A stretch of 64,000 nucleotides of DNA, taken from Fulvivirga sp. M361. GTDB taxonomy: Bacteria; Bacteroidota; Bacteroidia; Cytophagales; Cyclobacteriaceae. The notes below the pieces were generated by a model, which did no database searches, was not told the DNA's origin, and worked only from the letters and a program-made list of their open reading frames with translations. A program made the position numbers and the translations under genes. Positions within the stretch are counted from its first letter, which is position 1. Every line of letters starts with the position of its first letter. Positions 1 to 64,000 of the stretch are shown here, piece after piece. The stretch lies in contig NZ_VKDC01000006.1 in the NCBI RefSeq assembly GCF_007097395.1, positions 520,073-584,072 on the forward strand. Reading direction: 5' to 3'.

Positions 1-2
1 AC

Positions 3-3000
3 CTGGTTTGTGCTACAGAACTTAATTATGATCTGAAAGCCACTTATACGTTACTACAATCGGTGCAATACCGTTACTTTGAAGCTGGAAAAAGCCCTGA
101 GACTATGCCCCCCGTTGCGTTTTCCTATACACAGGCAACTATTGACCCAGACATCTATGAAGTAGATGAACAAATTACACGGTCATTACCTGCGGGGGTT
201 GATAGCGTGAACCCGCAATGGGTGGATTTGTACGGTGAAGGTGTACAAGGAATACTGTATGAGGACTCAGGCGCCTGGTGGTATCGGCGTAACAAAGGAG
301 ACAAAGGCTATTACCAGTATGATCCAACGGCAACGAGCGATACTCCTGAATTGATGATGGATACCTACACCCAGGTTGCTCCTAAACCTGCTGCTGTAGG
401 CACAAATCTGCGTACCCTACTGACTGATCTTAACAGTGATGGACTGCCTGAACTTCAAGTGCAGGATCAGGATATGGCGGGCTATTATGAACAGGATACC
501 CGGGACGGCTGGAAGCATTTCAAGACTTTTAAGTCCTATCCAACCATCGACTGGAACGATCCTAATCTTCGACTGATTGACCTTACAGGAGATGGTTATG
601 CTGATATTCTGTTCACGGAAGAATATTGCCTGACCTGGTATGCTTCGTTAGTGAAAGAAGGAGTAAAGGAAGGGTATACCAAGGCAAAGCAAGTAGCTAA
701 AGCCCTGGATGAAAACAATGGCCCGGCTGTAGTCTTTGAAGACCGGGAGCAGGTGATTTACCTGGCGGATATGTCGGGTGATGGATTGACGGATATTGTC
801 AGGGTACGCAACGGCTCCATAGGCTACTGGCCTAACCTGGGCTACGGACACTTTGGCAAACTGGTACGAATGGATAATGCACCTTATGTTGACCATCCGG
901 ACCTATTTGATCGCCGAAGAGTACGTTTGGCAGATATTGACGGCACAGGGACGGTTGATTTTGTCTATTTCTATGATGATAAGGTCGAATACTGGCCCAA
1001 TGAGAGTGGTAATAGCTGGGGGAATGGGATTAGCATCAATCACCATTTTCCGGTGGATGACCTGAGCACTTTGAGCGTTACCGATCTTTTTGGAAATGGT
1101 ACTGCCTGCCTGGTGAGCTCGTCACCACTTCCCGGCGATGCCGCACAACGATTGCGTTACATTGATCTGATGAGTAGTAAAAAACCATTTCTGCTACAAG
1201 AGGTGGATAACAATATGGGGGCATTAACCCGGTTGCAATATGCTCCTTCTACACAGTTTTACCTGCGAGACGAACGTGCCGGCACCCCCTGGGCGACAAA
1301 ACTTCCTTTCCCTGTACAGGTGCTGGAACGTGTCGAAGTGTACGATCAGGTTACAGGCCAGCGCCTTACCACACGTTATGCTTATCATCACGGCTATTAC
1401 GATGGAGTAGAGCGCGAGTTCCGTGGCTTTGGACGGGTAGATCAATGGGATACGGAGGAATTCGACGTCTTAATAGCAGATACCCTGTTTGGAGGTGCTA
1501 ATCTAAATGAGAATGCCAGCGATTATGTGGCACCCACCTTGACCAAAACCTGGTTTCATGTGGGGCATTATACCCAAAGAGAGCCTGTTTTAGATGCCTA
1601 TAGCAAAGAGTATTATCAAGGTGATGCGCTATCCCCCGAGGTAAAGAAAGTACAGTTTTCAGGAAATCTTATGCATGCAGAATTGTCTGTGAATGAAGAA
1701 CGGGAAGCCCTGCGGGCATTGAGGGGTACCATGCTACGTCAGGAATTGTATGCCAATGATCAGGAGGAACCCTCGGTACATCCTTACCAGGTGGTAGAGG
1801 CTGGTTATACGATAAAATGCCTGCAACCCCGGGTAGACAACCGCTATGCCGTTTTTTTTACCTATGAGCGGGAAACGCTAACAATGGACTATGAACGTAA
1901 TCCTGCCGATCCACGAATGGCACATAGTCTCACGCTGAAAGTAGACGATTATGGTAATGTGGAAGAGGCTGCTGCGATTGGCTACCCCCGGCGTAACCCA
2001 GCCTATGGTGAGCAAGGAATCACACACACTACCTTTTCGGAAAATACCTTTATTAACATCCTGGAAGAAACTGCAGATTTCTATAGATTGGGACTGCCTG
2101 AGACCGGCAAAAGCTACGAACTCACCGGACTGACTGCTCCAACGGAGATTATTTATGGCCTGGAAGAAATCCGGACGCTCATTGCCACTGCCGCTGAAAT
2201 CCCTTTTGAGGTATTGCCAGCAAACAATATACCTGAAAAGTGCCTGTTGACTCAAAATAAGGTCACTTACTACAGTGCTGACCTTTCTGCGGAGTTACCC
2301 CTAGGAGAAGTAGCCTTTCATGCACTGCCGTATCAACAATATGTACTGGCACTTACTTCGGGATTGATTACTGAGGCTTATGGGACAAAAGTGGACAATA
2401 CCTTGCTTATCAGTGCCGAAGCAGGGTATTCGGCAGAAGTAGAGGGGTATTGGCAACTTTCTCCGAGACAGGCGTTTGATGCCTTACATTTTTACCTTCC
2501 TGTACAAAACATTGATCCTTTGGGAAATGCATTGACCATCACCTACGACAGTCATTTTCTGTTGCCGGTGGCTATAGAAGATGCGTTGGGCAACCGCACC
2601 GAATCCCAAAATGATTATCGTGTGCTACAACCCCGGGAGGTGAAAGATCCAAACCAAAACCGTCGACAAGTAGGTTTTGATGTAAGGGGCATGGTAGTAG
2701 CTACAGCAATAATGGGAAAGGAAGGAGAGACCGATCCGGATAAAATGGGAGATACCCTGGCTGACCCTACTATGCGAATGGAGTACGAGTTATTTAACTG
2801 GAGTACTCATCAGCAGCCAAACTTTGTACATACTTACGCCCGGGAGCAGCATGGCGCTGTCAACCCCCGTTTTCAGGAAAGCTATTTGTATACCGGTGGG
2901 CTTGGGCAGGAAGTATTGACCAAAGCACAGGCAGAGCCCGGCCCGGCCTTTACACGGGATGCTCAGGGGGCATTGATGTTGGATGCCGAAGGGATTCCAC

Positions 3001-6000
3001 TATTGGCTGAGACAAACGATCGTTGGATAGGAAACGGCCGCACAGTGCTGAACAATAAAGGCGAAGTAGTGCGGCAATACGAGCCTTATTTTAGCAGTAC
3101 GTTCGCTTATGAAGACGAAGATGAATTGCGGCAACATGGTGTTACCATTGAGTTGTTTTACGACCCGGTAGGTCGTGTGATCAAAACAATGCATCCGGAT
3201 GGCAGCCTGGAAAAGGTAGTGTTCGATCCCTGGCAACAGGCGAATTATGATCGTAACGATACGGTGTTGGAAAGTACCTGGTATAGCGATCGTAACAGCC
3301 CCGATCCGGCAGGGCCGGAACCTGCCGATGCGGAACAACGGGCGGCCTGGCTTGCTGCACAACATGCTGATACCCCTCAACGAGTACATTTGGATACGTT
3401 AGCACGCCCTTTTCTGACAATAGATAATAACGGGGCTTTGGGGCATTATGAGACCAGAAACGGCTACGATATTAAAGGAAACGTTACTACGGTAACCGAT
3501 GCTAAAAACCACTTGATTACCACGAACCGGTACAACTTGCTGGATGAACTTATCTATACGAACAGTATGGATGCCGGTGAGCGTTGGATATTTAGCAATG
3601 TGCTGAACAATCCCATTCGAATGTGGGACAGCAGGGGGCAGGCTTTTCGAAATGTATATGATGTAGTACAGCGGCCCAGGGAAAACTATGTGAAGCAAGG
3701 GAGTGACCCCGAAAAACTAATTACGTTTGTGGTTTATGGAGAGGGGACCGGTAATCCGGAAGTCAGCAACCTACGAGGGCAGGTTTACCAGATGTACGAT
3801 GCGGCCGGATTGGTCCAGTCCCAGGCATTTGATTTTAAGGGAAATCTTTTGCAGAGCTTCCGACAATATGCCAAAGAGTACGCCACTACCCCGGACTGGT
3901 CTACTTTACCAACTGCTCCTGATATAAACACTGCGGCAACAGCGTTACTGGAAAATGAATCCTTTACACAACAGGTAGCGTATGATGCCCTGAACCGGCC
4001 GGTGGCGATGACTATGCCTGATAGTTCGGTCATCAAACCTACCTTTAACGAAGCTAATCTATTGGAGACAGTAGAAGCTAACTTACGTGGTGCTACCACA
4101 CCCACTTCTTTTGTTACGAATATTGACTATAATGCTCGTGGTCAGCGAGAGAAAATTGTTTATGGCAATGGAAGTCAGACAAGATACACGTACAATCCGA
4201 ACACATTCCGGCTTACCAGATTACTCACTACCCGAAACAATGGAGCGAGTACTTTACAAGACTTAAATTATGTTTTCGATGCTGTAGGCAACATTACCGT
4301 GCAACTGGACAATGCACAACAAACCACATTTTTCAATAATGCCCAGGTAGAACCTCATGGAAAATATACATATGACGCTTTATATCGACTTCTACAATCT
4401 GAGGGCAGGGAATTAGTAGGGCTAAATGCAGCACCCGGACCAGGAGATATTGGCATTAACCCACTGCCGGAAAATACGCAGGCGATGCGCCGCTATGTAC
4501 AACAGTATGAATACGATGAATTAGGGAATATTTTAAAGATGATCCATCAGGCCATCGGTGGCAGTTGGACCAGATACTATCACTATGATGTGACACATGA
4601 AAATTATCTACTGGGCACCAGCAACGATAATGTGGCACCTACTACACCAGAGTATAGTTACGATGTTCACGGTAGTATGCTATCCATGTCACATTTAAGC
4701 TCCTTATCCTGGGATTTTGCAGATCGATTACAACAGGTGGAACTGGGTGGCGGCGGAACCGCCTACTACGTATATGATGGCGGTGGTGAACGGGTAAGAA
4801 AAGTCGTTGAACGAAATGGGGGATTAAAGGAGGAACGGTTTTATTTAGGAAATTGGGAGGTGTTCCGAAAGACTGTAAATGGGACTGTGGATATAGAACG
4901 GGAGAGCCTGCATCTACTGGATGACCAAAAAAGAGTGGCATTAGTAGATACATTGACGATTGATAATGGAAGTCCCTTAGCCAGCCCAACACAAACGATT
5001 CGCTATCAATTGGACAATCATTTAGGTTCCGCTTCCCTGGAGCTGGATGATTCTGCAGCCGTGATCAGTTATGAAGAGTATTACCCGTTTGGAACAACCA
5101 GTTACCGAAGTGGAAGGAACGCTACTGAAACTTCTCTGAAAAGATATCGGTATGTTGGTAAAGAGCGTGATGAGGAGACGGGGTTGTACTATTATGGGGC
5201 TAGGTATTATGCCGCTTGGTTGGTTAGATTTGTTTCTGTGGATCCATTGAAGGATGATTATCCTTATTATACCCCCTACCAGTATGCGGGGAATAAGCCG
5301 ATTAATAGTGTTGATATTGATGGACTTGAAGCTGCTAATCAAATTGAGGGTAAAGAGATAGGACAGCAAGCGGAGCAGCAATTAATTCACCCTATTGACA
5401 ATTCGAATGCTCTTCGGATAAATGAAGAATTAAGGAGAAAAAAAGATTATCTTTTAGGTCCCAGAGATGAATATGAAAAAGCAATTTTAGAAGGAGATAT
5501 ATATTTTACTGCTAATTATGGTTGGGTTGATGATACCCATGCATTTACTGATACCAAAAGAAATGAACCTTATATCGGAGTTGGAGAACTTTGGAGACAG
5601 TTAGAAAATGAACCATCTTCGGATCAAATTTTCAGAGGATACTACTCAGTAAATTATAAGCAAGACATTGTAATTGGAAATTTTTCTGTTGGAATAGAGA
5701 GACAATACCTCGTCAAGCCTAATCTCAGCATTGAAGAAAGGAAATCGATAGCTCTCGCCATTTTTCAAGATGTTTCAATGGCTTTTGAACAATTGCAAGG
5801 TATTCACCCCACTTCAGGTTCATCATTCGAGCCTGCCGACCTACCATCAAACATGCTGAGTTTTTACCGAAACGTAGAAGGTCTAAGTAAGGATGAGATT
5901 AAAGAGATGATACAACCGTTATCACCTAAGCAATCTCTTGAAGTTTACAGAAGTTATCCTGGCACTTTTACAGATAGCCAATACAAAAATAGAAGTTTTG

Positions 6001-6161
6001 AACCACGATATTTTGACACACCTTATACATCCAGTAATTTTGGAGTGCCAGATAAATTGAATACTATAAAACCTGCATCAATAAGCTCTGTAAGAGATTT
6101 TGGAACCGCTAACTTAATTCTTTTCGACCAAGACATGATTAAAAGGAGAAAAAGGAGATAA
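3..6161 (+). CDS. Tc-toxin B/C-type (SpvB/TcdB/RHS) protein, 5'-partial
   Basis: The reading frame is open from base 3, upstream of a GTG at 63, and the preceding residues fit the family, so the true start lies outside the window. Numbering here counts the GTG as residue 1. Residues about 120-320 hold FG-GAP/VCBS-like motifs (DLNSDG, DLTGDG, DMSGDG, DIDGTG) and YWPN motifs typical of the SpvB/TcdB middle region. Residues about 1000-1650 carry many YD-type RHS repeats. Residues about 1690-1755 are the RHS-associated core (GLYYYGARYY, FVSVDPLKDD, QYAGNKPINSVDIDGL). In Tc complexes the B and C components form a hollow cocoon that encloses the variable C-terminus, and the core is the autoproteolytic site. 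Here the tail, residues 1756-2032, is unlike the rest and ends very basic (KRRKRR). No TcA-type partner is visible. The family call is strong; the toxin role is inferred. Confidence 0.88.
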   Translation: MVCATELNYDLKATYTLLQSVQYRYFEAGKSPETMPPVAFSYTQATIDPDIYEVDEQITRSLPAGVDSVNPQWVDLYGEGVQGILYEDSGAWWYRRNKGDKGYYQYDPTATSDTPELMMDTYTQVAPKPAAVGTNLRTLLTDLNSDGLPELQVQDQDMAGYYEQDTRDGWKHFKTFKSYPTIDWNDPNLRLIDLTGDGYADILFTEEYCLTWYASLVKEGVKEGYTKAKQVAKALDENNGPAVVFEDREQVIYLADMSGDGLTDIVRVRNGSIGYWPNLGYGHFGKLVRMDNAPYVDHPDLFDRRRVRLADIDGTGTVDFVYFYDDKVEYWPNESGNSWGNGISINHHFPVDDLSTLSVTDLFGNGTACLVSSSPLPGDAAQRLRYIDLMSSKKPFLLQEVDNNMGALTRLQYAPSTQFYLRDERAGTPWATKLPFPVQVLERVEVYDQVTGQRLTTRYAYHHGYYDGVEREFRGFGRVDQWDTEEFDVLIADTLFGGANLNENASDYVAPTLTKTWFHVGHYTQREPVLDAYSKEYYQGDALSPEVKKVQFSGNLMHAELSVNEEREALRALRGTMLRQELYANDQEEPSVHPYQVVEAGYTIKCLQPRVDNRYAVFFTYERETLTMDYERNPADPRMAHSLTLKVDDYGNVEEAAAIGYPRRNPAYGEQGITHTTFSENTFINILEETADFYRLGLPETGKSYELTGLTAPTEIIYGLEEIRTLIATAAEIPFEVLPANNIPEKCLLTQNKVTYYSADLSAELPLGEVAFHALPYQQYVLALTSGLITEAYGTKVDNTLLISAEAGYSAEVEGYWQLSPRQAFDALHFYLPVQNIDPLGNALTITYDSHFLLPVAIEDALGNRTESQNDYRVLQPREVKDPNQNRRQVGFDVRGMVVATAIMGKEGETDPDKMGDTLADPTMRMEYELFNWSTHQQPNFVHTYAREQHGAVNPRFQESYLYTGGLGQEVLTKAQAEPGPAFTRDAQGALMLDAEGIPLLAETNDRWIGNGRTVLNNKGEVVRQYEPYFSSTFAYEDEDELRQHGVTIELFYDPVGRVIKTMHPDGSLEKVVFDPWQQANYDRNDTVLESTWYSDRNSPDPAGPEPADAEQRAAWLAAQHADTPQRVHLDTLARPFLTIDNNGALGHYETRNGYDIKGNVTTVTDAKNHLITTNRYNLLDELIYTNSMDAGERWIFSNVLNNPIRMWDSRGQAFRNVYDVVQRPRENYVKQGSDPEKLITFVVYGEGTGNPEVSNLRGQVYQMYDAAGLVQSQAFDFKGNLLQSFRQYAKEYATTPDWSTLPTAPDINTAATALLENESFTQQVAYDALNRPVAMTMPDSSVIKPTFNEANLLETVEANLRGATTPTSFVTNIDYNARGQREKIVYGNGSQTRYTYNPNTFRLTRLLTTRNNGASTLQDLNYVFDAVGNITVQLDNAQQTTFFNNAQVEPHGKYTYDALYRLLQSEGRELVGLNAAPGPGDIGINPLPENTQAMRRYVQQYEYDELGNILKMIHQAIGGSWTRYYHYDVTHENYLLGTSNDNVAPTTPEYSYDVHGSMLSMSHLSSLSWDFADRLQQVELGGGGTAYYVYDGGGERVRKVVERNGGLKEERFYLGNWEVFRKTVNGTVDIERESLHLLDDQKRVALVDTLTIDNGSPLASPTQTIRYQLDNHLGSASLELDDSAAVISYEEYYPFGTTSYRSGRNATETSLKRYRYVGKERDEETGLYYYGARYYAAWLVRFVSVDPLKDDYPYYTPYQYAGNKPINSVDIDGLEAANQIEGKEIGQQAEQQLIHPIDNSNALRINEELRRKKDYLLGPRDEYEKAILEGDIYFTANYGWVDDTHAFTDTKRNEPYIGVGELWRQLENEPSSDQIFRGYYSVNYKQDIVIGNFSVGIERQYLVKPNLSIEERKSIALAIFQDVSMAFEQLQGIHPTSGSSFEPADLPSNMLSFYRNVEGLSKDEIKEMIQPLSPKQSLEVYRSYPGTFTDSQYKNRSFEPRYFDTPYTSSNFGVPDKLNTIKPASISSVRDFGTANLILFDQDMIKRRKRR

Positions 6162-6583
6162 TGGGAAAAGTGAGTTTCGTAAGGTCGGTGTTCATAATGC
6201 TGGCCTGTAGTCTTACTTCTTGCTTCTCTAATCAATACGAAGAGATAGGTAAGAAGAAAGTAGAAGGAAGTACAAATCTGTATGTGAAGATTTATCAAAA
6301 GGATCAATTTGAGCATCTAACCCCTGTAGCATTCGAACTGATAAATAAAAAAGATTCAATTCTTATTCATAGAAGATATTTTACAGGAGAAACCCCAATG
6401 TTGCAGAACGTTGAGGATTTTTATCCATTTTTATATGATAGTATTTTTTATATCTGTTATCCTTATCCTGTTGTTTATGCAATCCAACATCTTGATACAT
6501 CTAAATCGGATTTTTCGCGAGATACATTGTTTAAAAAACTAAAAAAATACGATGACAAATTGATTGGGGCTGAAGAACAATAA
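6161..6583 (+). CDS. Small lipoprotein, candidate immunity protein for the upstream RHS toxin tip
   Basis: This 140-residue protein starts at the ATG that shares its first base with the TAA of the upstream gene (TAATG) and is preceded by an AAAGGAGA-like ribosome binding sequence lying in the upstream coding region. The two genes are therefore probably translationally coupled. The N-terminus is a lipoprotein signal (basic start, hydrophobic stretch, lipobox LTSC with Cys21). The rest is polar with aromatic patches (for example YPFLYDSIFYICYPYPVVY) and I do not recognise a family. In polymorphic RHS toxin loci the gene directly after the toxin usually encodes its immunity protein, and lipoprotein immunity proteins are known. 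The immunity role is inferred from position only. Confidence 0.65.
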   Translation: MGKVSFVRSVFIMLACSLTSCFSNQYEEIGKKKVEGSTNLYVKIYQKDQFEHLTPVAFELINKKDSILIHRRYFTGETPMLQNVEDFYPFLYDSIFYICYPYPVVYAIQHLDTSKSDFSRDTLFKKLKKYDDKLIGAEEQ

Positions 6584-7335
6584 TCCCAACTGACAAACAC
6601 CTACTTGTGCTACATAATCGACTGAATCTTCCGCTAAGCGATAACCACCAACTGATCGTTAGGTTAAGCGCAGCGGTCCTACTACCCAAACCCGGTAAGA
6701 GCGTCCTGGCTCGGTCTGTCCTGTAAGACCCAAACCTAATAATGAGAGAGAGAAATACACCCTTACCACCTGATCTTAGGAACAACTGCCTTGATCAATG
6801 AGCAAAAGTTTTATGGTATAAGGGCTTTTGCCTGGTTTGAATTATATTACTATAGCATCCAGGTTAGCCATTCCCATTACGTGAGCCGTCTTTTACGTTC
6901 CATATGTCTATGGAATTAATCACAAATAGTGATGAGCTTAGATATGATAGTAAGCTTACGTCTGTCTATTATTAGGATCAATTTACTTCTCACCTCAATC
7001 CATTAAAGTACGTTTGAATACCAAAACTTGTACTTTTAATATACTCTAATCTAATATTTTTGAGAGTTAACGTTTTTTAAACATCTGATTGTCTTTATAT
7101 TATAAATTCGTGGTAAATGTAAAACCTTGATAGAGGTTTTTATACTGCGATTTTGTGAATAGGCTGATTTAAATCTGTCCAACTGGCTTATCCTATCAAA
7201 TAGGTCATATACAAAATCGACAACAGCCTCTTCACTATGTTCATGTAAATGGGATAGATCTGGAAAGAGGTAGGTTAGCTGCTTAACCAAAACGAACGGT
7301 TGAATAAAATTGTAACAATGACAGGCCCTTTAACC
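6584..7335. other. Intergenic region without a convincing gene
   Basis: About 750 bases between the RHS/lipoprotein pair and the hybrid sensor gene. It becomes AT-rich towards the right and contains only short open frames on the minus strand with no recognisable motif. No tRNA, strong terminator or repeat was seen. It presumably carries the promoter of the regulator gene. Confidence 0.5.
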
Positions 7336-10300
7336 ATGGAAATCAAGTATACATTGATTATCCTGTTATTCATGGTTTCCGTATCGTTGTTGTCAGCTCA
7401 AACCACTTCGATCCAATTCAACCATCTTACCACGATGCAGGGACTGTCGCAAAGTTCTGTTATCACTATAATTCAGGATCAGGATGGTATCCTCTGGTTT
7501 GGGACCAGAGATGGCCTCAACCAATACGATGGTACTGGATTTAAAGTTTTCAGGAATGATATTAGTGATGGTGAAAGTATAAGCAATAACGACATTCTGG
7601 ATCTTGAGGTAGATGCTGACGGAGACTTATGGGTTGCAACCTATAACGGATTGAATCTATATGATTCAAAACGGATGAAATTCCGGAGATTCAAGAATAT
7701 TCCAGGGGATTCTGCCACCTTATCCAATAATACGGTTTGGTCTGTAGTACATTTAAATAACAATAGAATACTTGCAGGATCTTCCAACGGACTCAATATT
7801 ATAGAAAAATCTACCGGTAAGATCATTCAGGTTTTCAGTGATTTAACCGATCACACCAGTTTATCTGACAATCATGTAACCGAAGTTTTCCAGGATAGTC
7901 ACGGAACGATTTGGGTTGGGACCGCACAAGGGTTAAACAAGGTAATAAACGTATCGGAGGATGGGTCTTACACTTTTAAAAGGTATAAACGCAAAGGACA
8001 GGTACAGGTCATTACGGAGGATTCATTTGGTAGTCTATGGTTCGGAACTAAAAAAAACGGGTTATTTAGAATAGATGCGGATGATAAAATATTGAACTTT
8101 TCGAAGTCAGGAAATAGAAGGATTTTAGACAATGATGTTCGCGCCCTGGCATCAGATGATAAAGGTTCTTTATGGGTGGGGACGTATGAGGGAGTAAGTG
8201 TAATAGATCCTTTCGGCGGTATTTTGAACCTGCAACATGATCCGTTAAAGCCGCGTAGTCTGAGCAAAAATACCATCAAATCTATCTATAAGGATAGGAA
8301 CGGATCTATATGGATCGGAGCTTACTACGGAGGAATAAATAGCTGGAATGAGGCTAACAATAATTTTAGAAATTATAAAGAGTTAGCAAATGGAAAAGGG
8401 CTTAGTTATAATGTGGTCAGTTCCATAGTCGAAGATAGGGATAAGATCTACTTTGGAACGGAGGGAGGTGGAGTTAGTGTATATGATACAAAAAATGCCC
8501 TTTTTTCAGAGTTTCCTATTGAACACGGTCCGTTTCCGGGGAATAATATCAAATCACTTCATATTGATCCTGATAAAAGAGAATTATGGATAGGTACATT
8601 TAATTCAGGGGTGTTTATTTGGGACCTGGATCACCAAAAATTCAATCTTACATTAACCACTGAAGCAGGTTTAAGTAATAATAGTATTTATGACATTCAG
8701 CCATTTGACAACGATCTTTTTTGGATAGGGACATTTGGCGGAGGCCTCAGCCTCTATAACAGACAGAAAAGTGTGATAGCCACCTTAAGGCATGAGCCCA
8801 ACAACCCTATGTCTTTATGCGATGATCAGGTAAGAACAATTTTGATAGATTCAGAAAAAAACCTTTGGGTAGGTACGCAAAATGGACTGAGCCTTCTTTC
8901 ATTCGATACATATAAAAAAAAGGAATATGTGATGCGTAATTTCTTCTACGATCATCAAAGCAGGTCAGGAGAAGATGTACTGGCAATTTTTGAAGATAGC
9001 AGGGGAGTGATTTGGGTAGGCACGAAAGAAACGGGATTACACTATTTTAAAGAAGGTGCCTTTATTCATGAAGACTTATCGGGCCCCTATAAGAACACCA
9101 GTAATACCATACACTCCATTCTCGAAGACGATACAGGTATACTATGGATCTCATCAAATAGCGGCATCATAAGGTATAATCCTTTGCTGGAGGATATAAA
9201 GATCTTTGAACAATCTGATGGGCTGGTTTCCAATGAATACAATAACAATTCATCACTTAAATCAAGAAATGGCATTATTTACTTTGGCGGCCCGGATGGA
9301 GTTACCTCTTTTGTGCCTTCTGAGATAAAAAGCAGCCAGTATACGCCGTCAGTAATTTTGACAGGATTAAAAGTATTTAATAACTATATATTTCCAGGCG
9401 ACTCAACAAAAATACTGGATGAAAATATATCACAAACGGCAGAAATAGAGCTTGAATACGATGAAGCTATTTTTACCATTGAATTTGCACTCCCCAGTTA
9501 CATCAATCCGGATAAGAATCGGTACAGTTATAGATTAATAGGACTGGATGAAAAGTGGAAATTTACCTCTACCAATGAGGCCTCTTATACTATACAACAG
9601 GCAGGTAGCTATCTATTTGAGGTAAAAGGGTGCAATAGTGACGGGGCCTGGAACGATAATGCCACAGTACTCAGGGTAATCGTACATCCCGCTCCCTGGA
9701 GAACATGGTGGGCCTTTCTTTTATATAGCCTTGCAATAGCCGTGGCTTTGTACTTTTTATTTCAAATTATCCAATCACGTGCAGAGTTAAAGCATGACCT
9801 GGCACTGGAGCATAAAGAGAATGAACAGGAAAAGAGGCTGAATCAAATGAAACTTCAATTCTTTACGAATATATCGCATGAATTCAGAACACCACTCACA
9901 TTGATATTAGGCCCTTTGCAGCAAATTATTGATGAGTATAGGGGCAGTAGCAGGTTATTCAAACAGCTAACGGTTATACATCAGAATGCCCATCAACTGC
10001 TTAAATTGATCAACCAGTTAATGGAGTTCAGAAAGATTGAAAATAATCAATCCCGGCTAAAAGCTGCTGAAGGCAATATCGTCAAGTTTGTCAAAGAAAT
10101 TTTTCTTTCTTTTAAACCCTATGCCCAATCCGGAGACTATGACTATCAATTCAATGCCCGGCAAAACAGGATAATGGTTTTTTATGATCGTGACAAAATG
10201 GAGCGGGTCATTTACAATCTGATTTCCAATGCATTTAAATATACCCCCAAAAAAAGGAATATCACCCTGGACGTATGGCAAGAATCGGATACCGTTAAAA

Positions 10301-11439
10301 TTAAGGTATCTGATAAAGGCATTGGAATGAAGGCTGATCAGGTCGATCGTATTTTTGACAGGTTCTATCAAATCAACGAAGAAAGTCCCAACCAGGAAAC
10401 TGCTAAAGGGACTGGTATAGGCCTGGCATTAACTAAAGGAATAATAGACCTGCATAAAGGGACTATCACCGCGGAAAGTCAGTATGGGCAAGGCAGCTCC
10501 TTTACCATATCCTTACACCTGGGCTGTGCTCACCTGGACCAGGATCAAATTATCAAAAACTTCAGGGACAGCGAGGATTTGAGTGTTTATACACAACAGG
10601 TATCGGTGACATCTGAATCCAATCCACCGGAGAAAGAGAATGTCACGAGTGGGTCGCACATAAAGAAAACTATCCTTGTAGTCGAAGATAATGAGCAGGT
10701 AAGAAAATTCGTAATTAGCATTTTGGACAATCCTGACTATGACCTGAAAGAAGCTGCCAATGGTAAAGAGGGATGGCAAAAAGCCAGAACAGAAGCTCCG
10801 GACTTGATCATTAGTGATGTGATGATGCCGGAGATGGATGGAATAGAACTCTGCTCACACATTAAATCGGATATCAAGACCAGTCACATCCCTATTATTC
10901 TTTTGACTGCACGTACCTCTCTTATTTTTAAATATGAAGGTTTAGAGTCTGGCGCCGACGATTATATAAATAAGCCATTTAATGTGCGGGAACTTCAACT
11001 CAAGGTACGGAACCTGTTGGCGGTGATGGATAAATTGAAGGAGAAATTCAAAGCTAATGAAGCCATTGTTCCAAGCGAGATAACCATTTCATCCGTAGAT
11101 GAAGAACTCTTCAGAAAAGCGATTGATATAGTAGATAAAAACATATCCAATGAGTTTTTGGACGTACTGTTTTTCTGTGAAGAACTGGGGGTAAGCCGCA
11201 CTATGCTTTTTACTAAAATTAAGGCATGGGTGAATATGACTCCTAATGAATTCATTCAATCTATGCGCATGAAAAGAGCAGCACAGTTATTGGAACAAGG
11301 AAAGATGAATGTGTCTCAGGTTTGCTACAAAGTCGGGTACAAAAACCCGAAATACTTCAGTAAAATTTTTCAAAGGCATCATCTCATGACCCCGACTCAA
11401 TATGCCCGGAAATTTCAGATCAGCCATTTGGAAGACTGA
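7336..11439 (+). CDS. Hybrid two-component system sensor/regulator (HTCS) of the polysaccharide locus
   Basis: A single-protein sensor and transcription factor that senses an oligosaccharide in the periplasm and activates the adjacent susCD operon. I chose the ATG at 7336 because it opens a clean signal peptide (MEIKYTLIILLFMVSVSLLSAQ minus tail); in-frame TTG 7300 and ATG 7318 only add polar residues. Numbered from 7300: Reg_prop beta-propeller repeats (LWFGT, LWVAT, IWVGT, LWIGT) about 40-690; Y_Y_Y domain about 705-800; membrane helix about 805-825; HisKA with SHEFRTPL near 860; HATPase with N box (NLISNAFKYTP), DKGIGM and GTGIGLAL; receiver about 1122-1240 with phospho-acceptor Asp near 1173 in ISDVMMPEMDG; AraC-type HTH about 1270-1379. 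All signature residues are present. Family and layout are typical of Bacteroidota PUL regulators. Confidence 0.95.
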   Translation: MEIKYTLIILLFMVSVSLLSAQTTSIQFNHLTTMQGLSQSSVITIIQDQDGILWFGTRDGLNQYDGTGFKVFRNDISDGESISNNDILDLEVDADGDLWVATYNGLNLYDSKRMKFRRFKNIPGDSATLSNNTVWSVVHLNNNRILAGSSNGLNIIEKSTGKIIQVFSDLTDHTSLSDNHVTEVFQDSHGTIWVGTAQGLNKVINVSEDGSYTFKRYKRKGQVQVITEDSFGSLWFGTKKNGLFRIDADDKILNFSKSGNRRILDNDVRALASDDKGSLWVGTYEGVSVIDPFGGILNLQHDPLKPRSLSKNTIKSIYKDRNGSIWIGAYYGGINSWNEANNNFRNYKELANGKGLSYNVVSSIVEDRDKIYFGTEGGGVSVYDTKNALFSEFPIEHGPFPGNNIKSLHIDPDKRELWIGTFNSGVFIWDLDHQKFNLTLTTEAGLSNNSIYDIQPFDNDLFWIGTFGGGLSLYNRQKSVIATLRHEPNNPMSLCDDQVRTILIDSEKNLWVGTQNGLSLLSFDTYKKKEYVMRNFFYDHQSRSGEDVLAIFEDSRGVIWVGTKETGLHYFKEGAFIHEDLSGPYKNTSNTIHSILEDDTGILWISSNSGIIRYNPLLEDIKIFEQSDGLVSNEYNNNSSLKSRNGIIYFGGPDGVTSFVPSEIKSSQYTPSVILTGLKVFNNYIFPGDSTKILDENISQTAEIELEYDEAIFTIEFALPSYINPDKNRYSYRLIGLDEKWKFTSTNEASYTIQQAGSYLFEVKGCNSDGAWNDNATVLRVIVHPAPWRTWWAFLLYSLAIAVALYFLFQIIQSRAELKHDLALEHKENEQEKRLNQMKLQFFTNISHEFRTPLTLILGPLQQIIDEYRGSSRLFKQLTVIHQNAHQLLKLINQLMEFRKIENNQSRLKAAEGNIVKFVKEIFLSFKPYAQSGDYDYQFNARQNRIMVFYDRDKMERVIYNLISNAFKYTPKKRNITLDVWQESDTVKIKVSDKGIGMKADQVDRIFDRFYQINEESPNQETAKGTGIGLALTKGIIDLHKGTITAESQYGQGSSFTISLHLGCAHLDQDQIIKNFRDSEDLSVYTQQVSVTSESNPPEKENVTSGSHIKKTILVVEDNEQVRKFVISILDNPDYDLKEAANGKEGWQKARTEAPDLIISDVMMPEMDGIELCSHIKSDIKTSHIPIILLTARTSLIFKYEGLESGADDYINKPFNVRELQLKVRNLLAVMDKLKEKFKANEAIVPSEITISSVDEELFRKAIDIVDKNISNEFLDVLFFCEELGVSRTMLFTKIKAWVNMTPNEFIQSMRMKRAAQLLEQGKMNVSQVCYKVGYKNPKYFSKIFQRHHLMTPTQYARKFQISHLED

Positions 11440-11672
11440 AAAGAGGGCTTGAAGCCGTTAAGCTGCATTTTAAGTACAGATGTATCCCCATTTTCGGATT
11501 TCTGTGACCCCTGGTAAACTTAATATTGTATGAAAAGAATACAAAGTTAATTACCCATCATCATGATGCGCATTCAAATCAAAAAAAGGTTACCGGAATT
11601 CATGTTAGGGATCTTTATTGTCTTAATGTCTTTATTGATGATCTACTTAAGTTGAACCAAACGACAAAATAT

Positions 11673-14600
11673 ATGAAAACAACCTTACTAAAAATGCAAT
11701 ATGGTTTGTTATTGCTATCCACATTACTGTGTCATCAGGCAGCAGCCCAAAGTAAACAGCTTACGGGCACAGTAAGGTCTGCTGAAGACGATGCCGTATT
11801 ACCTGGCGTTGCTATTTTAATAGAAGGAAATGCTAAAGGTACCATTACGGATATTAACGGTGCATTCTCGCTTGAAGTAATGGAAGAGGATGTATTGATC
11901 ATATCCTATTTAGGGTATGAGACTCAGAAGATAACTGTTGGGAGCAGGAGTGTGCTTAACGTATCACTAAACCTGGATTTGAAAACATTGGAAGAGATAG
12001 TGGTAGTAGGGTATGGATCTGTTAAAAAAAGCGACTTGACAGGCTCTGTTTCAACGGTGAAAAGTCAGGACATAACGGCATATCCTATACTGTCCGCCAC
12101 GCAGGCATTGCAAGGCAGAGCAGCAGGAGTACAAATACAATCGAACAACGGAGGGCAACCAGGTAGTGACTTAAGTGTACGCATTAGAGGAGGTACTTCC
12201 ATCAATGCCACCAGCGATCCGATATTCGTAGTAGATGGATTCGTTGGCGCTGAACTCCCGCCACCTGAAGATATTGCTTCGATAGAAGTTTTGAAAGACG
12301 CTTCGGCAACCGCCATTTATGGTTCTCGGGGGGCCAACGGTGTAATTATGGTCACTACAAAGAGAGGACAAAACGGCCCTGTAACCATTGATTTTAACAG
12401 CTCCTATTCTATACAACAAACCACCAATAGCCTGGACCTGCTTGGCGGAGAAGATTTTGCCAACTATCAGCAGGAATTTGGTGATTATGCCTTTCAGGGG
12501 TCAAATACGGATTGGCAGGACATAATATTCCAACAAGGGTTTATAGCTAACAATCAACTCTCCTTGCGGGGTGGGTCGGAAGATATAAAGTTTTATGTGG
12601 GAGGTACTTATTATGATCAGGAAGGTATCGTCGTGGGGTCTGATTACAACCGCTATTCTTTTAATAGTAATGTGGACATAGAAGCTACGGAAAAACTTAA
12701 AGTTGGAGTGAGCCTTTATGCCCGAAGGAGCGAGACAAATGGTGTAAGAACACAGGAAGGTTCAGGTGGGTCCGGGCAGGCAGGGGTTATCGGGTCTTCT
12801 TTTAGATTTAATCCTGACCTGGGTGTTTTCAATGATGATGGTACGCTTACCCGGTCTTTTTTGGGAGGTGAGATAGATAACCCTTATGCTTTGGCAACAG
12901 AATACCAACGAGAAAGGATTACAGACCGGTTTCAGGCCAATGTCTATGGAGAGATGAAGATCTTAGAATGGCTATCCTTTAAAAGCACATTGGGGATAGG
13001 CACAACAAACTGGAGAGAAGGAGAGTTTTGGCCTACTACTTTGGTATTTGGTGAAGATGCACAGGGAACAGTGGATCTCGAAACAAGGAAATTATCATCG
13101 TTTCTAAGTGAAAACTACTTCACGATCAATAAAAATTACGACTCACATGAGATCACTTGGATAACCGGCTATTCTTTCCAGAAAGACACCCGGGAAGATA
13201 TTGAAACGTCCAACTCCGGGTTTGTATCTAATTCCGGATCTTTCTGGGCGCTGGATCAGGGAAGTAACCCTGGCACACCTGTTTCGAATTATTCGGAAAC
13301 TATCATTAAGTCGTATTATTCAAGAGTTAACTATTCCGCTTTCGGAAAGTATAAACTGACCTTCACCACACGTTTTGATGGTGCATCCAATTTCTCTGAA
13401 AACAATAAGTGGGCATTCTTTCCGTCAGCTGCTGTAGCATGGAACATCGTCGAAGAACCATTCATGGAGTCATTGGACTTCCTGTCTGAATTAAAACTCA
13501 GGACCAGCTATGGTTTGGTGGGTAATCAGGCCATACCTGCTTACGGGTCTTTGGCCACCCTGGATCCCACCTATTCTATTGTGCCAGGACAAAACGCTCT
13601 GAGGGTAGGGGAGCTGGAAAATTCCCAACTTACCTGGGAAACAACGTCCCAGTTGGACATAGGGTTAGATATAGGATTGCTGGATGGACGCCTTTTCCTG
13701 TCTGCGGATTATTACGATAAAGAAACTTCCGACCTTCTATTTGAAAGGCAATTGCCCGGCTATGTAGGCGTAGCCAATCAGGTACAAAACATTGGAACAA
13801 ATCAGAATAGAGGCTTTGAGTTCACCATTAATTCAAAAAATATGGTCGGAGACTTTAGTTGGTCAACAGACTTCATCTTTTCTTCCAATAGAAACAAAGT
13901 ACTGTCGCTACCTGATTCCGTAGAGTTTTATGGAGAAAACCCGGGACATTTAACGCTGGATGACAACTCTCAGCTCCTGTTGGAAGGCCAGCCCATAGGC
14001 GTATTTTACGGATATGTTTATGACGGTATTTATCAAAACGGTGATACGTTCATTCCCGGGACAGGATTTGAACAAGAAGCAGGAGGAGAACGGTTTAAAG
14101 ATATTTCCGGACCAAACGGTGTCCCGGATGGAGTACTGGATGCAAATGACAGGACTATAATAGGTGATCCTAACCCTGATTTTACCTGGTCTCTAAATAA
14201 TACATTCCAATACAAAAATTTTGATCTAAATATTTTTATCCAGGGGGTTCATGGTAATGACATGCTAAGTTATACACTGATGGAATTAGAGACTTTTTCA
14301 GGCAATAGTAATGTTACAGCTAAGGCATTAAACAGATGGAGGCCGGAAAATCCCAACACCGACGTGCCTAAAGCGAATAGTTCCCGCTCTTTCCGCGTTT
14401 CAGACCGATTTATTTACGATGCGAGTTATATACGATTGAAAAACCTGGTGATAGGCTACACTTTGCCTAAGGCTATACTGGATAAGATCAATATCAGAAA
14501 ATTACGCGTTTATGCCAGTGCGCAAAACATTTATACGCTCACAGATTATCCGGGACTTGACCCGGAAGTAGGGTATGAAAACGCCGGAAATTCCCAGGAC

Positions 14601-14681
14601 GGCAACAGAAACCTCGGACTTGATTATGCAAGTTATCCCAATGTGAAGTCATATACGTTCGGAATTAACCTTGGATTTTAA
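11673..14681 (+). CDS. susC: SusC/RagA-type TonB-dependent outer-membrane glycan transporter
   Basis: Outer-membrane barrel that imports oligosaccharides with its SusD partner. I placed the start at ATG 11673, which gives a signal peptide (MKTTLLKMQYGLLLLSTLLC, cleavage after HQAAAQ); the frame is open upstream to 11526 but that part is polar and unlike the family. After the signal come a carboxypeptidase-regulatory-like domain (LTGTVRS, PGVAILIEG, GTITDINGAFSL), then the plug with the SusC signature (VDGF, DIASIEVLKDASATAIYGSRG, NGVIMVTTK) and a long beta-barrel ending in INLGF. About 1,000 residues, normal for the family. First gene of the operon, 14 bases before the susD start. Expression is expected to depend on the HTCS just upstream. 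Confidence 0.95.
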   Translation: MKTTLLKMQYGLLLLSTLLCHQAAAQSKQLTGTVRSAEDDAVLPGVAILIEGNAKGTITDINGAFSLEVMEEDVLIISYLGYETQKITVGSRSVLNVSLNLDLKTLEEIVVVGYGSVKKSDLTGSVSTVKSQDITAYPILSATQALQGRAAGVQIQSNNGGQPGSDLSVRIRGGTSINATSDPIFVVDGFVGAELPPPEDIASIEVLKDASATAIYGSRGANGVIMVTTKRGQNGPVTIDFNSSYSIQQTTNSLDLLGGEDFANYQQEFGDYAFQGSNTDWQDIIFQQGFIANNQLSLRGGSEDIKFYVGGTYYDQEGIVVGSDYNRYSFNSNVDIEATEKLKVGVSLYARRSETNGVRTQEGSGGSGQAGVIGSSFRFNPDLGVFNDDGTLTRSFLGGEIDNPYALATEYQRERITDRFQANVYGEMKILEWLSFKSTLGIGTTNWREGEFWPTTLVFGEDAQGTVDLETRKLSSFLSENYFTINKNYDSHEITWITGYSFQKDTREDIETSNSGFVSNSGSFWALDQGSNPGTPVSNYSETIIKSYYSRVNYSAFGKYKLTFTTRFDGASNFSENNKWAFFPSAAVAWNIVEEPFMESLDFLSELKLRTSYGLVGNQAIPAYGSLATLDPTYSIVPGQNALRVGELENSQLTWETTSQLDIGLDIGLLDGRLFLSADYYDKETSDLLFERQLPGYVGVANQVQNIGTNQNRGFEFTINSKNMVGDFSWSTDFIFSSNRNKVLSLPDSVEFYGENPGHLTLDDNSQLLLEGQPIGVFYGYVYDGIYQNGDTFIPGTGFEQEAGGERFKDISGPNGVPDGVLDANDRTIIGDPNPDFTWSLNNTFQYKNFDLNIFIQGVHGNDMLSYTLMELETFSGNSNVTAKALNRWRPENPNTDVPKANSSRSFRVSDRFIYDASYIRLKNLVIGYTLPKAILDKINIRKLRVYASAQNIYTLTDYPGLDPEVGYENAGNSQDGNRNLGLDYASYPNVKSYTFGINLGF

Positions 14682-14694
14682 AACAACTGGAACG

Positions 14695-16266
14695 ATGAAA
14701 TTAACTTATATCAAATCGATACTACTCTTAATAAGCATGTTTTTAGTGCTTTCATGCGAAGATCTGGATGAAAATCCAATAGGTCTGCTGGCACCGGAAG
14801 GTTTTTATGAGACTCCAGGGGATGTACAGGTTGGGATCAATGGGGGCTATTCCATCATGGGGCATGAAGCCCTATGGGGAAGAAAACTACCCCTGTCCAT
14901 ATTACTGAGAGGCGATATGGCTACTATTGGAGATATGGGAACACCGTCCAGACGCATTGAAGTAGATGAAATGAACATGGGCGTCAGTAATGGAATGGTT
15001 CGTGCCTTCTGGCCCAAAGGCTACGAAGCCATTGCGGCACTGAATTATGCTATAGAGGGGGGTGAGACATTAGACATCGCTGAGGAAGAGATTAATCCCA
15101 TTATAGCAGAAGGACGATTTTTAAGGGCCTTTATTCACTATCACTTTGTTCGTTTGTTTGGTGAAATTCCATACATTGATTTTGCCTTTTCAGATCCGGA
15201 CCTTGCCTACACATTACCGCAATCTTCCGTAGAGGATGTTTATGCAGGTATTATTGAAGACCTGCAGTATGCGAAACAATGGCTGCCAGACGTTCCCGTT
15301 TCGCGTGACAGGCCTGGTAAGGGTACTGCTGCAAGTTTTTTAGCCTCTGTACACTTAACACGGGAAAATTGGGATCTGGCGTACCAGGAGGCTAAATATG
15401 TCATCGATAATAGTGGCGCTTTTCAATATAACCTGGAGGGTGAATTTGCAGACTTATTTGACGCATCTCTCCCCGCTTCGTCCAATGAAGTGATCTGGGA
15501 AATAAATTTTATAGGAGGAGATGCCTCTACCAACCCGGGAGCGTTGGGCGGAACGAATGCTGCTATTGATTACATGGCGCCTGTTACTGGGATCATTGGA
15601 GACGAAAGATTTGATTTTGGCGCAGGGTGGAGTGTAGCAGTACCGAGTATAGCCGTTTTTAACGATTGGGATGCGAGGGATTATCGCAAGGCGGTGAGCT
15701 TTGATACGGTTATGGTGAATGGTGGTGCAGAAGTGCTGTATACGGATTGGGGGTCCATACCATCTGCCATACCACGCCCGCACATTGCCAAGTATTTCAG
15801 GGCCCAGGGGCAGGCGGGTACCATAGCAGGTTCCAACGGTCGTGATTCGGAAAATGACTATATCCTGATGCGGTATGCTGAAATTTTACTTATTGCTGCC
15901 GAGGCAATGAATGAAATGGAACAAGGTCCGAATGCGGAGGCGGAAGACTATGTCAACCAGGTACGGAGCAGGGCCAGAAGAGAACTTGACTCAGATGTCG
16001 GAAATGATAGAACTTTCCCTGAAAATGTTCCCTCAGGACTGGATGTCAATGGGTTCAGAGAATTAGTACTGGAAGAAAGGAGACTGGAACTAGCGTTTGA
16101 ATGTGGACGGTGGTACGATATACAAAGGAAAAGGATGGGGCAGGAAGCATTTGGTGCCGGGGGGCTTGAACAACATGCGTTCAATCCGGCCAGGGACTAT
16201 TTATTCCCAAAGCTTCAGGAAGATGTGGATAGAAACCCGAACCTTGATCAAAACGCTAATTATTAG
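14695..16266 (+). CDS. susD: SusD/RagB-type outer-membrane glycan-binding lipoprotein
   Basis: Surface lipoprotein that lids the SusC barrel and binds the glycan. The start is ATG 14695, giving MKLTYIKSILLLISMF followed by lipobox LSC; an in-frame TTG at 14671 lies inside susC and is less likely. Family features are the early NPIGLLAPEGFY segment, TPR-like helices (AEGRFLRAFIHYHFVRLFGE), and the C-terminal pattern RYAEILLIAAEAMNE and LVLEERRLELAFECGRWYDIQR typical of SusD/RagB. About 523 residues, normal length. It follows susC directly and precedes the GH88 gene by 5 bases, so it is co-transcribed. Confidence 0.95.
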   Translation: MKLTYIKSILLLISMFLVLSCEDLDENPIGLLAPEGFYETPGDVQVGINGGYSIMGHEALWGRKLPLSILLRGDMATIGDMGTPSRRIEVDEMNMGVSNGMVRAFWPKGYEAIAALNYAIEGGETLDIAEEEINPIIAEGRFLRAFIHYHFVRLFGEIPYIDFAFSDPDLAYTLPQSSVEDVYAGIIEDLQYAKQWLPDVPVSRDRPGKGTAASFLASVHLTRENWDLAYQEAKYVIDNSGAFQYNLEGEFADLFDASLPASSNEVIWEINFIGGDASTNPGALGGTNAAIDYMAPVTGIIGDERFDFGAGWSVAVPSIAVFNDWDARDYRKAVSFDTVMVNGGAEVLYTDWGSIPSAIPRPHIAKYFRAQGQAGTIAGSNGRDSENDYILMRYAEILLIAAEAMNEMEQGPNAEAEDYVNQVRSRARRELDSDVGNDRTFPENVPSGLDVNGFRELVLEERRLELAFECGRWYDIQRKRMGQEAFGAGGLEQHAFNPARDYLFPKLQEDVDRNPNLDQNANY

Positions 16267-16271
16267 ATAGA

Positions 16272-17471
16272 ATGCTTAGGATTACCCTTCTGTTCATAGG
16301 TGTTCAGCTCGTCATTTCATGTAGAGATAGTAAACCCACTGTATTACAGGAAAAAGGAAATGAATCGGTTTCAATAGAGACGTTTTTCAATCCGGACATT
16401 CGTTACCGAATGGATTTCCTGTTAAACTACCCTGTAGATTCCACGGGTTTTCCGCGGAGTATGGAAAGTGATGGAAAAACAAGGGGAGTAGCTTCCGGGG
16501 ACTGGACAAGTGGTTTTTTCCCGGGAAGCTTATTGTACCTGTACCACCTCACCGAAGACGAGCGGTGGTTAAAGCGTGCAGAACAATGGCTGGGCTACCT
16601 TGAAAAGGAAAAGTACAATGATAGAACGCATGATATGGGGTTTAAGATCAATTGTAGCTTTGGAAATGCCCTCAAGACAGCACAAAAAGAGGCGTATAAA
16701 AAAATAATTATACAAAGTGCACAAACACTCACTACACGTTTTAACGCAAGGGTAGGGTGCATCAAATCCTGGGATTTTGGCAAAGATAAATGGCAGTTTC
16801 CTGTTATTATAGATAATATGATGAACCTCGAATTGTTATTTGAGGCGACCAGGCTATCAGGTGACAGCAGTTTTTATCATACAGCTGTTGCTCATGCAAA
16901 TAAAACACTGGAAAATCATTACCGGTCTGACAATAGCAGCTATCATGTCATTGATTATAATACGCAAACGGGAGAAGTAGTGCAGCGACTTACCCATCAG
17001 GGATATGACAGTGAATCGGTGTGGTCAAGAGGGCAGGCCTGGGGATTGTATGGATTTACTATGGCTTACAGGTATACTTCCAACACAGTATTCCTGGACC
17101 AGGCCGGCAAGATCGCAGCGTTCATTATGGAGCATCCGGATATGCCGTCGGATAACATAGTCTATTGGGACATGAAAGACCCGGCCATACCTAATGCCGT
17201 TAGGGATGCTTCCGCTTCAGCCATTATTGCATCAGCTTTAATAGAACTTGGTCAGTACACGGGGGATAAGCAGCACCATAAGTGGGCCAATGCGATATTA
17301 ACCACTTTATCTACTTCTAAATACGTGTTGCCAAAAGCCACTGAAGCTCCCTTTTTGCTGGACCATAGTACCGGGAATATGCCCAGGAACGACGAGATCG
17401 ATCTGCCTATAAGCTATGCAGATTACTACTTCCTGGAGGCAATAACCCGAAAAAAAAAAGAACAGATCTAA
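16272..17471 (+). CDS. GH88 unsaturated glucuronyl hydrolase (lipoprotein)
   Basis: Predicted to release the 4,5-unsaturated uronic acid that a polysaccharide lyase leaves at the non-reducing end of oligosaccharides, by hydration of the double bond. The N-terminus is a lipoprotein signal (LFIGVQLVISC). Family motifs are GVASGDWTSGFFPGSL, THDMGF and IIDNMMNLELL; the two Asp residues in the last two correspond to the catalytic pair of GH88. Further motifs are YDSESVWSRGQAWGLYG and VRDASASAIIASAL. Length 399 residues fits GH88. Five bases after susD and 18 bases before GH2. The gene implies that the target glycan contains uronic acids and that a lyase acts first. Confidence 0.93.
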   Translation: MLRITLLFIGVQLVISCRDSKPTVLQEKGNESVSIETFFNPDIRYRMDFLLNYPVDSTGFPRSMESDGKTRGVASGDWTSGFFPGSLLYLYHLTEDERWLKRAEQWLGYLEKEKYNDRTHDMGFKINCSFGNALKTAQKEAYKKIIIQSAQTLTTRFNARVGCIKSWDFGKDKWQFPVIIDNMMNLELLFEATRLSGDSSFYHTAVAHANKTLENHYRSDNSSYHVIDYNTQTGEVVQRLTHQGYDSESVWSRGQAWGLYGFTMAYRYTSNTVFLDQAGKIAAFIMEHPDMPSDNIVYWDMKDPAIPNAVRDASASAIIASALIELGQYTGDKQHHKWANAILTTLSTSKYVLPKATEAPFLLDHSTGNMPRNDEIDLPISYADYYFLEAITRKKKEQI

Positions 17472-17489
17472 CCCAAAGCAACTTACTTC

Positions 17490-19895
17490 ATGTATAGACA
17501 ACTCTTAATTTTCATACTGATCTTACACGGCGCCGTTTCCATGGCGCTGGAAAGAGAGCAGACCAACTTAAATGACAACTGGCAATATTTGGAAAAGGCT
17601 TATTTAAGTTGTCATGAAGCCAATCTTGACCCGATGTGGACCATGGTCAGCTTACCTCATAGTTGGAATAATGAAGATGTTGTGGACATGATACCAGGTT
17701 ATCGACGAGATGCCAGTTGGTACAAAAAAATGCTGAAATTTAAGGAAGTTAAAAAAAATAAAAGATACCTCATCTATTTTGAAGGAGTCAACATTACCTC
17801 CGAGGTATATGTAAATAACCAACTGGTTACAAAGCATATTGGAGGATACCTTGGATTTGAAGCGGACATTTCTGATCACCTTGTGGACGGTATGAATACC
17901 CTTATGGTTCGCGTGGACAATGGCTACAACAGACAGGTGATTCCCTCGCAAAAATCAGACTTTTTCATTTATGGAGGAATTACAAGAGATGTTTGGTTGA
18001 GAGAAGTGTCCGAAACATATCTATCTGACCTGAAAATTTCTACGCCTCAGGTCAGTCAGACAAAAGCTAAAGTTGACCTGAAACTGACTATTAAAGGAAA
18101 TATAGACGCCGATAAAAGTGTTCAGGTAAGCATTAAAGATCCTTCAGGAAAGGTCGTCTTTCGCCAATCTTCAAAGGTAGGGAATAGTATGGAGTTATCT
18201 TTTGAATTGGCCAATCCCGAACTATGGGAAATTGATGATCCCAACCTGTATAAAGTAGAGATTGAACTGCTCAAAAAGGGAAAGGCAATGGACTTCATAA
18301 CGGAGACTTATGGCTACAGGTGGTTTGAATTTAAAGACCATGGTCCTTTTTACCTCAACGGAGAACGCCTCTTACTAAGGGGAACTCACCGGCATGAAGA
18401 ACATGCCGGTGTGGGAGCGGCTATGTCTAACCAGCTTCACAGAAAGGATATAGAGATGATCAAAGAGATGGGGGCCAACTTCGTCAGGTTAGGGCATTAC
18501 CCGCAGGACCCCGAAGTGTACAAAGCATGTGATGAACTGGGTATCCTGGTTTGGGATGAGCTGCCTTGGTGCAGGGGAGGTGTTGGCGATGATACCTGGA
18601 AAACCAATACGAAGCACATGTTGAAAGAAATGATCCTCCAAAATTACAACCATCCCAGTGTAATTATCTGGTCATTAGGCAATGAAATATATTGGTTGCC
18701 GGATTTTGAAAACGGTGATAACCGGGAAAACATGAACACTTTTTTAAGAGAACTGAATGACCTGGCCCATGAGCTGGATGCCGGCCGCAAAACAGCAATA
18801 CGAAAATATTACGAAGGAGCAGATATTGTGGATGTTTTTAGCCCTTCCATATGGTCTGGCTGGTATTCGGGGTCTTACAAAAACTATGAAAATGCGATCA
18901 GAAAATCCCATGCGAAATATCCTCACTTTATACACATGGAATACGGTGGGTCCAGTATGGTAGGCAGGCACACCGAGCAACCGATCACCGGGGACGGTAT
19001 TATCAATGCCGATGAGTGGGAAGAGCCAATCAACCAGGTGGCCGTACAAAATATTGCCAAAAATGGAGATTGGAGTGAAAACTATATTGTTGATCTGTTC
19101 GATTGGCATCTTATGGTATCTGAAACACAAGATCAATTCATTGGAAACGCCCAATGGGCCTTTAAGGACTTTGGTACACCACTCCGCCCTGAAAATGATA
19201 TCCCTTATATGAATCAGAAAGGATTGACAGACAGGGCCGGTAATCCAAAAGATGCTTATTACGTCTTCAAAAGCTACTGGTCGGATGACCCGTTTATTTA
19301 CATTGAGTCACACACCTGGACGGATCGTTCGGGGCCAAAAGGTAAGTCACGTAACCTTAGCGTATTCAGTAATTTAAAACAGGTGGAGTTATTCCATAAC
19401 AGTGTTAGCCTGGGAAAAAAAACAAAGGACATCACTAAATTTCCCGCATGCGGACTCAATTGGGATATCGATTTTGAAAAGGGAGAAAATGAATTTCGTG
19501 CTGTTGGATATGATCAGGAAGGAGAAAAGATCGAAGACACTATCTTGGTAACCTATTCCTATGAAAAATCAACAGCACCCGAAGAGATCCTTTTATCCTA
19601 CGAGTTGCAGAAGAATGGCAACTACCTGGTAACAGCGACTATGGTCGATAACGTCGGAAGAAGATGTTTGGACTATGAAGAGCGTGTCTATTTCCAATGT
19701 ATGAGCGGAGGTGAATTACACCGAAACCAGGGAACACCTACGGGTACTGAGGCCATACGCATGTCGAATGGTAAAGCTTCCATAGAAGTAATACCCAATG
19801 ATTATTCGGGTGGACTGAAAATGAGTGTGTTGAACCAGGATTTTAAAGGGTCTTTTCTGGTTATTGAAAACCAGGTAGGAAAACGGCTGGAATGA
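17490..19895 (+). CDS. GH2 family beta-glycosidase (beta-galactosidase/glucuronidase type)
   Basis: Secreted exo-beta-glycosidase with a Sec signal (LLIFILILHGAVSMA). Order of domains: N-terminal sugar-binding beta-sandwich (SLPHSWNNEDV, FEGVNITSEVYVNN), Ig-like immunoglobulin domain, then the TIM barrel (RGTHRHEEHAG, GANFVRLGHYPQ, DELGILVWDELPW). The acid/base Glu is in IWSLGNE, about residue 399, and the nucleophile Glu in FIHMEYGG, about residue 484. A C-terminal extension of beta-sandwich character follows. Length 801 residues is ordinary. Sugar specificity cannot be read from the sequence; galactoside, glucuronide or xyloside are all possible. It sits between GH88 and a beta-helix protein in the same operon. 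Confidence 0.92.
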   Translation: MYRQLLIFILILHGAVSMALEREQTNLNDNWQYLEKAYLSCHEANLDPMWTMVSLPHSWNNEDVVDMIPGYRRDASWYKKMLKFKEVKKNKRYLIYFEGVNITSEVYVNNQLVTKHIGGYLGFEADISDHLVDGMNTLMVRVDNGYNRQVIPSQKSDFFIYGGITRDVWLREVSETYLSDLKISTPQVSQTKAKVDLKLTIKGNIDADKSVQVSIKDPSGKVVFRQSSKVGNSMELSFELANPELWEIDDPNLYKVEIELLKKGKAMDFITETYGYRWFEFKDHGPFYLNGERLLLRGTHRHEEHAGVGAAMSNQLHRKDIEMIKEMGANFVRLGHYPQDPEVYKACDELGILVWDELPWCRGGVGDDTWKTNTKHMLKEMILQNYNHPSVIIWSLGNEIYWLPDFENGDNRENMNTFLRELNDLAHELDAGRKTAIRKYYEGADIVDVFSPSIWSGWYSGSYKNYENAIRKSHAKYPHFIHMEYGGSSMVGRHTEQPITGDGIINADEWEEPINQVAVQNIAKNGDWSENYIVDLFDWHLMVSETQDQFIGNAQWAFKDFGTPLRPENDIPYMNQKGLTDRAGNPKDAYYVFKSYWSDDPFIYIESHTWTDRSGPKGKSRNLSVFSNLKQVELFHNSVSLGKKTKDITKFPACGLNWDIDFEKGENEFRAVGYDQEGEKIEDTILVTYSYEKSTAPEEILLSYELQKNGNYLVTATMVDNVGRRCLDYEERVYFQCMSGGELHRNQGTPTGTEAIRMSNGKASIEVIPNDYSGGLKMSVLNQDFKGSFLVIENQVGKRLE

Positions 19896-19956
19896 ACATA
19901 CTCAGCTTAAACCAAATAGATGAGAGGTGAAATATTGAAAATCAACAAATAAAAGT

Positions 19957-22641
19957 ATGAGACTGCTAGTGATGATCATTTCGATAGTGCTGTTCCAGCA
20001 AAAGGTACTGGCACAGGTGGCGCCGTCATGGGTCCGGTTTCAGGAAGACCGTGCACAGGGAAAAGCTTCTGTTCTTCCTGATTATTCATACGCCGGGTAT
20101 CACTTTTCGGAAAAACCCATACCTGATATTTCGGCATGGACTTTATTTAACGTCACCGACTATGGCGCCGTAACGGATGATGGTTTATATGATGATGTAG
20201 GTATTCAAGCTGCTATAGATGCAGCTGAGGCAAATGCCGGGCCGGCAGTTGTTTTTTTTCCGCCAGGCAGGTTTATGGTAAGTGCCGACAACAATGTGTC
20301 TAAATGGATACAAATATCAAGAGACAGTATAGTGCTGAAAGGCAGTGGTAGTGGGGCAGGGGGTACTGAGATCTTCATGGATCAAAGGAGGGTGCAAAAC
20401 GGTCATTGGCAGTTTAGGTTTTCACCCTCTACTACCAGTATCGTAACCAGGGCCCGGATTACTGCCCCTGTTGTACGGGGCGATTTTTCAGTAACCGTAG
20501 ATGCCAGTGATCAACTGGAAGCAGGTCAAACCATACACATTTATCATAAAAGCGAAGAGTTTGCCAGAGCCCACTTTGGCGCCTTGCAGCTCTCTGATAA
20601 TTGGTCACGATTATTTGGGTCCGGTGGAGGAATGACTGTATATGAGCCTCATATTATTACTGCGATAAGTGGTAACAGGGTGACATTCAAAAACCCGGTA
20701 CAAACCGATTTACCGGAACTGTCCGGTACATATGTCATCCGTGAGCTCACCACTATACGAGAAGTAGGAGTGGAAAATATCTTATTTACCAGTAACTGGG
20801 AAACTTACCCGGAAGACTTTGTGCATCATAAGGACGCTATCCATGACTATGGCTGGAATGCCCTGGAATTTGAGAATATCAGGAATGGATGGATTCAAAA
20901 CTGTGAGTTCCGCAGTTGGAGCCAATCCATAAATGTAGTTCAGTGCATAGGTATTACTATTCAAAACGTAATGCTTACAGGTAAGAAAGGACATGCTTCT
21001 GTTACCACAAGGAGGGGGTTTGGCCTGTTGGTAAAAGATTGTGAAGATCTGGCGGGTCAACATCATGGTCCGGGAACCGGGTACCAGGGGGTAAATACGG
21101 TTTATCTAAGACATTTAATGCAAAAAGACCAGTCTGTAGACAGCCACAGCGGTCAGCCCTATGTTACGCTCATTGATGATGTACAAGGCGGTGATTTTGA
21201 TCAGAATGGAGGGCCTCATGAAAGTTATCCGCATCATGGTCAGCACTTTACCTTTTGGAACTTCAGACATAGCTCCACCTCATCCAAAACCTATAACTTT
21301 TGGTCCGTTGATAACAGGAACGGAAATACATATGCTAACCCTCTCTTCATTGGTTTTCAACCCGATACGGAAGTGAACTTTATCAACGAAGGGATGAATG
21401 AAATGGAAGGGCAGATAGTAGAGCCAAGGTCGTTGTTTGAAGCACAACTGGAACTGCGTTTATCAGAAGCAAATACCCTTCCGTCCATTTTATTTTCTAC
21501 TCCTGGCAGTGGAAATGAGTTTGAAATAGGAAGTGATCTTCAGGTAGCGGCATCGGCCTCAGACCCGGACGGAATGATCACTGGTGTAAAACTATATATC
21601 AATGATGAATTAGTGCGGGAAGACACAGAAGCCCCTTATCTCTGGGGGGAAGATGCTATGGCGGACCCCTTACTGTTCAATATGTCTGCCGGGGTGTACT
21701 TACTGAAAGTGTTGGCTACCGACGATGATGCCAATCAGGTCTCGGATAGCATAAAAGTGATCATAGGGAGTGTTCCAGGTGTCTCTTTTGTTAGTCCAGG
21801 ACGAAATGAAATCATTGAAAGAGGAAAAAAATTTAAGGTGGAGGCCGATGCCACAGATAATGATGGCACAGTGAGTGCCGTATCACTTTATTTAGATGAT
21901 GAACTGGTAAGAATGATCGCGGCTCCCCCATACATTTGGGGCACTGACCCGAATCAGGACCCACATTTATTTAATTTGGAGAGTGGTATGCACACCTTGA
22001 GACTGGAGGCAATCGATAATGACGGTCTCAAAGCATACGATACCCGGGACATTCTGGCTAATCAATTTCCCGAGGTGTCTTTTTTGACTCCTGCCAATGA
22101 GCAAGGCTTTGATTTTGAGGCTAATGTACTGGTGAAAGTGGCCGCCTCAGATACCGATGGAAGCATTGCGAGGGTAGACTTGTATGTCAATGATAAATTT
22201 CACAGGGAAGAGTTAAACCCGCCCTATGAGTGGGGGGTAAGAAGTGATGCAGATGCTGTTTTATTCGACATGCCGGAAGGTACTTATGAATTGAAAGCTG
22301 TAGCCTATGACAACCGGCAAAGTAGTCAGGAGGAAACGATTCGCATTACAGTGGCGCCCGAAGAAGTTATCCTCAGCATTAACGACGACATCAATGGGAA
22401 TGAGAAGGTCACAGGATATCCAAATCCTTTCGAAAATGGCTTCAGTATCAACAGACCACTTTCACTCCTGTCGAATATACAGCTACTGACCATAGAAGGT
22501 AGAAATCTGAAGTTACCTTTTACAATGGAGTTACATGATGACTCAACAGTCCTCTTTTTCCCCTCATTAGGTGAAGGCCTGTATTTCCTGAGCTTTGAAC
22601 TAGATGGCAAAACACATCTGCTTAAACTAATGAAAGAATAA
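19957..22641 (+). CDS. Right-handed beta-helix protein with three Ig-like repeats and T9SS C-terminal domain
   Basis: Secreted, probably surface-attached or released through type IX secretion. Signal peptide MRLLVMIISIVLFQQKVLAQ. The first ~500 residues have the pectate-lyase-3-like opening (FNVTDYGAVTDDG, DDVGIQAAIDAAE, VVFFPPGRF) and helix ladder (GWIQNCEFRSWSQSINVVQC, VTTRRGFGLLVKDCED). Three bacterial Ig-like repeats of about 98 residues start near 507, 605 and 704, each with a DPDG/DNDG/DTDG turn and a PPYxWG segment. The end, about 812-894, is a T9SS type A sorting domain (GYPNPFENGF, GLYFLSFELDGK). The GH88 neighbour suggests a polysaccharide lyase, but no catalytic residue can be assigned. 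It shares an LPDYSYAGYH segment with the gene at 23594. Esterase or hydrolase activity on the helix is an alternative. Confidence 0.85.
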   Translation: MRLLVMIISIVLFQQKVLAQVAPSWVRFQEDRAQGKASVLPDYSYAGYHFSEKPIPDISAWTLFNVTDYGAVTDDGLYDDVGIQAAIDAAEANAGPAVVFFPPGRFMVSADNNVSKWIQISRDSIVLKGSGSGAGGTEIFMDQRRVQNGHWQFRFSPSTTSIVTRARITAPVVRGDFSVTVDASDQLEAGQTIHIYHKSEEFARAHFGALQLSDNWSRLFGSGGGMTVYEPHIITAISGNRVTFKNPVQTDLPELSGTYVIRELTTIREVGVENILFTSNWETYPEDFVHHKDAIHDYGWNALEFENIRNGWIQNCEFRSWSQSINVVQCIGITIQNVMLTGKKGHASVTTRRGFGLLVKDCEDLAGQHHGPGTGYQGVNTVYLRHLMQKDQSVDSHSGQPYVTLIDDVQGGDFDQNGGPHESYPHHGQHFTFWNFRHSSTSSKTYNFWSVDNRNGNTYANPLFIGFQPDTEVNFINEGMNEMEGQIVEPRSLFEAQLELRLSEANTLPSILFSTPGSGNEFEIGSDLQVAASASDPDGMITGVKLYINDELVREDTEAPYLWGEDAMADPLLFNMSAGVYLLKVLATDDDANQVSDSIKVIIGSVPGVSFVSPGRNEIIERGKKFKVEADATDNDGTVSAVSLYLDDELVRMIAAPPYIWGTDPNQDPHLFNLESGMHTLRLEAIDNDGLKAYDTRDILANQFPEVSFLTPANEQGFDFEANVLVKVAASDTDGSIARVDLYVNDKFHREELNPPYEWGVRSDADAVLFDMPEGTYELKAVAYDNRQSSQEETIRITVAPEEVILSINDDINGNEKVTGYPNPFENGFSINRPLSLLSNIQLLTIEGRNLKLPFTMELHDDSTVLFFPSLGEGLYFLSFELDGKTHLLKLMKE

Positions 22642-23553
22642 ATGATGTTGAGATTTCTTACTATCCTCACTATTTTCCTGGTCCCGATATTCGTATTCGG
22701 GCAGGAGCGAATTATTGATTTGTATGAAGGAATCCCGCCTTACTCCACCGGGATAATCGGGGAAGAATCCTGGGAGAACGGAAGGGTTTCCAATGTGCAA
22801 ATCCCACAGCTTTATATCTATAAGCCGGAAAAAGAGAATAACAGGGGAGTGGCTGTGATATATTGCCCGGGAGGAGGCTACGGAAGGTTGGCAATGCCAG
22901 GTTATGGAAAGGGGTATGGGGACTATTTCAACGAAATGGGTGTTACGGCTATTATTCTAAAATACAGGCTTCCTATATCGGAGAACATCACTGAACCTCA
23001 TGAAGTACCTCTTACTGACGCCCTTCAAGCCATTCGACTTGTTAGGCATATGGCTGATGACCTTGATATTGATCCGGGAAAAGTAGGGATAATGGGCGGG
23101 TCTGCCGGTGGACATTTGGCAAGTGCTTTAAGTAATAATTATAATGATGGAATTGAAAATACTGATAATGAGATTGATAAATTAAGTAGTCGACCGGATT
23201 TTTCCATATTAATTTATCCCGTTATTTCTATGGATACTTCTATAACCCATATGGGGAGCAGGAGAAATCTATTGGGGGAAAATCCCGTCTCGCAGCTGGT
23301 TAAAACCAATTCCAGTGAATTAAATGTGACTTCGGATACACCTGCAACTTTTATAATACATGGTACAGATGATGCTTCGGTATCTGTTTTAAACAGTATT
23401 CGATACTATGAAGCACTGCTTAAACATAATGTGGCTGTAGAGATGCACATCTTTCAAAATGGTCGTCATGGGTCCGGGCTCGGTAAGAAAGGACAGCCTT
23501 GGGCGTTGTGGAAAGACTTATGCAAAGTTTGGATGGAGCAGAACATATTTTGA
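22642..23553 (+). CDS. Secreted alpha/beta-hydrolase, carbohydrate-esterase-like
   Basis: Signal peptide MMLRFLTILTIFLVPIFVFGQ. The protein has the oxyanion-hole segment CPGGGYG, a nucleophile elbow GGSAGGH, an acid loop HGTDDASV and a His in NGRHGSGLG, giving a plausible Ser-Asp-His triad in the BD-FAE/acetyl-xylan-esterase-like branch of alpha/beta hydrolases. Its likely job is removing acetyl or other ester groups from the glycan so that lyases and glycosidases can act. The ATG follows the stop of the beta-helix gene with no gap, and the next gene starts 40 bases downstream. 303 residues, normal for the family. Substrate unknown. Confidence 0.88.
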   Translation: MMLRFLTILTIFLVPIFVFGQERIIDLYEGIPPYSTGIIGEESWENGRVSNVQIPQLYIYKPEKENNRGVAVIYCPGGGYGRLAMPGYGKGYGDYFNEMGVTAIILKYRLPISENITEPHEVPLTDALQAIRLVRHMADDLDIDPGKVGIMGGSAGGHLASALSNNYNDGIENTDNEIDKLSSRPDFSILIYPVISMDTSITHMGSRRNLLGENPVSQLVKTNSSELNVTSDTPATFIIHGTDDASVSVLNSIRYYEALLKHNVAVEMHIFQNGRHGSGLGKKGQPWALWKDLCKVWMEQNIF

Positions 23554-23593
23554 ACCAATGAAATCAATTTCACCTTAACCCACCGGATAATTC

Positions 23594-25279
23594 ATGGCAT
23601 TTACCAATCCATTAAAAAACAAAACCAGACGATTATTCTATTTATCGATTGGCCTGTGGATGAACGTCAACCTACTTTATGCTCAAGCCAATCCTGAACT
23701 TGCTCTACTACAAAAAAAAGGAATATATGTCCCTGATTTTTCCTATGCAGGGTATCACAATAGTGAAAAAGCGTTGCCCGGGCAATTAGGGGTTACATTA
23801 CTTTTAACGGACTATGGCGCTATGGCGAATGACGAAATTGATGATAGTAAAGCATTGCAGGCAGCGCTGAAAGCGGCACATGAAATGGTCCAACCGGTAA
23901 CGATCCGGTTTCCTGCCGGTCGATTAATACTAAGTGAGATTTTTTATATAGAACGAAGTAATATTTTATTGAGAGGGGCCGGCAGCGGTGCCCTGGGGAC
24001 TGTTCTTTATTTCCCCTTCCCACTAAGTATGTTGGCTGACCCTGAATCACTTAAAGAACTAAGGGAATATCTGGTAAAGTATGAAAAAATTCAAAAAGAG
24101 CCGGAAAATAATGTTTACGCTCCTTTTTCACAGTATGCCTGGTCCGGAGGCTTTTTCTGGACGAAAGTACCCGGCGTGCGGGTCAAATCTTATCTTAAAG
24201 AGTATGATCAGCCTTCTAACGTCCTTTCAAAGCTTACCAATGGAAGGCGTGGAACCACACTAATAGAGGTTTCTGATGCAAGTCAACTCAAAGAGGGTGA
24301 CGTAGTAGAGTTACAATGGTTTAACAAAGAAGGGGAGTTGGGGTCTATTTTAAAAGAACTTTACGGTAGCACAGACATCAGGATAGGTTCTCATCATTGG
24401 AGAAACCCTGAAACCGCACTGGTCCGTCAGCAAAGCAGCATACGGAATATTAAAGGGAATAAAGTGACTTTGGCAGATGAGTTGATGATGGACATTCGGC
24501 CGGAATGGACACCGCAGTTGGTGGAATGGAAGCATTTGAAGGAAGTAGGGTTTGCCCATTTTCGTGTAGAATTCCCACTGTCCATCGACTACCCGCATCA
24601 TGTGGAAGCGGGATTTAATGCATTTTTTCTTACCCGGGTCTTTAACAGCTGGATACAGGACGTTAAAATAAAGAATGCCGATGCAGGCGTACTTACGGAA
24701 GAAGCAGCCAACATTACCGTATCAAACATAGAAACCCTGGGCGCTAAAAAAGCGCATTACAGTGTAGCAATGAGCGGAGTACACAACGTATTGGTAAAAC
24801 AGCTTAAAGTAAAAAACAGTGTTCGTCATCCGTTATCCTTTAACACTTACGCAACCAAAAGTGTGTATACCAATTGTGAGGTACTCACGGACCCTGTTTT
24901 AGACCAGCACTCCGGCTGTAACCATCAAAATCTTTTTGATAATATTAAAGTAGAGGTCACACTCAACGGGGAAAGAAGTTATCCGCTGTTTGCCGGTGGG
25001 GGAGCCGGTTATTGGAAACCCAGCCATGGAGCTTACAATACGTTCTGGAATATTGAGGCAAGGTTTCAAGATGGGTTTGACCGGTCAGAAAAGATAATAT
25101 TAAAGGGTATGAAAGATGGCCCTGAGGCAACATTGGTCGGTGTACATGCCAATAGTCCCGTTGGCGTAGAATATGGCCCTGAAGCTTTTATCATTGCCAC
25201 AGGAAAGTCACCTGATATCAAGTCTCTTTTCCAGTATCAATTAGAGCAAAGGTTGCTGTCATTGATCAAAAAGAATTAA
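23594..25279 (+). CDS. Second right-handed beta-helix protein, lyase-like, without sorting tail
   Basis: 561 residues with an N-terminal signal (about 1-31, ending LLYAQ). It shares with the gene at 19957 the opening (PDFSYAGYHNSEKALP, LLTDYGAMANDE, IRFPAGRL) and the beta-helix ladder (NSWIQDVKIKNADAGVLTEEAANITVSN minus ends), so the two are paralogous. It lacks the Ig-like repeats and the T9SS C-terminal domain and is therefore probably periplasmic, while the longer paralogue goes to the surface. Last gene of the operon before a strong terminator. A polysaccharide-lyase role is inferred from the fold and the GH88 partner; catalytic residues were not assigned. Confidence 0.8.
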   Translation: MAFTNPLKNKTRRLFYLSIGLWMNVNLLYAQANPELALLQKKGIYVPDFSYAGYHNSEKALPGQLGVTLLLTDYGAMANDEIDDSKALQAALKAAHEMVQPVTIRFPAGRLILSEIFYIERSNILLRGAGSGALGTVLYFPFPLSMLADPESLKELREYLVKYEKIQKEPENNVYAPFSQYAWSGGFFWTKVPGVRVKSYLKEYDQPSNVLSKLTNGRRGTTLIEVSDASQLKEGDVVELQWFNKEGELGSILKELYGSTDIRIGSHHWRNPETALVRQQSSIRNIKGNKVTLADELMMDIRPEWTPQLVEWKHLKEVGFAHFRVEFPLSIDYPHHVEAGFNAFFLTRVFNSWIQDVKIKNADAGVLTEEAANITVSNIETLGAKKAHYSVAMSGVHNVLVKQLKVKNSVRHPLSFNTYATKSVYTNCEVLTDPVLDQHSGCNHQNLFDNIKVEVTLNGERSYPLFAGGGAGYWKPSHGAYNTFWNIEARFQDGFDRSEKIILKGMKDGPEATLVGVHANSPVGVEYGPEAFIIATGKSPDIKSLFQYQLEQRLLSLIKKN

Positions 25280-25297
25280 GCCAAAACACTTTCTTTT

Positions 25298-25334
25298 AAA
25301 AAGGCCGTTACAATTCACATGCAACGGCCTTTTT
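25298..25334. terminator. Bidirectional rho-independent terminator
   Basis: A 12-bp perfect inverted repeat (AAAAAGGCCGTT at 25298-25309 and AACGGCCTTTTT at 25323-25334) with a 13-base loop. The GC core is flanked by A and T runs, so it works on both strands. It lies between the convergent ends of the beta-helix gene and the IPT/TIG lipoprotein gene. Confidence 0.93.
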
Positions 25335-25355
25335 GTCAGACTATTTGACCAAAAT

Positions 25356-26654
25356 TTACAAGGAAGAATGTGGCCCTCCGACAGAGATACTTACATTATC
25401 AAAACTCATGGACCAGAATACACCTCCGTTATCCGCGGACAATGGCAGCGTAGTACCACTTCCATAATTCCTGCGTGAGGCAAGACCAAACCTGAGTAAA
25501 TCTCCAAAAGCAAAAGTTCCCAGTGCGGCATCGTCGGTGAAAAGTGTGGCAGGCACCGAGAGATCATACCAGCCATTCTCATCAGGCATAAAACCCATGT
25601 CCGTTAGCTCTTTAATGGTGACTCTGTATTCATAATCGTCACCGTCGAACCTGAACCTGAAACCCGCTACATAATCTTCTTCGTTTTCAGATTCAGCATA
25701 TCCGTCAGGCAATGTTCCAAAGTTTATCAATATATTAAAATAGATCTCTTCCGCTGTGGCATCTCCGAAAAAATCGGTAAATGTACCTGCCGCCTGTGTG
25801 GATAGATTCAAACCTGCTGCATAACTTCCCGAGAAATCTGTGCTACTGAACCCCTCCATCTGAAAGAACACTCCGTCGATTGCAGGCGGAAGTGCTGTGG
25901 CGTTTTCTAATACCACAGGATCATTGCTCTTGCCATGGATCGTTGATTCTTCGGCATCTGCAGATCCGGTGAAGGTTTTTTTGTCAGGATCTGCTGAATC
26001 TTCAAAATCACCTATCATGTTTTGATCCACTAATTTGATCACATAGAATTTTAATGACTCGGTTGATGTAGTGTTTGTTCCTCCATCATTTACTACCGTA
26101 ATAGTACTTAACCCTAGTGGTGTACCTGTTCCTACCATAATCTCCACAGAAGTATCGGTTGTACCTACTATAGTGGCATCAGTTGTGCCAATTTTGACAG
26201 AACTTACCGTTGCCATATCTGTTCCTGTGATCATTACAGTTCCGCCAATTTCAGCGGACACCGGGCTTACTTCGGTTATGGTGACCGCTCCTATGATCAC
26301 CACTGTAAAATCACCCGGACTTATACCCACACCTCCTGCCGTGGTTACGGATACTTTTCCTGTGGTGGCACTTTCAGGTACTGTAGCAACAATTTCAGTG
26401 GCGGTATTGGACACAATTGTTGCTGGTACCGTACCGAAAGAGACGAGCGTGGCATTGCCAAGATCTGTACCGGTGATGGTCACATTATCGCCGGCTTCAC
26501 CGCTTTCAGGGCTAATTGAGATCACCGCAGGGATGGCTGCACCGGGGTCGTCGCCATCATCATCCCCACAAGAAACCATCATTGAAATGACGGCTAACGA
26601 GCCCAGGAGGATCAATGGATTAAGTCTTAATCGTTTAATAAAATTTTTGTTCAT
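25356..26654 (-). CDS. IPT/TIG-repeat surface lipoprotein, putative glycan-binding protein
   Basis: The start is set at the internal ATG (26654), which gives a lipoprotein signal (LILLGSLAVISMMVSC) followed by an acidic GDDDGDD stretch, a common surface-export-like signal in Bacteroidota. Upstream in-frame residues are not signal-like. Two IPT/TIG Ig-like domains follow (ISPESGEAGDNVTITGTDLG; VSPVSAEIGGTVMITGTDMA), then a C-terminal beta-rich domain of about 230 residues with conserved-looking aromatic segments (FRFRFDGDDYEYRVTIKEL, GVFWSMSFDNVSISVGG). This layout matches surface glycan-binding proteins of PULs. It is convergent with the susCD operon rather than inside it, and shares its terminator. 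Confidence 0.85.
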   Translation of the reverse strand: MNKNFIKRLRLNPLILLGSLAVISMMVSCGDDDGDDPGAAIPAVISISPESGEAGDNVTITGTDLGNATLVSFGTVPATIVSNTATEIVATVPESATTGKVSVTTAGGVGISPGDFTVVIIGAVTITEVSPVSAEIGGTVMITGTDMATVSSVKIGTTDATIVGTTDTSVEIMVGTGTPLGLSTITVVNDGGTNTTSTESLKFYVIKLVDQNMIGDFEDSADPDKKTFTGSADAEESTIHGKSNDPVVLENATALPPAIDGVFFQMEGFSSTDFSGSYAAGLNLSTQAAGTFTDFFGDATAEEIYFNILINFGTLPDGYAESENEEDYVAGFRFRFDGDDYEYRVTIKELTDMGFMPDENGWYDLSVPATLFTDDAALGTFAFGDLLRFGLASRRNYGSGTTLPLSADNGGVFWSMSFDNVSISVGGPHSSL

Positions 26655-26903
26655 AATACTGGAATATTTAACGTTTATTTTTGAATTAAACTTGTCTTTC
26701 AATTTTAAGGAGATTATGATTTGCCCAAATTCAAAAATGGGGGTGCAATCGTACAGAAAAGTGCTTGAAGGCTTTAAAAGAGGGGTATTCTATAAGACGA
26801 TCAAGAGGAAAAGGTGAATGTTACAGGGAAATGTATGCCACATCACCTGAATAACTTAAGGTCAACCCGAAGCAAACTCTTTTAAGCTTATAAAGGGTAA
26901 TGA

Positions 26904-27410
26904 TCAGGAAATTGATAGAAGGGTCCGGAGTGATTTTATGGCCAACTTATTATCGGTATTAATAAATTTCTTTAATACTAAATCAAAGGTGGTAATAAGG
27001 TCATGAAGCTCTGTGGCTACTTTTTTGAACTCTTTAGCTTCAGGACTACTGTCATCAATGTCCTTCACTTGTTTCAATTTAAGCAATAGGGGTTCAATCT
27101 CACGTTTTTTACGTTCGCCGGCTATTTTACGGGACATTTGCCAAACATCTTTTTCACCGTAAAAATATTCCTTTCTTTCTCCCGGCCGGACTTCTTTTTG
27201 AATAAGCCCCCAACTGATCAAACTCCTCACATTCATACTGGCATTACCTCTGGAAATATTTAGCTCTGACATTATTTCCTCTATGGATAATGACCTGTCA
27301 CTAATCAGTAAAACAGCATATATCTGCGCCATGGTTTTGTTAACTCCCCAACTTGTACCTATAGCACCCCAGAAGTTAATAAGATCAGCTTTAGCGTCTT
27401 GATATTCCAT
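26904..27410 (-). CDS. GbsR/MarR-family transcriptional regulator
   Basis: 168 residues with a winged-helix DNA-binding region about 20-90 (KTMAQIYAVLLISDRSLSIEE, LNISRGNASMNVRSLISWGLI minus ends, VRPGERKEYFYGEKDVW) characteristic of the GbsR branch, and a helical C-terminus likely for dimerisation. It is the third gene of an apparent minus-strand operon behind rhodopsin and blh, 31 bases after blh. In other bacteria GbsR responds to choline in osmoprotectant control, while in Bacteroidota the ligand is mostly unknown. Control of the rhodopsin operon itself is an inference from position. Confidence 0.88.
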   Translation of the reverse strand: MEYQDAKADLINFWGAIGTSWGVNKTMAQIYAVLLISDRSLSIEEIMSELNISRGNASMNVRSLISWGLIQKEVRPGERKEYFYGEKDVWQMSRKIAGERKKREIEPLLLKLKQVKDIDDSSPEAKEFKKVATELHDLITTFDLVLKKFINTDNKLAIKSLRTLLSIS

Positions 27411-27441
27411 ATATTTCAGATGTTTTAAGGAGTTCTGAAAG

Positions 27442-28383
27442 TTATACGAATCTACGGTTAAAAAGATTGTATAACCTACTCATTACAAACAAATGAGGGA
27501 CGGTAATAATGGAAATCAAAACAATAAACAGCATGTATGGAGATATACTCCAGTCATAAGTAAAACTATACCAGTAAAAGAACGCCATGAAAAAGACAGC
27601 TACAATACTGTGTGGCAACAATTCATTGATGAATAGGGGCAAATTGATCTTTCCTGGTCCACCTTTCAAATGTTGGTATTCCAGGCTCAACGACACCAGA
27701 GAATGCCATAAACCAAAATAAACAACAAAAGCCATTACTGCAGTGGATTTCACAGCGAGTGCAATGATAATCACCAGAGATATTACTTCGTAAGCCAGGG
27801 CCCTGGAAGAAATTCTACCCGAAACACAGGCGTTGGTCAAAAGTACTGCTAAAAGGCCCCCGGACAATGTCATTATCCCTCTGATTGTTCCTGAGGTTAC
27901 ATAGGATGCTGCTTCGAGCTGTTTTACACTTAGAAAGAAATCGAGGCACTCGGCCAGATTAAAGTAAACAATAGATGATAGTAAGAATACACCCCAGGAC
28001 AAATATAAAAGCAATGAAAAGGTTTTCCCATAGGCTACATAATATAACTGAGACTGGCCGAAATGATATGCCGATAAGATCAAAAAGCATATAAAAGACC
28101 ATTTAGGCTCCAGGTACCAGCATACACCTGTGATAAGCATCAAGCTGACGTAGGTAATATAGAATTTTAGTTTTTGACTTTTGGTGGGTGATCTATTTGA
28201 GAATAATATCTTGTGATCTAAGGAGCCATGAGGTATACCTACCGTTACAAGTATTAATATGAAAATATACCCTTGAACGCTTTCGAGCCAGACTCCCAAA
28301 ACAGACAGGGATAGGATTATTATCGCCAAAAGAAGAACCAGAAACTGTGTCATTGCAAAGAAATTTAAGGAATGGCTTTTCAA
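27442..28383 (-). CDS. blh: Brp/Blh-family beta-carotene 15,15'-dioxygenase (retinal synthase)
   Basis: Integral membrane enzyme that cleaves beta-carotene into two retinal molecules for the adjacent rhodopsin. The family signature GIPHGSLDH lies near the N-terminus, AYHFGQSQLYY in the middle and YFGLWHSLVS later; these His residues are the iron ligands known for the family. Multiple hydrophobic helices fill the 313 residues. It begins 33 bases after the rhodopsin stop, so the pair is co-transcribed. No carotenoid (crt) genes are in the window, so beta-carotene must be made elsewhere. A later in-frame ATG (MTQFL) is a possible alternative start. Confidence 0.94.
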   Translation of the reverse strand: MKSHSLNFFAMTQFLVLLLAIIILSLSVLGVWLESVQGYIFILILVTVGIPHGSLDHKILFSNRSPTKSQKLKFYITYVSLMLITGVCWYLEPKWSFICFLILSAYHFGQSQLYYVAYGKTFSLLLYLSWGVFLLSSIVYFNLAECLDFFLSVKQLEAASYVTSGTIRGIMTLSGGLLAVLLTNACVSGRISSRALAYEVISLVIIIALAVKSTAVMAFVVYFGLWHSLVSLSLEYQHLKGGPGKINLPLFINELLPHSIVAVFFMAFFYWYSFTYDWSISPYMLFIVLISIITVPHLFVMSRLYNLFNRRFV

Positions 28384-28416
28384 CCACCCCTTACTAAACT
28401 TGAACTTAAAACTGAA

Positions 28417-29193
28417 TCAGGCAACTGCTGCCTCCTTAGTGTCCGACTTGGCGATAGCATATACTACCAAACCGAATCCAATTTTATTTATGGCGTCTGC
28501 GATATTGTAGAAGAGGTCTACGTTTTGAGATGTCCAGCCTAAGCCGGTATTTAACCACCCTCCAGGCATACACATGTAACCGATTGGATATATTGCCCAT
28601 CCAACAAGTACAAACCATGCAAGTGTTCTGATTCCCTTTACAACGATGGGATTACCTGAAGCATCTCCTAATTTCTTGACTTCACCCACCCATGCAGTAT
28701 ACAAAATGTATATGTATCCAAGGGTCGAAAGTATGCCATACATTACACTGTGACTTGTCGCTCCAGCGGCAGCTGTACCATCCGTATTCATGGGTACAAA
28801 AGCTTCGCCTATATAGCCCATCACCAGCATAAAAGCAGAGGCAATGATCAATTTCCACATCAAACCAATTTTTGCACCAGCAGGCTTGGTTAACAAATAG
28901 AACTCAACGCACATTAATGGTACGGTCAACGTCCAGTCAATATACCGTAATGCGGTAGGGTTTGTTCCAGTGGCAGCATAGTAGTCTCGCATGTAGTAAT
29001 AGTGCACGGCTGCGATGCCAGTAATAAGACCGGATACCAGCAAAGAGGTTTTCCATTTGCCTGACACCTGTCCACGTTCAAAAAAGAAGAAAACGGAAGC
29101 TGCAAGCATTGCCATATAACCTGTGAAGAAAGTGAAGGCAACCGGATCATCTTTTGGGATAGCAACTAGATCTGCTAGAAGTATAGTTTTCAT
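28417..29193 (-). CDS. Proteorhodopsin-type light-driven proton pump
   Basis: Seven-helix retinal protein of 258 residues. In helix C, RYIDWTLTVPLMCVEF gives Asp86, Thr90 and Glu97, equivalent to the DTE set (D97, T101, E108) of proton-pumping proteorhodopsins, with Arg83 before them. His64 (VHYYYMR) corresponds to the proton-acceptor partner H75. Met94 sits at the spectral tuning position (PR 105), where Leu or Met means green absorption and Gln blue. The Schiff-base Lys is Lys237 in ADAINKIGFG. The motif is not NDQ (sodium) or NTQ (chloride). Followed by blh, which supplies retinal. Its role is light-driven proton motive force in the cytoplasmic membrane. Confidence 0.97.
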   Translation of the reverse strand: MKTILLADLVAIPKDDPVAFTFFTGYMAMLAASVFFFFERGQVSGKWKTSLLVSGLITGIAAVHYYYMRDYYAATGTNPTALRYIDWTLTVPLMCVEFYLLTKPAGAKIGLMWKLIIASAFMLVMGYIGEAFVPMNTDGTAAAGATSHSVMYGILSTLGYIYILYTAWVGEVKKLGDASGNPIVVKGIRTLAWFVLVGWAIYPIGYMCMPGGWLNTGLGWTSQNVDLFYNIADAINKIGFGLVVYAIAKSDTKEAAVA

Positions 29194-29531
29194 GAATGTT
29201 ATTGTTTGTTTCTTTTTATGAACACTGAAATTTCAGAAATGTTTGAAACTTTAAAATATCAGCATAAAAACAACAAGACATGATACAGCCTGATTTAAGG
29301 TAATATCATGTACAGACTAGACTAACCGGGACAAGAGTTTTTTGTCTAATAAAAACGGAATGTTTGAGTGGAGATTAAAACAACTTGCCTACCCGAAGCC
29401 GTTCTGGTTTTATGATAATTCAGCGTTCTGTCTGATTCTTGACATAGATCAGCGCACTCCTGAACATTTATCATTTCAAACTTAGTCTCAAGGTCATACT
29501 TTTATAATAAACCAACCAAACAGGTACTTAA
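29194..29531. other. Divergent intergenic region between rhodopsin and GT4 genes
   Basis: 338 bases containing the upstream regions of both divergent transcripts. It is AT-rich next to the rhodopsin start. I did not find a clear Bacteroidota TAnnTTTG promoter box, so no promoter is called. Confidence 0.4.
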
Positions 29532-30755
29532 ATGCGCGTTTTGATGCTCGGGTGGGAATTTCCGCCCTACATATCAGGAGGCCTTGGCACAGCATGCCAT
29601 GGCCTGACGCAAGCACTACTAAAAAAAGGTGTAGAGATCGATTTTGTGCTCCCGCATGCACAGATGAGAAAGTCGAGGAAATCGTTCAGGATTATCAGCG
29701 CCAGTTCAGTATCTATTGGTAAGCGTCAAGTCAATAACACCATAACCGGCCTGGACAGACTTCAAAAAGATTTTTTACAAAGACACAATTTGTCAGGCCG
29801 CTCACTTTATCCATTTTCAGGTGGATATGGAGACGGTCTTTATGAAGAAGTATATTGGTATGCACTTGCTCTGGAGGCCATAGCCAGGACTAATGACTTT
29901 GATGTAGTCCACGCACATGACTGGCTCACTTATCCAGCTGGGATAGCTGCAAAGATGATAAGTGGAAAGCCTTTGTTTGTTCATGTCCATGCAACAGAGT
30001 ATGATCGATCGCCCAAAATTAATCCTACGGTGTATCACCTGGAGAAGAGGGGGATGCAAGCCGCTAATATGGTGCTGGCAGTAAGTGAACTTACACGCAA
30101 AACCATACTTGGCAGATACGGAATACCCGCCAATAAAGTACTGGTATCTTATAACGGTGTGGCCACAGCCAAAAGAAAAATCAAATCTCCGTCACCCAGG
30201 TACCTGAAAGAAAAGATAGTTACCTTTCTCGGACGTGTCACCTACCAAAAGGGACCTGAATATTTCATTGAAGCTGCCAGAAAAGTGTTGAATGTAAATC
30301 AGAATGTACGCTTTGTGATAGCAGGTAACGGTGACTTATTAGGCAAAATGATTCTAAAAGTGGCGGGCTACAAGATGTTATCAAAGTTTCATTTTACCGG
30401 ATTTCTCAAGGGCAGTCAGGTGGATCAGATGCTAAGTATGTCTGATGTATATGTTATGCCCTCGGTGTCAGAGCCCTTTGGTATTGCACCGTTAGAGGCC
30501 ATGAAGTCGGGTGTTCCTGTTATCATATCACGTCAGTCGGGTGTATCGGAAGTGCTGCCTTCAGCCATTAAGGTCAATTTTTGGGACACCGATGCACTGG
30601 CCAATGCGATTAACGGGGTACTGGAATATGCCTCGTTATCAGATGAAATAAAAAGGAATGGAGAGAGCGACTTGTCAGATCTGACCTGGTCAAAAACAGC
30701 GGCTGTGGTGAATTCGGCATATCAGACTGCAACCAAACCCTATAACATATGCTGA
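29532..30755 (+). CDS. GT4-family glycosyltransferase, glycogen-synthase-like
   Basis: 407 residues. The N-terminal domain begins MLGWEFPPYISGGLGTACHGL, the glycine-rich acceptor loop shared by glycogen synthases and GT4 enzymes, and includes VVHAHDWLTYPAG. The C-terminal domain has FLGRVTYQKGPEYFIEAA, VIAGNGDL and SEPFGIAPLEAMKSGVPVI with the E-x7-E nucleotide-sugar motif. It overlaps the next gene (GH57-like) by 7 bases and is followed by a CBM48 protein, so it probably acts in cytoplasmic alpha-glucan synthesis using a nucleotide glucose. Donor and acceptor are inferred. Confidence 0.88.
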   Translation: MRVLMLGWEFPPYISGGLGTACHGLTQALLKKGVEIDFVLPHAQMRKSRKSFRIISASSVSIGKRQVNNTITGLDRLQKDFLQRHNLSGRSLYPFSGGYGDGLYEEVYWYALALEAIARTNDFDVVHAHDWLTYPAGIAAKMISGKPLFVHVHATEYDRSPKINPTVYHLEKRGMQAANMVLAVSELTRKTILGRYGIPANKVLVSYNGVATAKRKIKSPSPRYLKEKIVTFLGRVTYQKGPEYFIEAARKVLNVNQNVRFVIAGNGDLLGKMILKVAGYKMLSKFHFTGFLKGSQVDQMLSMSDVYVMPSVSEPFGIAPLEAMKSGVPVIISRQSGVSEVLPSAIKVNFWDTDALANAINGVLEYASLSDEIKRNGESDLSDLTWSKTAAVVNSAYQTATKPYNIC

Positions 30756-31933
30756 ATATAGCTTTTTATTTTCAGGCCCATCAGCCATTCAGGCTTAGGA
30801 ATTACCTCTTCTTTGATATAGGTAAAAAACACAACTATTATGACAAGTCCCTCAATCGCGACATAATTCAGCGGGTAGTGACTAATAGTTACATGCCTGC
30901 CAACAGGATGTTCCAAAAGCTGATAAAACAGTATGGAGATAAGGTCAAAATAAACCTCATCTTATCAGGTACACTTCTGGACCAGTTGGAGGTCCATGCC
31001 CCGAAGACCATCGATTCCTTTCAACGTCTGATTAAAACCGGACAAGTAGAGCTGCTTGGCACTACCTATTCCCATTCACTGTCCTTTTTGCAGAACGAGG
31101 AAGTCTTCCTGACTGAACTTGAAAGCTATGAAATAAAGGTAAAAGAACTTTTTGGAATAAAACCAAAAGTGTTTTCCAATGGTTGCCTCACCTATTCCGA
31201 TAACATAGCAGGTATTCTCGATGCAGTAGGTTATCTCGGTGTATTGACCGATAGTGCAGATGCCGTCCTGAATGGTGCCACGATCAACCAGGTCTATCGC
31301 TCGGCCCGGTCACCGGCAGTAAAGCTTTTATTCAGACATCGCCATTTAAGTGATGACATAAGCCTGCGTTTTTCAAATCAATCCTGGGACCAATGGCCAC
31401 TTTCGGCGGAAAAGTACATGGATTGGATAAAAAAACTAAATAAAACCGATAGAGTACTAAATCTCTGGATGGATTATGGGGCCATCGGGGAGCATCAAAA
31501 AGAGGATACCGGGATATTCGGGTTTATGGAAAAACTCTTCTCCAACATGGCTGCAGACAAAAAAATTAACTTAAGTAAAGCTACTGAGCTGCTTGCTTTA
31601 AGGAAACGGCCCAAACCCTTGTCTATTGATGCTCCTTTGTCCTGTACGGGTGACCTTACGATGTCTTCATGGCGGGAGAATGACATGCAGAAAGAAGCCT
31701 TTGAAACATTATATTCCCTTTATCCAAAAATAGCAATGGTAACTGATCAGGCTATTCTAAGGGACTGGTATTATCTTCAGTCAAGTGATCACTTTTATTA
31801 TATGGGTACTAATGCTGATGATCAGCATACTCAGTTTAGCCCATACGCTTTACCTTATGAAGCTTGTATCAATTATATGAATGTACTATCAGATTTTAGA
31901 CTTAGGGTGGAAGAATATTTGAGAAGTCATTGA
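30749..31933 (+). CDS. GH57-like alpha-amylase homologue with substituted nucleophile
   Basis: 394 residues with GH57 features: FYFQAHQPFRLRNY at the N-terminus (motif with HQPxR), GTTYSHSLSF, and NLWMDYGAIGEHQKEDTGIF. The catalytic acid Asp (about 242) is present in MDY. At the place where family members usually read FRNTELIY, with Glu as nucleophile, this protein reads VFSNGCLTY, giving Cys146 in the Glu position; the usual DYETFGEHQ is also altered to DYGAIGEHQ. GH57-like proteins lacking catalytic residues have been described. It may be a binding or scaffold protein paired with the overlapping GT4, or have altered chemistry. The family call is firm; activity is doubtful. Confidence 0.87.
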   Translation: MLNIAFYFQAHQPFRLRNYLFFDIGKKHNYYDKSLNRDIIQRVVTNSYMPANRMFQKLIKQYGDKVKINLILSGTLLDQLEVHAPKTIDSFQRLIKTGQVELLGTTYSHSLSFLQNEEVFLTELESYEIKVKELFGIKPKVFSNGCLTYSDNIAGILDAVGYLGVLTDSADAVLNGATINQVYRSARSPAVKLLFRHRHLSDDISLRFSNQSWDQWPLSAEKYMDWIKKLNKTDRVLNLWMDYGAIGEHQKEDTGIFGFMEKLFSNMAADKKINLSKATELLALRKRPKPLSIDAPLSCTGDLTMSSWRENDMQKEAFETLYSLYPKIAMVTDQAILRDWYYLQSSDHFYYMGTNADDQHTQFSPYALPYEACINYMNVLSDFRLRVEEYLRSH

Positions 31934-32237
31934 CTGGCCTCCCGAATGACACAGGACCATAGGGCAAGACTACCCATAGCATTTATCCGGTTAGAATGCC
32001 ATTAAAATACTTTTCGCTTTTTCTTCCAGCGATATTTTTTGTATATTGTGTGTACGAAAATGAATCAGTGCATAATTAACATGAATACCTTCATGTTAAG
32101 TTTGTTTGGTCTATTGATCTCTACCATTAACCTACTTTGATAAGAGCATCATTGAGACTATGCCCGGGTTTTCCCATTGAACTCTGTAGGATAGCTTTTT
32201 CTATCAAACATTGATAATTCGCAAAGCCAAAGAAATT
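31934..32237. other. Intergenic region
   Basis: About 300 bases between the GH57-like and CBM48 genes. No gene, repeat or clear terminator was seen. It may hold a separate promoter for the CBM48/PDZ pair. Confidence 0.4.
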
Positions 32238-32546
32238 ATGGGAATAAAAAAACAATACTTAAAAAGTCGTGATATATGTAAAGTGACACTGACCTTGCCT
32301 AAAGAGCAGGCAAAAACTGCGAAAAAGGTGATGTTAGTAGGAGATTTTAACGGTTGGGATGTCGAAGCTACTCCCATGCAAAAGTTGAAAAACGGGTCCT
32401 TTAAAACTAACCTGAGCCTGACCAAAGGTAACGAATATCAGTTCAGGTATTTATTGGATAGCAACCGGTGGGAAAATGAATTGGAGGCAGATAAGTACGT
32501 CTCCAACGGATATTCCGGGGATAACAATTCTGTGGTCATTATCTAA
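32238..32546 (+). CDS. Stand-alone CBM48/isoamylase N-terminal-like glycogen-binding protein
   Basis: Starts at ATG 32238; the frame is open a little further upstream, but only from a TTG. Almost the whole 102-residue protein is one CBM48/AMPK-beta-like domain: VMLVGDFNGWDVEATPMQK, then FKTNLSLTKGNEYQFRYLLD, W, and NGYSGDNNSVVII. The GDFNxW and F-R-Y-L pattern is the glycogen-binding signature. There is no catalytic domain, which is unusual outside AMPK-like systems but known for small Bacteroidota proteins. It lies next to GT4/GH57 genes and 11 bases before an orphan PDZ gene. Likely function: bind glycogen or recruit enzymes to it. Confidence 0.88.
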   Translation: MGIKKQYLKSRDICKVTLTLPKEQAKTAKKVMLVGDFNGWDVEATPMQKLKNGSFKTNLSLTKGNEYQFRYLLDSNRWENELEADKYVSNGYSGDNNSVVII

Positions 32547-32557
32547 AGTAAGTTACT

Positions 32558-32893
32558 ATGTTGGACGAGGAGAATTCAGTACAACGAAGAAAAATAAGAG
32601 AAACCGCTAACATCAACCTGTTTGAGTTGATGCATTCACGCTTGAGAGAGGTAACAGAGTTTGATAAGAGAAGGTTGGGTATAGTTGGGGGAGTGAAAGT
32701 GACTGCTCGCCTGTCCGGAAAACTGGCGGAACGTACTAATATGTGTCCGGGTTTTGTTATTACGGTGGTAGATCATATAGAAATATATACCCTGGAGGAC
32801 TTTGCCGAAGCCATTGAAAATAAATCCGGTGTTATGCTGCAGGGAGTTTATCCTGACGGATATGTAGATCACTATTATCTGGAATTGTCCTGA
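32558..32893 (+). CDS. Stand-alone PDZ-domain protein (HtrA/Deg C-terminal PDZ-like)
   Basis: 111 residues. From about residue 45 the sequence follows the second PDZ domain of Bacteroidota Do/HtrA proteases: GGVKVTARLSGKLAERTNM, PGFVITVVDHIEIYTLEDF, GVMLQGVYPDGYVDHYYLEL. There is no trypsin-like domain, so it cannot be a protease, and there is no signal peptide, so it is cytoplasmic. The N-terminal 45 residues are charged and helical. It lies 11 bases after the CBM48 gene, suggesting joint expression. It may be an adaptor or a relic of a protease gene; nothing upstream resembles the missing protease part. Confidence 0.75.
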   Translation: MLDEENSVQRRKIRETANINLFELMHSRLREVTEFDKRRLGIVGGVKVTARLSGKLAERTNMCPGFVITVVDHIEIYTLEDFAEAIENKSGVMLQGVYPDGYVDHYYLELS

Positions 32894-33385
32894 TCTTTTG
32901 GATTACAGTACCTCGACACCATCAAAAGTGATCAATATGACCGGATTTTGCGGATCATGAAATAACGATGCACACATGCAATAGAGGCCATTTTTGATCC
33001 AGGTAAATACTCGCTTTAGCTTCTACAATCTCATCATAGACTCCCATATGTTCAGTTTTTGGTTCAATACAATGTTCTGAGGTACCTGACCCTGCTACGA
33101 TTGCCATTTACCTGACGTTACGTTAGTACACGCTGCTTATTGGAATGGGTAAAGATTCTGCCGCTGACTGTAATAGTATCCATCAGTTTATTCACAGGGC
33201 TTAGAACACTCAAAGTGCGATAGCCCTGATTTGAGTGATCACCTTGTCAAATAATACAGGAAAATTTAAATATGATCTATAACCTGTTTTGGATGAAAAT
33301 TTAGCCCTATTTTTCTAATGATTTCTTAGAAATTGCCTGGGCAGACCTGGTTTGTCCAACGTTCACTATTCTTTTTCTGTCAGTT
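32894..33385. other. Intergenic region
   Basis: 492 bases before the permease gene. Only short open frames without motifs are visible. No RNA gene or repeat recognised. Confidence 0.4.
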
Positions 33386-35809
33386 ATGTTAAAACAATAC
33401 TTCCTTACAACGTTCCGAGTATTATCCAGGAACAAGCTCGTTTCCACCATTAACCTTACCGGCCTGGCTTTGGGTCTTGCAGCATCCATTTTAATTGCAA
33501 TGTATGTGAGTTTTGAACTCAGCTTTGACAAATTCCATAGTAATATTGATCAAATATACCGGGTGGAAAGTAATTTCTATGAAGGAGACGTACTCACCGA
33601 CCAATGGGCAACCAGCTCCTTTGGATATGGCAAAGCCATGAAAGACAATATACCGGGTATCAAAAATTTCGCAAGAGTAGCATTAGACCAAACCGAACAG
33701 GTTGTTGGTTATAAAGATGAATTCTTCCGGGAAAATACCATCACATACGCTGACCCCGAGTACTTTACAATGTTTGATTTTAATCTCATTGAAGGCGACA
33801 GGTCTTCTATGCTCAAATCACCTAATACCGTGGTAGTCACTAAAAGCGCAGCAGAAAAACTCTTTCATGACAGGTCTGCCATAGGGGAGGTAATATCATT
33901 TAGTACATCCCGTGCCAAAAGGGAGTGTGAAATAACTGCGGTTATCGAGGATCTGCCTGAAAATTCTCATATTAAGTTTGATTATTTCATATCTTTCAAC
34001 AGCCTGCCGGAATGGAAAAATAACTTTTGGTATTTACATGAAGTCTATACCTATGTGCTGCTTGAAAAAAATCAGTCTCCCAAAGGAATAGAGACCGCCT
34101 TCCCTGCATTGGCAGAAAAATTCAAAACACATGAAGCTTTAAAATCCAAGACCTGGGGTATTTCATTGGTTCCATTAACGGATATTCACCTTAGTCCATG
34201 GAAGCAATATGAAAGAGAAGTTAAAGGCAACAAGACGTCTCTGTATTCATTGTTGGCAGTTGCCGCTATTATTCTGATTATTGCATGGGGTAATTATATC
34301 AATATATCGATAGCAAGGTCTTATGAACGAACAAAGGAAATTGCCATCAGGAAGTTCAATGGCGCAGGTCGAAAAATGCTTTTTCAGCAATTTATCCTGG
34401 AGTCGGCAGTTGTCAATGTATTGGCGCTAATCCTGTCATTCGGGTTAGTTATAGTAGCATTGCCTTATTTTCGTTTGTTTACAGATTCACAATTGACCTT
34501 ATCTCTGCTGGACGAAAAACTATTTTGGGTGACTTGTCTATCCGTTTTCATCTTTGGCGCTTTCACGTCCGGTTTTTATCCCGCCGTGGTGCTCTCTTCT
34601 TTCAAGCCGATCAATTCGATCAAAGGTCATGTTACAAGCCATAAGCATACATTTTCACCGGCGAAAGTTTTAATGGTCATCCAGTTTGCTATGTCATTAT
34701 TCCTGATTACAGGGACAGTAATAGTATACCGGCAAATACAATTTATGCAAAACCAGTCTTTAGGCGTAAATGTGAATGAAAAGGTTGTGCTGAAATTCCC
34801 CGCTGCTACCGAAAACTTTGAGGAAAGGGTCAGGAGTTTTTCAGAAGACCTCAAAAGCAGGCACGAGGTAAAAAATGTAACATTGTCAGGTTCAGTGCCT
34901 GGCATGGAAGTAGCCAAATTTTTGTCAAATAAGCTGAGATCAGGTCGTTCTTCAGATCAAAATCGGTTGTATGAGATGTTAACAGTAGATTTTGATTATT
35001 TAAATACCTATCAAATACCCATGATTGCAGGGAGGAAATTTGATAAAAAATTTGGGAATGAATCGGATAAACTCATCGTCAATGAGTCATCATTAGAATT
35101 ACTTGAAATAGCCGATCCTGAAGAGGCCATCGGTAAAGAGGTGATGCTCGAAGGCCAACCGGAACCTTTTAAAATTATTGGTGTGACTAAGAACTGGCAT
35201 CAGAAAAGCCTGAGCAATGATTATACACCTATTATGTTTATTATGAATAGTGCTATCTCATGGATAAGGCCCGCCTATATTACAGTTGATTTTAAAGGAA
35301 ACTCTTTTAAAGAGTTGGTCTCAGGCCTGGAACAGGATTGGGGAAAGTATTTCGAAAACTCCAGCTTCGATTATTTTTATGCGGATGATTTTTTTGATCG
35401 TCAATACAAAAGTGAGGAAAGCCATGGCGCCATATTAACACTTTTTACTATACTGGCCTTGTTTGTCTCATGCCTGGGTTTGTTTGCATTGACTTCTCAT
35501 GCCGCAGACAGGAGAGTCAAAGAAATTGGAATAAGAAAGGTGCTGGGAGCCAGTATAGGTAGTATTATCATGATATTTTCTAAGGAAACAGTTTACCTGA
35601 TCGTTATAGCAATTATTATTGCCGTTCCTGTTTCACTGTTTACCATGGATAATTGGTTAAATGATTATCCATTCCGGACTAAAATTGAATGGTACATTTA
35701 TGGTCTTTCCATTGTAGTGTTAACGGTTATTTCTATGGCAACCGTTATTGGGCAAAGCTTAAAAGCTGCCAGGTCTAACCCGATAGATGCCTTGAAACAG
35801 GGAGGGTGA
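33386..35809 (+). CDS. MacB/FtsX-like ABC transporter permease
   Basis: 807 residues with the Bacteroidota tandem-FtsX layout: N-terminal segment FRVLSRNKLVSTINLTGLALGLAASI minus ends (helix 1), a large periplasmic MacB-PCD-like domain starting FDKFHSNIDQIYRVE, helices around 285-405, a second periplasmic domain, and C-terminal helices with the coupling motif DRRVKEIGIRKVLGAS and the ending KAARSNPIDALKQGG. These permeases form mechanotransmission machines with a separate ATPase; none is adjacent. Paralogous to the gene at 37168. Cargo unknown; related proteins are involved in peptide or lipid export and stress responses. Confidence 0.9.
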   Translation: MLKQYFLTTFRVLSRNKLVSTINLTGLALGLAASILIAMYVSFELSFDKFHSNIDQIYRVESNFYEGDVLTDQWATSSFGYGKAMKDNIPGIKNFARVALDQTEQVVGYKDEFFRENTITYADPEYFTMFDFNLIEGDRSSMLKSPNTVVVTKSAAEKLFHDRSAIGEVISFSTSRAKRECEITAVIEDLPENSHIKFDYFISFNSLPEWKNNFWYLHEVYTYVLLEKNQSPKGIETAFPALAEKFKTHEALKSKTWGISLVPLTDIHLSPWKQYEREVKGNKTSLYSLLAVAAIILIIAWGNYINISIARSYERTKEIAIRKFNGAGRKMLFQQFILESAVVNVLALILSFGLVIVALPYFRLFTDSQLTLSLLDEKLFWVTCLSVFIFGAFTSGFYPAVVLSSFKPINSIKGHVTSHKHTFSPAKVLMVIQFAMSLFLITGTVIVYRQIQFMQNQSLGVNVNEKVVLKFPAATENFEERVRSFSEDLKSRHEVKNVTLSGSVPGMEVAKFLSNKLRSGRSSDQNRLYEMLTVDFDYLNTYQIPMIAGRKFDKKFGNESDKLIVNESSLELLEIADPEEAIGKEVMLEGQPEPFKIIGVTKNWHQKSLSNDYTPIMFIMNSAISWIRPAYITVDFKGNSFKELVSGLEQDWGKYFENSSFDYFYADDFFDRQYKSEESHGAILTLFTILALFVSCLGLFALTSHAADRRVKEIGIRKVLGASIGSIIMIFSKETVYLIVIAIIIAVPVSLFTMDNWLNDYPFRTKIEWYIYGLSIVVLTVISMATVIGQSLKAARSNPIDALKQGG

Positions 35810-36571
35810 TAGGTTAAACACGGATTCAATGAAACCATGTGATAGACAGATAATTTCTCTTAGACTAGTACTACTTTGTTAGACTCAATGTTTTAGTAAT
35901 CAGTTTTTTTAGCTATAAAGTAAGCTTGTGGTACTTATTTAGTCCATAGTCTTGAGTCGTGAGTCATTAGTCTTGAGTTGGCTTTTTCATCTCCAAAACG
36001 GTCAATGCTATTTAGGGAAGTACAGGTTGCCGATGGTTTATTGTCGACTGCCGACTTTGGGAACGAGACCGAAAAGATAGTTTAACCTCCATTTGAGCAT
36101 TGACACGACACTCGTATAACCTGAGAACGGTTCGTCAATAATATTGGGTTGATAATTTTCCGATAAATTTCATGTCTCATCGTAGATAGGCTGTAGAAAC
36201 TATGACCATTATGTCAATTCGACGAATAACTTAAGAAAACTTAAATGTTGATTTGACTTTTAAAAATGAAACATCTATAATTATACTTATTTCATTTTGA
36301 CTTAATGAAACATATCGCACGGTATAAAGTGTGATTTGAAGAGCGAAGCTGTAACTTTCTTGATACAATTCTTTTTGTAAGAGACTATAAACCAAGGCAT
36401 TTTAAGTCAACTGATTCAATTAAAGAAAACCCCCAAACCTCCTAATATATAAGTTGCCCCGGTGTTTGACATATCTCGACATTTTGCGGTCAGGATTTGA
36501 TTCCTTCGTTAGATTGAGATAAGGATAAACTTAGTATAACTTTTTAATAACCAACGTGAAACCCGAGTATC
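35810..36571. other. Long leader/intergenic region upstream of the antiterminator gene
   Basis: 762 bases with no gene. The left part carries a repeat related to the element at 60601-60848. The right part is AT-rich and probably holds the promoter and 5' leader of the antiterminator transcript; I could not assign a promoter box confidently. Confidence 0.5.
35865..35965 (+). repeat. Dispersed intergenic repeat, partial MITE-like copy
   Basis: Bases 35865-35883 read CTAGTACTACTTTGTTAGA, matching the outer right terminus of the element at 60826-60848 (reverse strand) at 17 of 19 positions. Further in, GAGTCGTGAGTC at 35954-35965 matches the AAGTCGTGAGTC of that element (60787-60798 reversed). 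No opposite terminus was found, so this copy is truncated or diverged. Confidence 0.55.
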
Positions 36572-37075
36572 ATGGATCAAATCCCCCAGAGATCTTGGTA
36601 CGCTATATATACGCGTACCAATTTCGAAAAACGGCTGGTAAGTGATTTCAGCAAAAAGAACATCACTGCTTTTCTTCCGACAAGAAAAATCGTTCGCCAG
36701 TGGAGTGACCGTAAGAAGAAAATAGAGGTCCCATTGTTTCCAAATTACCTTTTCGTAAAAACGACGAAGCACTTTAAGTACGATATACTCAATACACAGG
36801 GTGTGGTGAAATTTCTGGAATACAATAATGAGATGGCCGTCATTCCGGAGCAGCAAATTAATGACCTGCGATTGACTTTATTAGGAAACCCGGAAGTCAG
36901 TAATAAGTACTTTAATCTTAAGGAAAATGTAACTGTGGTAAGTGGCCATCTAAAGGGACTCAGTGGAGTGCTGCTGGAAAAAAGAGGCCAATGCAGACTG
37001 GTAGTAAGGATTGATGTGGTTGACAAAACGCTTTTAGTGGATGTCTCAGCTAACATGCTTGCAAAAATCCCGTAA
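36572..37075 (+). CDS. UpxY/LoaP-type NusG-like transcription antiterminator
   Basis: 167 residues. The N-terminal NGN domain reads SWYAIYTRTNFEKRLVSDF, FLPTRKIVRQWSDRKKKIEVPLFPNYLFV minus ends and GVVKFL; the C-terminal KOW motif is VTVVSGHLKGLSGVLLEKRG. This is the operon-specific NusG paralogue family known as UpxY in Bacteroides capsule loci and LoaP in Firmicutes polyketide and NRPS operons. It travels with RNA polymerase and prevents premature termination in long operons. Here the long transcription unit downstream is an NRPS cluster rather than a capsule locus. It is followed 92 bases later by an FtsX permease and then the biosynthetic genes. Confidence 0.92.
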   Translation: MDQIPQRSWYAIYTRTNFEKRLVSDFSKKNITAFLPTRKIVRQWSDRKKKIEVPLFPNYLFVKTTKHFKYDILNTQGVVKFLEYNNEMAVIPEQQINDLRLTLLGNPEVSNKYFNLKENVTVVSGHLKGLSGVLLEKRGQCRLVVRIDVVDKTLLVDVSANMLAKIP

Positions 37076-37167
37076 CTCTAAACGTTGTCTTCGCTTTGAA
37101 AGGTATATAAACCAACGATTTGTTTTAGACCGTTGATTGTGGCAAATTATGATTCGAGTATCAGTAT

Positions 37168-39555
37168 ATGTTAAGTAACTATTTAAAGATCACATTAAGA
37201 AACCTGAATAAAAACAAGGCTTATACCTTCATTAATATCGGAGGGTTTGCAATAGGTATGTCGGTAACGATCTTGATGGGTATTTGGATATTGAATGAAC
37301 TGTCTTTTAACAAGGTGCATACCCATTATGATCGGGTAGGCAGATTAATGCATCATGTCAATTTTAATGGGGAAAGAGTATCACTGATCTATATGCCTTA
37401 TCAGATCGGGGAGGAGCTCGAAAACAAATATGGTAAGGATTTCGACCGTATTGTGATGTCCACCCTGGAGTCTGAACATGTACTTACCCATACAGACGAC
37501 CGAAAATTCAAGATAGTGGGAAGTTTCATGGACGCAGATGCACCCGACTTACTTAGTCTTAAAATGATCAAGGGAAGCAAAGAAGGTTTACAGGATATTT
37601 CATCTGTCTTTCTGGCCGGATCTGTAGCTCATTCTATTTTTGGTGACACTGACCCGATGGGTAAATTTCTACAGATAAACAGTCAATTGAAAGTGCAGGT
37701 TACCGGTGTATATAAGGACTTTGATGATAATTCTGATTTTGAACGATTGAAATTCATCGCGCCCTGGCAGCTTTTTCTTAACAATGATGCTACAACAAAA
37801 AGCCATTCCAATCCCTGGCAGTACAACAATTTCCAAACCTTTATCCAGGTGTCGGAGAATTCAGACTTTGGAATAGTATCAGAGAAGATCGGAGGGTTGA
37901 TCAATGAAAAACTTTCACCCGACGAAGCTGACTTATATCAAAAACAAGTATTTATCCACCCGATGAGCAAATGGCACCTTTACTCAGAGTTTAAAAATGG
38001 TTTGAATACAGGAGGTAGGATCCAATATATAAAGTTGTTTAGTACAATTGGTTTATTCGTTCTTTTGATGGCATGCATCAATTTCATGAATTTAAGTACA
38101 GCCCGATCAGAAAAACGAGCAAAAGAAGTGGGGATACGAAAAGCCATGGGGTCAGTAAAGTTCCAATTGGTATTTCAGTTTTTCCTTGAAGCCTTTTTCA
38201 TTTCTTTTATAGCTTTTTTACTTGCTTTACCCATTGTATATTTTATTCTGCCTTTCTTTAATGAGATATCCGAGAAGAGCATGGAATTACCATGGTCTGA
38301 CCTTTATTTTTGGGTAATTGGAGTTGTATTCAGTTTAGCCACCGGGATTGTGGCAGGAAGTTATCCTGCGTTCTATTTATCATCTTTTCAACCGGCCAGT
38401 GTGCTAAAGGGGGCTTTTAAGGCAGGCAAACGAACGTCTTTACCCAGGAAAGTACTTGTAGTACTCCAATTCACCATATCATTGGTGTTGATCATAGGAA
38501 CGATTGTAGTATTCAGGCAAATACACTTTGCAAAGAGTAAACCTGTGGGGTATACCATGGATTATCTGATCACCTTTAATACCACGAATCAAATACACCA
38601 AACGTTTGACGCTTTCAGAAATGAATTGATCCGGACACAGGTGGTAGAAGAAGTAACCGAATCCGCTAATTCCACCACCGATTATTATGTCTCTGATGGT
38701 GCGATCGACTGGGAAGGCAAAGACCCTGATATGGCCTTGGAATTTCCCATCAATAATGTCACTCCCGAATACGGTAAAACCATAGGTTGGAAAATCATAG
38801 AAGGGCGAGATTTTTCGCGAGAATTTCCGTCAGATAAAATGGCATTTATTCTCAATGAGACTGCCGTTAAATTCATGGGATTGAAAGAACCCATCGGTTC
38901 AATTGTCGAATGGAGGGGCAGGCCTTTTCATGTGATAGGAGTGATTGAGGACATCGTTTTTGAATCTCCTTATCAGCCGGTCAGGCCTTCTATCTTTCAA
39001 ATGACTGGCGACAGGTCGTATCTGATCACAGCGAGGATCAATCCTGAATACGGTAATACAGAGGCGTTGGCAAGGATAAAATCGGTTTTTCAAAAGTATG
39101 ACCCTGCTGTCCCTTTCGATTTTCAGTTTGTCAACCAGGAATTCAATGAAAAATTCAAATACGAAGAACGTGTAGGAAAACTAGCTTCATTTTTTGCTGT
39201 CCTGGCTATTTTGATATCGTCACTGGGGATCTTCGGACTGGCGGCATTTATGGCAGAACAGCGGGTGAAAGAAATAGGTATCAGGAAAGTACTAGGGTCC
39301 TCCGTTTTCAATCTTTGGATGCTGCTATCAAAAGATTTTGCTTTGCTGGTTATTATGGCGCTTATCATCGCATTGCCACTGGCTTATTTTTTAATGAGCT
39401 CGTGGCTTCAAAACTATCATTACAGATCTGGCTTGCCCTTTTGGGTTTTCCTGGTTGCGGCAATAGGGGCTATGACCATTACGTTGCTGACCATCAGCTA
39501 TCATTGTACAAAGGCTGCATTACTAAACCCGATAAAGTCCTTGAGGTCTGAATAG
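37168..39555 (+). CDS. MacB/FtsX-like ABC transporter permease (second copy)
   Basis: 795 residues, same architecture as the protein at 33386: N-terminal helix in NLNKNKAYTFINIGGFAIG, MacB-PCD-like periplasmic domain, central helices with ARSEKRAKEVGIRKAMGS, and a C-terminal FtsX domain with EQRVKEIGIRKVLGSS and the end KAALLNPIKSLRSE. No ATPase gene is adjacent. It lies between the antiterminator and the biosynthetic genes, so it may be a member of the cluster (export or self-resistance) or simply an inserted neighbour. A 258-base gap follows before the next gene. Confidence 0.9.
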   Translation: MLSNYLKITLRNLNKNKAYTFINIGGFAIGMSVTILMGIWILNELSFNKVHTHYDRVGRLMHHVNFNGERVSLIYMPYQIGEELENKYGKDFDRIVMSTLESEHVLTHTDDRKFKIVGSFMDADAPDLLSLKMIKGSKEGLQDISSVFLAGSVAHSIFGDTDPMGKFLQINSQLKVQVTGVYKDFDDNSDFERLKFIAPWQLFLNNDATTKSHSNPWQYNNFQTFIQVSENSDFGIVSEKIGGLINEKLSPDEADLYQKQVFIHPMSKWHLYSEFKNGLNTGGRIQYIKLFSTIGLFVLLMACINFMNLSTARSEKRAKEVGIRKAMGSVKFQLVFQFFLEAFFISFIAFLLALPIVYFILPFFNEISEKSMELPWSDLYFWVIGVVFSLATGIVAGSYPAFYLSSFQPASVLKGAFKAGKRTSLPRKVLVVLQFTISLVLIIGTIVVFRQIHFAKSKPVGYTMDYLITFNTTNQIHQTFDAFRNELIRTQVVEEVTESANSTTDYYVSDGAIDWEGKDPDMALEFPINNVTPEYGKTIGWKIIEGRDFSREFPSDKMAFILNETAVKFMGLKEPIGSIVEWRGRPFHVIGVIEDIVFESPYQPVRPSIFQMTGDRSYLITARINPEYGNTEALARIKSVFQKYDPAVPFDFQFVNQEFNEKFKYEERVGKLASFFAVLAILISSLGIFGLAAFMAEQRVKEIGIRKVLGSSVFNLWMLLSKDFALLVIMALIIALPLAYFLMSSWLQNYHYRSGLPFWVFLVAAIGAMTITLLTISYHCTKAALLNPIKSLRSE

Positions 39556-39581
39556 ATCAAAACACTAAATCTTGAGCCATA

Positions 39582-39621
39582 CATTTCAGGAGATTATTTC
39601 TCCTAAATGGTTTTCCTGAAA
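39582..39621 (+). promoter_or_regulatory. Pair of mutually exclusive hairpins upstream of the biosynthetic operon
   Basis: CATTT-c-AGGAGA at 39582-39593 can pair with TCTCCT-a-AAATG at 39599-39610 (11 pairs, one mismatch, 5-base loop). Alternatively TTTCAGGA at 39584-39591 pairs perfectly with TCCTGAAA at 39614-39621. The two pairings compete. The place, just after the FtsX gene and 200 bases before the first biosynthetic gene, fits an attenuator or terminator, but no clean U-tract follows, so the function is uncertain. Confidence 0.4.
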
Positions 39622-39813
39622 GTTTAATTTCAATACTGCCCAAGTATACAGGTTGTCAGCTGAGTAAACGCCGAGGACCTGTCAGCGCTTATTTAAGATC
39701 AATGGATTGGATCCGGCCAGTATTCCATGCTGGTCCAGGACGGTTAAAATGACGTCTCGTTCGATCCGGTTAAAGACAAAAGATATTATACACCACTTTG
39801 AAAATATAAGGCT

Positions 39814-40296
39814 ATGCTGAATAATGACCTCACGGTTCTGATTGACAAATTTCTGGAACTGCAAAGTTCTACCACTTTCTTTTTAGAAGAAACGTGCGGA
39901 GGGAAGATACATTCATCCATACAGTTGCAGTATGAAACACAGCAATCAGGAAGTACTTTGATCAACCGGGCCGTAAAACTTTATTTTAACTCTCCGGCAA
40001 TGCCTATTTTGTTTTGCAAAAGCTTCCTGGTGAAAGAAAAAATGACCCCGCAGGAATACAATGCGATTGCTTTCGATGAATTACCCATAGGGAGGATATT
40101 CCATGCTTATAACCCTACGGAATCCATAATGAAACAACATTTTCGCACTGAAAAATATAGTAGCAATAGTATTGCGAAAGAGTTGAATGTCAGTAGTAAT
40201 AAGATATATGATAAGCAATATGACTATTGGGTGGATAACAGAAAGATAGGGGTGATCCACGAATATTTTAACGAGGAATCTCTGGGAAGAATATGA
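39814..40296 (+). CDS. Chorismate-lyase-like protein (UbiC/DUF98 fold)
   Basis: 160 residues. The pattern matches the chorismate lyase superfamily: LINRAVKLYF with Arg52, PILFCKSFLV (compare the family's P-x-x-x-A-x-S/T-x-x-P strand), LPIGRIF (family LG-x-x-L), a run with YDKQYDYWV, and VIHEYF with Glu150 near the end. In UbiC the equivalent Arg and Glu bind the chorismate carboxylate and catalyse pyruvate release, giving 4-hydroxybenzoate. Its stop overlaps the start of the adenylating enzyme gene by 4 bases (ATGA), which fits a pathway that makes an aryl acid and loads it at once. Recognition is by motif pattern, so moderately sure. Confidence 0.68.
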   Translation: MLNNDLTVLIDKFLELQSSTTFFLEETCGGKIHSSIQLQYETQQSGSTLINRAVKLYFNSPAMPILFCKSFLVKEKMTPQEYNAIAFDELPIGRIFHAYNPTESIMKQHFRTEKYSSNSIAKELNVSSNKIYDKQYDYWVDNRKIGVIHEYFNEESLGRI

Positions 40297-41687
40297 AGCC
40301 TGTGAAAGATTGGTTTGCCAGGTTGGTTAAATCGGATGGAATCATCGGGAATGGACATTTTATGGTCCGTTACGAAGACCTTCCTGCTATTTTCAGGTAT
40401 TGGGACAATACATATGTATTTAATACCAAACGGTGTATTGGATTATCGCTGGGGAATGATCCTCTTTCCGTTGTGGTCCTGATTTATTTCATATATAAAA
40501 AGATCAATGGTTATATCTCTTCTGAGATACTGGCAGATAAGTTTCCTGCTTTCTGTGACCAGATCTTAACCCTACCTGATCACCTCAAAGAATGGCGCCC
40601 GGATCAGTTACAGCTTCAGTTGCATGACAATCCGGGTTGGAAAACTTTGAAACCAGGAAGGGCGATAAAAGAGTTTTCAGGAATGATCTTATCATCGTCA
40701 GGCACTACCGGAAAAGCTAAATATATTTACTTCAAACATGAAGACCTTCTCAGAAATGCGTTGAATGTGGTGGACAGGTTCGGATTCAGTCGAGGTCAGC
40801 GACTATTTATTACAGTGCCTGTTACTCACATGTTTGGACTTGGGGTAGGAGTACTTCCGGCTGTTCTGGCCAGTGCCAATATATTTTTAACAGGCAAAGC
40901 CAACATTATCAAATTTCTGGAAGGCCACAGTGTTTTTACTCCTCATTTCACCCTGGTCTCCCCGGCCTTGTGTCGTATGGCCATAACACTTAAAAAGAAG
41001 GTTCATTCCCGAAGCCTTTACATCAGCGCAGGTGAACGATTGGATACAAGATCTTATGAAGCCTTTGAAGACCAGTTTGGGGAATTGGTCAATTTATACG
41101 GCAGCAGTGAGCTAGGAGCGATAGCTACTTCGCCGGAAGGAGATAACAATAAAAAAGAACGATGGGAGGGTGCCTTAACACCATTGCAAGGTATTGATAT
41201 CCAATTGGATAAACGTTATGGAGAAATACTTTGCCATCATCCGGCATCCTTCACTGCTTACCTCGATGAAGAGGGTTGCCGGATGGAAAGGTCAGAATGG
41301 CATCTTACCAAAGACGTTGGCAAAGACTGTGAAGCCAATGCCTTCAAAGTTTCAGGCCGGATCGATCATTGCGTCAATCGATCGGGATTTTTGATATCGC
41401 TTGATGAGATCGAATCGAAATTAAAAGGGCTTTTTCCCGAGATCTCCGGTCTGATTGTATTCGAGAGACCCGGTGATCAAAATTCAGGCGCCGAAATAAT
41501 AGCTGTTTACGAAAAGAGCGATGCCGGTGGTCCGTCGGAAGAAGAAATAAAGTTGCGTTCAGGAAAAAACCTGAATAAGCACCTGGTGCCCGATGCAGTA
41601 TACCTGGTGCCGGAGATAAAAAAACTGTCAAGCGGTAAACCTGACCGCAACTACATGAAACAGCACATAACTGAGCTTGCCGGATAA
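40293..41687 (+). CDS. Stand-alone ANL-family adenylating enzyme (aryl/acyl-acid:carrier ligase)
   Basis: 464 residues. It has the AMP-binding P-loop ILSSSGTTGKAK near 133, VTHMFGLGVGVLP, the YGSSELG motif, a TKDVGK segment in place of the usual TGD, the hinge with SGRIDH, and the C-terminal catalytic Lys in LSSGKPDRNY near 446. The protein is shorter than NRPS A domains and has no carrier domain. It lies between a chorismate-lyase-like gene (4-base overlap) and a free carrier-protein gene, so its likely reaction is ATP-dependent activation of 4-hydroxybenzoate and transfer to that carrier. The substrate is inferred from context; a fatty acid is the alternative. Confidence 0.85.
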   Translation: MKPVKDWFARLVKSDGIIGNGHFMVRYEDLPAIFRYWDNTYVFNTKRCIGLSLGNDPLSVVVLIYFIYKKINGYISSEILADKFPAFCDQILTLPDHLKEWRPDQLQLQLHDNPGWKTLKPGRAIKEFSGMILSSSGTTGKAKYIYFKHEDLLRNALNVVDRFGFSRGQRLFITVPVTHMFGLGVGVLPAVLASANIFLTGKANIIKFLEGHSVFTPHFTLVSPALCRMAITLKKKVHSRSLYISAGERLDTRSYEAFEDQFGELVNLYGSSELGAIATSPEGDNNKKERWEGALTPLQGIDIQLDKRYGEILCHHPASFTAYLDEEGCRMERSEWHLTKDVGKDCEANAFKVSGRIDHCVNRSGFLISLDEIESKLKGLFPEISGLIVFERPGDQNSGAEIIAVYEKSDAGGPSEEEIKLRSGKNLNKHLVPDAVYLVPEIKKLSSGKPDRNYMKQHITELAG

Positions 41688-41744
41688 CGGCATACCTGCG
41701 TGAGTTGACCAATTACAAAATTAAACCTTATAAATTATTACGTT

Positions 41745-42011
41745 ATGGAAGAGACTAAAAAGAAGATCAAAGACATCATTGTAAAGGATTTGGAGCTAAG
41801 CATCAGGGAATCTGATATTAATGATGAAGTGTCACTGTATGATGGTGGTATAGGCCTTGATTCAATTGCCATCATTAACCTGATCGTAGAACTTGAAAAC
41901 CAGTTTGGAATAAGCTTTGACGAAGCGGAGATCAACGCGAAGTTGTTCAGCAACATTAACACATTAGCGGAATTCATCCAGACTAAAACCAATTCAGACG
42001 TACTTAAATAA
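41745..42011 (+). CDS. Acyl/aryl carrier protein
   Basis: 88 residues, four-helix carrier fold, with the phosphopantetheine attachment site GIGLDSIAI (Ser40). The helices DEVSLYDGG and NQFGISFDEAEI and the ending NTLAEFIQTK are typical of discrete ACPs. It comes directly after the stand-alone adenylating enzyme and before a glycosyltransferase and the first NRPS, so it probably carries the starter acid. No phosphopantetheinyl transferase gene is in the window, so activation must be supplied elsewhere. Confidence 0.92.
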   Translation: MEETKKKIKDIIVKDLELSIRESDINDEVSLYDGGIGLDSIAIINLIVELENQFGISFDEAEINAKLFSNINTLAEFIQTKTNSDVLK

Positions 42012-42040
42012 ACCCGATTTAATGGTCACCAGCCCCCCTG

Positions 42041-43255
42041 ATGATGCCAAAAAAAATTCTATTTTTTAGTTTACCTTCTGTTAGTGTAGACAAAACCCTG
42101 ACGCCTGTTATAGACCAATTGGCCTTAAAAGGGTATGATGTCGTACATTATAATACGGAAGACTTTGCCCCGAATACAAGTCATTATTTTAAGTTTAAAT
42201 CTTATCCTACCGTTTTTACCGGTCATTATTCTGATAAGATCAATGAACAAACATCGTATTTTGACTTCGGAGAGATATTGATCAATGCGGCAGCCAGTAT
42301 AATGCCTTATTTGGTACACGAGGTTGAACAAGAAGAACCTGATGTAATCATTCATTCACATTTAGCGGTTTGGGGTAAACTACTTGCCAGGCACTGCCAG
42401 GTCCCAAACATTACGTTATACACCACATTCATCCTGGACCAGCGCATTATGCTGCCTTTTTTCAGGGAGATCTACGACGGTAACCTGCAGGAAGGTAAAC
42501 ATGTCAAAGAGGCCATTGGATTTTTGAAAAAGAGTAAGTCATTATATAAAGCATTGGGACTAAGACTAAGGCCTGACATGTGGGACGTTTATATTAACAA
42601 AGGGGAATTGAACCTGTCGTTTATCCTGGAAGCTTTCCAACCGGAAAGAACACTTTTCGGCCCGGAATTCCACTTCCTGGGTTATCCGACTCAAAAAATG
42701 AAATCCATTGGCAAAAAAGAGTTGGTCTATATTTCAATGGGTACTATCGTCAGCCAAGAGTTACAGTTTTTTCGAAGTTGTATTGATCTTTTTAGCAACA
42801 AGGATGTCAGAGTAATTATCTCCGTTGGGTCCCGGGCATTACTGTCATACTTTGGTGATGTTCCGGATCATATTCAACTTGTACCATTTGTTGAACAGCA
42901 AAAGGTCCTGAAAGAAGCTAAACTGTTTATTACCCGGGGAGGAATGGCTAGTGTTCATGAAGCTGTTTATACGTTGACGCCTATGGTCGTGATCCCGGTC
43001 ATCCCGGAACAGAAAATGACTGCCAGGAACATAGGTGAATTGGGTATAGGAGTGTGTATAGAAGAACGAAAAGCAACTACTTCCGAACTGCAAAGGGCTG
43101 TTGATCATATTCTCAATAACTACGAGCGGTTTACGGATAATCTTTCACAGCTTTTTAGCACAATTCCTGAAACCCAGGCTACTGTGAAGGCTTGCCAGGA
43201 GATCACCCATTACCTTGAAAAAAATAAGACCCGGGCACCAGAGGTACTTCAGTGA
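42041..43255 (+). CDS. MGT-type (GT1) glycosyltransferase
   Basis: 404 residues, two Rossmann domains of GT-B type. The N-terminal half begins KKILFFSLPSVSVDKTLTPV; the C-terminal half carries LVYISMGTI, VPFVEQQKVLKEAKLFITRGGMASVHEAVYTLTPMVVIP and EQKMTARNIGELGIG, the nucleotide-sugar signature of macrolide-type glycosyltransferases. The usual THGG His in the signature is Arg here (TRGG). It sits between the carrier protein and the first NRPS. Its likely task is adding a sugar to a hydroxyl of the starter (for example a phenol) or of the finished peptide. Acceptor unknown. Confidence 0.9.
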   Translation: MMPKKILFFSLPSVSVDKTLTPVIDQLALKGYDVVHYNTEDFAPNTSHYFKFKSYPTVFTGHYSDKINEQTSYFDFGEILINAAASIMPYLVHEVEQEEPDVIIHSHLAVWGKLLARHCQVPNITLYTTFILDQRIMLPFFREIYDGNLQEGKHVKEAIGFLKKSKSLYKALGLRLRPDMWDVYINKGELNLSFILEAFQPERTLFGPEFHFLGYPTQKMKSIGKKELVYISMGTIVSQELQFFRSCIDLFSNKDVRVIISVGSRALLSYFGDVPDHIQLVPFVEQQKVLKEAKLFITRGGMASVHEAVYTLTPMVVIPVIPEQKMTARNIGELGIGVCIEERKATTSELQRAVDHILNNYERFTDNLSQLFSTIPETQATVKACQEITHYLEKNKTRAPEVLQ

Positions 43256-43322
43256 CCCATGGGTATACCTTGCTTGAAAAGATACGTTCATGCAAATTTT
43301 TTAACAAGCCACATGAAACAAA

Positions 43323-46300
43323 GTGAAAAAGAACCAAACACTTGTAGACCTGTTTGTTGAGCAAGCCAGGCATGCGCCTCATGCAATAGCCATTCATGAT
43401 GATGGCGATCAAATGACCTATGGGGAATTAAATAAATTATCTAACAATCTGGCGTATATACTTTTAAGTCAAGGTGTTTTGCCTGGCGAAGTGGTGCCCG
43501 TTTTGGAAAGCTCAGGCATAAACATATTGATCGCTATAATTGGGATACTGAAATCAGGAGCTGCTTTTGCACCGGTAGATATGGAATACCCTCCTGGCAG
43601 AATAAAACACATCATTGAAGACTGCTCACCCCGATGGATCATAGCATCTGAAAGTGATCTTGCTGTAAAAATGCCGGGTCATTACCTGATAGTGAATATT
43701 AATTCACTGAAAACAGAAACAGATGAAGAAGCATTGATTTCGATCAACTGTTCTGACCACGGCTCTTTAGCCTATGTGATCTATACCTCCGGTTCAACCG
43801 GCCAACCCAAAGGAGTAATGGTCGGTCATGCCCAAATATGTGCTTATACCTTCGCAGTGTATGAACGTATGGCGCTGGAGCACTGTAACAGTTATGCATT
43901 ATTAGGTTCATTTTCTGCCGATGCTGCGTACACCGCCGTGTTTTGTGCCTTATGTTTTGGTAAGGCGCTACATGTCTTAGGCGTCAAAAATATCCGGTCT
44001 TTCCAGGTACTGATAGATTATTTCAACTGCCATACCATCGACTGCTACAAGATCACACCTTCTTTGTTACATTTTTTCATTCAAAATAATGGTCATCGTG
44101 CTATACTGCCCAGGCTCAGGCTGATCGTTGGAGGTGAAGCATGTCCGATGGCCCTGGCCAGACAGGTGAGGGGTTTACTTCCCCAAAGTTGTAAATTCTA
44201 TAATCATTATGGCCCTACAGAAACAACGGTAGGGGTAATTGTATATGAATTCCCTCCAACCGTTTCACAATACCCAGAGGTTGTTCCCCTGGGAAGACCT
44301 TTATCCTGTGTTTCCTGTTGGATACTTGATCAGGACCTTAATGTTTGTGAGAGTGATCAGGAGGGAGAGCTATACATTGAAGGAGCGCTGGTGGCCCTGG
44401 GTTATTGGAATAAAAAAGCCTTAACACATGAAAAATTTGTTAATCTCACCCTGAAAGGTAAAAGCAGGCGACTCTACCGAACAGGCGACATCGTGAGACG
44501 TTGGGCAGATGATACCATAGAGTATCTCGGGCGTACAGATGACCAGGTTAAGATCAACGGAAGAAGGATAGAACTTAAGGAAATAGAACATGAAATTAAC
44601 CGGGACCCGTTCGTCTGTCAGAGCATTGTCATGCTTAAAGAAGTGAAGAAAGGGGTTAAACATCTGGTAGGATATGTTCAACCCCAAAAAGGGTTTGACA
44701 AAGAAAGGCTCTTAAGTCAATTAAAAGGCCTGTTCCCCAACTATATGGTTCCAACACAATGGGTAGAGATAGAGGACTGGCCATTGACATTTAACAATAA
44801 AATAGACAAGAAGTCCCTTCCATTACCAGCCGCAAGCAATGAAAAGATCCCTTTGCCGGTAACCGAACAGGATAAAGAACTTTTTGAAATCTGGTGTCAT
44901 GCCTTACCAGCACCTTCTGATGACATGGAGAGGAGTTTTTTTGCATTAGGAGGCGATTCCATCGCATTAATGAAGTTGAAGTATCGTGTGCATGAAGCGC
45001 TCAATGTAGAACTGTCACCGGCTGATCTTTTTGAAGGTTTGACATTCACAAAACTTAAAGGCACTATAACAGAACGGTTGAATAAAGGGGAGGAGACCTG
45101 TCAAAAAAAAGACCAGTTTAAATTGGATGAAAGAAGGGTTACTAACGCTCAAAAGAATCTGTTTATACAAAGCAAATTAAATCCCTCGGTCCCTTTTCCC
45201 CACGCATTTCTGACCTATGAGATTATAGGTGACCTGGACTTGATGATATTGACCCGAAGTTTGAATAAAATCATACATCATCATGAAAGTTTACGGTCTT
45301 CCTATTACCTGGAGAAGAAAGAGGTGTGTCGGAAACTGCATACGGATGTTTTGATACAGGTTCAAACCATTGAGGCGGAAACAGATGATCCGGATCATGA
45401 GCTTTCAAAGATCTCAAAGGCTTTCCGGCTGGACGAACCTCCACTTCTGAGGGTTACCATACTCTCACTTTCGAATGGGCGCAGTTATCTCCATTTTGAA
45501 ATGCCTCATATCAACTCTGATGGAGAATCTATGAAAGTTATCATGGAACAGCTTGAATTGCACTTCAATAATGGCTCACTTCCATTTGCTGATTACCAGT
45601 TTGCCGACTTTAAAAAAGCCAGACAGTATTATTTTAATTCACCCCAGTATATGCTGGATAAAAAGTACTGGGAAAAAGTTCTTGCTGAAAGTCTGGTTGC
45701 TCCGTTACGGAAAAATGATTCAGTGAGTAGTCACTCCAGGTTTGAAGGCGCTCATTTTGTTATGGAGCTTTCTGATGCTATTCGTTTGAAAGTGTCTGAA
45801 GTGGCTGATGGAAAGGGGATTACATTATTTCAGTATTGCCTTATGGCTTTTAGCTTGCTGATCCATAGACTCACTGGTGCGGAAGATATCATTATCCTGT
45901 TACCGGTCCACAACAGACTTGACCGGCATACCGAAAAGATCGTCGGGCTCATTTCTAACGTATTGCCTGTAAGATTCACGATTGACACTGCCACGTCCCT
46001 TGATGCATGGAAAGCACAATGTATAAGCAGCATTACGCAGGCTTTAAAGCATCAGCAATTTCCATTTGAAAATAACCTGGAAATCTGGATGCACCATAAC
46101 AGGAGTATTAAAGAGCTTCAGGGTTTTTTCTTCGGGTATCATCGTCAGCGGGAAGCGTATCGTCTGTGTAGTACGTTATTGAGACTTGTTCACCCTTTAA
46201 GGTCCCATGAAGACTTGCCATTATCTATGGCCATCACTGAAACTGATTCGAACCTGGTCCTGAGGCTCTCTTCTAATAAATGTTATTACACTTATGAGGA

Positions 46301-46415
46301 ATTGAGAGAGTGGTCAACGGTATACACGGCAATTTTACATCAATTACAGGACAATGACCATCAAAAGAACCTTGAGACATTAGTTGTGCCGGAGTTGAGA
46401 ACTGCATTCACCTAA
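43323..46415 (+). CDS. Non-ribosomal peptide synthetase, A-T-C
   Basis: 1030 residues from a GTG start; an in-frame stop lies 9 bases upstream, and the ATG at 43313 is in another frame. Adenylation domain about 10-500 with YTSGSTGQPKGVMVGH near 155, VGGEACP, NHYGPTETT, YRTGDIVRRW, and the terminal Lys region NNKIDKKSLP. Position 235-like Asp (FSADAAYT) is present, consistent with an amino acid substrate. Carrier domain with LGGDSIAL (Ser546). Condensation domain about 600-1030, with the HHxxxDG motif reading PHINSDG, so the second (catalytic) His is retained. No thioesterase. It ends in a C domain while the next NRPS begins with one. Substrate not predicted. Confidence 0.94.
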   Translation: MKKNQTLVDLFVEQARHAPHAIAIHDDGDQMTYGELNKLSNNLAYILLSQGVLPGEVVPVLESSGINILIAIIGILKSGAAFAPVDMEYPPGRIKHIIEDCSPRWIIASESDLAVKMPGHYLIVNINSLKTETDEEALISINCSDHGSLAYVIYTSGSTGQPKGVMVGHAQICAYTFAVYERMALEHCNSYALLGSFSADAAYTAVFCALCFGKALHVLGVKNIRSFQVLIDYFNCHTIDCYKITPSLLHFFIQNNGHRAILPRLRLIVGGEACPMALARQVRGLLPQSCKFYNHYGPTETTVGVIVYEFPPTVSQYPEVVPLGRPLSCVSCWILDQDLNVCESDQEGELYIEGALVALGYWNKKALTHEKFVNLTLKGKSRRLYRTGDIVRRWADDTIEYLGRTDDQVKINGRRIELKEIEHEINRDPFVCQSIVMLKEVKKGVKHLVGYVQPQKGFDKERLLSQLKGLFPNYMVPTQWVEIEDWPLTFNNKIDKKSLPLPAASNEKIPLPVTEQDKELFEIWCHALPAPSDDMERSFFALGGDSIALMKLKYRVHEALNVELSPADLFEGLTFTKLKGTITERLNKGEETCQKKDQFKLDERRVTNAQKNLFIQSKLNPSVPFPHAFLTYEIIGDLDLMILTRSLNKIIHHHESLRSSYYLEKKEVCRKLHTDVLIQVQTIEAETDDPDHELSKISKAFRLDEPPLLRVTILSLSNGRSYLHFEMPHINSDGESMKVIMEQLELHFNNGSLPFADYQFADFKKARQYYFNSPQYMLDKKYWEKVLAESLVAPLRKNDSVSSHSRFEGAHFVMELSDAIRLKVSEVADGKGITLFQYCLMAFSLLIHRLTGAEDIIILLPVHNRLDRHTEKIVGLISNVLPVRFTIDTATSLDAWKAQCISSITQALKHQQFPFENNLEIWMHHNRSIKELQGFFFGYHRQREAYRLCSTLLRLVHPLRSHEDLPLSMAITETDSNLVLRLSSNKCYYTYEELREWSTVYTAILHQLQDNDHQKNLETLVVPELRTAFT

Positions 46416-46446
46416 ATACTTATTAAAATTTAAAAACAAGCACATT

Positions 46447-47196
46447 ATGGAAACCACATCATGGTACGAAAGAGAAGAGGACTGGCTATTGAAACGTTCG
46501 ATCATTTTTAATAAAAACCTGGTACGGCTTACGTTCATAGAAATTGATCGTTTGTTGAAACTAATGGGAGATCTGTCATCTACGAAAATGGTATTGGACC
46601 TGTGTTGTGGAATAGGCAGGCACTCTATTGAGTTTGCACGTCATGGGTTTGAGGTTACCGGAGTTGATATCACACAACCTTATCTGGACATTGCCAAAGA
46701 AAAAGCAGATAAAGAAGGGTTGGATATTCAGTTCATTCATAGTGACATGAAAGAGTTCTGCGAACCCGGGTCGTTCGACCTTATTGCCAATTTATGTACT
46801 TCGTTTGGATACTTTGATGATATTAATGATGATATACAAGTGTTGAGGAATATCTATTCCTCATTAGCCCCTAATGGCAAATTTGTGATTGAGTTATTAG
46901 GAAAAGAAGTGATCGCTTCAACACTCAAAAAGGTAGAAGAATTAGAGTATGAGGGGTATAAAGTAGTAGCTACCAGTAGAATATTGGAAGACTGGAGCCG
47001 TCTGGAATGTAAAAGGCACATTACAAAAGATGGTATGGAAGAAGAGATCGTGGCCTACCACCGATTGTACTCTGCCTCAGAATTGAAAGGTTATCTTGAA
47101 GGTATCGGATTCAGGAATATAAAGGTATATGGAAACTTTGCCGGAGCTCCTTATGACGATACAGCCAAATCAATGATCATGATCAGCGAAAAATGA
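46447..47196 (+). CDS. Class I SAM-dependent methyltransferase
   Basis: 249 residues. Motif I VLDLCCGIGRHSIEFARHG, motif II VTGVDITQPYLDIAKEKA, then IQFIHSDMKEF and FDLIANLCTSFGYFDD and LAPNGKFVIEL give a complete SAM-binding Rossmann fold. Located between the two NRPS genes and 13 bases before the radical SAM gene, so it most likely N-, O- or C-methylates the peptide or a precursor. It is not embedded in an NRPS A domain. Acceptor unknown. Confidence 0.92.
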   Translation: METTSWYEREEDWLLKRSIIFNKNLVRLTFIEIDRLLKLMGDLSSTKMVLDLCCGIGRHSIEFARHGFEVTGVDITQPYLDIAKEKADKEGLDIQFIHSDMKEFCEPGSFDLIANLCTSFGYFDDINDDIQVLRNIYSSLAPNGKFVIELLGKEVIASTLKKVEELEYEGYKVVATSRILEDWSRLECKRHITKDGMEEEIVAYHRLYSASELKGYLEGIGFRNIKVYGNFAGAPYDDTAKSMIMISEK

Positions 47197-47209
47197 CCTC
47201 TTTCAATGG

Positions 47210-48622
47210 ATGTCAACCCCCTTTCAAAATTACCCATTTGAACACCCGAAATATAAGACCATGGACAAAGCAATAAATAATGTAGTACAACCATCTGTTA
47301 AAAGTCTTGAAGACCTGACGTTATTCATTAATGATTCCAGTGAACAACCCACAAGGGAAGAGTTCTATACGAATTACCCGTTTTACAAATACTGGAACAG
47401 TGACAGCAATGAAAAATTACTGAACCCCGAAGGGTTAAGCATCTATATCCATATTCCATTCTGCATTCAAATATGTGATTATTGTTTTTATAATAAAGAG
47501 CTTATCAAATCTAAGGAACAGGTAAACGAGTATGTTGATTTCCTGTGCCGTGAAATAAAAATGGTGAGTGAAAAATACGGGTTAAAAACCCGCAAGGTCA
47601 ATGCCATATACATGGGGGGAGGAACACCTTCCGTTCTGACAGAAAAACAATTTGAACAACTCACAGCTACATTGTATGAGCACCACAATGTGGATCCGGA
47701 CAACCTGGAATTTACCGTTGAGGCAGAACCGGGTACCTTTAGCAAGTCCAAATTAGAACAGTACAAGGCCAATGGCGTGAACAGGATAAGTATGGGGGTT
47801 CAATCCTTTGATGATGAGATCATTAAGCTAAGTAGCAGAAAACATACAGCAGCTAAAGCGATCCAGTCCATACAGAGTGTTCATGAGATAGGAGGGTTCA
47901 ACATCAATATTGATCTGCTAAGCGGACTGGCTGGAGAAACCATGGAAACCTGGGAAAAATCCCTTGATACTGCATTGGGTCAAAGTATAAACCTACTTAC
48001 CATTTATAAAATGAAGACCTATGCCAACACTAATTTCTTTATGAAAGGTGTTCATACGAAAGAAATAGAGTTGCCTTCAGAGTCCAGGGAAGTGGAGTTC
48101 ATGACCTTTGCATTGGACAAGTTGCTGGCAGAGGATTACCAGATGTGGAGCACATTTGCTTTCAGTAAAGACCATTCAAAAAGCGGGTACATCGAGCACA
48201 CATGGCGTGGCCAGGACATGGTGGCCTATGGAGTATCTTCATTTGGTAAATTAGGCAATATCAACTACCAGAATCTCAATACCACACACCTGTACTATGA
48301 AAGGATCAAAAACGATCAACTTCCCATTTTCAGGTCTTTTGATTTATCCTTTAAAGACTTGATCGTTAAAGAACTGCTTTTGTGCGCTGCCAGGCTTTTC
48401 TCCTATACAAAGCAGGAGTTTATCCATAAGTTCGGATTTGACTACTTCGATCTTATTCCGGAAGCCATCTCTCAACTGACGCTGAAAGGATACATTGAAG
48501 ACAGGACTGATGAATTGGTACTTACAAAGCAGGGCATACTCTTTGGCGATTTTGTTTCCAAAGTCATTGCTGACAGCGTCAAAAATGTATTCGCAAAAGA
48601 CAAAATAGGTTACACCTATTAA
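47210..48622 (+). CDS. HemN-like radical SAM enzyme
   Basis: 470 residues. The cluster-binding motif is IPFCIQICDYCFY, that is Cx3Cx2C (Cys85, 89, 92), followed by the GGGTPS loop and the HemN/HemW pattern EAEPGTFSKSKL, GVNRISMGVQSFDDE and NINIDLLSGLAGET. The C-terminal HemN-like domain is present. HemN itself reads CxxxCxxCxC; the fourth Cys is absent here. HemN-like radical SAM proteins in natural-product clusters are often class C methyltransferases, cyclopropanases or C-C bond formers, rather than coproporphyrinogen oxidases. The position between two NRPS genes argues for this second role. The reaction cannot be deduced from sequence alone. Confidence 0.9.
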   Translation: MSTPFQNYPFEHPKYKTMDKAINNVVQPSVKSLEDLTLFINDSSEQPTREEFYTNYPFYKYWNSDSNEKLLNPEGLSIYIHIPFCIQICDYCFYNKELIKSKEQVNEYVDFLCREIKMVSEKYGLKTRKVNAIYMGGGTPSVLTEKQFEQLTATLYEHHNVDPDNLEFTVEAEPGTFSKSKLEQYKANGVNRISMGVQSFDDEIIKLSSRKHTAAKAIQSIQSVHEIGGFNINIDLLSGLAGETMETWEKSLDTALGQSINLLTIYKMKTYANTNFFMKGVHTKEIELPSESREVEFMTFALDKLLAEDYQMWSTFAFSKDHSKSGYIEHTWRGQDMVAYGVSSFGKLGNINYQNLNTTHLYYERIKNDQLPIFRSFDLSFKDLIVKELLLCAARLFSYTKQEFIHKFGFDYFDLIPEAISQLTLKGYIEDRTDELVLTKQGILFGDFVSKVIADSVKNVFAKDKIGYTY

Positions 48623-48664
48623 GCGCTTTAGAATCATCTGTTACCCATAAATTACTGATAGCAT

Positions 48665-51600
48665 ATGGAACCGATATCCATTAAAGGTCAAAAATTATAT
48701 CCGGCTTCTTCTCAGCAGGAGGGGGTATGGTATCATGCCTTTAAAGCCGGAACTGCCTATTGGAACTTTATTGAAATACAATTTTATGAAGGGGAATTGG
48801 ACTCACCCTTACTGATACGAGCTATTGAGCAGGTCGTGAAGCGGCATTCCGCTTTAAGAACCAACTTCATGATCAAAAATGATCAGTTACATCAGCTTGT
48901 ACATGGGCAGGTAGACATATCAGGATCTGTTATTTTCAACCGGTACGAAAAGTCAGAAGCCAGGGAGGCAGATCTAAGTGTTGAACGGATCATTCAGGAA
49001 GAAGAGAGCTATGAGTTCAACCTGGAAAAAGATAGATTGTTTCGGTTTCGTATACTCGATTTTGATCGTCGTTACTGCTTTATTCTTAATGTAAATCACA
49101 TTATTACTGATTCTGTTTCTATGCAGATCTTTTGGAAAGAAGTAATTGGGTTTTACAACACATACCACAAAAAGTATCAAAAATTCAACGTCTTACCCGT
49201 AGATCAATATAGTTCTTATGCCTGTTCGCAAGCTGAATTCAGAGACTCAAAGGCATTCGGGATACAAAAAGATTATTGGCTCCAAAAACTATCAAACCAT
49301 CCCCTTGACCTAAGGCTTTCTTTCTACCGCAATCGCTCGGAAATCTCTATACACCATGCTGAAGTAGAAGTGCCTCCGTCATTGGTGAGCGCTATCAGGA
49401 CATTATCTCTAAGAAAAAGAGTGGTGTATTCTTCCATATTTCAATTGGCTTACTTCATTCTCCTTCACAAATATACCGGACTGAATGAGATGGCCATTGC
49501 CAATAGCCTGAGTGGCCGTGGTTTCGGAAAACAGAAACACAACAACACCCTGGGACTATTCGCAAACCGCGTGATCAACACTTTGCATTTACTTCCCACA
49601 GACAGCATTTCCAACCTGGTCCAAAAGGTACATCAGGAATTAGTGTCTGATTTTCAACACGCTGATATGGCACTGGAAGAAGTGACCCGTGAAGTCAATA
49701 AACAGAAGAAACGTACCATCACTCATCCCTTATCTTTGGCTGTTTTCAACATGATCAAGTCCGGTGCTTCCCTGGATTCATTGGAAGGAATGACCGTATT
49801 ACCAAAAACCCATAAAAACAATAATGTGGGTGACATAGGTATGGATGTTGGCCTGACCATATTAGAGGGGCTGGGGGTGACCCGTATCAGGCTGGATCTG
49901 AAATGTGATACGTTCTTTCGACCGATGGTTTCACTAATATTAGATAATTACCTCATTATTTTAGAACAATGTGTATTTCATCCAGACAAAAACGTTAGCG
50001 CTATTCATGCATTAGGTGCTAAAGAAAGTAGTATCATAGACACTTTCAATGAATCAACAGGAATACCTTTTGAAGAGACTACACTTGCGCACCTTTTTGT
50101 ACAAAAGGCATTGATCAATTCTTCGAAAAAAGCCTTACTATTTAATGGGCAAACCATCACTTACCAGGAGTTACATCTACGCTCAAGCCGGTTGGCTAAT
50201 TATCTTAAAAATCAGGATGTTGGTAAAGAACGGCTTGTAGCCCTATGCATGGACCGTTCGATAGACTTGATTATAAGCATTCTCGGGATTCTAAAGGCTG
50301 GAGCAGCTTATGTGCCAATAGATCCTGATTATCCAGGCTCAAGAATCAGACATATGTTAACGGACACCGGGACAAAAATGGTCATCACCCATAGCCGTAC
50401 CTGGTCCAAAACAGGTTTAGACCTTAACATTACCACTATTTGTCTGGACAATGACTGGCCTGTCATAAATAAGGAGTCAGTAATATGTTCCGTGCGTGGC
50501 ATAACACCCTATCATCTGGCATATGTTATTTATACCTCCGGTTCAACAGGCAAACCTAAGGGAGTGATGGTCGAGCATCGAAGTGTTACAAACACCATTT
50601 TGTCGCATATTGAAGAATGGCAGGTTAAAAATACTGACCGTATGCTGCAGTTTGCATCACTTTCTTTTGATGCCTCTGTCAATGAAATATTCATCGCGCT
50701 ATGTAGTGGCATTCCATTGGTATTAATGGATAAGTCAACCATTCTAGATCGGGAAAAATTCATCGATGAGATTCATAAACAGAGCGTTACACTAGCCATA
50801 TTGACTCCTGCATACCTTAAAATGCTAACGCGTGAATCTGTTGAAAAACTGCGTGTACTTACCACAGCGGGGGAAGTGGCCAACGTGGAACAACTGGCAC
50901 GTCTGAGTGAAAGGTTGACTTGCTATAACGGCTATGGACCAACAGAATGCTCCGTTTGTGCAAGTATGCATGCCATAAGCCCACAGGATATAAACGGAAA
51001 AAGATTACCCATAGGAAAACCTATTCGAAATACATTTATCAGGATATTGGATCAGTATGATAACCAGTTACCGATCGGCGCTATCGGAGAGATCGTCATC
51101 GGAGGGAAAGGCGTTGCCAGAGGTTATTGGAAAGATCCGGCGCTCACAGTGGAGCGGTTTGTGAGAACAAAGAATGATCCGGGAGTCAAAGTCTATAAAA
51201 CAGGTGACATAGGAAGATGGCTGCCGGACGGAACCATAGATTATCTTCACCGAAAAGATGATCAGGTGAAACTTCGTGGATTCAGGATAGATCTTGGCGA
51301 AATTGAAAATGCTGTCAGAAACTCGGGATTGGTGAATGATTTCACGGCCTTGTTAAAAAATACACATCAAGAAGAAAAACATATTTTAGGATGTATTACT
51401 ATTGATAATGAGGATTTTAAATTAAATAATTTAATCTATTACTTAAATAATGAACTGCCGCGGCATCTGATGCCTTCAGCATGGGTTGTGCTAGATGTAT
51501 TCCCACTGACAACCAGTGGAAAAATAGATAAGAAAAAGCTCCTGACCCTGGAAACAAAGGTCGTCAACTCTGAAGAATATATGCCTCCCAGAAACAGGAC

Positions 51601-54600
51601 CGACCATTTTTTGGCGGCTTTGTGGAAAGAGCTTACCGGTCTTTCACAAATCAGTATTACGGATGATTTCTTTAAAATAGGGGGGCATTCACTGCTTGTA
51701 ATGAAAATGATGTCTGCTATCCGGAATACATGGCATTGTGAAGTTTCGATAGAAGAAATATTTAACCATTCATCCATCCAAACATTGTCAGATTTGATCG
51801 ATGCGAGGGAAAAGGTTTCAAAAACGGATGTGGTCAAACGTTCCACTATGGATGTACCTGTGCCCTTATCATACCAGCAGGAAGCGCTGTGGTTTTTAGA
51901 TCAATTGGGAGGAAGTGCTCATTATCATATTCCCGGTATGTATAAGGTAAATGGGCATTTGAATACAGATGCTCTTTCCAGGGCATGTAAAGCATTGATG
52001 CAGCGGCATGAGCCTTTAAGAACAGTTTGCCGGGAAAAAGAAGGGGTCTGTTATCAAGAGGTCAGAGATATGGATGACTGGTCTGTAACACTGCACTCTT
52101 GTCATGACCTTTCCGATAATGAGATACGTGAGTTCATATCCGAGCTCTGTGTGGCCCCATTCAAGTTGGAGGAAGATCCACTATTGAAAGTAAGCGTTTT
52201 ACAATGCTCTACGGAACAGTTTTTGGTCATATCAATTCATCACATTGCATTTGATGGGTGGTCCTGGAAAATATTTACGGAAGAGCTTCAGGTGCTTTAT
52301 GAGCAACAACTGTCTCCTCCAATTAGCTATGAATTGGCAGCATTACCCATTAAGTACACGGATTATGTGCTCTGGCAAAGAGAGCAGCTAAAAACAGTCT
52401 TGAAGGACAAACTGGTGTATTGGAAGAGAAAACTGGCTGGTTCACAACCCTTGAATTTGCCGACAGACCATTCACGTCCTTCCGTTCAAAGCACTCGTGG
52501 TGCCACAGTGTATTTTGATCTGGATAAGGCATTATCAGATGACATACGTCATTTTACCCACCACCACGGAGTGACGTTGTACACCACTTTTCTCGCCAGC
52601 CTTTCCGTTTTACTCTACAGGTATTCCGGACAGGAAGATTTCTGTATTGGAATGCCCGTAACAGGCAGACACCATGATCAAAACCTCGAACAACTCATTG
52701 GGTTTTTCTCGAATACCATTGTTACACGGATCGTCGTAGATGAAACACTTACCTTTTCAAAGTTCCTTCATTACATCAAAAATGAGTTAACGGAGGCTTA
52801 CGCACATCAAGATGCGCCTTTTGAGAAAGTAGTAGAGGCAGTGAGTGATCAACGGGACATAAGTCATAACCCTCTGTTTCAGGTGATGCTAAACCTGCAG
52901 CATACTGCATTATCCGATGAACTAAAACTAGGCGATGCCGCGCTGACCAAAATTGACACAGATGTCTCCACGTCCAAATTTGATCTCAATATTTCAATGA
53001 TAGATGATGGACGTTCCATTGGGATCAATATAGAGTATTGTAAAGACCTGTTTTTTGAATCTACGGTAAATCGAATGGCCAATGCCTATATCCGGTTACT
53101 GGCATCGATCACTACCCATTCTGCCGCCGTACAGACGATCGGTCGATTAAATATGATCTCCGGGAAAGAGAAAGATGTTCTTCTACATGCTGCCGCATCA
53201 GGTCCTTTTGACTACCCGAAAGATAAAACCATTGTAGACCTGATCTATCAACACGTACTCAGAACACCTGATCAAATCGCCTTGGTATGTGGAAGTGATA
53301 AGATGACGTATAAGCAGCTATGGGCCAGATCAGGTCAGGTCAGTGCTCATCTCATCCATGAGGGAACAGGTGAGCCCGACCTGGTAGCTTTATGCGTTGA
53401 CCGATCATTGGATATGTTAATTGGAATATTGGGTATCTTAAGGTCCGGAGCAGCATATGTCCCCATTGATCCTGAATATCCGATACAAAGGATCTCATTC
53501 ATCCTGGCTGATACAGGGGCCAAAATGGTGCTGGTCAATCAACATACCCAGGCATCTATCCAGGAACCTGATCGTGGTAAGCTGGTATTATTAGAGCGGA
53601 TCAAAGAAATGGAACCAGTACATGACCCTGAGATAAAGCCCTCTCAACTTGCTTATGTGTTATATACTTCCGGTTCCACTGGCGATCCCAAGGGAGTAAT
53701 GGTAGAACACAGAAATGTGGTTTTACTGCTTTTTGGCTTTCAACATGTGGCTGGTGAACCTGAGAGAGGTGTAGGGTTGTCATTGTGCCCCTATGTTTTT
53801 GATGTTTCCGTCTGGGAGTTCTTCATCAATTTGTGTTTTGGTCACACGCTACATTTACCGGAAGGGGCCGAAACAGTTGATCCGGTGGCCATTTCGGAAT
53901 ATGTACTGGACCATGGCATTACTACAGCTTATTTACCACCCACCCTGCTTCAGGACATCATTGACCATATGACTTCCCGAGAAAAACCTTCGATGCTTAC
54001 ACGCCTGCTGGTAGGAGTAATGTCCATACCACAAAAAACACTTCAGGCGTATAAAGACCTTCACCCTGAACTGCATATCATTAATGGCTACGGACCGACC
54101 GAATCTACCATATGTGCTACTTTTTATCCATTTACAGCCGCCACTGAATTGGAGAGCGCTACGCCGATCGGAAAAGCTGTGGGAAACAACCGCATTTTTT
54201 TACTGGACTCAAACGATCAGCTTGTACCTTTTGGCGCTTACGGCGAACTCTGTATCACAGGAGATGGCGTGAGTCGGGGATATTGGAATAACCCCGTCAT
54301 GACACGTCAAAAGTTTAAAGCCTGTCCTTTTGACCAAACACGTTCATTAATGTACAAAACAGGCGATCTGGCACGCTGGAAGGAGGACGGGAACCTGGAG
54401 TATATAGGGCGACTTGATGATCAATTGAAAATAGGAGGGTACAGGATCGAGCCAGGAGAAATTGAATCAAAATTACTTCAAAGTGGCTGGGTGAAGAAAG
54501 CCATTGTATTAGCAACGAGTGACACCCCAAAAAGGCTTACGGGCTATGTGGTATCTGAAGATAATGATCAGGATCAGCGAAAACTGGTTCGGTACTTAAG

Positions 54601-55015
54601 ATCATGCCTTCCCGAATACATGGTGCCGAAACAATGGGTATTTTTACAGGAAATGCCTGTCACACCGAATGGTAAAATTGATAAACGGTTACTGTCTCGT
54701 GAAAAGGTCCATAGTACAACCTATGATTACGTCCCTGCCATGAATAGGACACAAGAAAGGATGACGACCATTTGGAAGGAGCTGCTTGAAGTTGAAAAAA
54801 TAGGGATATACGATGACTTCTTTCTGCTGGGAGGTAATTCAATACTCTCTGTTCAACTGGTAACCCGGCTAAAAGATGCTTTTGAGGTGGCCATTCCTTT
54901 AAAAGTGTTATTTCAAATGGCCAACATCGCAGCATTATCAGAATATATTCAGGTGATACGTTCCCATGAAGTACGTGTGAATGACACACCGGATTATGAA
55001 GTGATCCGGTTTTGA
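48665..55015 (+). CDS. Non-ribosomal peptide synthetase, C-A-T-C-A-T
   Basis: 2116 residues, two modules. C1 about 5-440, motif NHIITDS (second His and Asp kept, Gly replaced by Ser). A1 about 455-960 with YTSGSTGKPKGVMVEH near 622 and FDASVNEIF at the specificity site. T1 with IGGHSLL (Ser1009). C2 about 1060-1500 with intact HHIAFDG. A2 about 1515-2010 with YTSGSTGDPKGVMVEH near 1667 and FDVSVWEFF at the specificity site. T2 with LGGNSIL (Ser2059). There is no epimerisation, methylation or thioesterase domain; release is probably by the separate thioesterase encoded next. Amino acid specificities were not predicted. Confidence 0.95.
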   Translation: MEPISIKGQKLYPASSQQEGVWYHAFKAGTAYWNFIEIQFYEGELDSPLLIRAIEQVVKRHSALRTNFMIKNDQLHQLVHGQVDISGSVIFNRYEKSEAREADLSVERIIQEEESYEFNLEKDRLFRFRILDFDRRYCFILNVNHIITDSVSMQIFWKEVIGFYNTYHKKYQKFNVLPVDQYSSYACSQAEFRDSKAFGIQKDYWLQKLSNHPLDLRLSFYRNRSEISIHHAEVEVPPSLVSAIRTLSLRKRVVYSSIFQLAYFILLHKYTGLNEMAIANSLSGRGFGKQKHNNTLGLFANRVINTLHLLPTDSISNLVQKVHQELVSDFQHADMALEEVTREVNKQKKRTITHPLSLAVFNMIKSGASLDSLEGMTVLPKTHKNNNVGDIGMDVGLTILEGLGVTRIRLDLKCDTFFRPMVSLILDNYLIILEQCVFHPDKNVSAIHALGAKESSIIDTFNESTGIPFEETTLAHLFVQKALINSSKKALLFNGQTITYQELHLRSSRLANYLKNQDVGKERLVALCMDRSIDLIISILGILKAGAAYVPIDPDYPGSRIRHMLTDTGTKMVITHSRTWSKTGLDLNITTICLDNDWPVINKESVICSVRGITPYHLAYVIYTSGSTGKPKGVMVEHRSVTNTILSHIEEWQVKNTDRMLQFASLSFDASVNEIFIALCSGIPLVLMDKSTILDREKFIDEIHKQSVTLAILTPAYLKMLTRESVEKLRVLTTAGEVANVEQLARLSERLTCYNGYGPTECSVCASMHAISPQDINGKRLPIGKPIRNTFIRILDQYDNQLPIGAIGEIVIGGKGVARGYWKDPALTVERFVRTKNDPGVKVYKTGDIGRWLPDGTIDYLHRKDDQVKLRGFRIDLGEIENAVRNSGLVNDFTALLKNTHQEEKHILGCITIDNEDFKLNNLIYYLNNELPRHLMPSAWVVLDVFPLTTSGKIDKKKLLTLETKVVNSEEYMPPRNRTDHFLAALWKELTGLSQISITDDFFKIGGHSLLVMKMMSAIRNTWHCEVSIEEIFNHSSIQTLSDLIDAREKVSKTDVVKRSTMDVPVPLSYQQEALWFLDQLGGSAHYHIPGMYKVNGHLNTDALSRACKALMQRHEPLRTVCREKEGVCYQEVRDMDDWSVTLHSCHDLSDNEIREFISELCVAPFKLEEDPLLKVSVLQCSTEQFLVISIHHIAFDGWSWKIFTEELQVLYEQQLSPPISYELAALPIKYTDYVLWQREQLKTVLKDKLVYWKRKLAGSQPLNLPTDHSRPSVQSTRGATVYFDLDKALSDDIRHFTHHHGVTLYTTFLASLSVLLYRYSGQEDFCIGMPVTGRHHDQNLEQLIGFFSNTIVTRIVVDETLTFSKFLHYIKNELTEAYAHQDAPFEKVVEAVSDQRDISHNPLFQVMLNLQHTALSDELKLGDAALTKIDTDVSTSKFDLNISMIDDGRSIGINIEYCKDLFFESTVNRMANAYIRLLASITTHSAAVQTIGRLNMISGKEKDVLLHAAASGPFDYPKDKTIVDLIYQHVLRTPDQIALVCGSDKMTYKQLWARSGQVSAHLIHEGTGEPDLVALCVDRSLDMLIGILGILRSGAAYVPIDPEYPIQRISFILADTGAKMVLVNQHTQASIQEPDRGKLVLLERIKEMEPVHDPEIKPSQLAYVLYTSGSTGDPKGVMVEHRNVVLLLFGFQHVAGEPERGVGLSLCPYVFDVSVWEFFINLCFGHTLHLPEGAETVDPVAISEYVLDHGITTAYLPPTLLQDIIDHMTSREKPSMLTRLLVGVMSIPQKTLQAYKDLHPELHIINGYGPTESTICATFYPFTAATELESATPIGKAVGNNRIFLLDSNDQLVPFGAYGELCITGDGVSRGYWNNPVMTRQKFKACPFDQTRSLMYKTGDLARWKEDGNLEYIGRLDDQLKIGGYRIEPGEIESKLLQSGWVKKAIVLATSDTPKRLTGYVVSEDNDQDQRKLVRYLRSCLPEYMVPKQWVFLQEMPVTPNGKIDKRLLSREKVHSTTYDYVPAMNRTQERMTTIWKELLEVEKIGIYDDFFLLGGNSILSVQLVTRLKDAFEVAIPLKVLFQMANIAALSEYIQVIRSHEVRVNDTPDYEVIRF

Positions 55016-55022
55016 AAAGCGA

Positions 55023-56063
55023 ATGCGTAAACCATTAACATCCAATGCCCCTGTACAGAAGGCGCTAAACATCATTCGGGAAGTTGAAAAACATGATGCC
55101 TCATTTGTTTTGGAGGGAGATAACCTATCAGTAAGGGTATATAATGGGGCGTCACTTCCCGGTGAGTTAATCGGCGAGATCAAAGCGTACAAAAAAGAGA
55201 TCTCTGACCTCATAAGGGAAAGAGAACAATCAGACTCGGACAAACGGCAGCCGGGCCTGATAAAATTAGGACATAACGAGCACGGGATACCTTGCTTCCT
55301 TTTCCCGGGAATGCCGGGGTTAGTCCATCATTATGAACCACTGGGCCATGCACTAAGTACAAAATATCAGCCTTATGGCATTTCATATATTGCGGGAGAT
55401 AGTCCGGTGCAGCCTCACAAGAACCTGGGTGAAATTGTAGCTCAAGCGTTAGATGAAGTATCCAAAATATGGAAAGATGGTCAGGTAGTATTTATCGGGC
55501 ATAGTTTCGGGGCTTTGGTGGCATTTGAAACGGTCCGGGCGTTGGAAGGCCGGGGAAAACAGGTGGAACAATTGATCGTATTGGACGCAGCTGTCAATAT
55601 GCAAAACTTCGGGACCATCAGTGATGAAAAGGTTATAGATGCAATCTCGTTTTTTACAGAGCGTTACCAATTGTCCGGGTTCATTGAAAAAGACTGGAAA
55701 AATACACTTAAAGGTCATTTTGGCAGCGTTCCATTAAAAGATGATATTGACAACCTTTGCCGTTTTTTTATTGATCATGTGATTGCAGGGACAAAACAAA
55801 CTTATTTGTTAAATGTGCTACATGCTTATCTCTATCAAATCCAAATGGTCGGTAAACCTTCAGGTAAGATCAATAGTGATTTGTTAGTAATAAAAGCAGC
55901 AAATCAAAAGAACAGGCCGGTTTATGGTGAATGCCTGGGCTGGGAGCTATTCTGTCATCGCAAAGTATCAAGTACTGTCAGCCTTGGGGACCATGAGTCT
56001 ATGGTACTTCCGCCTCATTCCGAATCTCTTGCTGAAAACATTGTCAGTTATCAGTCTCAATAG
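55023..56063 (+). CDS. Free thioesterase with N-terminal TubC-like docking domain
   Basis: 346 residues. Residues about 10-65 resemble the TubC N-terminal docking domain of NRPS proteins (KALNIIREVEKHDASFVLEG, then DNLSVRVYNGASLPGELIG and AYKKEISDLI). Residues about 80-346 are an alpha/beta-hydrolase thioesterase: FLFPGMPGLVHHYEPLG, the nucleophile GHSFGALVAFE (Ser161), Asp in LIVLDAAVN, and His in LGDHESMV. The gene starts 7 bases after the NRPS stop. The NRPS lacks its own thioesterase, so this protein probably docks in trans and releases or cyclises the finished chain. Docking-domain call from pattern; thioesterase call firm. Confidence 0.88.
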   Translation: MRKPLTSNAPVQKALNIIREVEKHDASFVLEGDNLSVRVYNGASLPGELIGEIKAYKKEISDLIREREQSDSDKRQPGLIKLGHNEHGIPCFLFPGMPGLVHHYEPLGHALSTKYQPYGISYIAGDSPVQPHKNLGEIVAQALDEVSKIWKDGQVVFIGHSFGALVAFETVRALEGRGKQVEQLIVLDAAVNMQNFGTISDEKVIDAISFFTERYQLSGFIEKDWKNTLKGHFGSVPLKDDIDNLCRFFIDHVIAGTKQTYLLNVLHAYLYQIQMVGKPSGKINSDLLVIKAANQKNRPVYGECLGWELFCHRKVSSTVSLGDHESMVLPPHSESLAENIVSYQSQ

Positions 56064-56111
56064 ATACCTGACACATTCTAAATCAATTATTTACCATAGA
56101 AATACTTTATT

Positions 56112-57167
56112 ATGGAATACAGACAAGTGGGTGATAGCCCGTTGAAATTGCCTGCCATTACATTCGGGGCCTGGTCCATAGGGCCCAGAATGATGGGGGG
56201 CTGCGATCCTGATACGGCCATATTAGCTTTGAAAACAGCTTTTGATCTGGGAAGTACGGCCGTTGATACAGCAGCCCAATATGGGTTGGGATTTAGCGAA
56301 GAAGTAGTGGCTAAAGCTATTCAGGACATGCCACGTGACCAAATTAAACTGTTAACCAAATGTGGAATGGTATGGGAAGGGAACCAGGGTGTACCTTATC
56401 TACAAAACGAAGAAATTGAAGGGAAATGCTATAATTTTTTCAAGTATGCAGGTAAGGAAAGCATCATTCGTGAGTGTGAGAACAGTTTAAAGAGGCTAAA
56501 GACCGATTACATTGACCATTATTCTCTGCACTGGCCTGATAGTACCACCCCTTTGGAAGAAACCATGGAAGCCTTTGGGTTGCTCAAAGAGCAAGGTAAA
56601 ATATTAAATGCCGGAGTATGTAATCATACCTATGAAGAAATGCAAGCCAAAGCAGACACCGGAATAATATCGGTGATATCCAATAAAATACGGTATAGCA
56701 TGCTGAACCGGGAAATTGAGAAAACCTTCATCCCTTATGCACTCAAAGAAAATAAGGGCATCCTGGCCTATTGTATTCTGCAAAGAGGGATACTGTCAGG
56801 TGAAAAGGTCCGTAAGTGGTTGTGGAGAATCGGGGAGAACCCGAGAGAAGCTGCGCTGTACGAACCTGAAAATGAAGAAAGAATAAAACACTTTTTTGAC
56901 ACAATTAAACCGATTGCCCACGACCGGAAAGCAACATTATCTCAGCTCAGTATAAAATGGGCCATAGACCAACCTGGCATTACCGTTGCCTTGCTGGGAG
57001 CTATTACGCCGGAGCAGGTCAAACACGATATGGGAGCTTTGGACATGCAAATTCCCGATAGCGACTGGCAGATCATCAACGACGGATTAATAAGATTGGA
57101 AGAAGAAATGAATTGGGGTGTGGAAGTCAACTGGTCACCCTCGGATCATGAATATTACTTTGGGTAG
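56112..57167 (+). CDS. Aldo/keto reductase
   Basis: 351 residues, TIM-barrel NAD(P)H oxidoreductase. The tetrad is Asp52 and Tyr57 (VDTAAQYG), Lys83 (LLTKCG) and His140 (YSLHWPD). The ending AKLSIKWAIDQPGITVALLGAITPEQ-like pattern (LSQLSIKWAIDQPGITVALL) is the nucleotide-binding end of the barrel. Placed between the thioesterase and ABC exporter genes, it may reduce an aldehyde or ketone in the product, or make a building block. Substrate unknown. Confidence 0.92.
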   Translation: MEYRQVGDSPLKLPAITFGAWSIGPRMMGGCDPDTAILALKTAFDLGSTAVDTAAQYGLGFSEEVVAKAIQDMPRDQIKLLTKCGMVWEGNQGVPYLQNEEIEGKCYNFFKYAGKESIIRECENSLKRLKTDYIDHYSLHWPDSTTPLEETMEAFGLLKEQGKILNAGVCNHTYEEMQAKADTGIISVISNKIRYSMLNREIEKTFIPYALKENKGILAYCILQRGILSGEKVRKWLWRIGENPREAALYEPENEERIKHFFDTIKPIAHDRKATLSQLSIKWAIDQPGITVALLGAITPEQVKHDMGALDMQIPDSDWQIINDGLIRLEEEMNWGVEVNWSPSDHEYYFG

Positions 57168-57172
57168 GCGTC

Positions 57173-58957
57173 ATGAAGTTGCTATTTCAGTACCTTAAGC
57201 CTTACACCGGGTTGATCTTCCTGGCCCTCTTTTTTGCTGTGGTGAATAATGCCTTCAATTTTCTCAACCCCTACATCCTGGGCAACAAGCTGATTGACCC
57301 GTTTGCCAGTAACGTAGCCTATTTTAAAGACAATGGACTGGAAAATGAGTTTTACAAAGGTGTTTTGACAGGTATGTTGATGATCGCCATCGTTAGTACG
57401 GTTTCCTGGATTGCCAAAGGCTATCAACATTTTTACCTGAATGTGATCGTTCAGAAGTTCGGCGCTAATCTTTACGTTGATGTGCAGCAACATACCATGT
57501 CATTGCCTTACCAGGATTTTGAAGACCACCAAAGTGGAGAGATCCTGGCTGTATTACAACGGGTGAGGGTAGACTGTGAAAAGTTCATCACCAAGTTCGT
57601 TACGGCTGGTATTGAAATACTGATAGGCATTACCATTGTAAGTATCATTGCTTTTCAACTCAGCCCTCTTCTGGTGGTTGTATACCTGTTTGGGATTGTG
57701 TTAATGTACCTGTTTACCAGGTTTGTGAGCAGCAAAATAAAAGGTATTCAGAAAACCATTGTAGACAAGACCACGGCACTGGCCGGGGCGGCCACAGAGT
57801 CCATCCGGAATATAGAATTGGTAAAAGGGCTTGGGCTTATCCAACAGGAAGTCAATCGATTTAAAGGGATTACATTCAATATCTTAGGAGAGGAGATCAA
57901 AAAGCTTAAAAGCATACGACTGATCGGCTTTGGCTATCATGCTTTTGTACATACACTGCAACAAACCATCATTTTCCTGCTCTTACTGTTCGTATTTTAC
58001 GGTAGGATGACGGTTGGTCAGCTTCTGATGATGCAACTGTACTTTTATTTTATCCTGGGTGCCATGGAAGGGTTAGGAGAGGTAATTATATCCTTTCGTG
58101 AAGCACAAGCCTCCCTTTCAAATTTAAGCCAGCTGATGGATAAGCCTGTAGAGATCCAGCCTGAAAAGCCTGAGAGAATAGACTCCATTTCGGGCCTGCG
58201 GTTTGAACACGTCAATTTCCAACACAGGTCTGCCAGACAGCTAACGCTCAAAAATATAGATTTTGAAGCATCCACCGGAGAAACGATTGCATTCGTAGGG
58301 CCTTCAGGATCAGGAAAGACCACTCTGGTAAAGCTACTGATCGGGCTTTATACACCAAGCCATGGCAAGGTCTTAATAAATGGCTATGATAGCGTGGATA
58401 TAAATACCAATGAACTTCGTTGTCAGATAGGTTTGGTTACCCAGGATACACAACTTTTTTCCGGTACGATCAAAGAAAACCTGTTATTTGTAAGCCCGGA
58501 AGCCACTGACGAAATGTTACTGGAGGCTTTGGAAAAAGCAGCCTGCAACGAATTGCTAAAGCGGGCAAAGTGTGGTTTGGACACCCGAATAGGAGAGGGA
58601 GGACTCAAATTATCAGGTGGAGAAAGGCAACGGCTTTCCATTGCCAGATCACTACTGCGAAAAACCAGTTTATTGATATTTGACGAGGCGACTTCTTCGC
58701 TTGATTCCATAACCGAAGAGGGTATAACGCATACTATTCGTCGTGTTACAGCCAGTAAAGAATTCATTACACTGCTTATCGCGCACCGGCTTTCCACCGT
58801 CATGTTTGCCGACCGTATCTATGTGCTTGAAAAAGGAGAGGTAATCGAAGCTGGTAATCACCACGAACTGATCCGTCAAAAAGGGTTATACTTTGCCATG
58901 TGGCGTCAACAGATCGGTGAGGTTAAAGAGCAGGAAATGAACTTGACGACCTCTTAA
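57173..58957 (+). CDS. ABC exporter (fused TMD-NBD half-transporter)
   Basis: 594 residues. The first ~320 residues are a six-helix exporter membrane domain (LFQYLKPYTGLIFLALFFAV; EDHQSGEILAVLQRV). The ATPase has Walker A FVGPSGSGKTTLVK near 376, Q-loop LVTQDTQLFSGT, signature LSGGERQRLSIARSLL near 479, Walker B LLIFDEATSSLD near 505 and H-loop IAHRLST. A homodimer is expected. It begins 5 bases after the aldo/keto reductase and ends 7 bases before a type II thioesterase gene, so it is part of the operon and probably exports the product. No peptidase (C39) domain. Confidence 0.95.
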   Translation: MKLLFQYLKPYTGLIFLALFFAVVNNAFNFLNPYILGNKLIDPFASNVAYFKDNGLENEFYKGVLTGMLMIAIVSTVSWIAKGYQHFYLNVIVQKFGANLYVDVQQHTMSLPYQDFEDHQSGEILAVLQRVRVDCEKFITKFVTAGIEILIGITIVSIIAFQLSPLLVVVYLFGIVLMYLFTRFVSSKIKGIQKTIVDKTTALAGAATESIRNIELVKGLGLIQQEVNRFKGITFNILGEEIKKLKSIRLIGFGYHAFVHTLQQTIIFLLLLFVFYGRMTVGQLLMMQLYFYFILGAMEGLGEVIISFREAQASLSNLSQLMDKPVEIQPEKPERIDSISGLRFEHVNFQHRSARQLTLKNIDFEASTGETIAFVGPSGSGKTTLVKLLIGLYTPSHGKVLINGYDSVDINTNELRCQIGLVTQDTQLFSGTIKENLLFVSPEATDEMLLEALEKAACNELLKRAKCGLDTRIGEGGLKLSGGERQRLSIARSLLRKTSLLIFDEATSSLDSITEEGITHTIRRVTASKEFITLLIAHRLSTVMFADRIYVLEKGEVIEAGNHHELIRQKGLYFAMWRQQIGEVKEQEMNLTTS

Positions 58958-58964
58958 AATTACT

Positions 58965-59717
58965 ATGTCTAAGACCACTTTGTTTTTACTGCCATATGCC
59001 GGTGGGGGTAGCCGGTCATACCATTGCTTTGAAAAATATTCAACTCATACTGACCTGGTACTTCACTCATTGACCTTACCAGGACGCGAGTCCCGGTTCG
59101 ATGAGTCACCCTTATCCTGTCTGGAGGACATGGTTGAAGACTTGTTTCTCCAGATGGCAAAAGTACTTCCATCCACCTATGCACTCTACGGGCATAGTAT
59201 GGGCGCGCTTTTGAGTTATCTGCTGGCAAGAAAGATTTATGACGAAAAATGGCCCCCTCCGCAACATTTATTCGTCTCAGGAAGGCAGGCACCCTCTGTG
59301 CCCCACCATAATTCAACGTTACACAGGCTACCCGGTAATGAGTTCAGAAAGCAGTTGATGCATTATGGCGGGTTACCGTCATCCGTTATTGGCAATCCAA
59401 AGCTGCTGGCACTTTTTGAGCCGTATATCCGGGCAGATTTCAAAGCGGTAGAGACTTATCATCACTCTGAGTCAGTGCCTCTGGATCTGCCGATATCAGT
59501 ATTTTTAGGACGTTCGGATGTCGTATCTTTTACCGATGGCATGTTATGGGACATAGAAACCAATGCCACATTCGACATTCAATACATGCCAGGCAAACAC
59601 TTCTTTATTTTCCATAACACTGAAGCCCTGATCAATTTTTTCAGCCTGAAGTTCCAACTCTCCGGGTATGAGTCACAGGCCATTAAAAACCCCCAAACCA
59701 ATATATCACCCGTTTAA
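58965..59717 (+). CDS. Type II thioesterase
   Basis: 250 residues. GrsT-like pattern: LFLLPYAGGGSRSYHCF, LPGRESRFDE, nucleophile YGHSMGALLSYLLAR (Ser78), Asp in FLGRSDVVSF, His in MPGKHFFIF. Type II thioesterases free carrier domains that carry the wrong acyl group or a stalled chain, so this is an editing enzyme for the two NRPS proteins. It begins 7 bases after the ABC exporter. Distinct from the docking-domain thioesterase at 55023. Confidence 0.94.
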   Translation: MSKTTLFLLPYAGGGSRSYHCFEKYSTHTDLVLHSLTLPGRESRFDESPLSCLEDMVEDLFLQMAKVLPSTYALYGHSMGALLSYLLARKIYDEKWPPPQHLFVSGRQAPSVPHHNSTLHRLPGNEFRKQLMHYGGLPSSVIGNPKLLALFEPYIRADFKAVETYHHSESVPLDLPISVFLGRSDVVSFTDGMLWDIETNATFDIQYMPGKHFFIFHNTEALINFFSLKFQLSGYESQAIKNPQTNISPV

Positions 59718-59728
59718 ATAGTAAGACC

Positions 59729-60553
59729 ATGTTCGATAAAAAAGACCCCCTGATTTCTTGTTTATGCGTTACGGACCATCGTGTTCATTACCTTCAAAGA
59801 GCTGTGACCTGCTTTCACGGTCAGAGCTACCTCAATCGTGAAATGGTGATCATTTGCAAAGAAAATGATCAGGCCACGATACACTACATAGAGACTTTCA
59901 ACGACCCGACACTGAGGCTTGTCAAAGTGTCAGCCACTCATTCTTTTACACTGGGAGAGCTTAGGAATATATCCATTGAAAATGCCAGAGGCAAATATTT
60001 TTGCCAATGGGACGACGATGACTGGTATCACCGCGATCGTTTAAAGACCCAGTTTGAAGCTACGGAAGGCAATCTCCACCCTTCTTCCATGCTCACCAAT
60101 TTGATCATATATGATATCCCTGAAGAGCAGGCTTATTTTTCTAATTTCAGACTTTGGGAAAACAGTGTCTTCGGGCTGCGGTCTCTCTATCAACAGGTGC
60201 GTTACGAGTCACTCAATATATCCGAAGACCATGAATTTATGAACCGGTTACTGATCACCAGCAGAGTCTACCCCACCATTGCCAGCAACCTGTACATTTA
60301 CGTATGTCACGGACGAAATACATGCAATAAAGAGCATTTTGATATGTTATTCGGAAACTCCCAGCCCTTTTCATCCCGCATGTCCCAATTGATCGGGAAT
60401 ATCCTTCATAGTCATTATTCACACGGTCAGGCCAGTGACTTGTTGAATTCGAACGATTTTAAACAAGAGATTAACTATTTCTATGCAAGGGGTCAAATGT
60501 TACTGGAGGAAAAAAATAAAAACCCTATCGATGAGTTGCTAAAAGGTTTATGA
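59729..60553 (+). CDS. GT2-family glycosyltransferase
   Basis: 274 residues. GT-A fold N-terminus PLISCLCVTDHRVHYLQRAV, middle LRNISIENARGKYFCQWDDDDWYHRDRL with the DxD metal-binding motif, and a C-terminal part without transmembrane helices. Closest in style to short GT2 enzymes in cell-surface or natural-product loci. It starts 11 bases after the type II thioesterase and is the last gene of the operon before the MITE-like element. Likely adds a second sugar to the product; acceptor unknown. Confidence 0.88.
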   Translation: MFDKKDPLISCLCVTDHRVHYLQRAVTCFHGQSYLNREMVIICKENDQATIHYIETFNDPTLRLVKVSATHSFTLGELRNISIENARGKYFCQWDDDDWYHRDRLKTQFEATEGNLHPSSMLTNLIIYDIPEEQAYFSNFRLWENSVFGLRSLYQQVRYESLNISEDHEFMNRLLITSRVYPTIASNLYIYVCHGRNTCNKEHFDMLFGNSQPFSSRMSQLIGNILHSHYSHGQASDLLNSNDFKQEINYFYARGQMLLEEKNKNPIDELLKGL

Positions 60554-60600
60554 AATAAGTTGAAGTCGTGTGAAGAAATAAACATAGATGCTGGGACCTA

Positions 60601-60848
60601 CTAGTCCTACCTTGTCACATTTATTTTTTTATTAATCAATTATTTAACTATGAAAGTCAGCTTTCGGTAATATTGAGTCGTGCGTATTGTTTGGCGGGGA
60701 AACACTGTCTGTAGGTGCGAAGCACCCAATACCCTTCGGAAAGAAAACAAATTTCACCGCTAGCCAGTAACCTACTCACGACTTAAGACTCACGACTTCA
60801 TACTATTATCTGGTTATCAGTCACTTAAATCTGACAAGGTAGTACTAG
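60601..60848. repeat. MITE-like element with 23-nt terminal inverted repeats
   Basis: The left end, 60601-60623, and the right end, 60826-60848 on the reverse strand, match at 21 of 23 bases (both begin CTAGT, then C or A, CTACCTTGTCA, then C or G, ATTTA). The interior is 202 bases without an open frame of interest and includes a tight hairpin GGTGC-GAA-GCACC near 60715. It occupies most of the gap between two convergent genes. No transposase is encoded; target-site duplication was not resolved. Confidence 0.6.
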
Positions 60849-60888
60849 CGCAAAGAAGGGGAAGGAAAGGTGAATGACAAGGCCTTGT

Positions 60889-61590
60889 TTAAACGAACCT
60901 CTCCCTAAACTGCAAATTAAACATACCATACAGCAGGCAAAGCAGCGTAGCTACAACGAGGTATACCCGATTTTTGAAGATAACCGTTAGCCAGATGAAT
61001 TCACTCATGCCCCGCGGTTCGCTAAAAGGATTGAGGAAAACATTGTATTGGCTGTATTCTAAAGGCTCTGCAAATACAAAAAAGAGAAATGCTACAATGA
61101 CGACAACGATAGCCGTGCCATTGCCATTCCTGATCAGCGTAGAGACCATAAAGGCCAGAGCAGAAAGAAAGGTGATGGGAAAGAGTACCTGACCGAGTAT
61201 GGGTAAGATGCTAAAGCGATAGAGGGTAAGATTAGCCACATGCCCTAACACATAAAGAATAACAAAAGCTACCCCTATGGTCAATACAAACCGGACGAGC
61301 CATACTTTATAGCGGTAATTAGGGATCCCAAAAATAGTTTCCAGCATCTTAGAGTCATCATCATTCTGAATACCATAGGCCATTGGGTAGAAAATCAACA
61401 AGAGACCGGGAAAGACCAGGAACCCATAGATCACAGCCTCATTGAAATTGGGATCTTCGAAAATAGTAATGGTAATGATGACCGCGAAGAATAGAAATGC
61501 CGCTAATACGAAGTAAACGAACTTATTCGCAAATATCACCTTTACATTGTATGTGATAAGTCTATACAGTAGCAGCAGATAACTTTTCAT
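60889..61590 (-). CDS. ABC-2-type transporter permease
   Basis: 233 residues with about six hydrophobic helices, N-terminus MKSYLLLLYRLITYNVKVIF. It lacks large soluble domains. A segment with DDDSKMLETIFGIPNYRYK, a usual amphipathic stretch between helices in ABC-2 permeases, is present. The start lies inside the 3' end of the upstream RND-ABC fusion gene (29-base overlap, different frame), so the two are translationally coupled, and the permease probably works with the ABC ATPase domain of that protein. Cargo unknown. Confidence 0.86.
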   Translation of the reverse strand: MKSYLLLLYRLITYNVKVIFANKFVYFVLAAFLFFAVIITITIFEDPNFNEAVIYGFLVFPGLLLIFYPMAYGIQNDDDSKMLETIFGIPNYRYKVWLVRFVLTIGVAFVILYVLGHVANLTLYRFSILPILGQVLFPITFLSALAFMVSTLIRNGNGTAIVVVIVAFLFFVFAEPLEYSQYNVFLNPFSEPRGMSEFIWLTVIFKNRVYLVVATLLCLLYGMFNLQFRERFV

Positions 61591-64000
61591 GTCCTTTTTT
61601 ACTTTTACTTTTCATCAGCCATAGATAAGCATCTTCCAGATTTGCTCTTACCTGTACGGCATCTTCTCTCGGTTTCGAGGCAGACAAACACTTCACTCTG
61701 ATCTCCTGGCCTTCACGCATATGATGAACAATGACATAGTCGTCTTTCACGTGTTCAAATTCATCCTGTAATACATTAAATTCCCACACCTTATCCCTGG
61801 CCAGCTCAGCCATAGAGGTGGGGCTTCCCATATATTCTATACTACCGGAGATCAATACCGCCAGGTTATTACAACTACTGGCAATGTCCTCTATGATATG
61901 TGTGGAGAATACCACGATACGTTCACGGCTCAGCTCTACCAGCAGGTTTCTGAACCTGATGCGTTCCAGGGGGTCAAGCCCTGCAGTAGGTTCATCCACC
62001 ACGAGTATTTTAGGTAAGTGAAGAAGGATCTGTGCGATACCAATACGCTGTTTCATACCGCCGGAAAACGAACCTATCTTCTTGTGCTGGTGCTCATCCA
62101 TATGGACCGCCTCTAATACATACTGCACCCGGGCTTCTCTTTTCTCTTTGTTCGTGATCTTTCTTAAAATGGCCTGGTAATCCAGGAATTGATATGGGGT
62201 CATGTTTTCGTACGTGCCAAAAGCTTGCGGCAAATAACCGATTAATCCCTGTAATTCCTCTCTATGCGATGTGGTGTCATATCCATTGATCCATATCTTG
62301 CCATAACTCTGGTCCATAATACCGCACAATATTCGCATCAACGTAGTTTTACCGGCACCGTTAGGTCCGAGTAATCCGAACATGCCCTGTTCAATCGTTA
62401 AATTCACACCTTTGAGCGCTTTGAACTGTCCCTTTTTAGGGTTTAAAAACGGAATGGCCAGCAAGAGTTTATAGTATAACCGTCTGATCTTCTTAAACCT
62501 TCCTTGTATCTGTTGTATATCAACAGGTTTTTCAGCCAATCTTCGTGCAACATGGACAAGGAATAACCCTATGAACCATAACACTATCAGGAATAAGCCT
62601 ATTCCTTTAGCGTTGACATCGGCGTAAAGGTAGGTGGCGCTGATCAATGGAAATCCCCAAAACAGGAGCGAGTAGGCAAATTGTAAAAGTTTATATCTTC
62701 TATTATTAGCCAAATGCATTACCTCATGATACATGGACAGTAGTAGAGCATGCAGTCCGGTCATAAAGAGCAACTGCCAGAATGCTTTGTCCAAAAAGAA
62801 GTAAACGAAGTAAATGAGAAAGCCAATTAACGCTCCTTGCCAGATAAGGTTTTGAAGTATTGATCGCACAGATACCGTAACCTCACCACGGGTTTCAAAC
62901 AGGTGCTTGTTACCTTTCCACTCCCTGATCCACCTTCGGTCCCGGCCGTATACTTTGGTCAGGTGCTGTATACGGATGCTCATTTTTTCATCCTGACCTA
63001 TTATTTTTGCATTGGCTTGTTTCAGCGAGGTCATAATAAAATGTGTTCCGCCCGGAATGAGAATGATAGCTGCAAGGAACCAGATCAATTGCCAAAGCAT
63101 ACCTTCGACTTCGAGATAGATAAACAGGCCGGTAGATACCATGAGTAAGATCTGTATGATCTTAATGACTGGTTTTAATTTTCTGAACCAATCCAGCACA
63201 CTTTCCAGTCCTGCACTCATGGTCGGGATATAGACCAGGGTGAGTATGGTGGCAAATGCCAGTCCACCCATTACGGTCACGGCAAAAGGCTGCCCGATGC
63301 TGGTAACATATTCTGCTTCTCCCAGTGCCAAAGGGAGCATGGCCACCATCGTAGTAATAGAGGTGATCAGTATGGGTCTGATCCTGGAGATACCACTCAT
63401 GATCAACGCACGGTATTTGTCATAGCCTCTTCTTCTGAGTATACGGGAATAGTCGATAAGGATAATACCATTGTTCACCACCACTCCGAGTAAGATCAGG
63501 AAGCCAATCAACGTATTGGCATTCATAAGTGAGTTACCGGTAAACGTAAGCCCGAGGAATGCACCGATGCCGGCCAGGGGAATAGAGAACATGATAACAA
63601 TGGGAAGATAGAGCGATTCGAATACAGCTGCGAGAATCATAAAGATGATCACCACAGCAGCAAAGATCAGGAAGTAGAATTCGTCAAACAGGCCTTCGTC
63701 ATGAATGACATCCACCAGGACGCCCGAGGGTATATTCACACTGCTTACCAGTTGATCGATCTCTACTCTTGAAGCTTCCAGCAAGGATTCGGAATTGATT
63801 ACTTCTTCTATAAAATGGTAGGTAATTTCTATCCGCTTTTCCTGGTTTAACCGGGTAATAGCGCTTTCACCAGTCGAATAGATTACAGCGCCGATGTCTG
63901 AAAGTTCATGTATGGCGCCGGTGCTACTGGTAATTGTCATGGCCCTCAGGTCTTTCATGCCTTTGGCTACCAGGTCTTCCTGGTTTTGTGTTCTTATGGT
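61562..64000 (-). CDS. RND efflux pump fused to ABC ATPase, 5'-partial
   Basis: The frame stays open to the window edge at 64000, so the N-terminal half lies outside. Counting from ATG 63958: residues 1-90 are the end of an RND porter domain; about 95-255 are RND helices 8-12 (LAAVFESLYLPIVIMFSIPLAG, GVVVNNGIILIDYSRILRRRG minus ends, RPILITSITTMVAMLPLALG); then two more helices (about 260-310). From 326 an ABC ATPase begins (MSIRIQHLTKVYG), is interrupted by about 160 residues with several helices and HEVMH (411-415), and resumes at about 505 with ALKGVNLTIEQ, Walker A GLLGPNGAGKTT (about 525), signature FSGGMKQRIGIAQ, Walker B LVVDEPTAGLD and H-loop FSTHIIEDIA. All in one continuous frame. 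Confidence 0.85.
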   Translation of the reverse strand, partial: TIRTQNQEDLVAKGMKDLRAMTITSSTGAIHELSDIGAVIYSTGESAITRLNQEKRIEITYHFIEEVINSESLLEASRVEIDQLVSSVNIPSGVLVDVIHDEGLFDEFYFLIFAAVVIIFMILAAVFESLYLPIVIMFSIPLAGIGAFLGLTFTGNSLMNANTLIGFLILLGVVVNNGIILIDYSRILRRRGYDKYRALIMSGISRIRPILITSITTMVAMLPLALGEAEYVTSIGQPFAVTVMGGLAFATILTLVYIPTMSAGLESVLDWFRKLKPVIKIIQILLMVSTGLFIYLEVEGMLWQLIWFLAAIILIPGGTHFIMTSLKQANAKIIGQDEKMSIRIQHLTKVYGRDRRWIREWKGNKHLFETRGEVTVSVRSILQNLIWQGALIGFLIYFVYFFLDKAFWQLLFMTGLHALLLSMYHEVMHLANNRRYKLLQFAYSLLFWGFPLISATYLYADVNAKGIGLFLIVLWFIGLFLVHVARRLAEKPVDIQQIQGRFKKIRRLYYKLLLAIPFLNPKKGQFKALKGVNLTIEQGMFGLLGPNGAGKTTLMRILCGIMDQSYGKIWINGYDTTSHREELQGLIGYLPQAFGTYENMTPYQFLDYQAILRKITNKEKREARVQYVLEAVHMDEHQHKKIGSFSGGMKQRIGIAQILLHLPKILVVDEPTAGLDPLERIRFRNLLVELSRERIVVFSTHIIEDIASSCNNLAVLISGSIEYMGSPTSMAELARDKVWEFNVLQDEFEHVKDDYVIVHHMREGQEIRVKCLSASKPREDAVQVRANLEDAYLWLMKSKSKKGHEKLSAATV

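Follow-up and report, generated by a model that had tools for sequence, protein, structure and literature searches.

An RND permease and a complete ABC ATPase joined in one polypeptide within a seven-gene operon

RND pumps and ABC exporters are classed apart, each with its own source of energy, the RND pumps normally drawing on the proton gradient. In AcrB, passages of PMC8277102 report that replacing one of the proton-relay residues abolishes substrate extrusion; some RND pumps, according to passages of PMC4338810, pick up their substrate in the periplasm and carry it across the outer membrane only. Two different RND permeases can also share one pump, and excerpts of PMC7015380 give the MdtB2C1 hetero-trimer, which sets a precedent for a 2:1 ratio. 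Here we describe a gene in which an RND permease and a complete ABC ATPase are joined in one polypeptide. Our search of the open-access literature, preprints excluded, found no report of an RND-ABC fusion, which is not proof of its being unreported. The join is shared across several bacterial families and is a real, little-explored pump design. Being conserved and covalent, and accompanied by a TolC-like channel and an adaptor, it offers a natural test of linked two-membrane transport, and also of whether an RND cycle can run on ATP.

The joined gene and its distribution

In the window, by which we mean the whole 64,000-nucleotide stretch of DNA analysed (G000:C105:520073-584072), an open frame on the minus strand at 61562-64000 runs without a stop and continues upstream beyond the window edge. 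By open frame and Pfam, this part encodes the C-terminal 812 residues (768-1579) and the stop codon of the fusion. The full-length gene, which the earlier note had proposed looking for upstream of position 64000, was found at G000:C105:581634-586373, minus strand, and encodes 1579 amino acids. Compared with Pfam as a single protein, the product matches ACR_tran at residues 8-1028 (E 4.7e-151), over the full length of that domain (profile positions 3-1016 of 1021), as is required of an HAE-1 RND permease, and ABC_tran at residues 1296-1440 (E 1.3e-28). The open frame and the Pfam matches together confirm the original observation of an RND membrane half running in frame into a complete ABC ATPase. 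The best NCBIfam models were RND_permease_2 for the front of the protein and GldA and DrrA for the back, with none of the 25 models listed, of 182 matched, reaching its curated cut-off.

We consider it extremely improbable that the fusion is an assembly or frameshift artefact, or that an internal start gives rise to two proteins. Many other assemblies likewise carry the gene in one frame, which rules out an assembly join or a frameshift, a concern that the earlier note had itself raised. An in-frame ATG does occur at residue 1107 of the window copy, as an internal start would need, but Met1107 is replaced in 10 of 12 homologues (L010, L011, L012, L087-L092 and L097).

The suggestion that other genomes be searched for the same fusion proved fruitful, since one-chain homologues span five families and two classes. 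Specifically, nine of 58 relatives, own genome included, carry one (that of G003 being cut at a contig end); 14 of 17 loci have the one-chain frame, 74-84% identical and one of them cut, and the other three are distant ATPase-only matches of 25-32%. The family sample gave 36 of 295 genomes, own included, with 31 of the 36 copies spanning 1565-1600 aa and the remaining five being shorter (649-1514 aa); one of these five, in G681, is cut by the contig end. One-chain homologues were found in three of 241 genomes of the order, among them G206 (f19), which lies outside the family, and in six of 395 genomes of the phylum, including f27 and f31 of the same class and f36 of another class; own genome is counted in both samples. 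The class of G386 yielded one of 197 genomes, namely G386 itself. Since the samples overlap and few candidates per genome were scored, these counts are to be read as floors for partly shared sets of genomes. The spread is patchy, since in the genus of the window the fusion was found in 5 genomes out of 15.

Architecture of the fused ATPase

All features described here lie on the minus strand. By Pfam and alignment, the end of the RND permease (residues 768-1028) occupies 63218-64000; its TM10 motif reads GVVVNNGIIL, in which N943 (63473-63475) takes the position of AcrB K940. Beyond the RND part, hydropathy averaged over 13 aligned copies revealed six additional hydrophobic segments, with centres at about residues 1051-1064, 1067-1085, 1156-1172, 1176-1189, 1214-1221 (weak) and 1228-1247. 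The first two, predicted to be membrane helices, lie between the RND part and the ATPase (63047-63151). They are followed by the first strand and A-loop of the ATPase, MSIRIQHLTKVYG (residues 1107-1119; 62945-62983), which aligns with the start of the free ATPase encoded in the same operon, and then, within the ATPase itself, by a 171-residue insert (residues 1123-1293; 62423-62935), delimited by hydropathy and alignment, with about four hydrophobic segments that are likewise predicted membrane helices and also appear as helices in a low-confidence model. Compared with the free ATPase of the operon, the fused one thus shares the first strand and A-loop (MSIRIQHLTKVYG aligned with MNIEIKGLSKIYP), then has the 171 additional residues, and then the same core and C-terminal domain. 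The ATPase does sit in the RND chain, as first described, but it is not a simple C-terminal append, being interrupted after its A-loop. Because the insert separates the two, the A-loop does not closely precede Walker A in the fused copies, the distance from its tyrosine to Walker A being 188-229 residues, as against 22 in the free ATPase. To our knowledge, it is unusual for an ABC ATPase to tolerate a hydrophobic module at this place.

The numbers of lysine plus arginine residues alternate across the successive loops (1.9, 0.3, 12.8, 0.1, 3.9, 0.6 and 11.2, with loop limits set by eye), as would be expected if the first strand and the core of the ATPase were both cytoplasmic. As to the identity of the insert, the sequence HEVMH raised the possibility of a zinc or site-2 protease, which we rejected, HExxH being present there in only 5 of 21 aligned rows (L004, L009, L016, L023 and L025). 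A decayed copy of the small permease of the operon, or of the membrane part of the large one, was also considered, and the comparisons gave no support. Searches of the insert against Pfam gave no consistent family, only scattered weak matches of single members, the best being ABC_membrane at 6.6e-4 in 1 of 13.

Beyond the insert, the motifs of the ATPase follow in order: Walker A, GPNGAGKTT (residues 1312-1320; 62342-62368); the Q-loop glutamine (1359; 62225-62227); the ABC signature, SFSGGMKQR (1411-1419; 62045-62071); Walker B with the catalytic glutamate, ILVVDEPT (1432-1439; 61985-62008); and the H-loop histidine (1468; 61898-61900). A C-terminal domain past the ATPase core (1500-1579; 61565-61804) aligns with its counterpart in the free ATPase. 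We examined 33 distinct fused copies, taken from 58 loci picked by sequence patterns, and found the Q-loop, signature and H-loop kept in every one. A strict Walker B pattern was matched by 30 of the 33, and the other three read ILIVDEPT, so that the glutamate is present in all; the same score for Walker A proves nothing, because this motif belonged to the selection pattern. Of the motifs listed in the earlier note, Walker A is present in the window copy, and the signature, Walker B and H-loop were borne out in 33 of 33 distinct copies. In 12 homologues, identity to the window copy was 68-92% in the ATPase core, 45-77% in the RND part and 20-61% in the insert, making the core the most conserved part of the fusion. 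A full and highly conserved catalytic set argues against the ATPase being a regulator of the pump, acting in assembly or substrate sensing and not as a motor, and we regard such a role as very unlikely. AlphaFold models had mean pLDDT values of 46.9 and 54.9, too low for a fold search.

The operon and the proposed transport route

The fusion gene is the sixth of seven genes, all on one strand. From upstream to downstream, as read in L004, these encode an ABC ATPase (296 aa), a permease (1108 aa), a TolC-like protein (515 aa), an adaptor (353 aa), an RND permease (1048 aa), the fusion (1579 aa) and a small permease (233 aa); the RND and fusion genes overlap by 8 bp and the fusion and small permease genes by 29 bp. 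The same order was seen at the 11 loci with enough flank (L015-L022, L024, L025 and L027), the first gene being cut by the locus end in all except L016. A further 13 stretches were inspected, 11 of which reach far enough upstream (L098 and L099 are too short), and 10 of these have all seven genes (L087-L094, L096 and L097, with L096 apparently coming from the same genome as L024); the contig of L095 stops part-way through the second gene. The second RND gene, the TolC-like protein, the adaptor and the second ABC pair had escaped the earlier note, as had the interruption of the ATPase by its insert and the changes in the proton relay described below.

Outside the operon we found no widely shared neighbour; among the 15 largest groups listed, the most widespread neighbour occurs at no more than four loci once frames antisense to operon genes are set aside. 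The other matches in the order are ATPases, in which the match starts after the insert, a few exceptions reaching slightly into it. We considered whether these free ATPases could represent the same system lacking its RND; five other operon proteins were found at none of 28 such loci, although the fetched flanks are short, so that this says little. The window gene at 48665-55015 encodes an NRPS with condensation, AMP-binding (adenylation) and PP-binding (carrier) domains. The fusion gene does lie on the strand opposite to it, as had been pointed out, but a link between the fusion and the NRPS operon was rejected: the NRPS genes do not recur beside the fusion operon in the flanks of 25 other loci, compared over at most about 10 kb and over much less in several. 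The comparison took in 24 window frames of at least 300 aa, and only three had homologues in those flanks, namely 33386-35809 and 37168-39555, both MacB/FtsX-like (L014, L016 and L018), and 57173-58957, by its ATPase domain alone. The two MacB/FtsX-like frames are related and both lie near the NRPS gene; the first has MacB_PCD and FtsX domains by Pfam, the second being assigned by likeness; their homologues probably adjoin the operon in three loci because such permeases are common.

The descent of the fusion was examined in two trees. In a quick, unrooted RND tree of 34 rows (fused RNDs thinned from 31 to 11, partner RNDs thinned from 21 to 11, E. coli AcrB, MdtB and MdtC, and nine RNDs of the genome), the fused RNDs and the partner RNDs each formed one side of a branch (100), as did the two groups together (98). 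In an ATPase tree of 50 selected rows, the 12 fused, 12 operon-free and 26 other sequences each formed one side of a branch (99, 99 and 100), with a long-branch warning on how these groups join. As a single branch sets the fused rows apart in each tree, the fusion appears to have arisen once.

The 233-aa membrane protein encoded at 60889-61590 (minus strand) comes directly after the fusion wherever the downstream flank was read. It is likely an ABC-2 type permease, based on its frame and on weak family matches: ABC2_membrane_3 was matched by 4 of 14 members (best E 3.4e-4) and ABC2_membrane_4 by two (best 0.32), with no ABC2_membrane or solved-structure match for the window protein itself. Of the coupled ABC-2 permease first proposed at this position, the downstream permease is thus confirmed, and its ABC-2 identity is likely, resting on these weak matches.

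We tentatively favour the view that the operon encodes a two-stage exporter, in which an ABC step would take the substrate over the inner membrane and a tethered RND-TolC step would take it over the outer one. The fused ATPase would drive the small permease, which would carry the substrate out of the cytoplasm or inner leaflet and deliver it at the outer face of the inner membrane; an RND hetero-trimer bolted to the ATPase would then take it up and pass it on via the adaptor and TolC. Held by the covalent link and the six extra helices, the ABC unit would stay beside the RND unit, allowing direct hand-over. A trimer of two fused and one plain RND, as in MdtB2C1, would bring together two ATPase domains, the number required by an ABC transporter, this stoichiometry being a guess. 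We prefer such a relay because the small permease so regularly follows the fusion and because some RND pumps act only across the outer membrane. In addition, the operon has two adjacent RND genes and one adaptor, as expected of an MdtBC-type hetero-trimer.

Against the two-stage reading, the second ATPase and permease of the operon could be the true partners. An alternative is that the fused and free ATPases pair, as would the small permease and the large, ABC-2/M1-like one, giving one hetero-dimeric ABC exporter on a trimer of one fused and two plain RNDs. Both ATPases and both permeases do belong to the same conserved operon, and the two permeases align co-linearly over 208 columns, weakly (E 0.013 but a probability of just 3%). 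However, the two ATPases lie on separate branches of the tree, and the free ATPase of the window genome, its motifs judged by eye, looks complete as well, which makes such pairing quite doubtful.

The residues of the proton relay bear on how the RND stage may be driven. At AcrB positions 407, 408, 940, 971 and 978, the fused RNDs read D, N, N, R and T in 31 of 31 rows (27 distinct), so that the AcrB triad of D407, D408 and K940 is replaced by D, N and N. The partner RNDs (n = 21, row R_L030 being left out as not an RND) have D at 407, N (16) or I (5) at 408, N at 940, R at 971 and T at 978. Those with isoleucine at the D408 position belong to L017, L018, L019, L020 and L024, and in them the relay is even more altered. 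With D408 and K940 lost in both RNDs, the RND stage may lack a proton drive like that of AcrB; with D407, R971 and T978 kept in both, ions may still drive it to some extent. Nor are these changes peculiar to the fusion, because L104, an RND of the same genome without an ATPase, likewise reads D-N and N, and in L106-L108 the K940 position is N. For the same reason (L104) the D-N/N pattern does not alone show a lost proton drive; as other RNDs of the genome vary at these positions, loss of the triad lowers the case for an AcrB-like proton drive more than that for RND membership.

These substitutions, together with the loss of extrusion reported in passages of PMC8277102 for AcrB altered at such residues and the stronger conservation of the ATPase than of the RND part, could instead mean that the fused ATPase, by hydrolysing ATP, powers or gates the conformational changes of the RND trimer itself, replacing the proton gradient wholly or partly. 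We consider this somewhat unlikely, given the retention of D407, R971 and T978, the occurrence of similar changes in RNDs without an ATPase and the constant presence of the small permease after the fusion. A bolder form, in which the rotating trimer would be ATP-powered through two covalent ABC domains per hetero-trimer, each braced in the membrane by the helical module inside the ATPase fold, is unlikely. If true, an ATP-powered RND trimer would be a new energy coupling for RND pumps. Of the coupling of two energy sources suggested in the earlier note, the presence of an RND permease and an ATPase in one chain stands, and the coupling itself is a possibility.

Comparison with described systems

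Fusions of other kinds involving RND or ABC-2 permeases also occur. In the genome studied here, L101 (G000:C91:57198-60299) is a CusA-like RND in a frame of 1483 aa, with Pfam matches to ACR_tran at 5-1038 and to OEP from 1081, making it a fusion of RND and channel, and L102 (C82:24689-27808) is, by eye, a CusA-like RND in frame with an outer-membrane channel part (1471 aa). An ABC-2 permease fused to an M1 peptidase is in print (TC 3.A.1.145), and the 1108-aa permease of the operon (L004:14140-17466) has a layout of the kind that passages of PMC3924187 describe. Unlike that system, its Pfam match to Peptidase_M1 is below the cut-off, 22 of 22 rows lack HExxH and the protein ends in a Golvesin_C domain; it is apparently a transporter retaining a dead peptidase domain.

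Over residues 8-1028 the fusion resembles AcrB and MexB of the HAE-1 type, matching ACR_tran, but it differs from them in its C-terminal extension of about 550 residues and in the asparagines at the D408 and K940 positions. Its ATPase core resembles the ABC-2/ABCA-group ATPases (DrrA, GldA and ABCA3), with the motif set present and matches to TIGR01188, TIGR03522 and ABCA3, whereas the insert between A-loop and Walker A and the RND pump in front set it apart. MacAB-TolC is likewise an ABC-driven tripartite export system working via TolC; there, according to PMC5985334, the ABC protein itself works with the adaptor and TolC, whereas here the RND permeases would do so, one of them carrying the ATPase. 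In RND composition the operon resembles MdtABC/MuxABC, which also combine two different RND permeases with an adaptor, and MdtB is the best solved-structure sequence match to both RNDs of the operon. MdtB and MdtC, however, are of ordinary RND length, keep D407, D408 and K940, and join each other in the quick tree apart from both RNDs described here, which does not fit a common descent of the two pairs.
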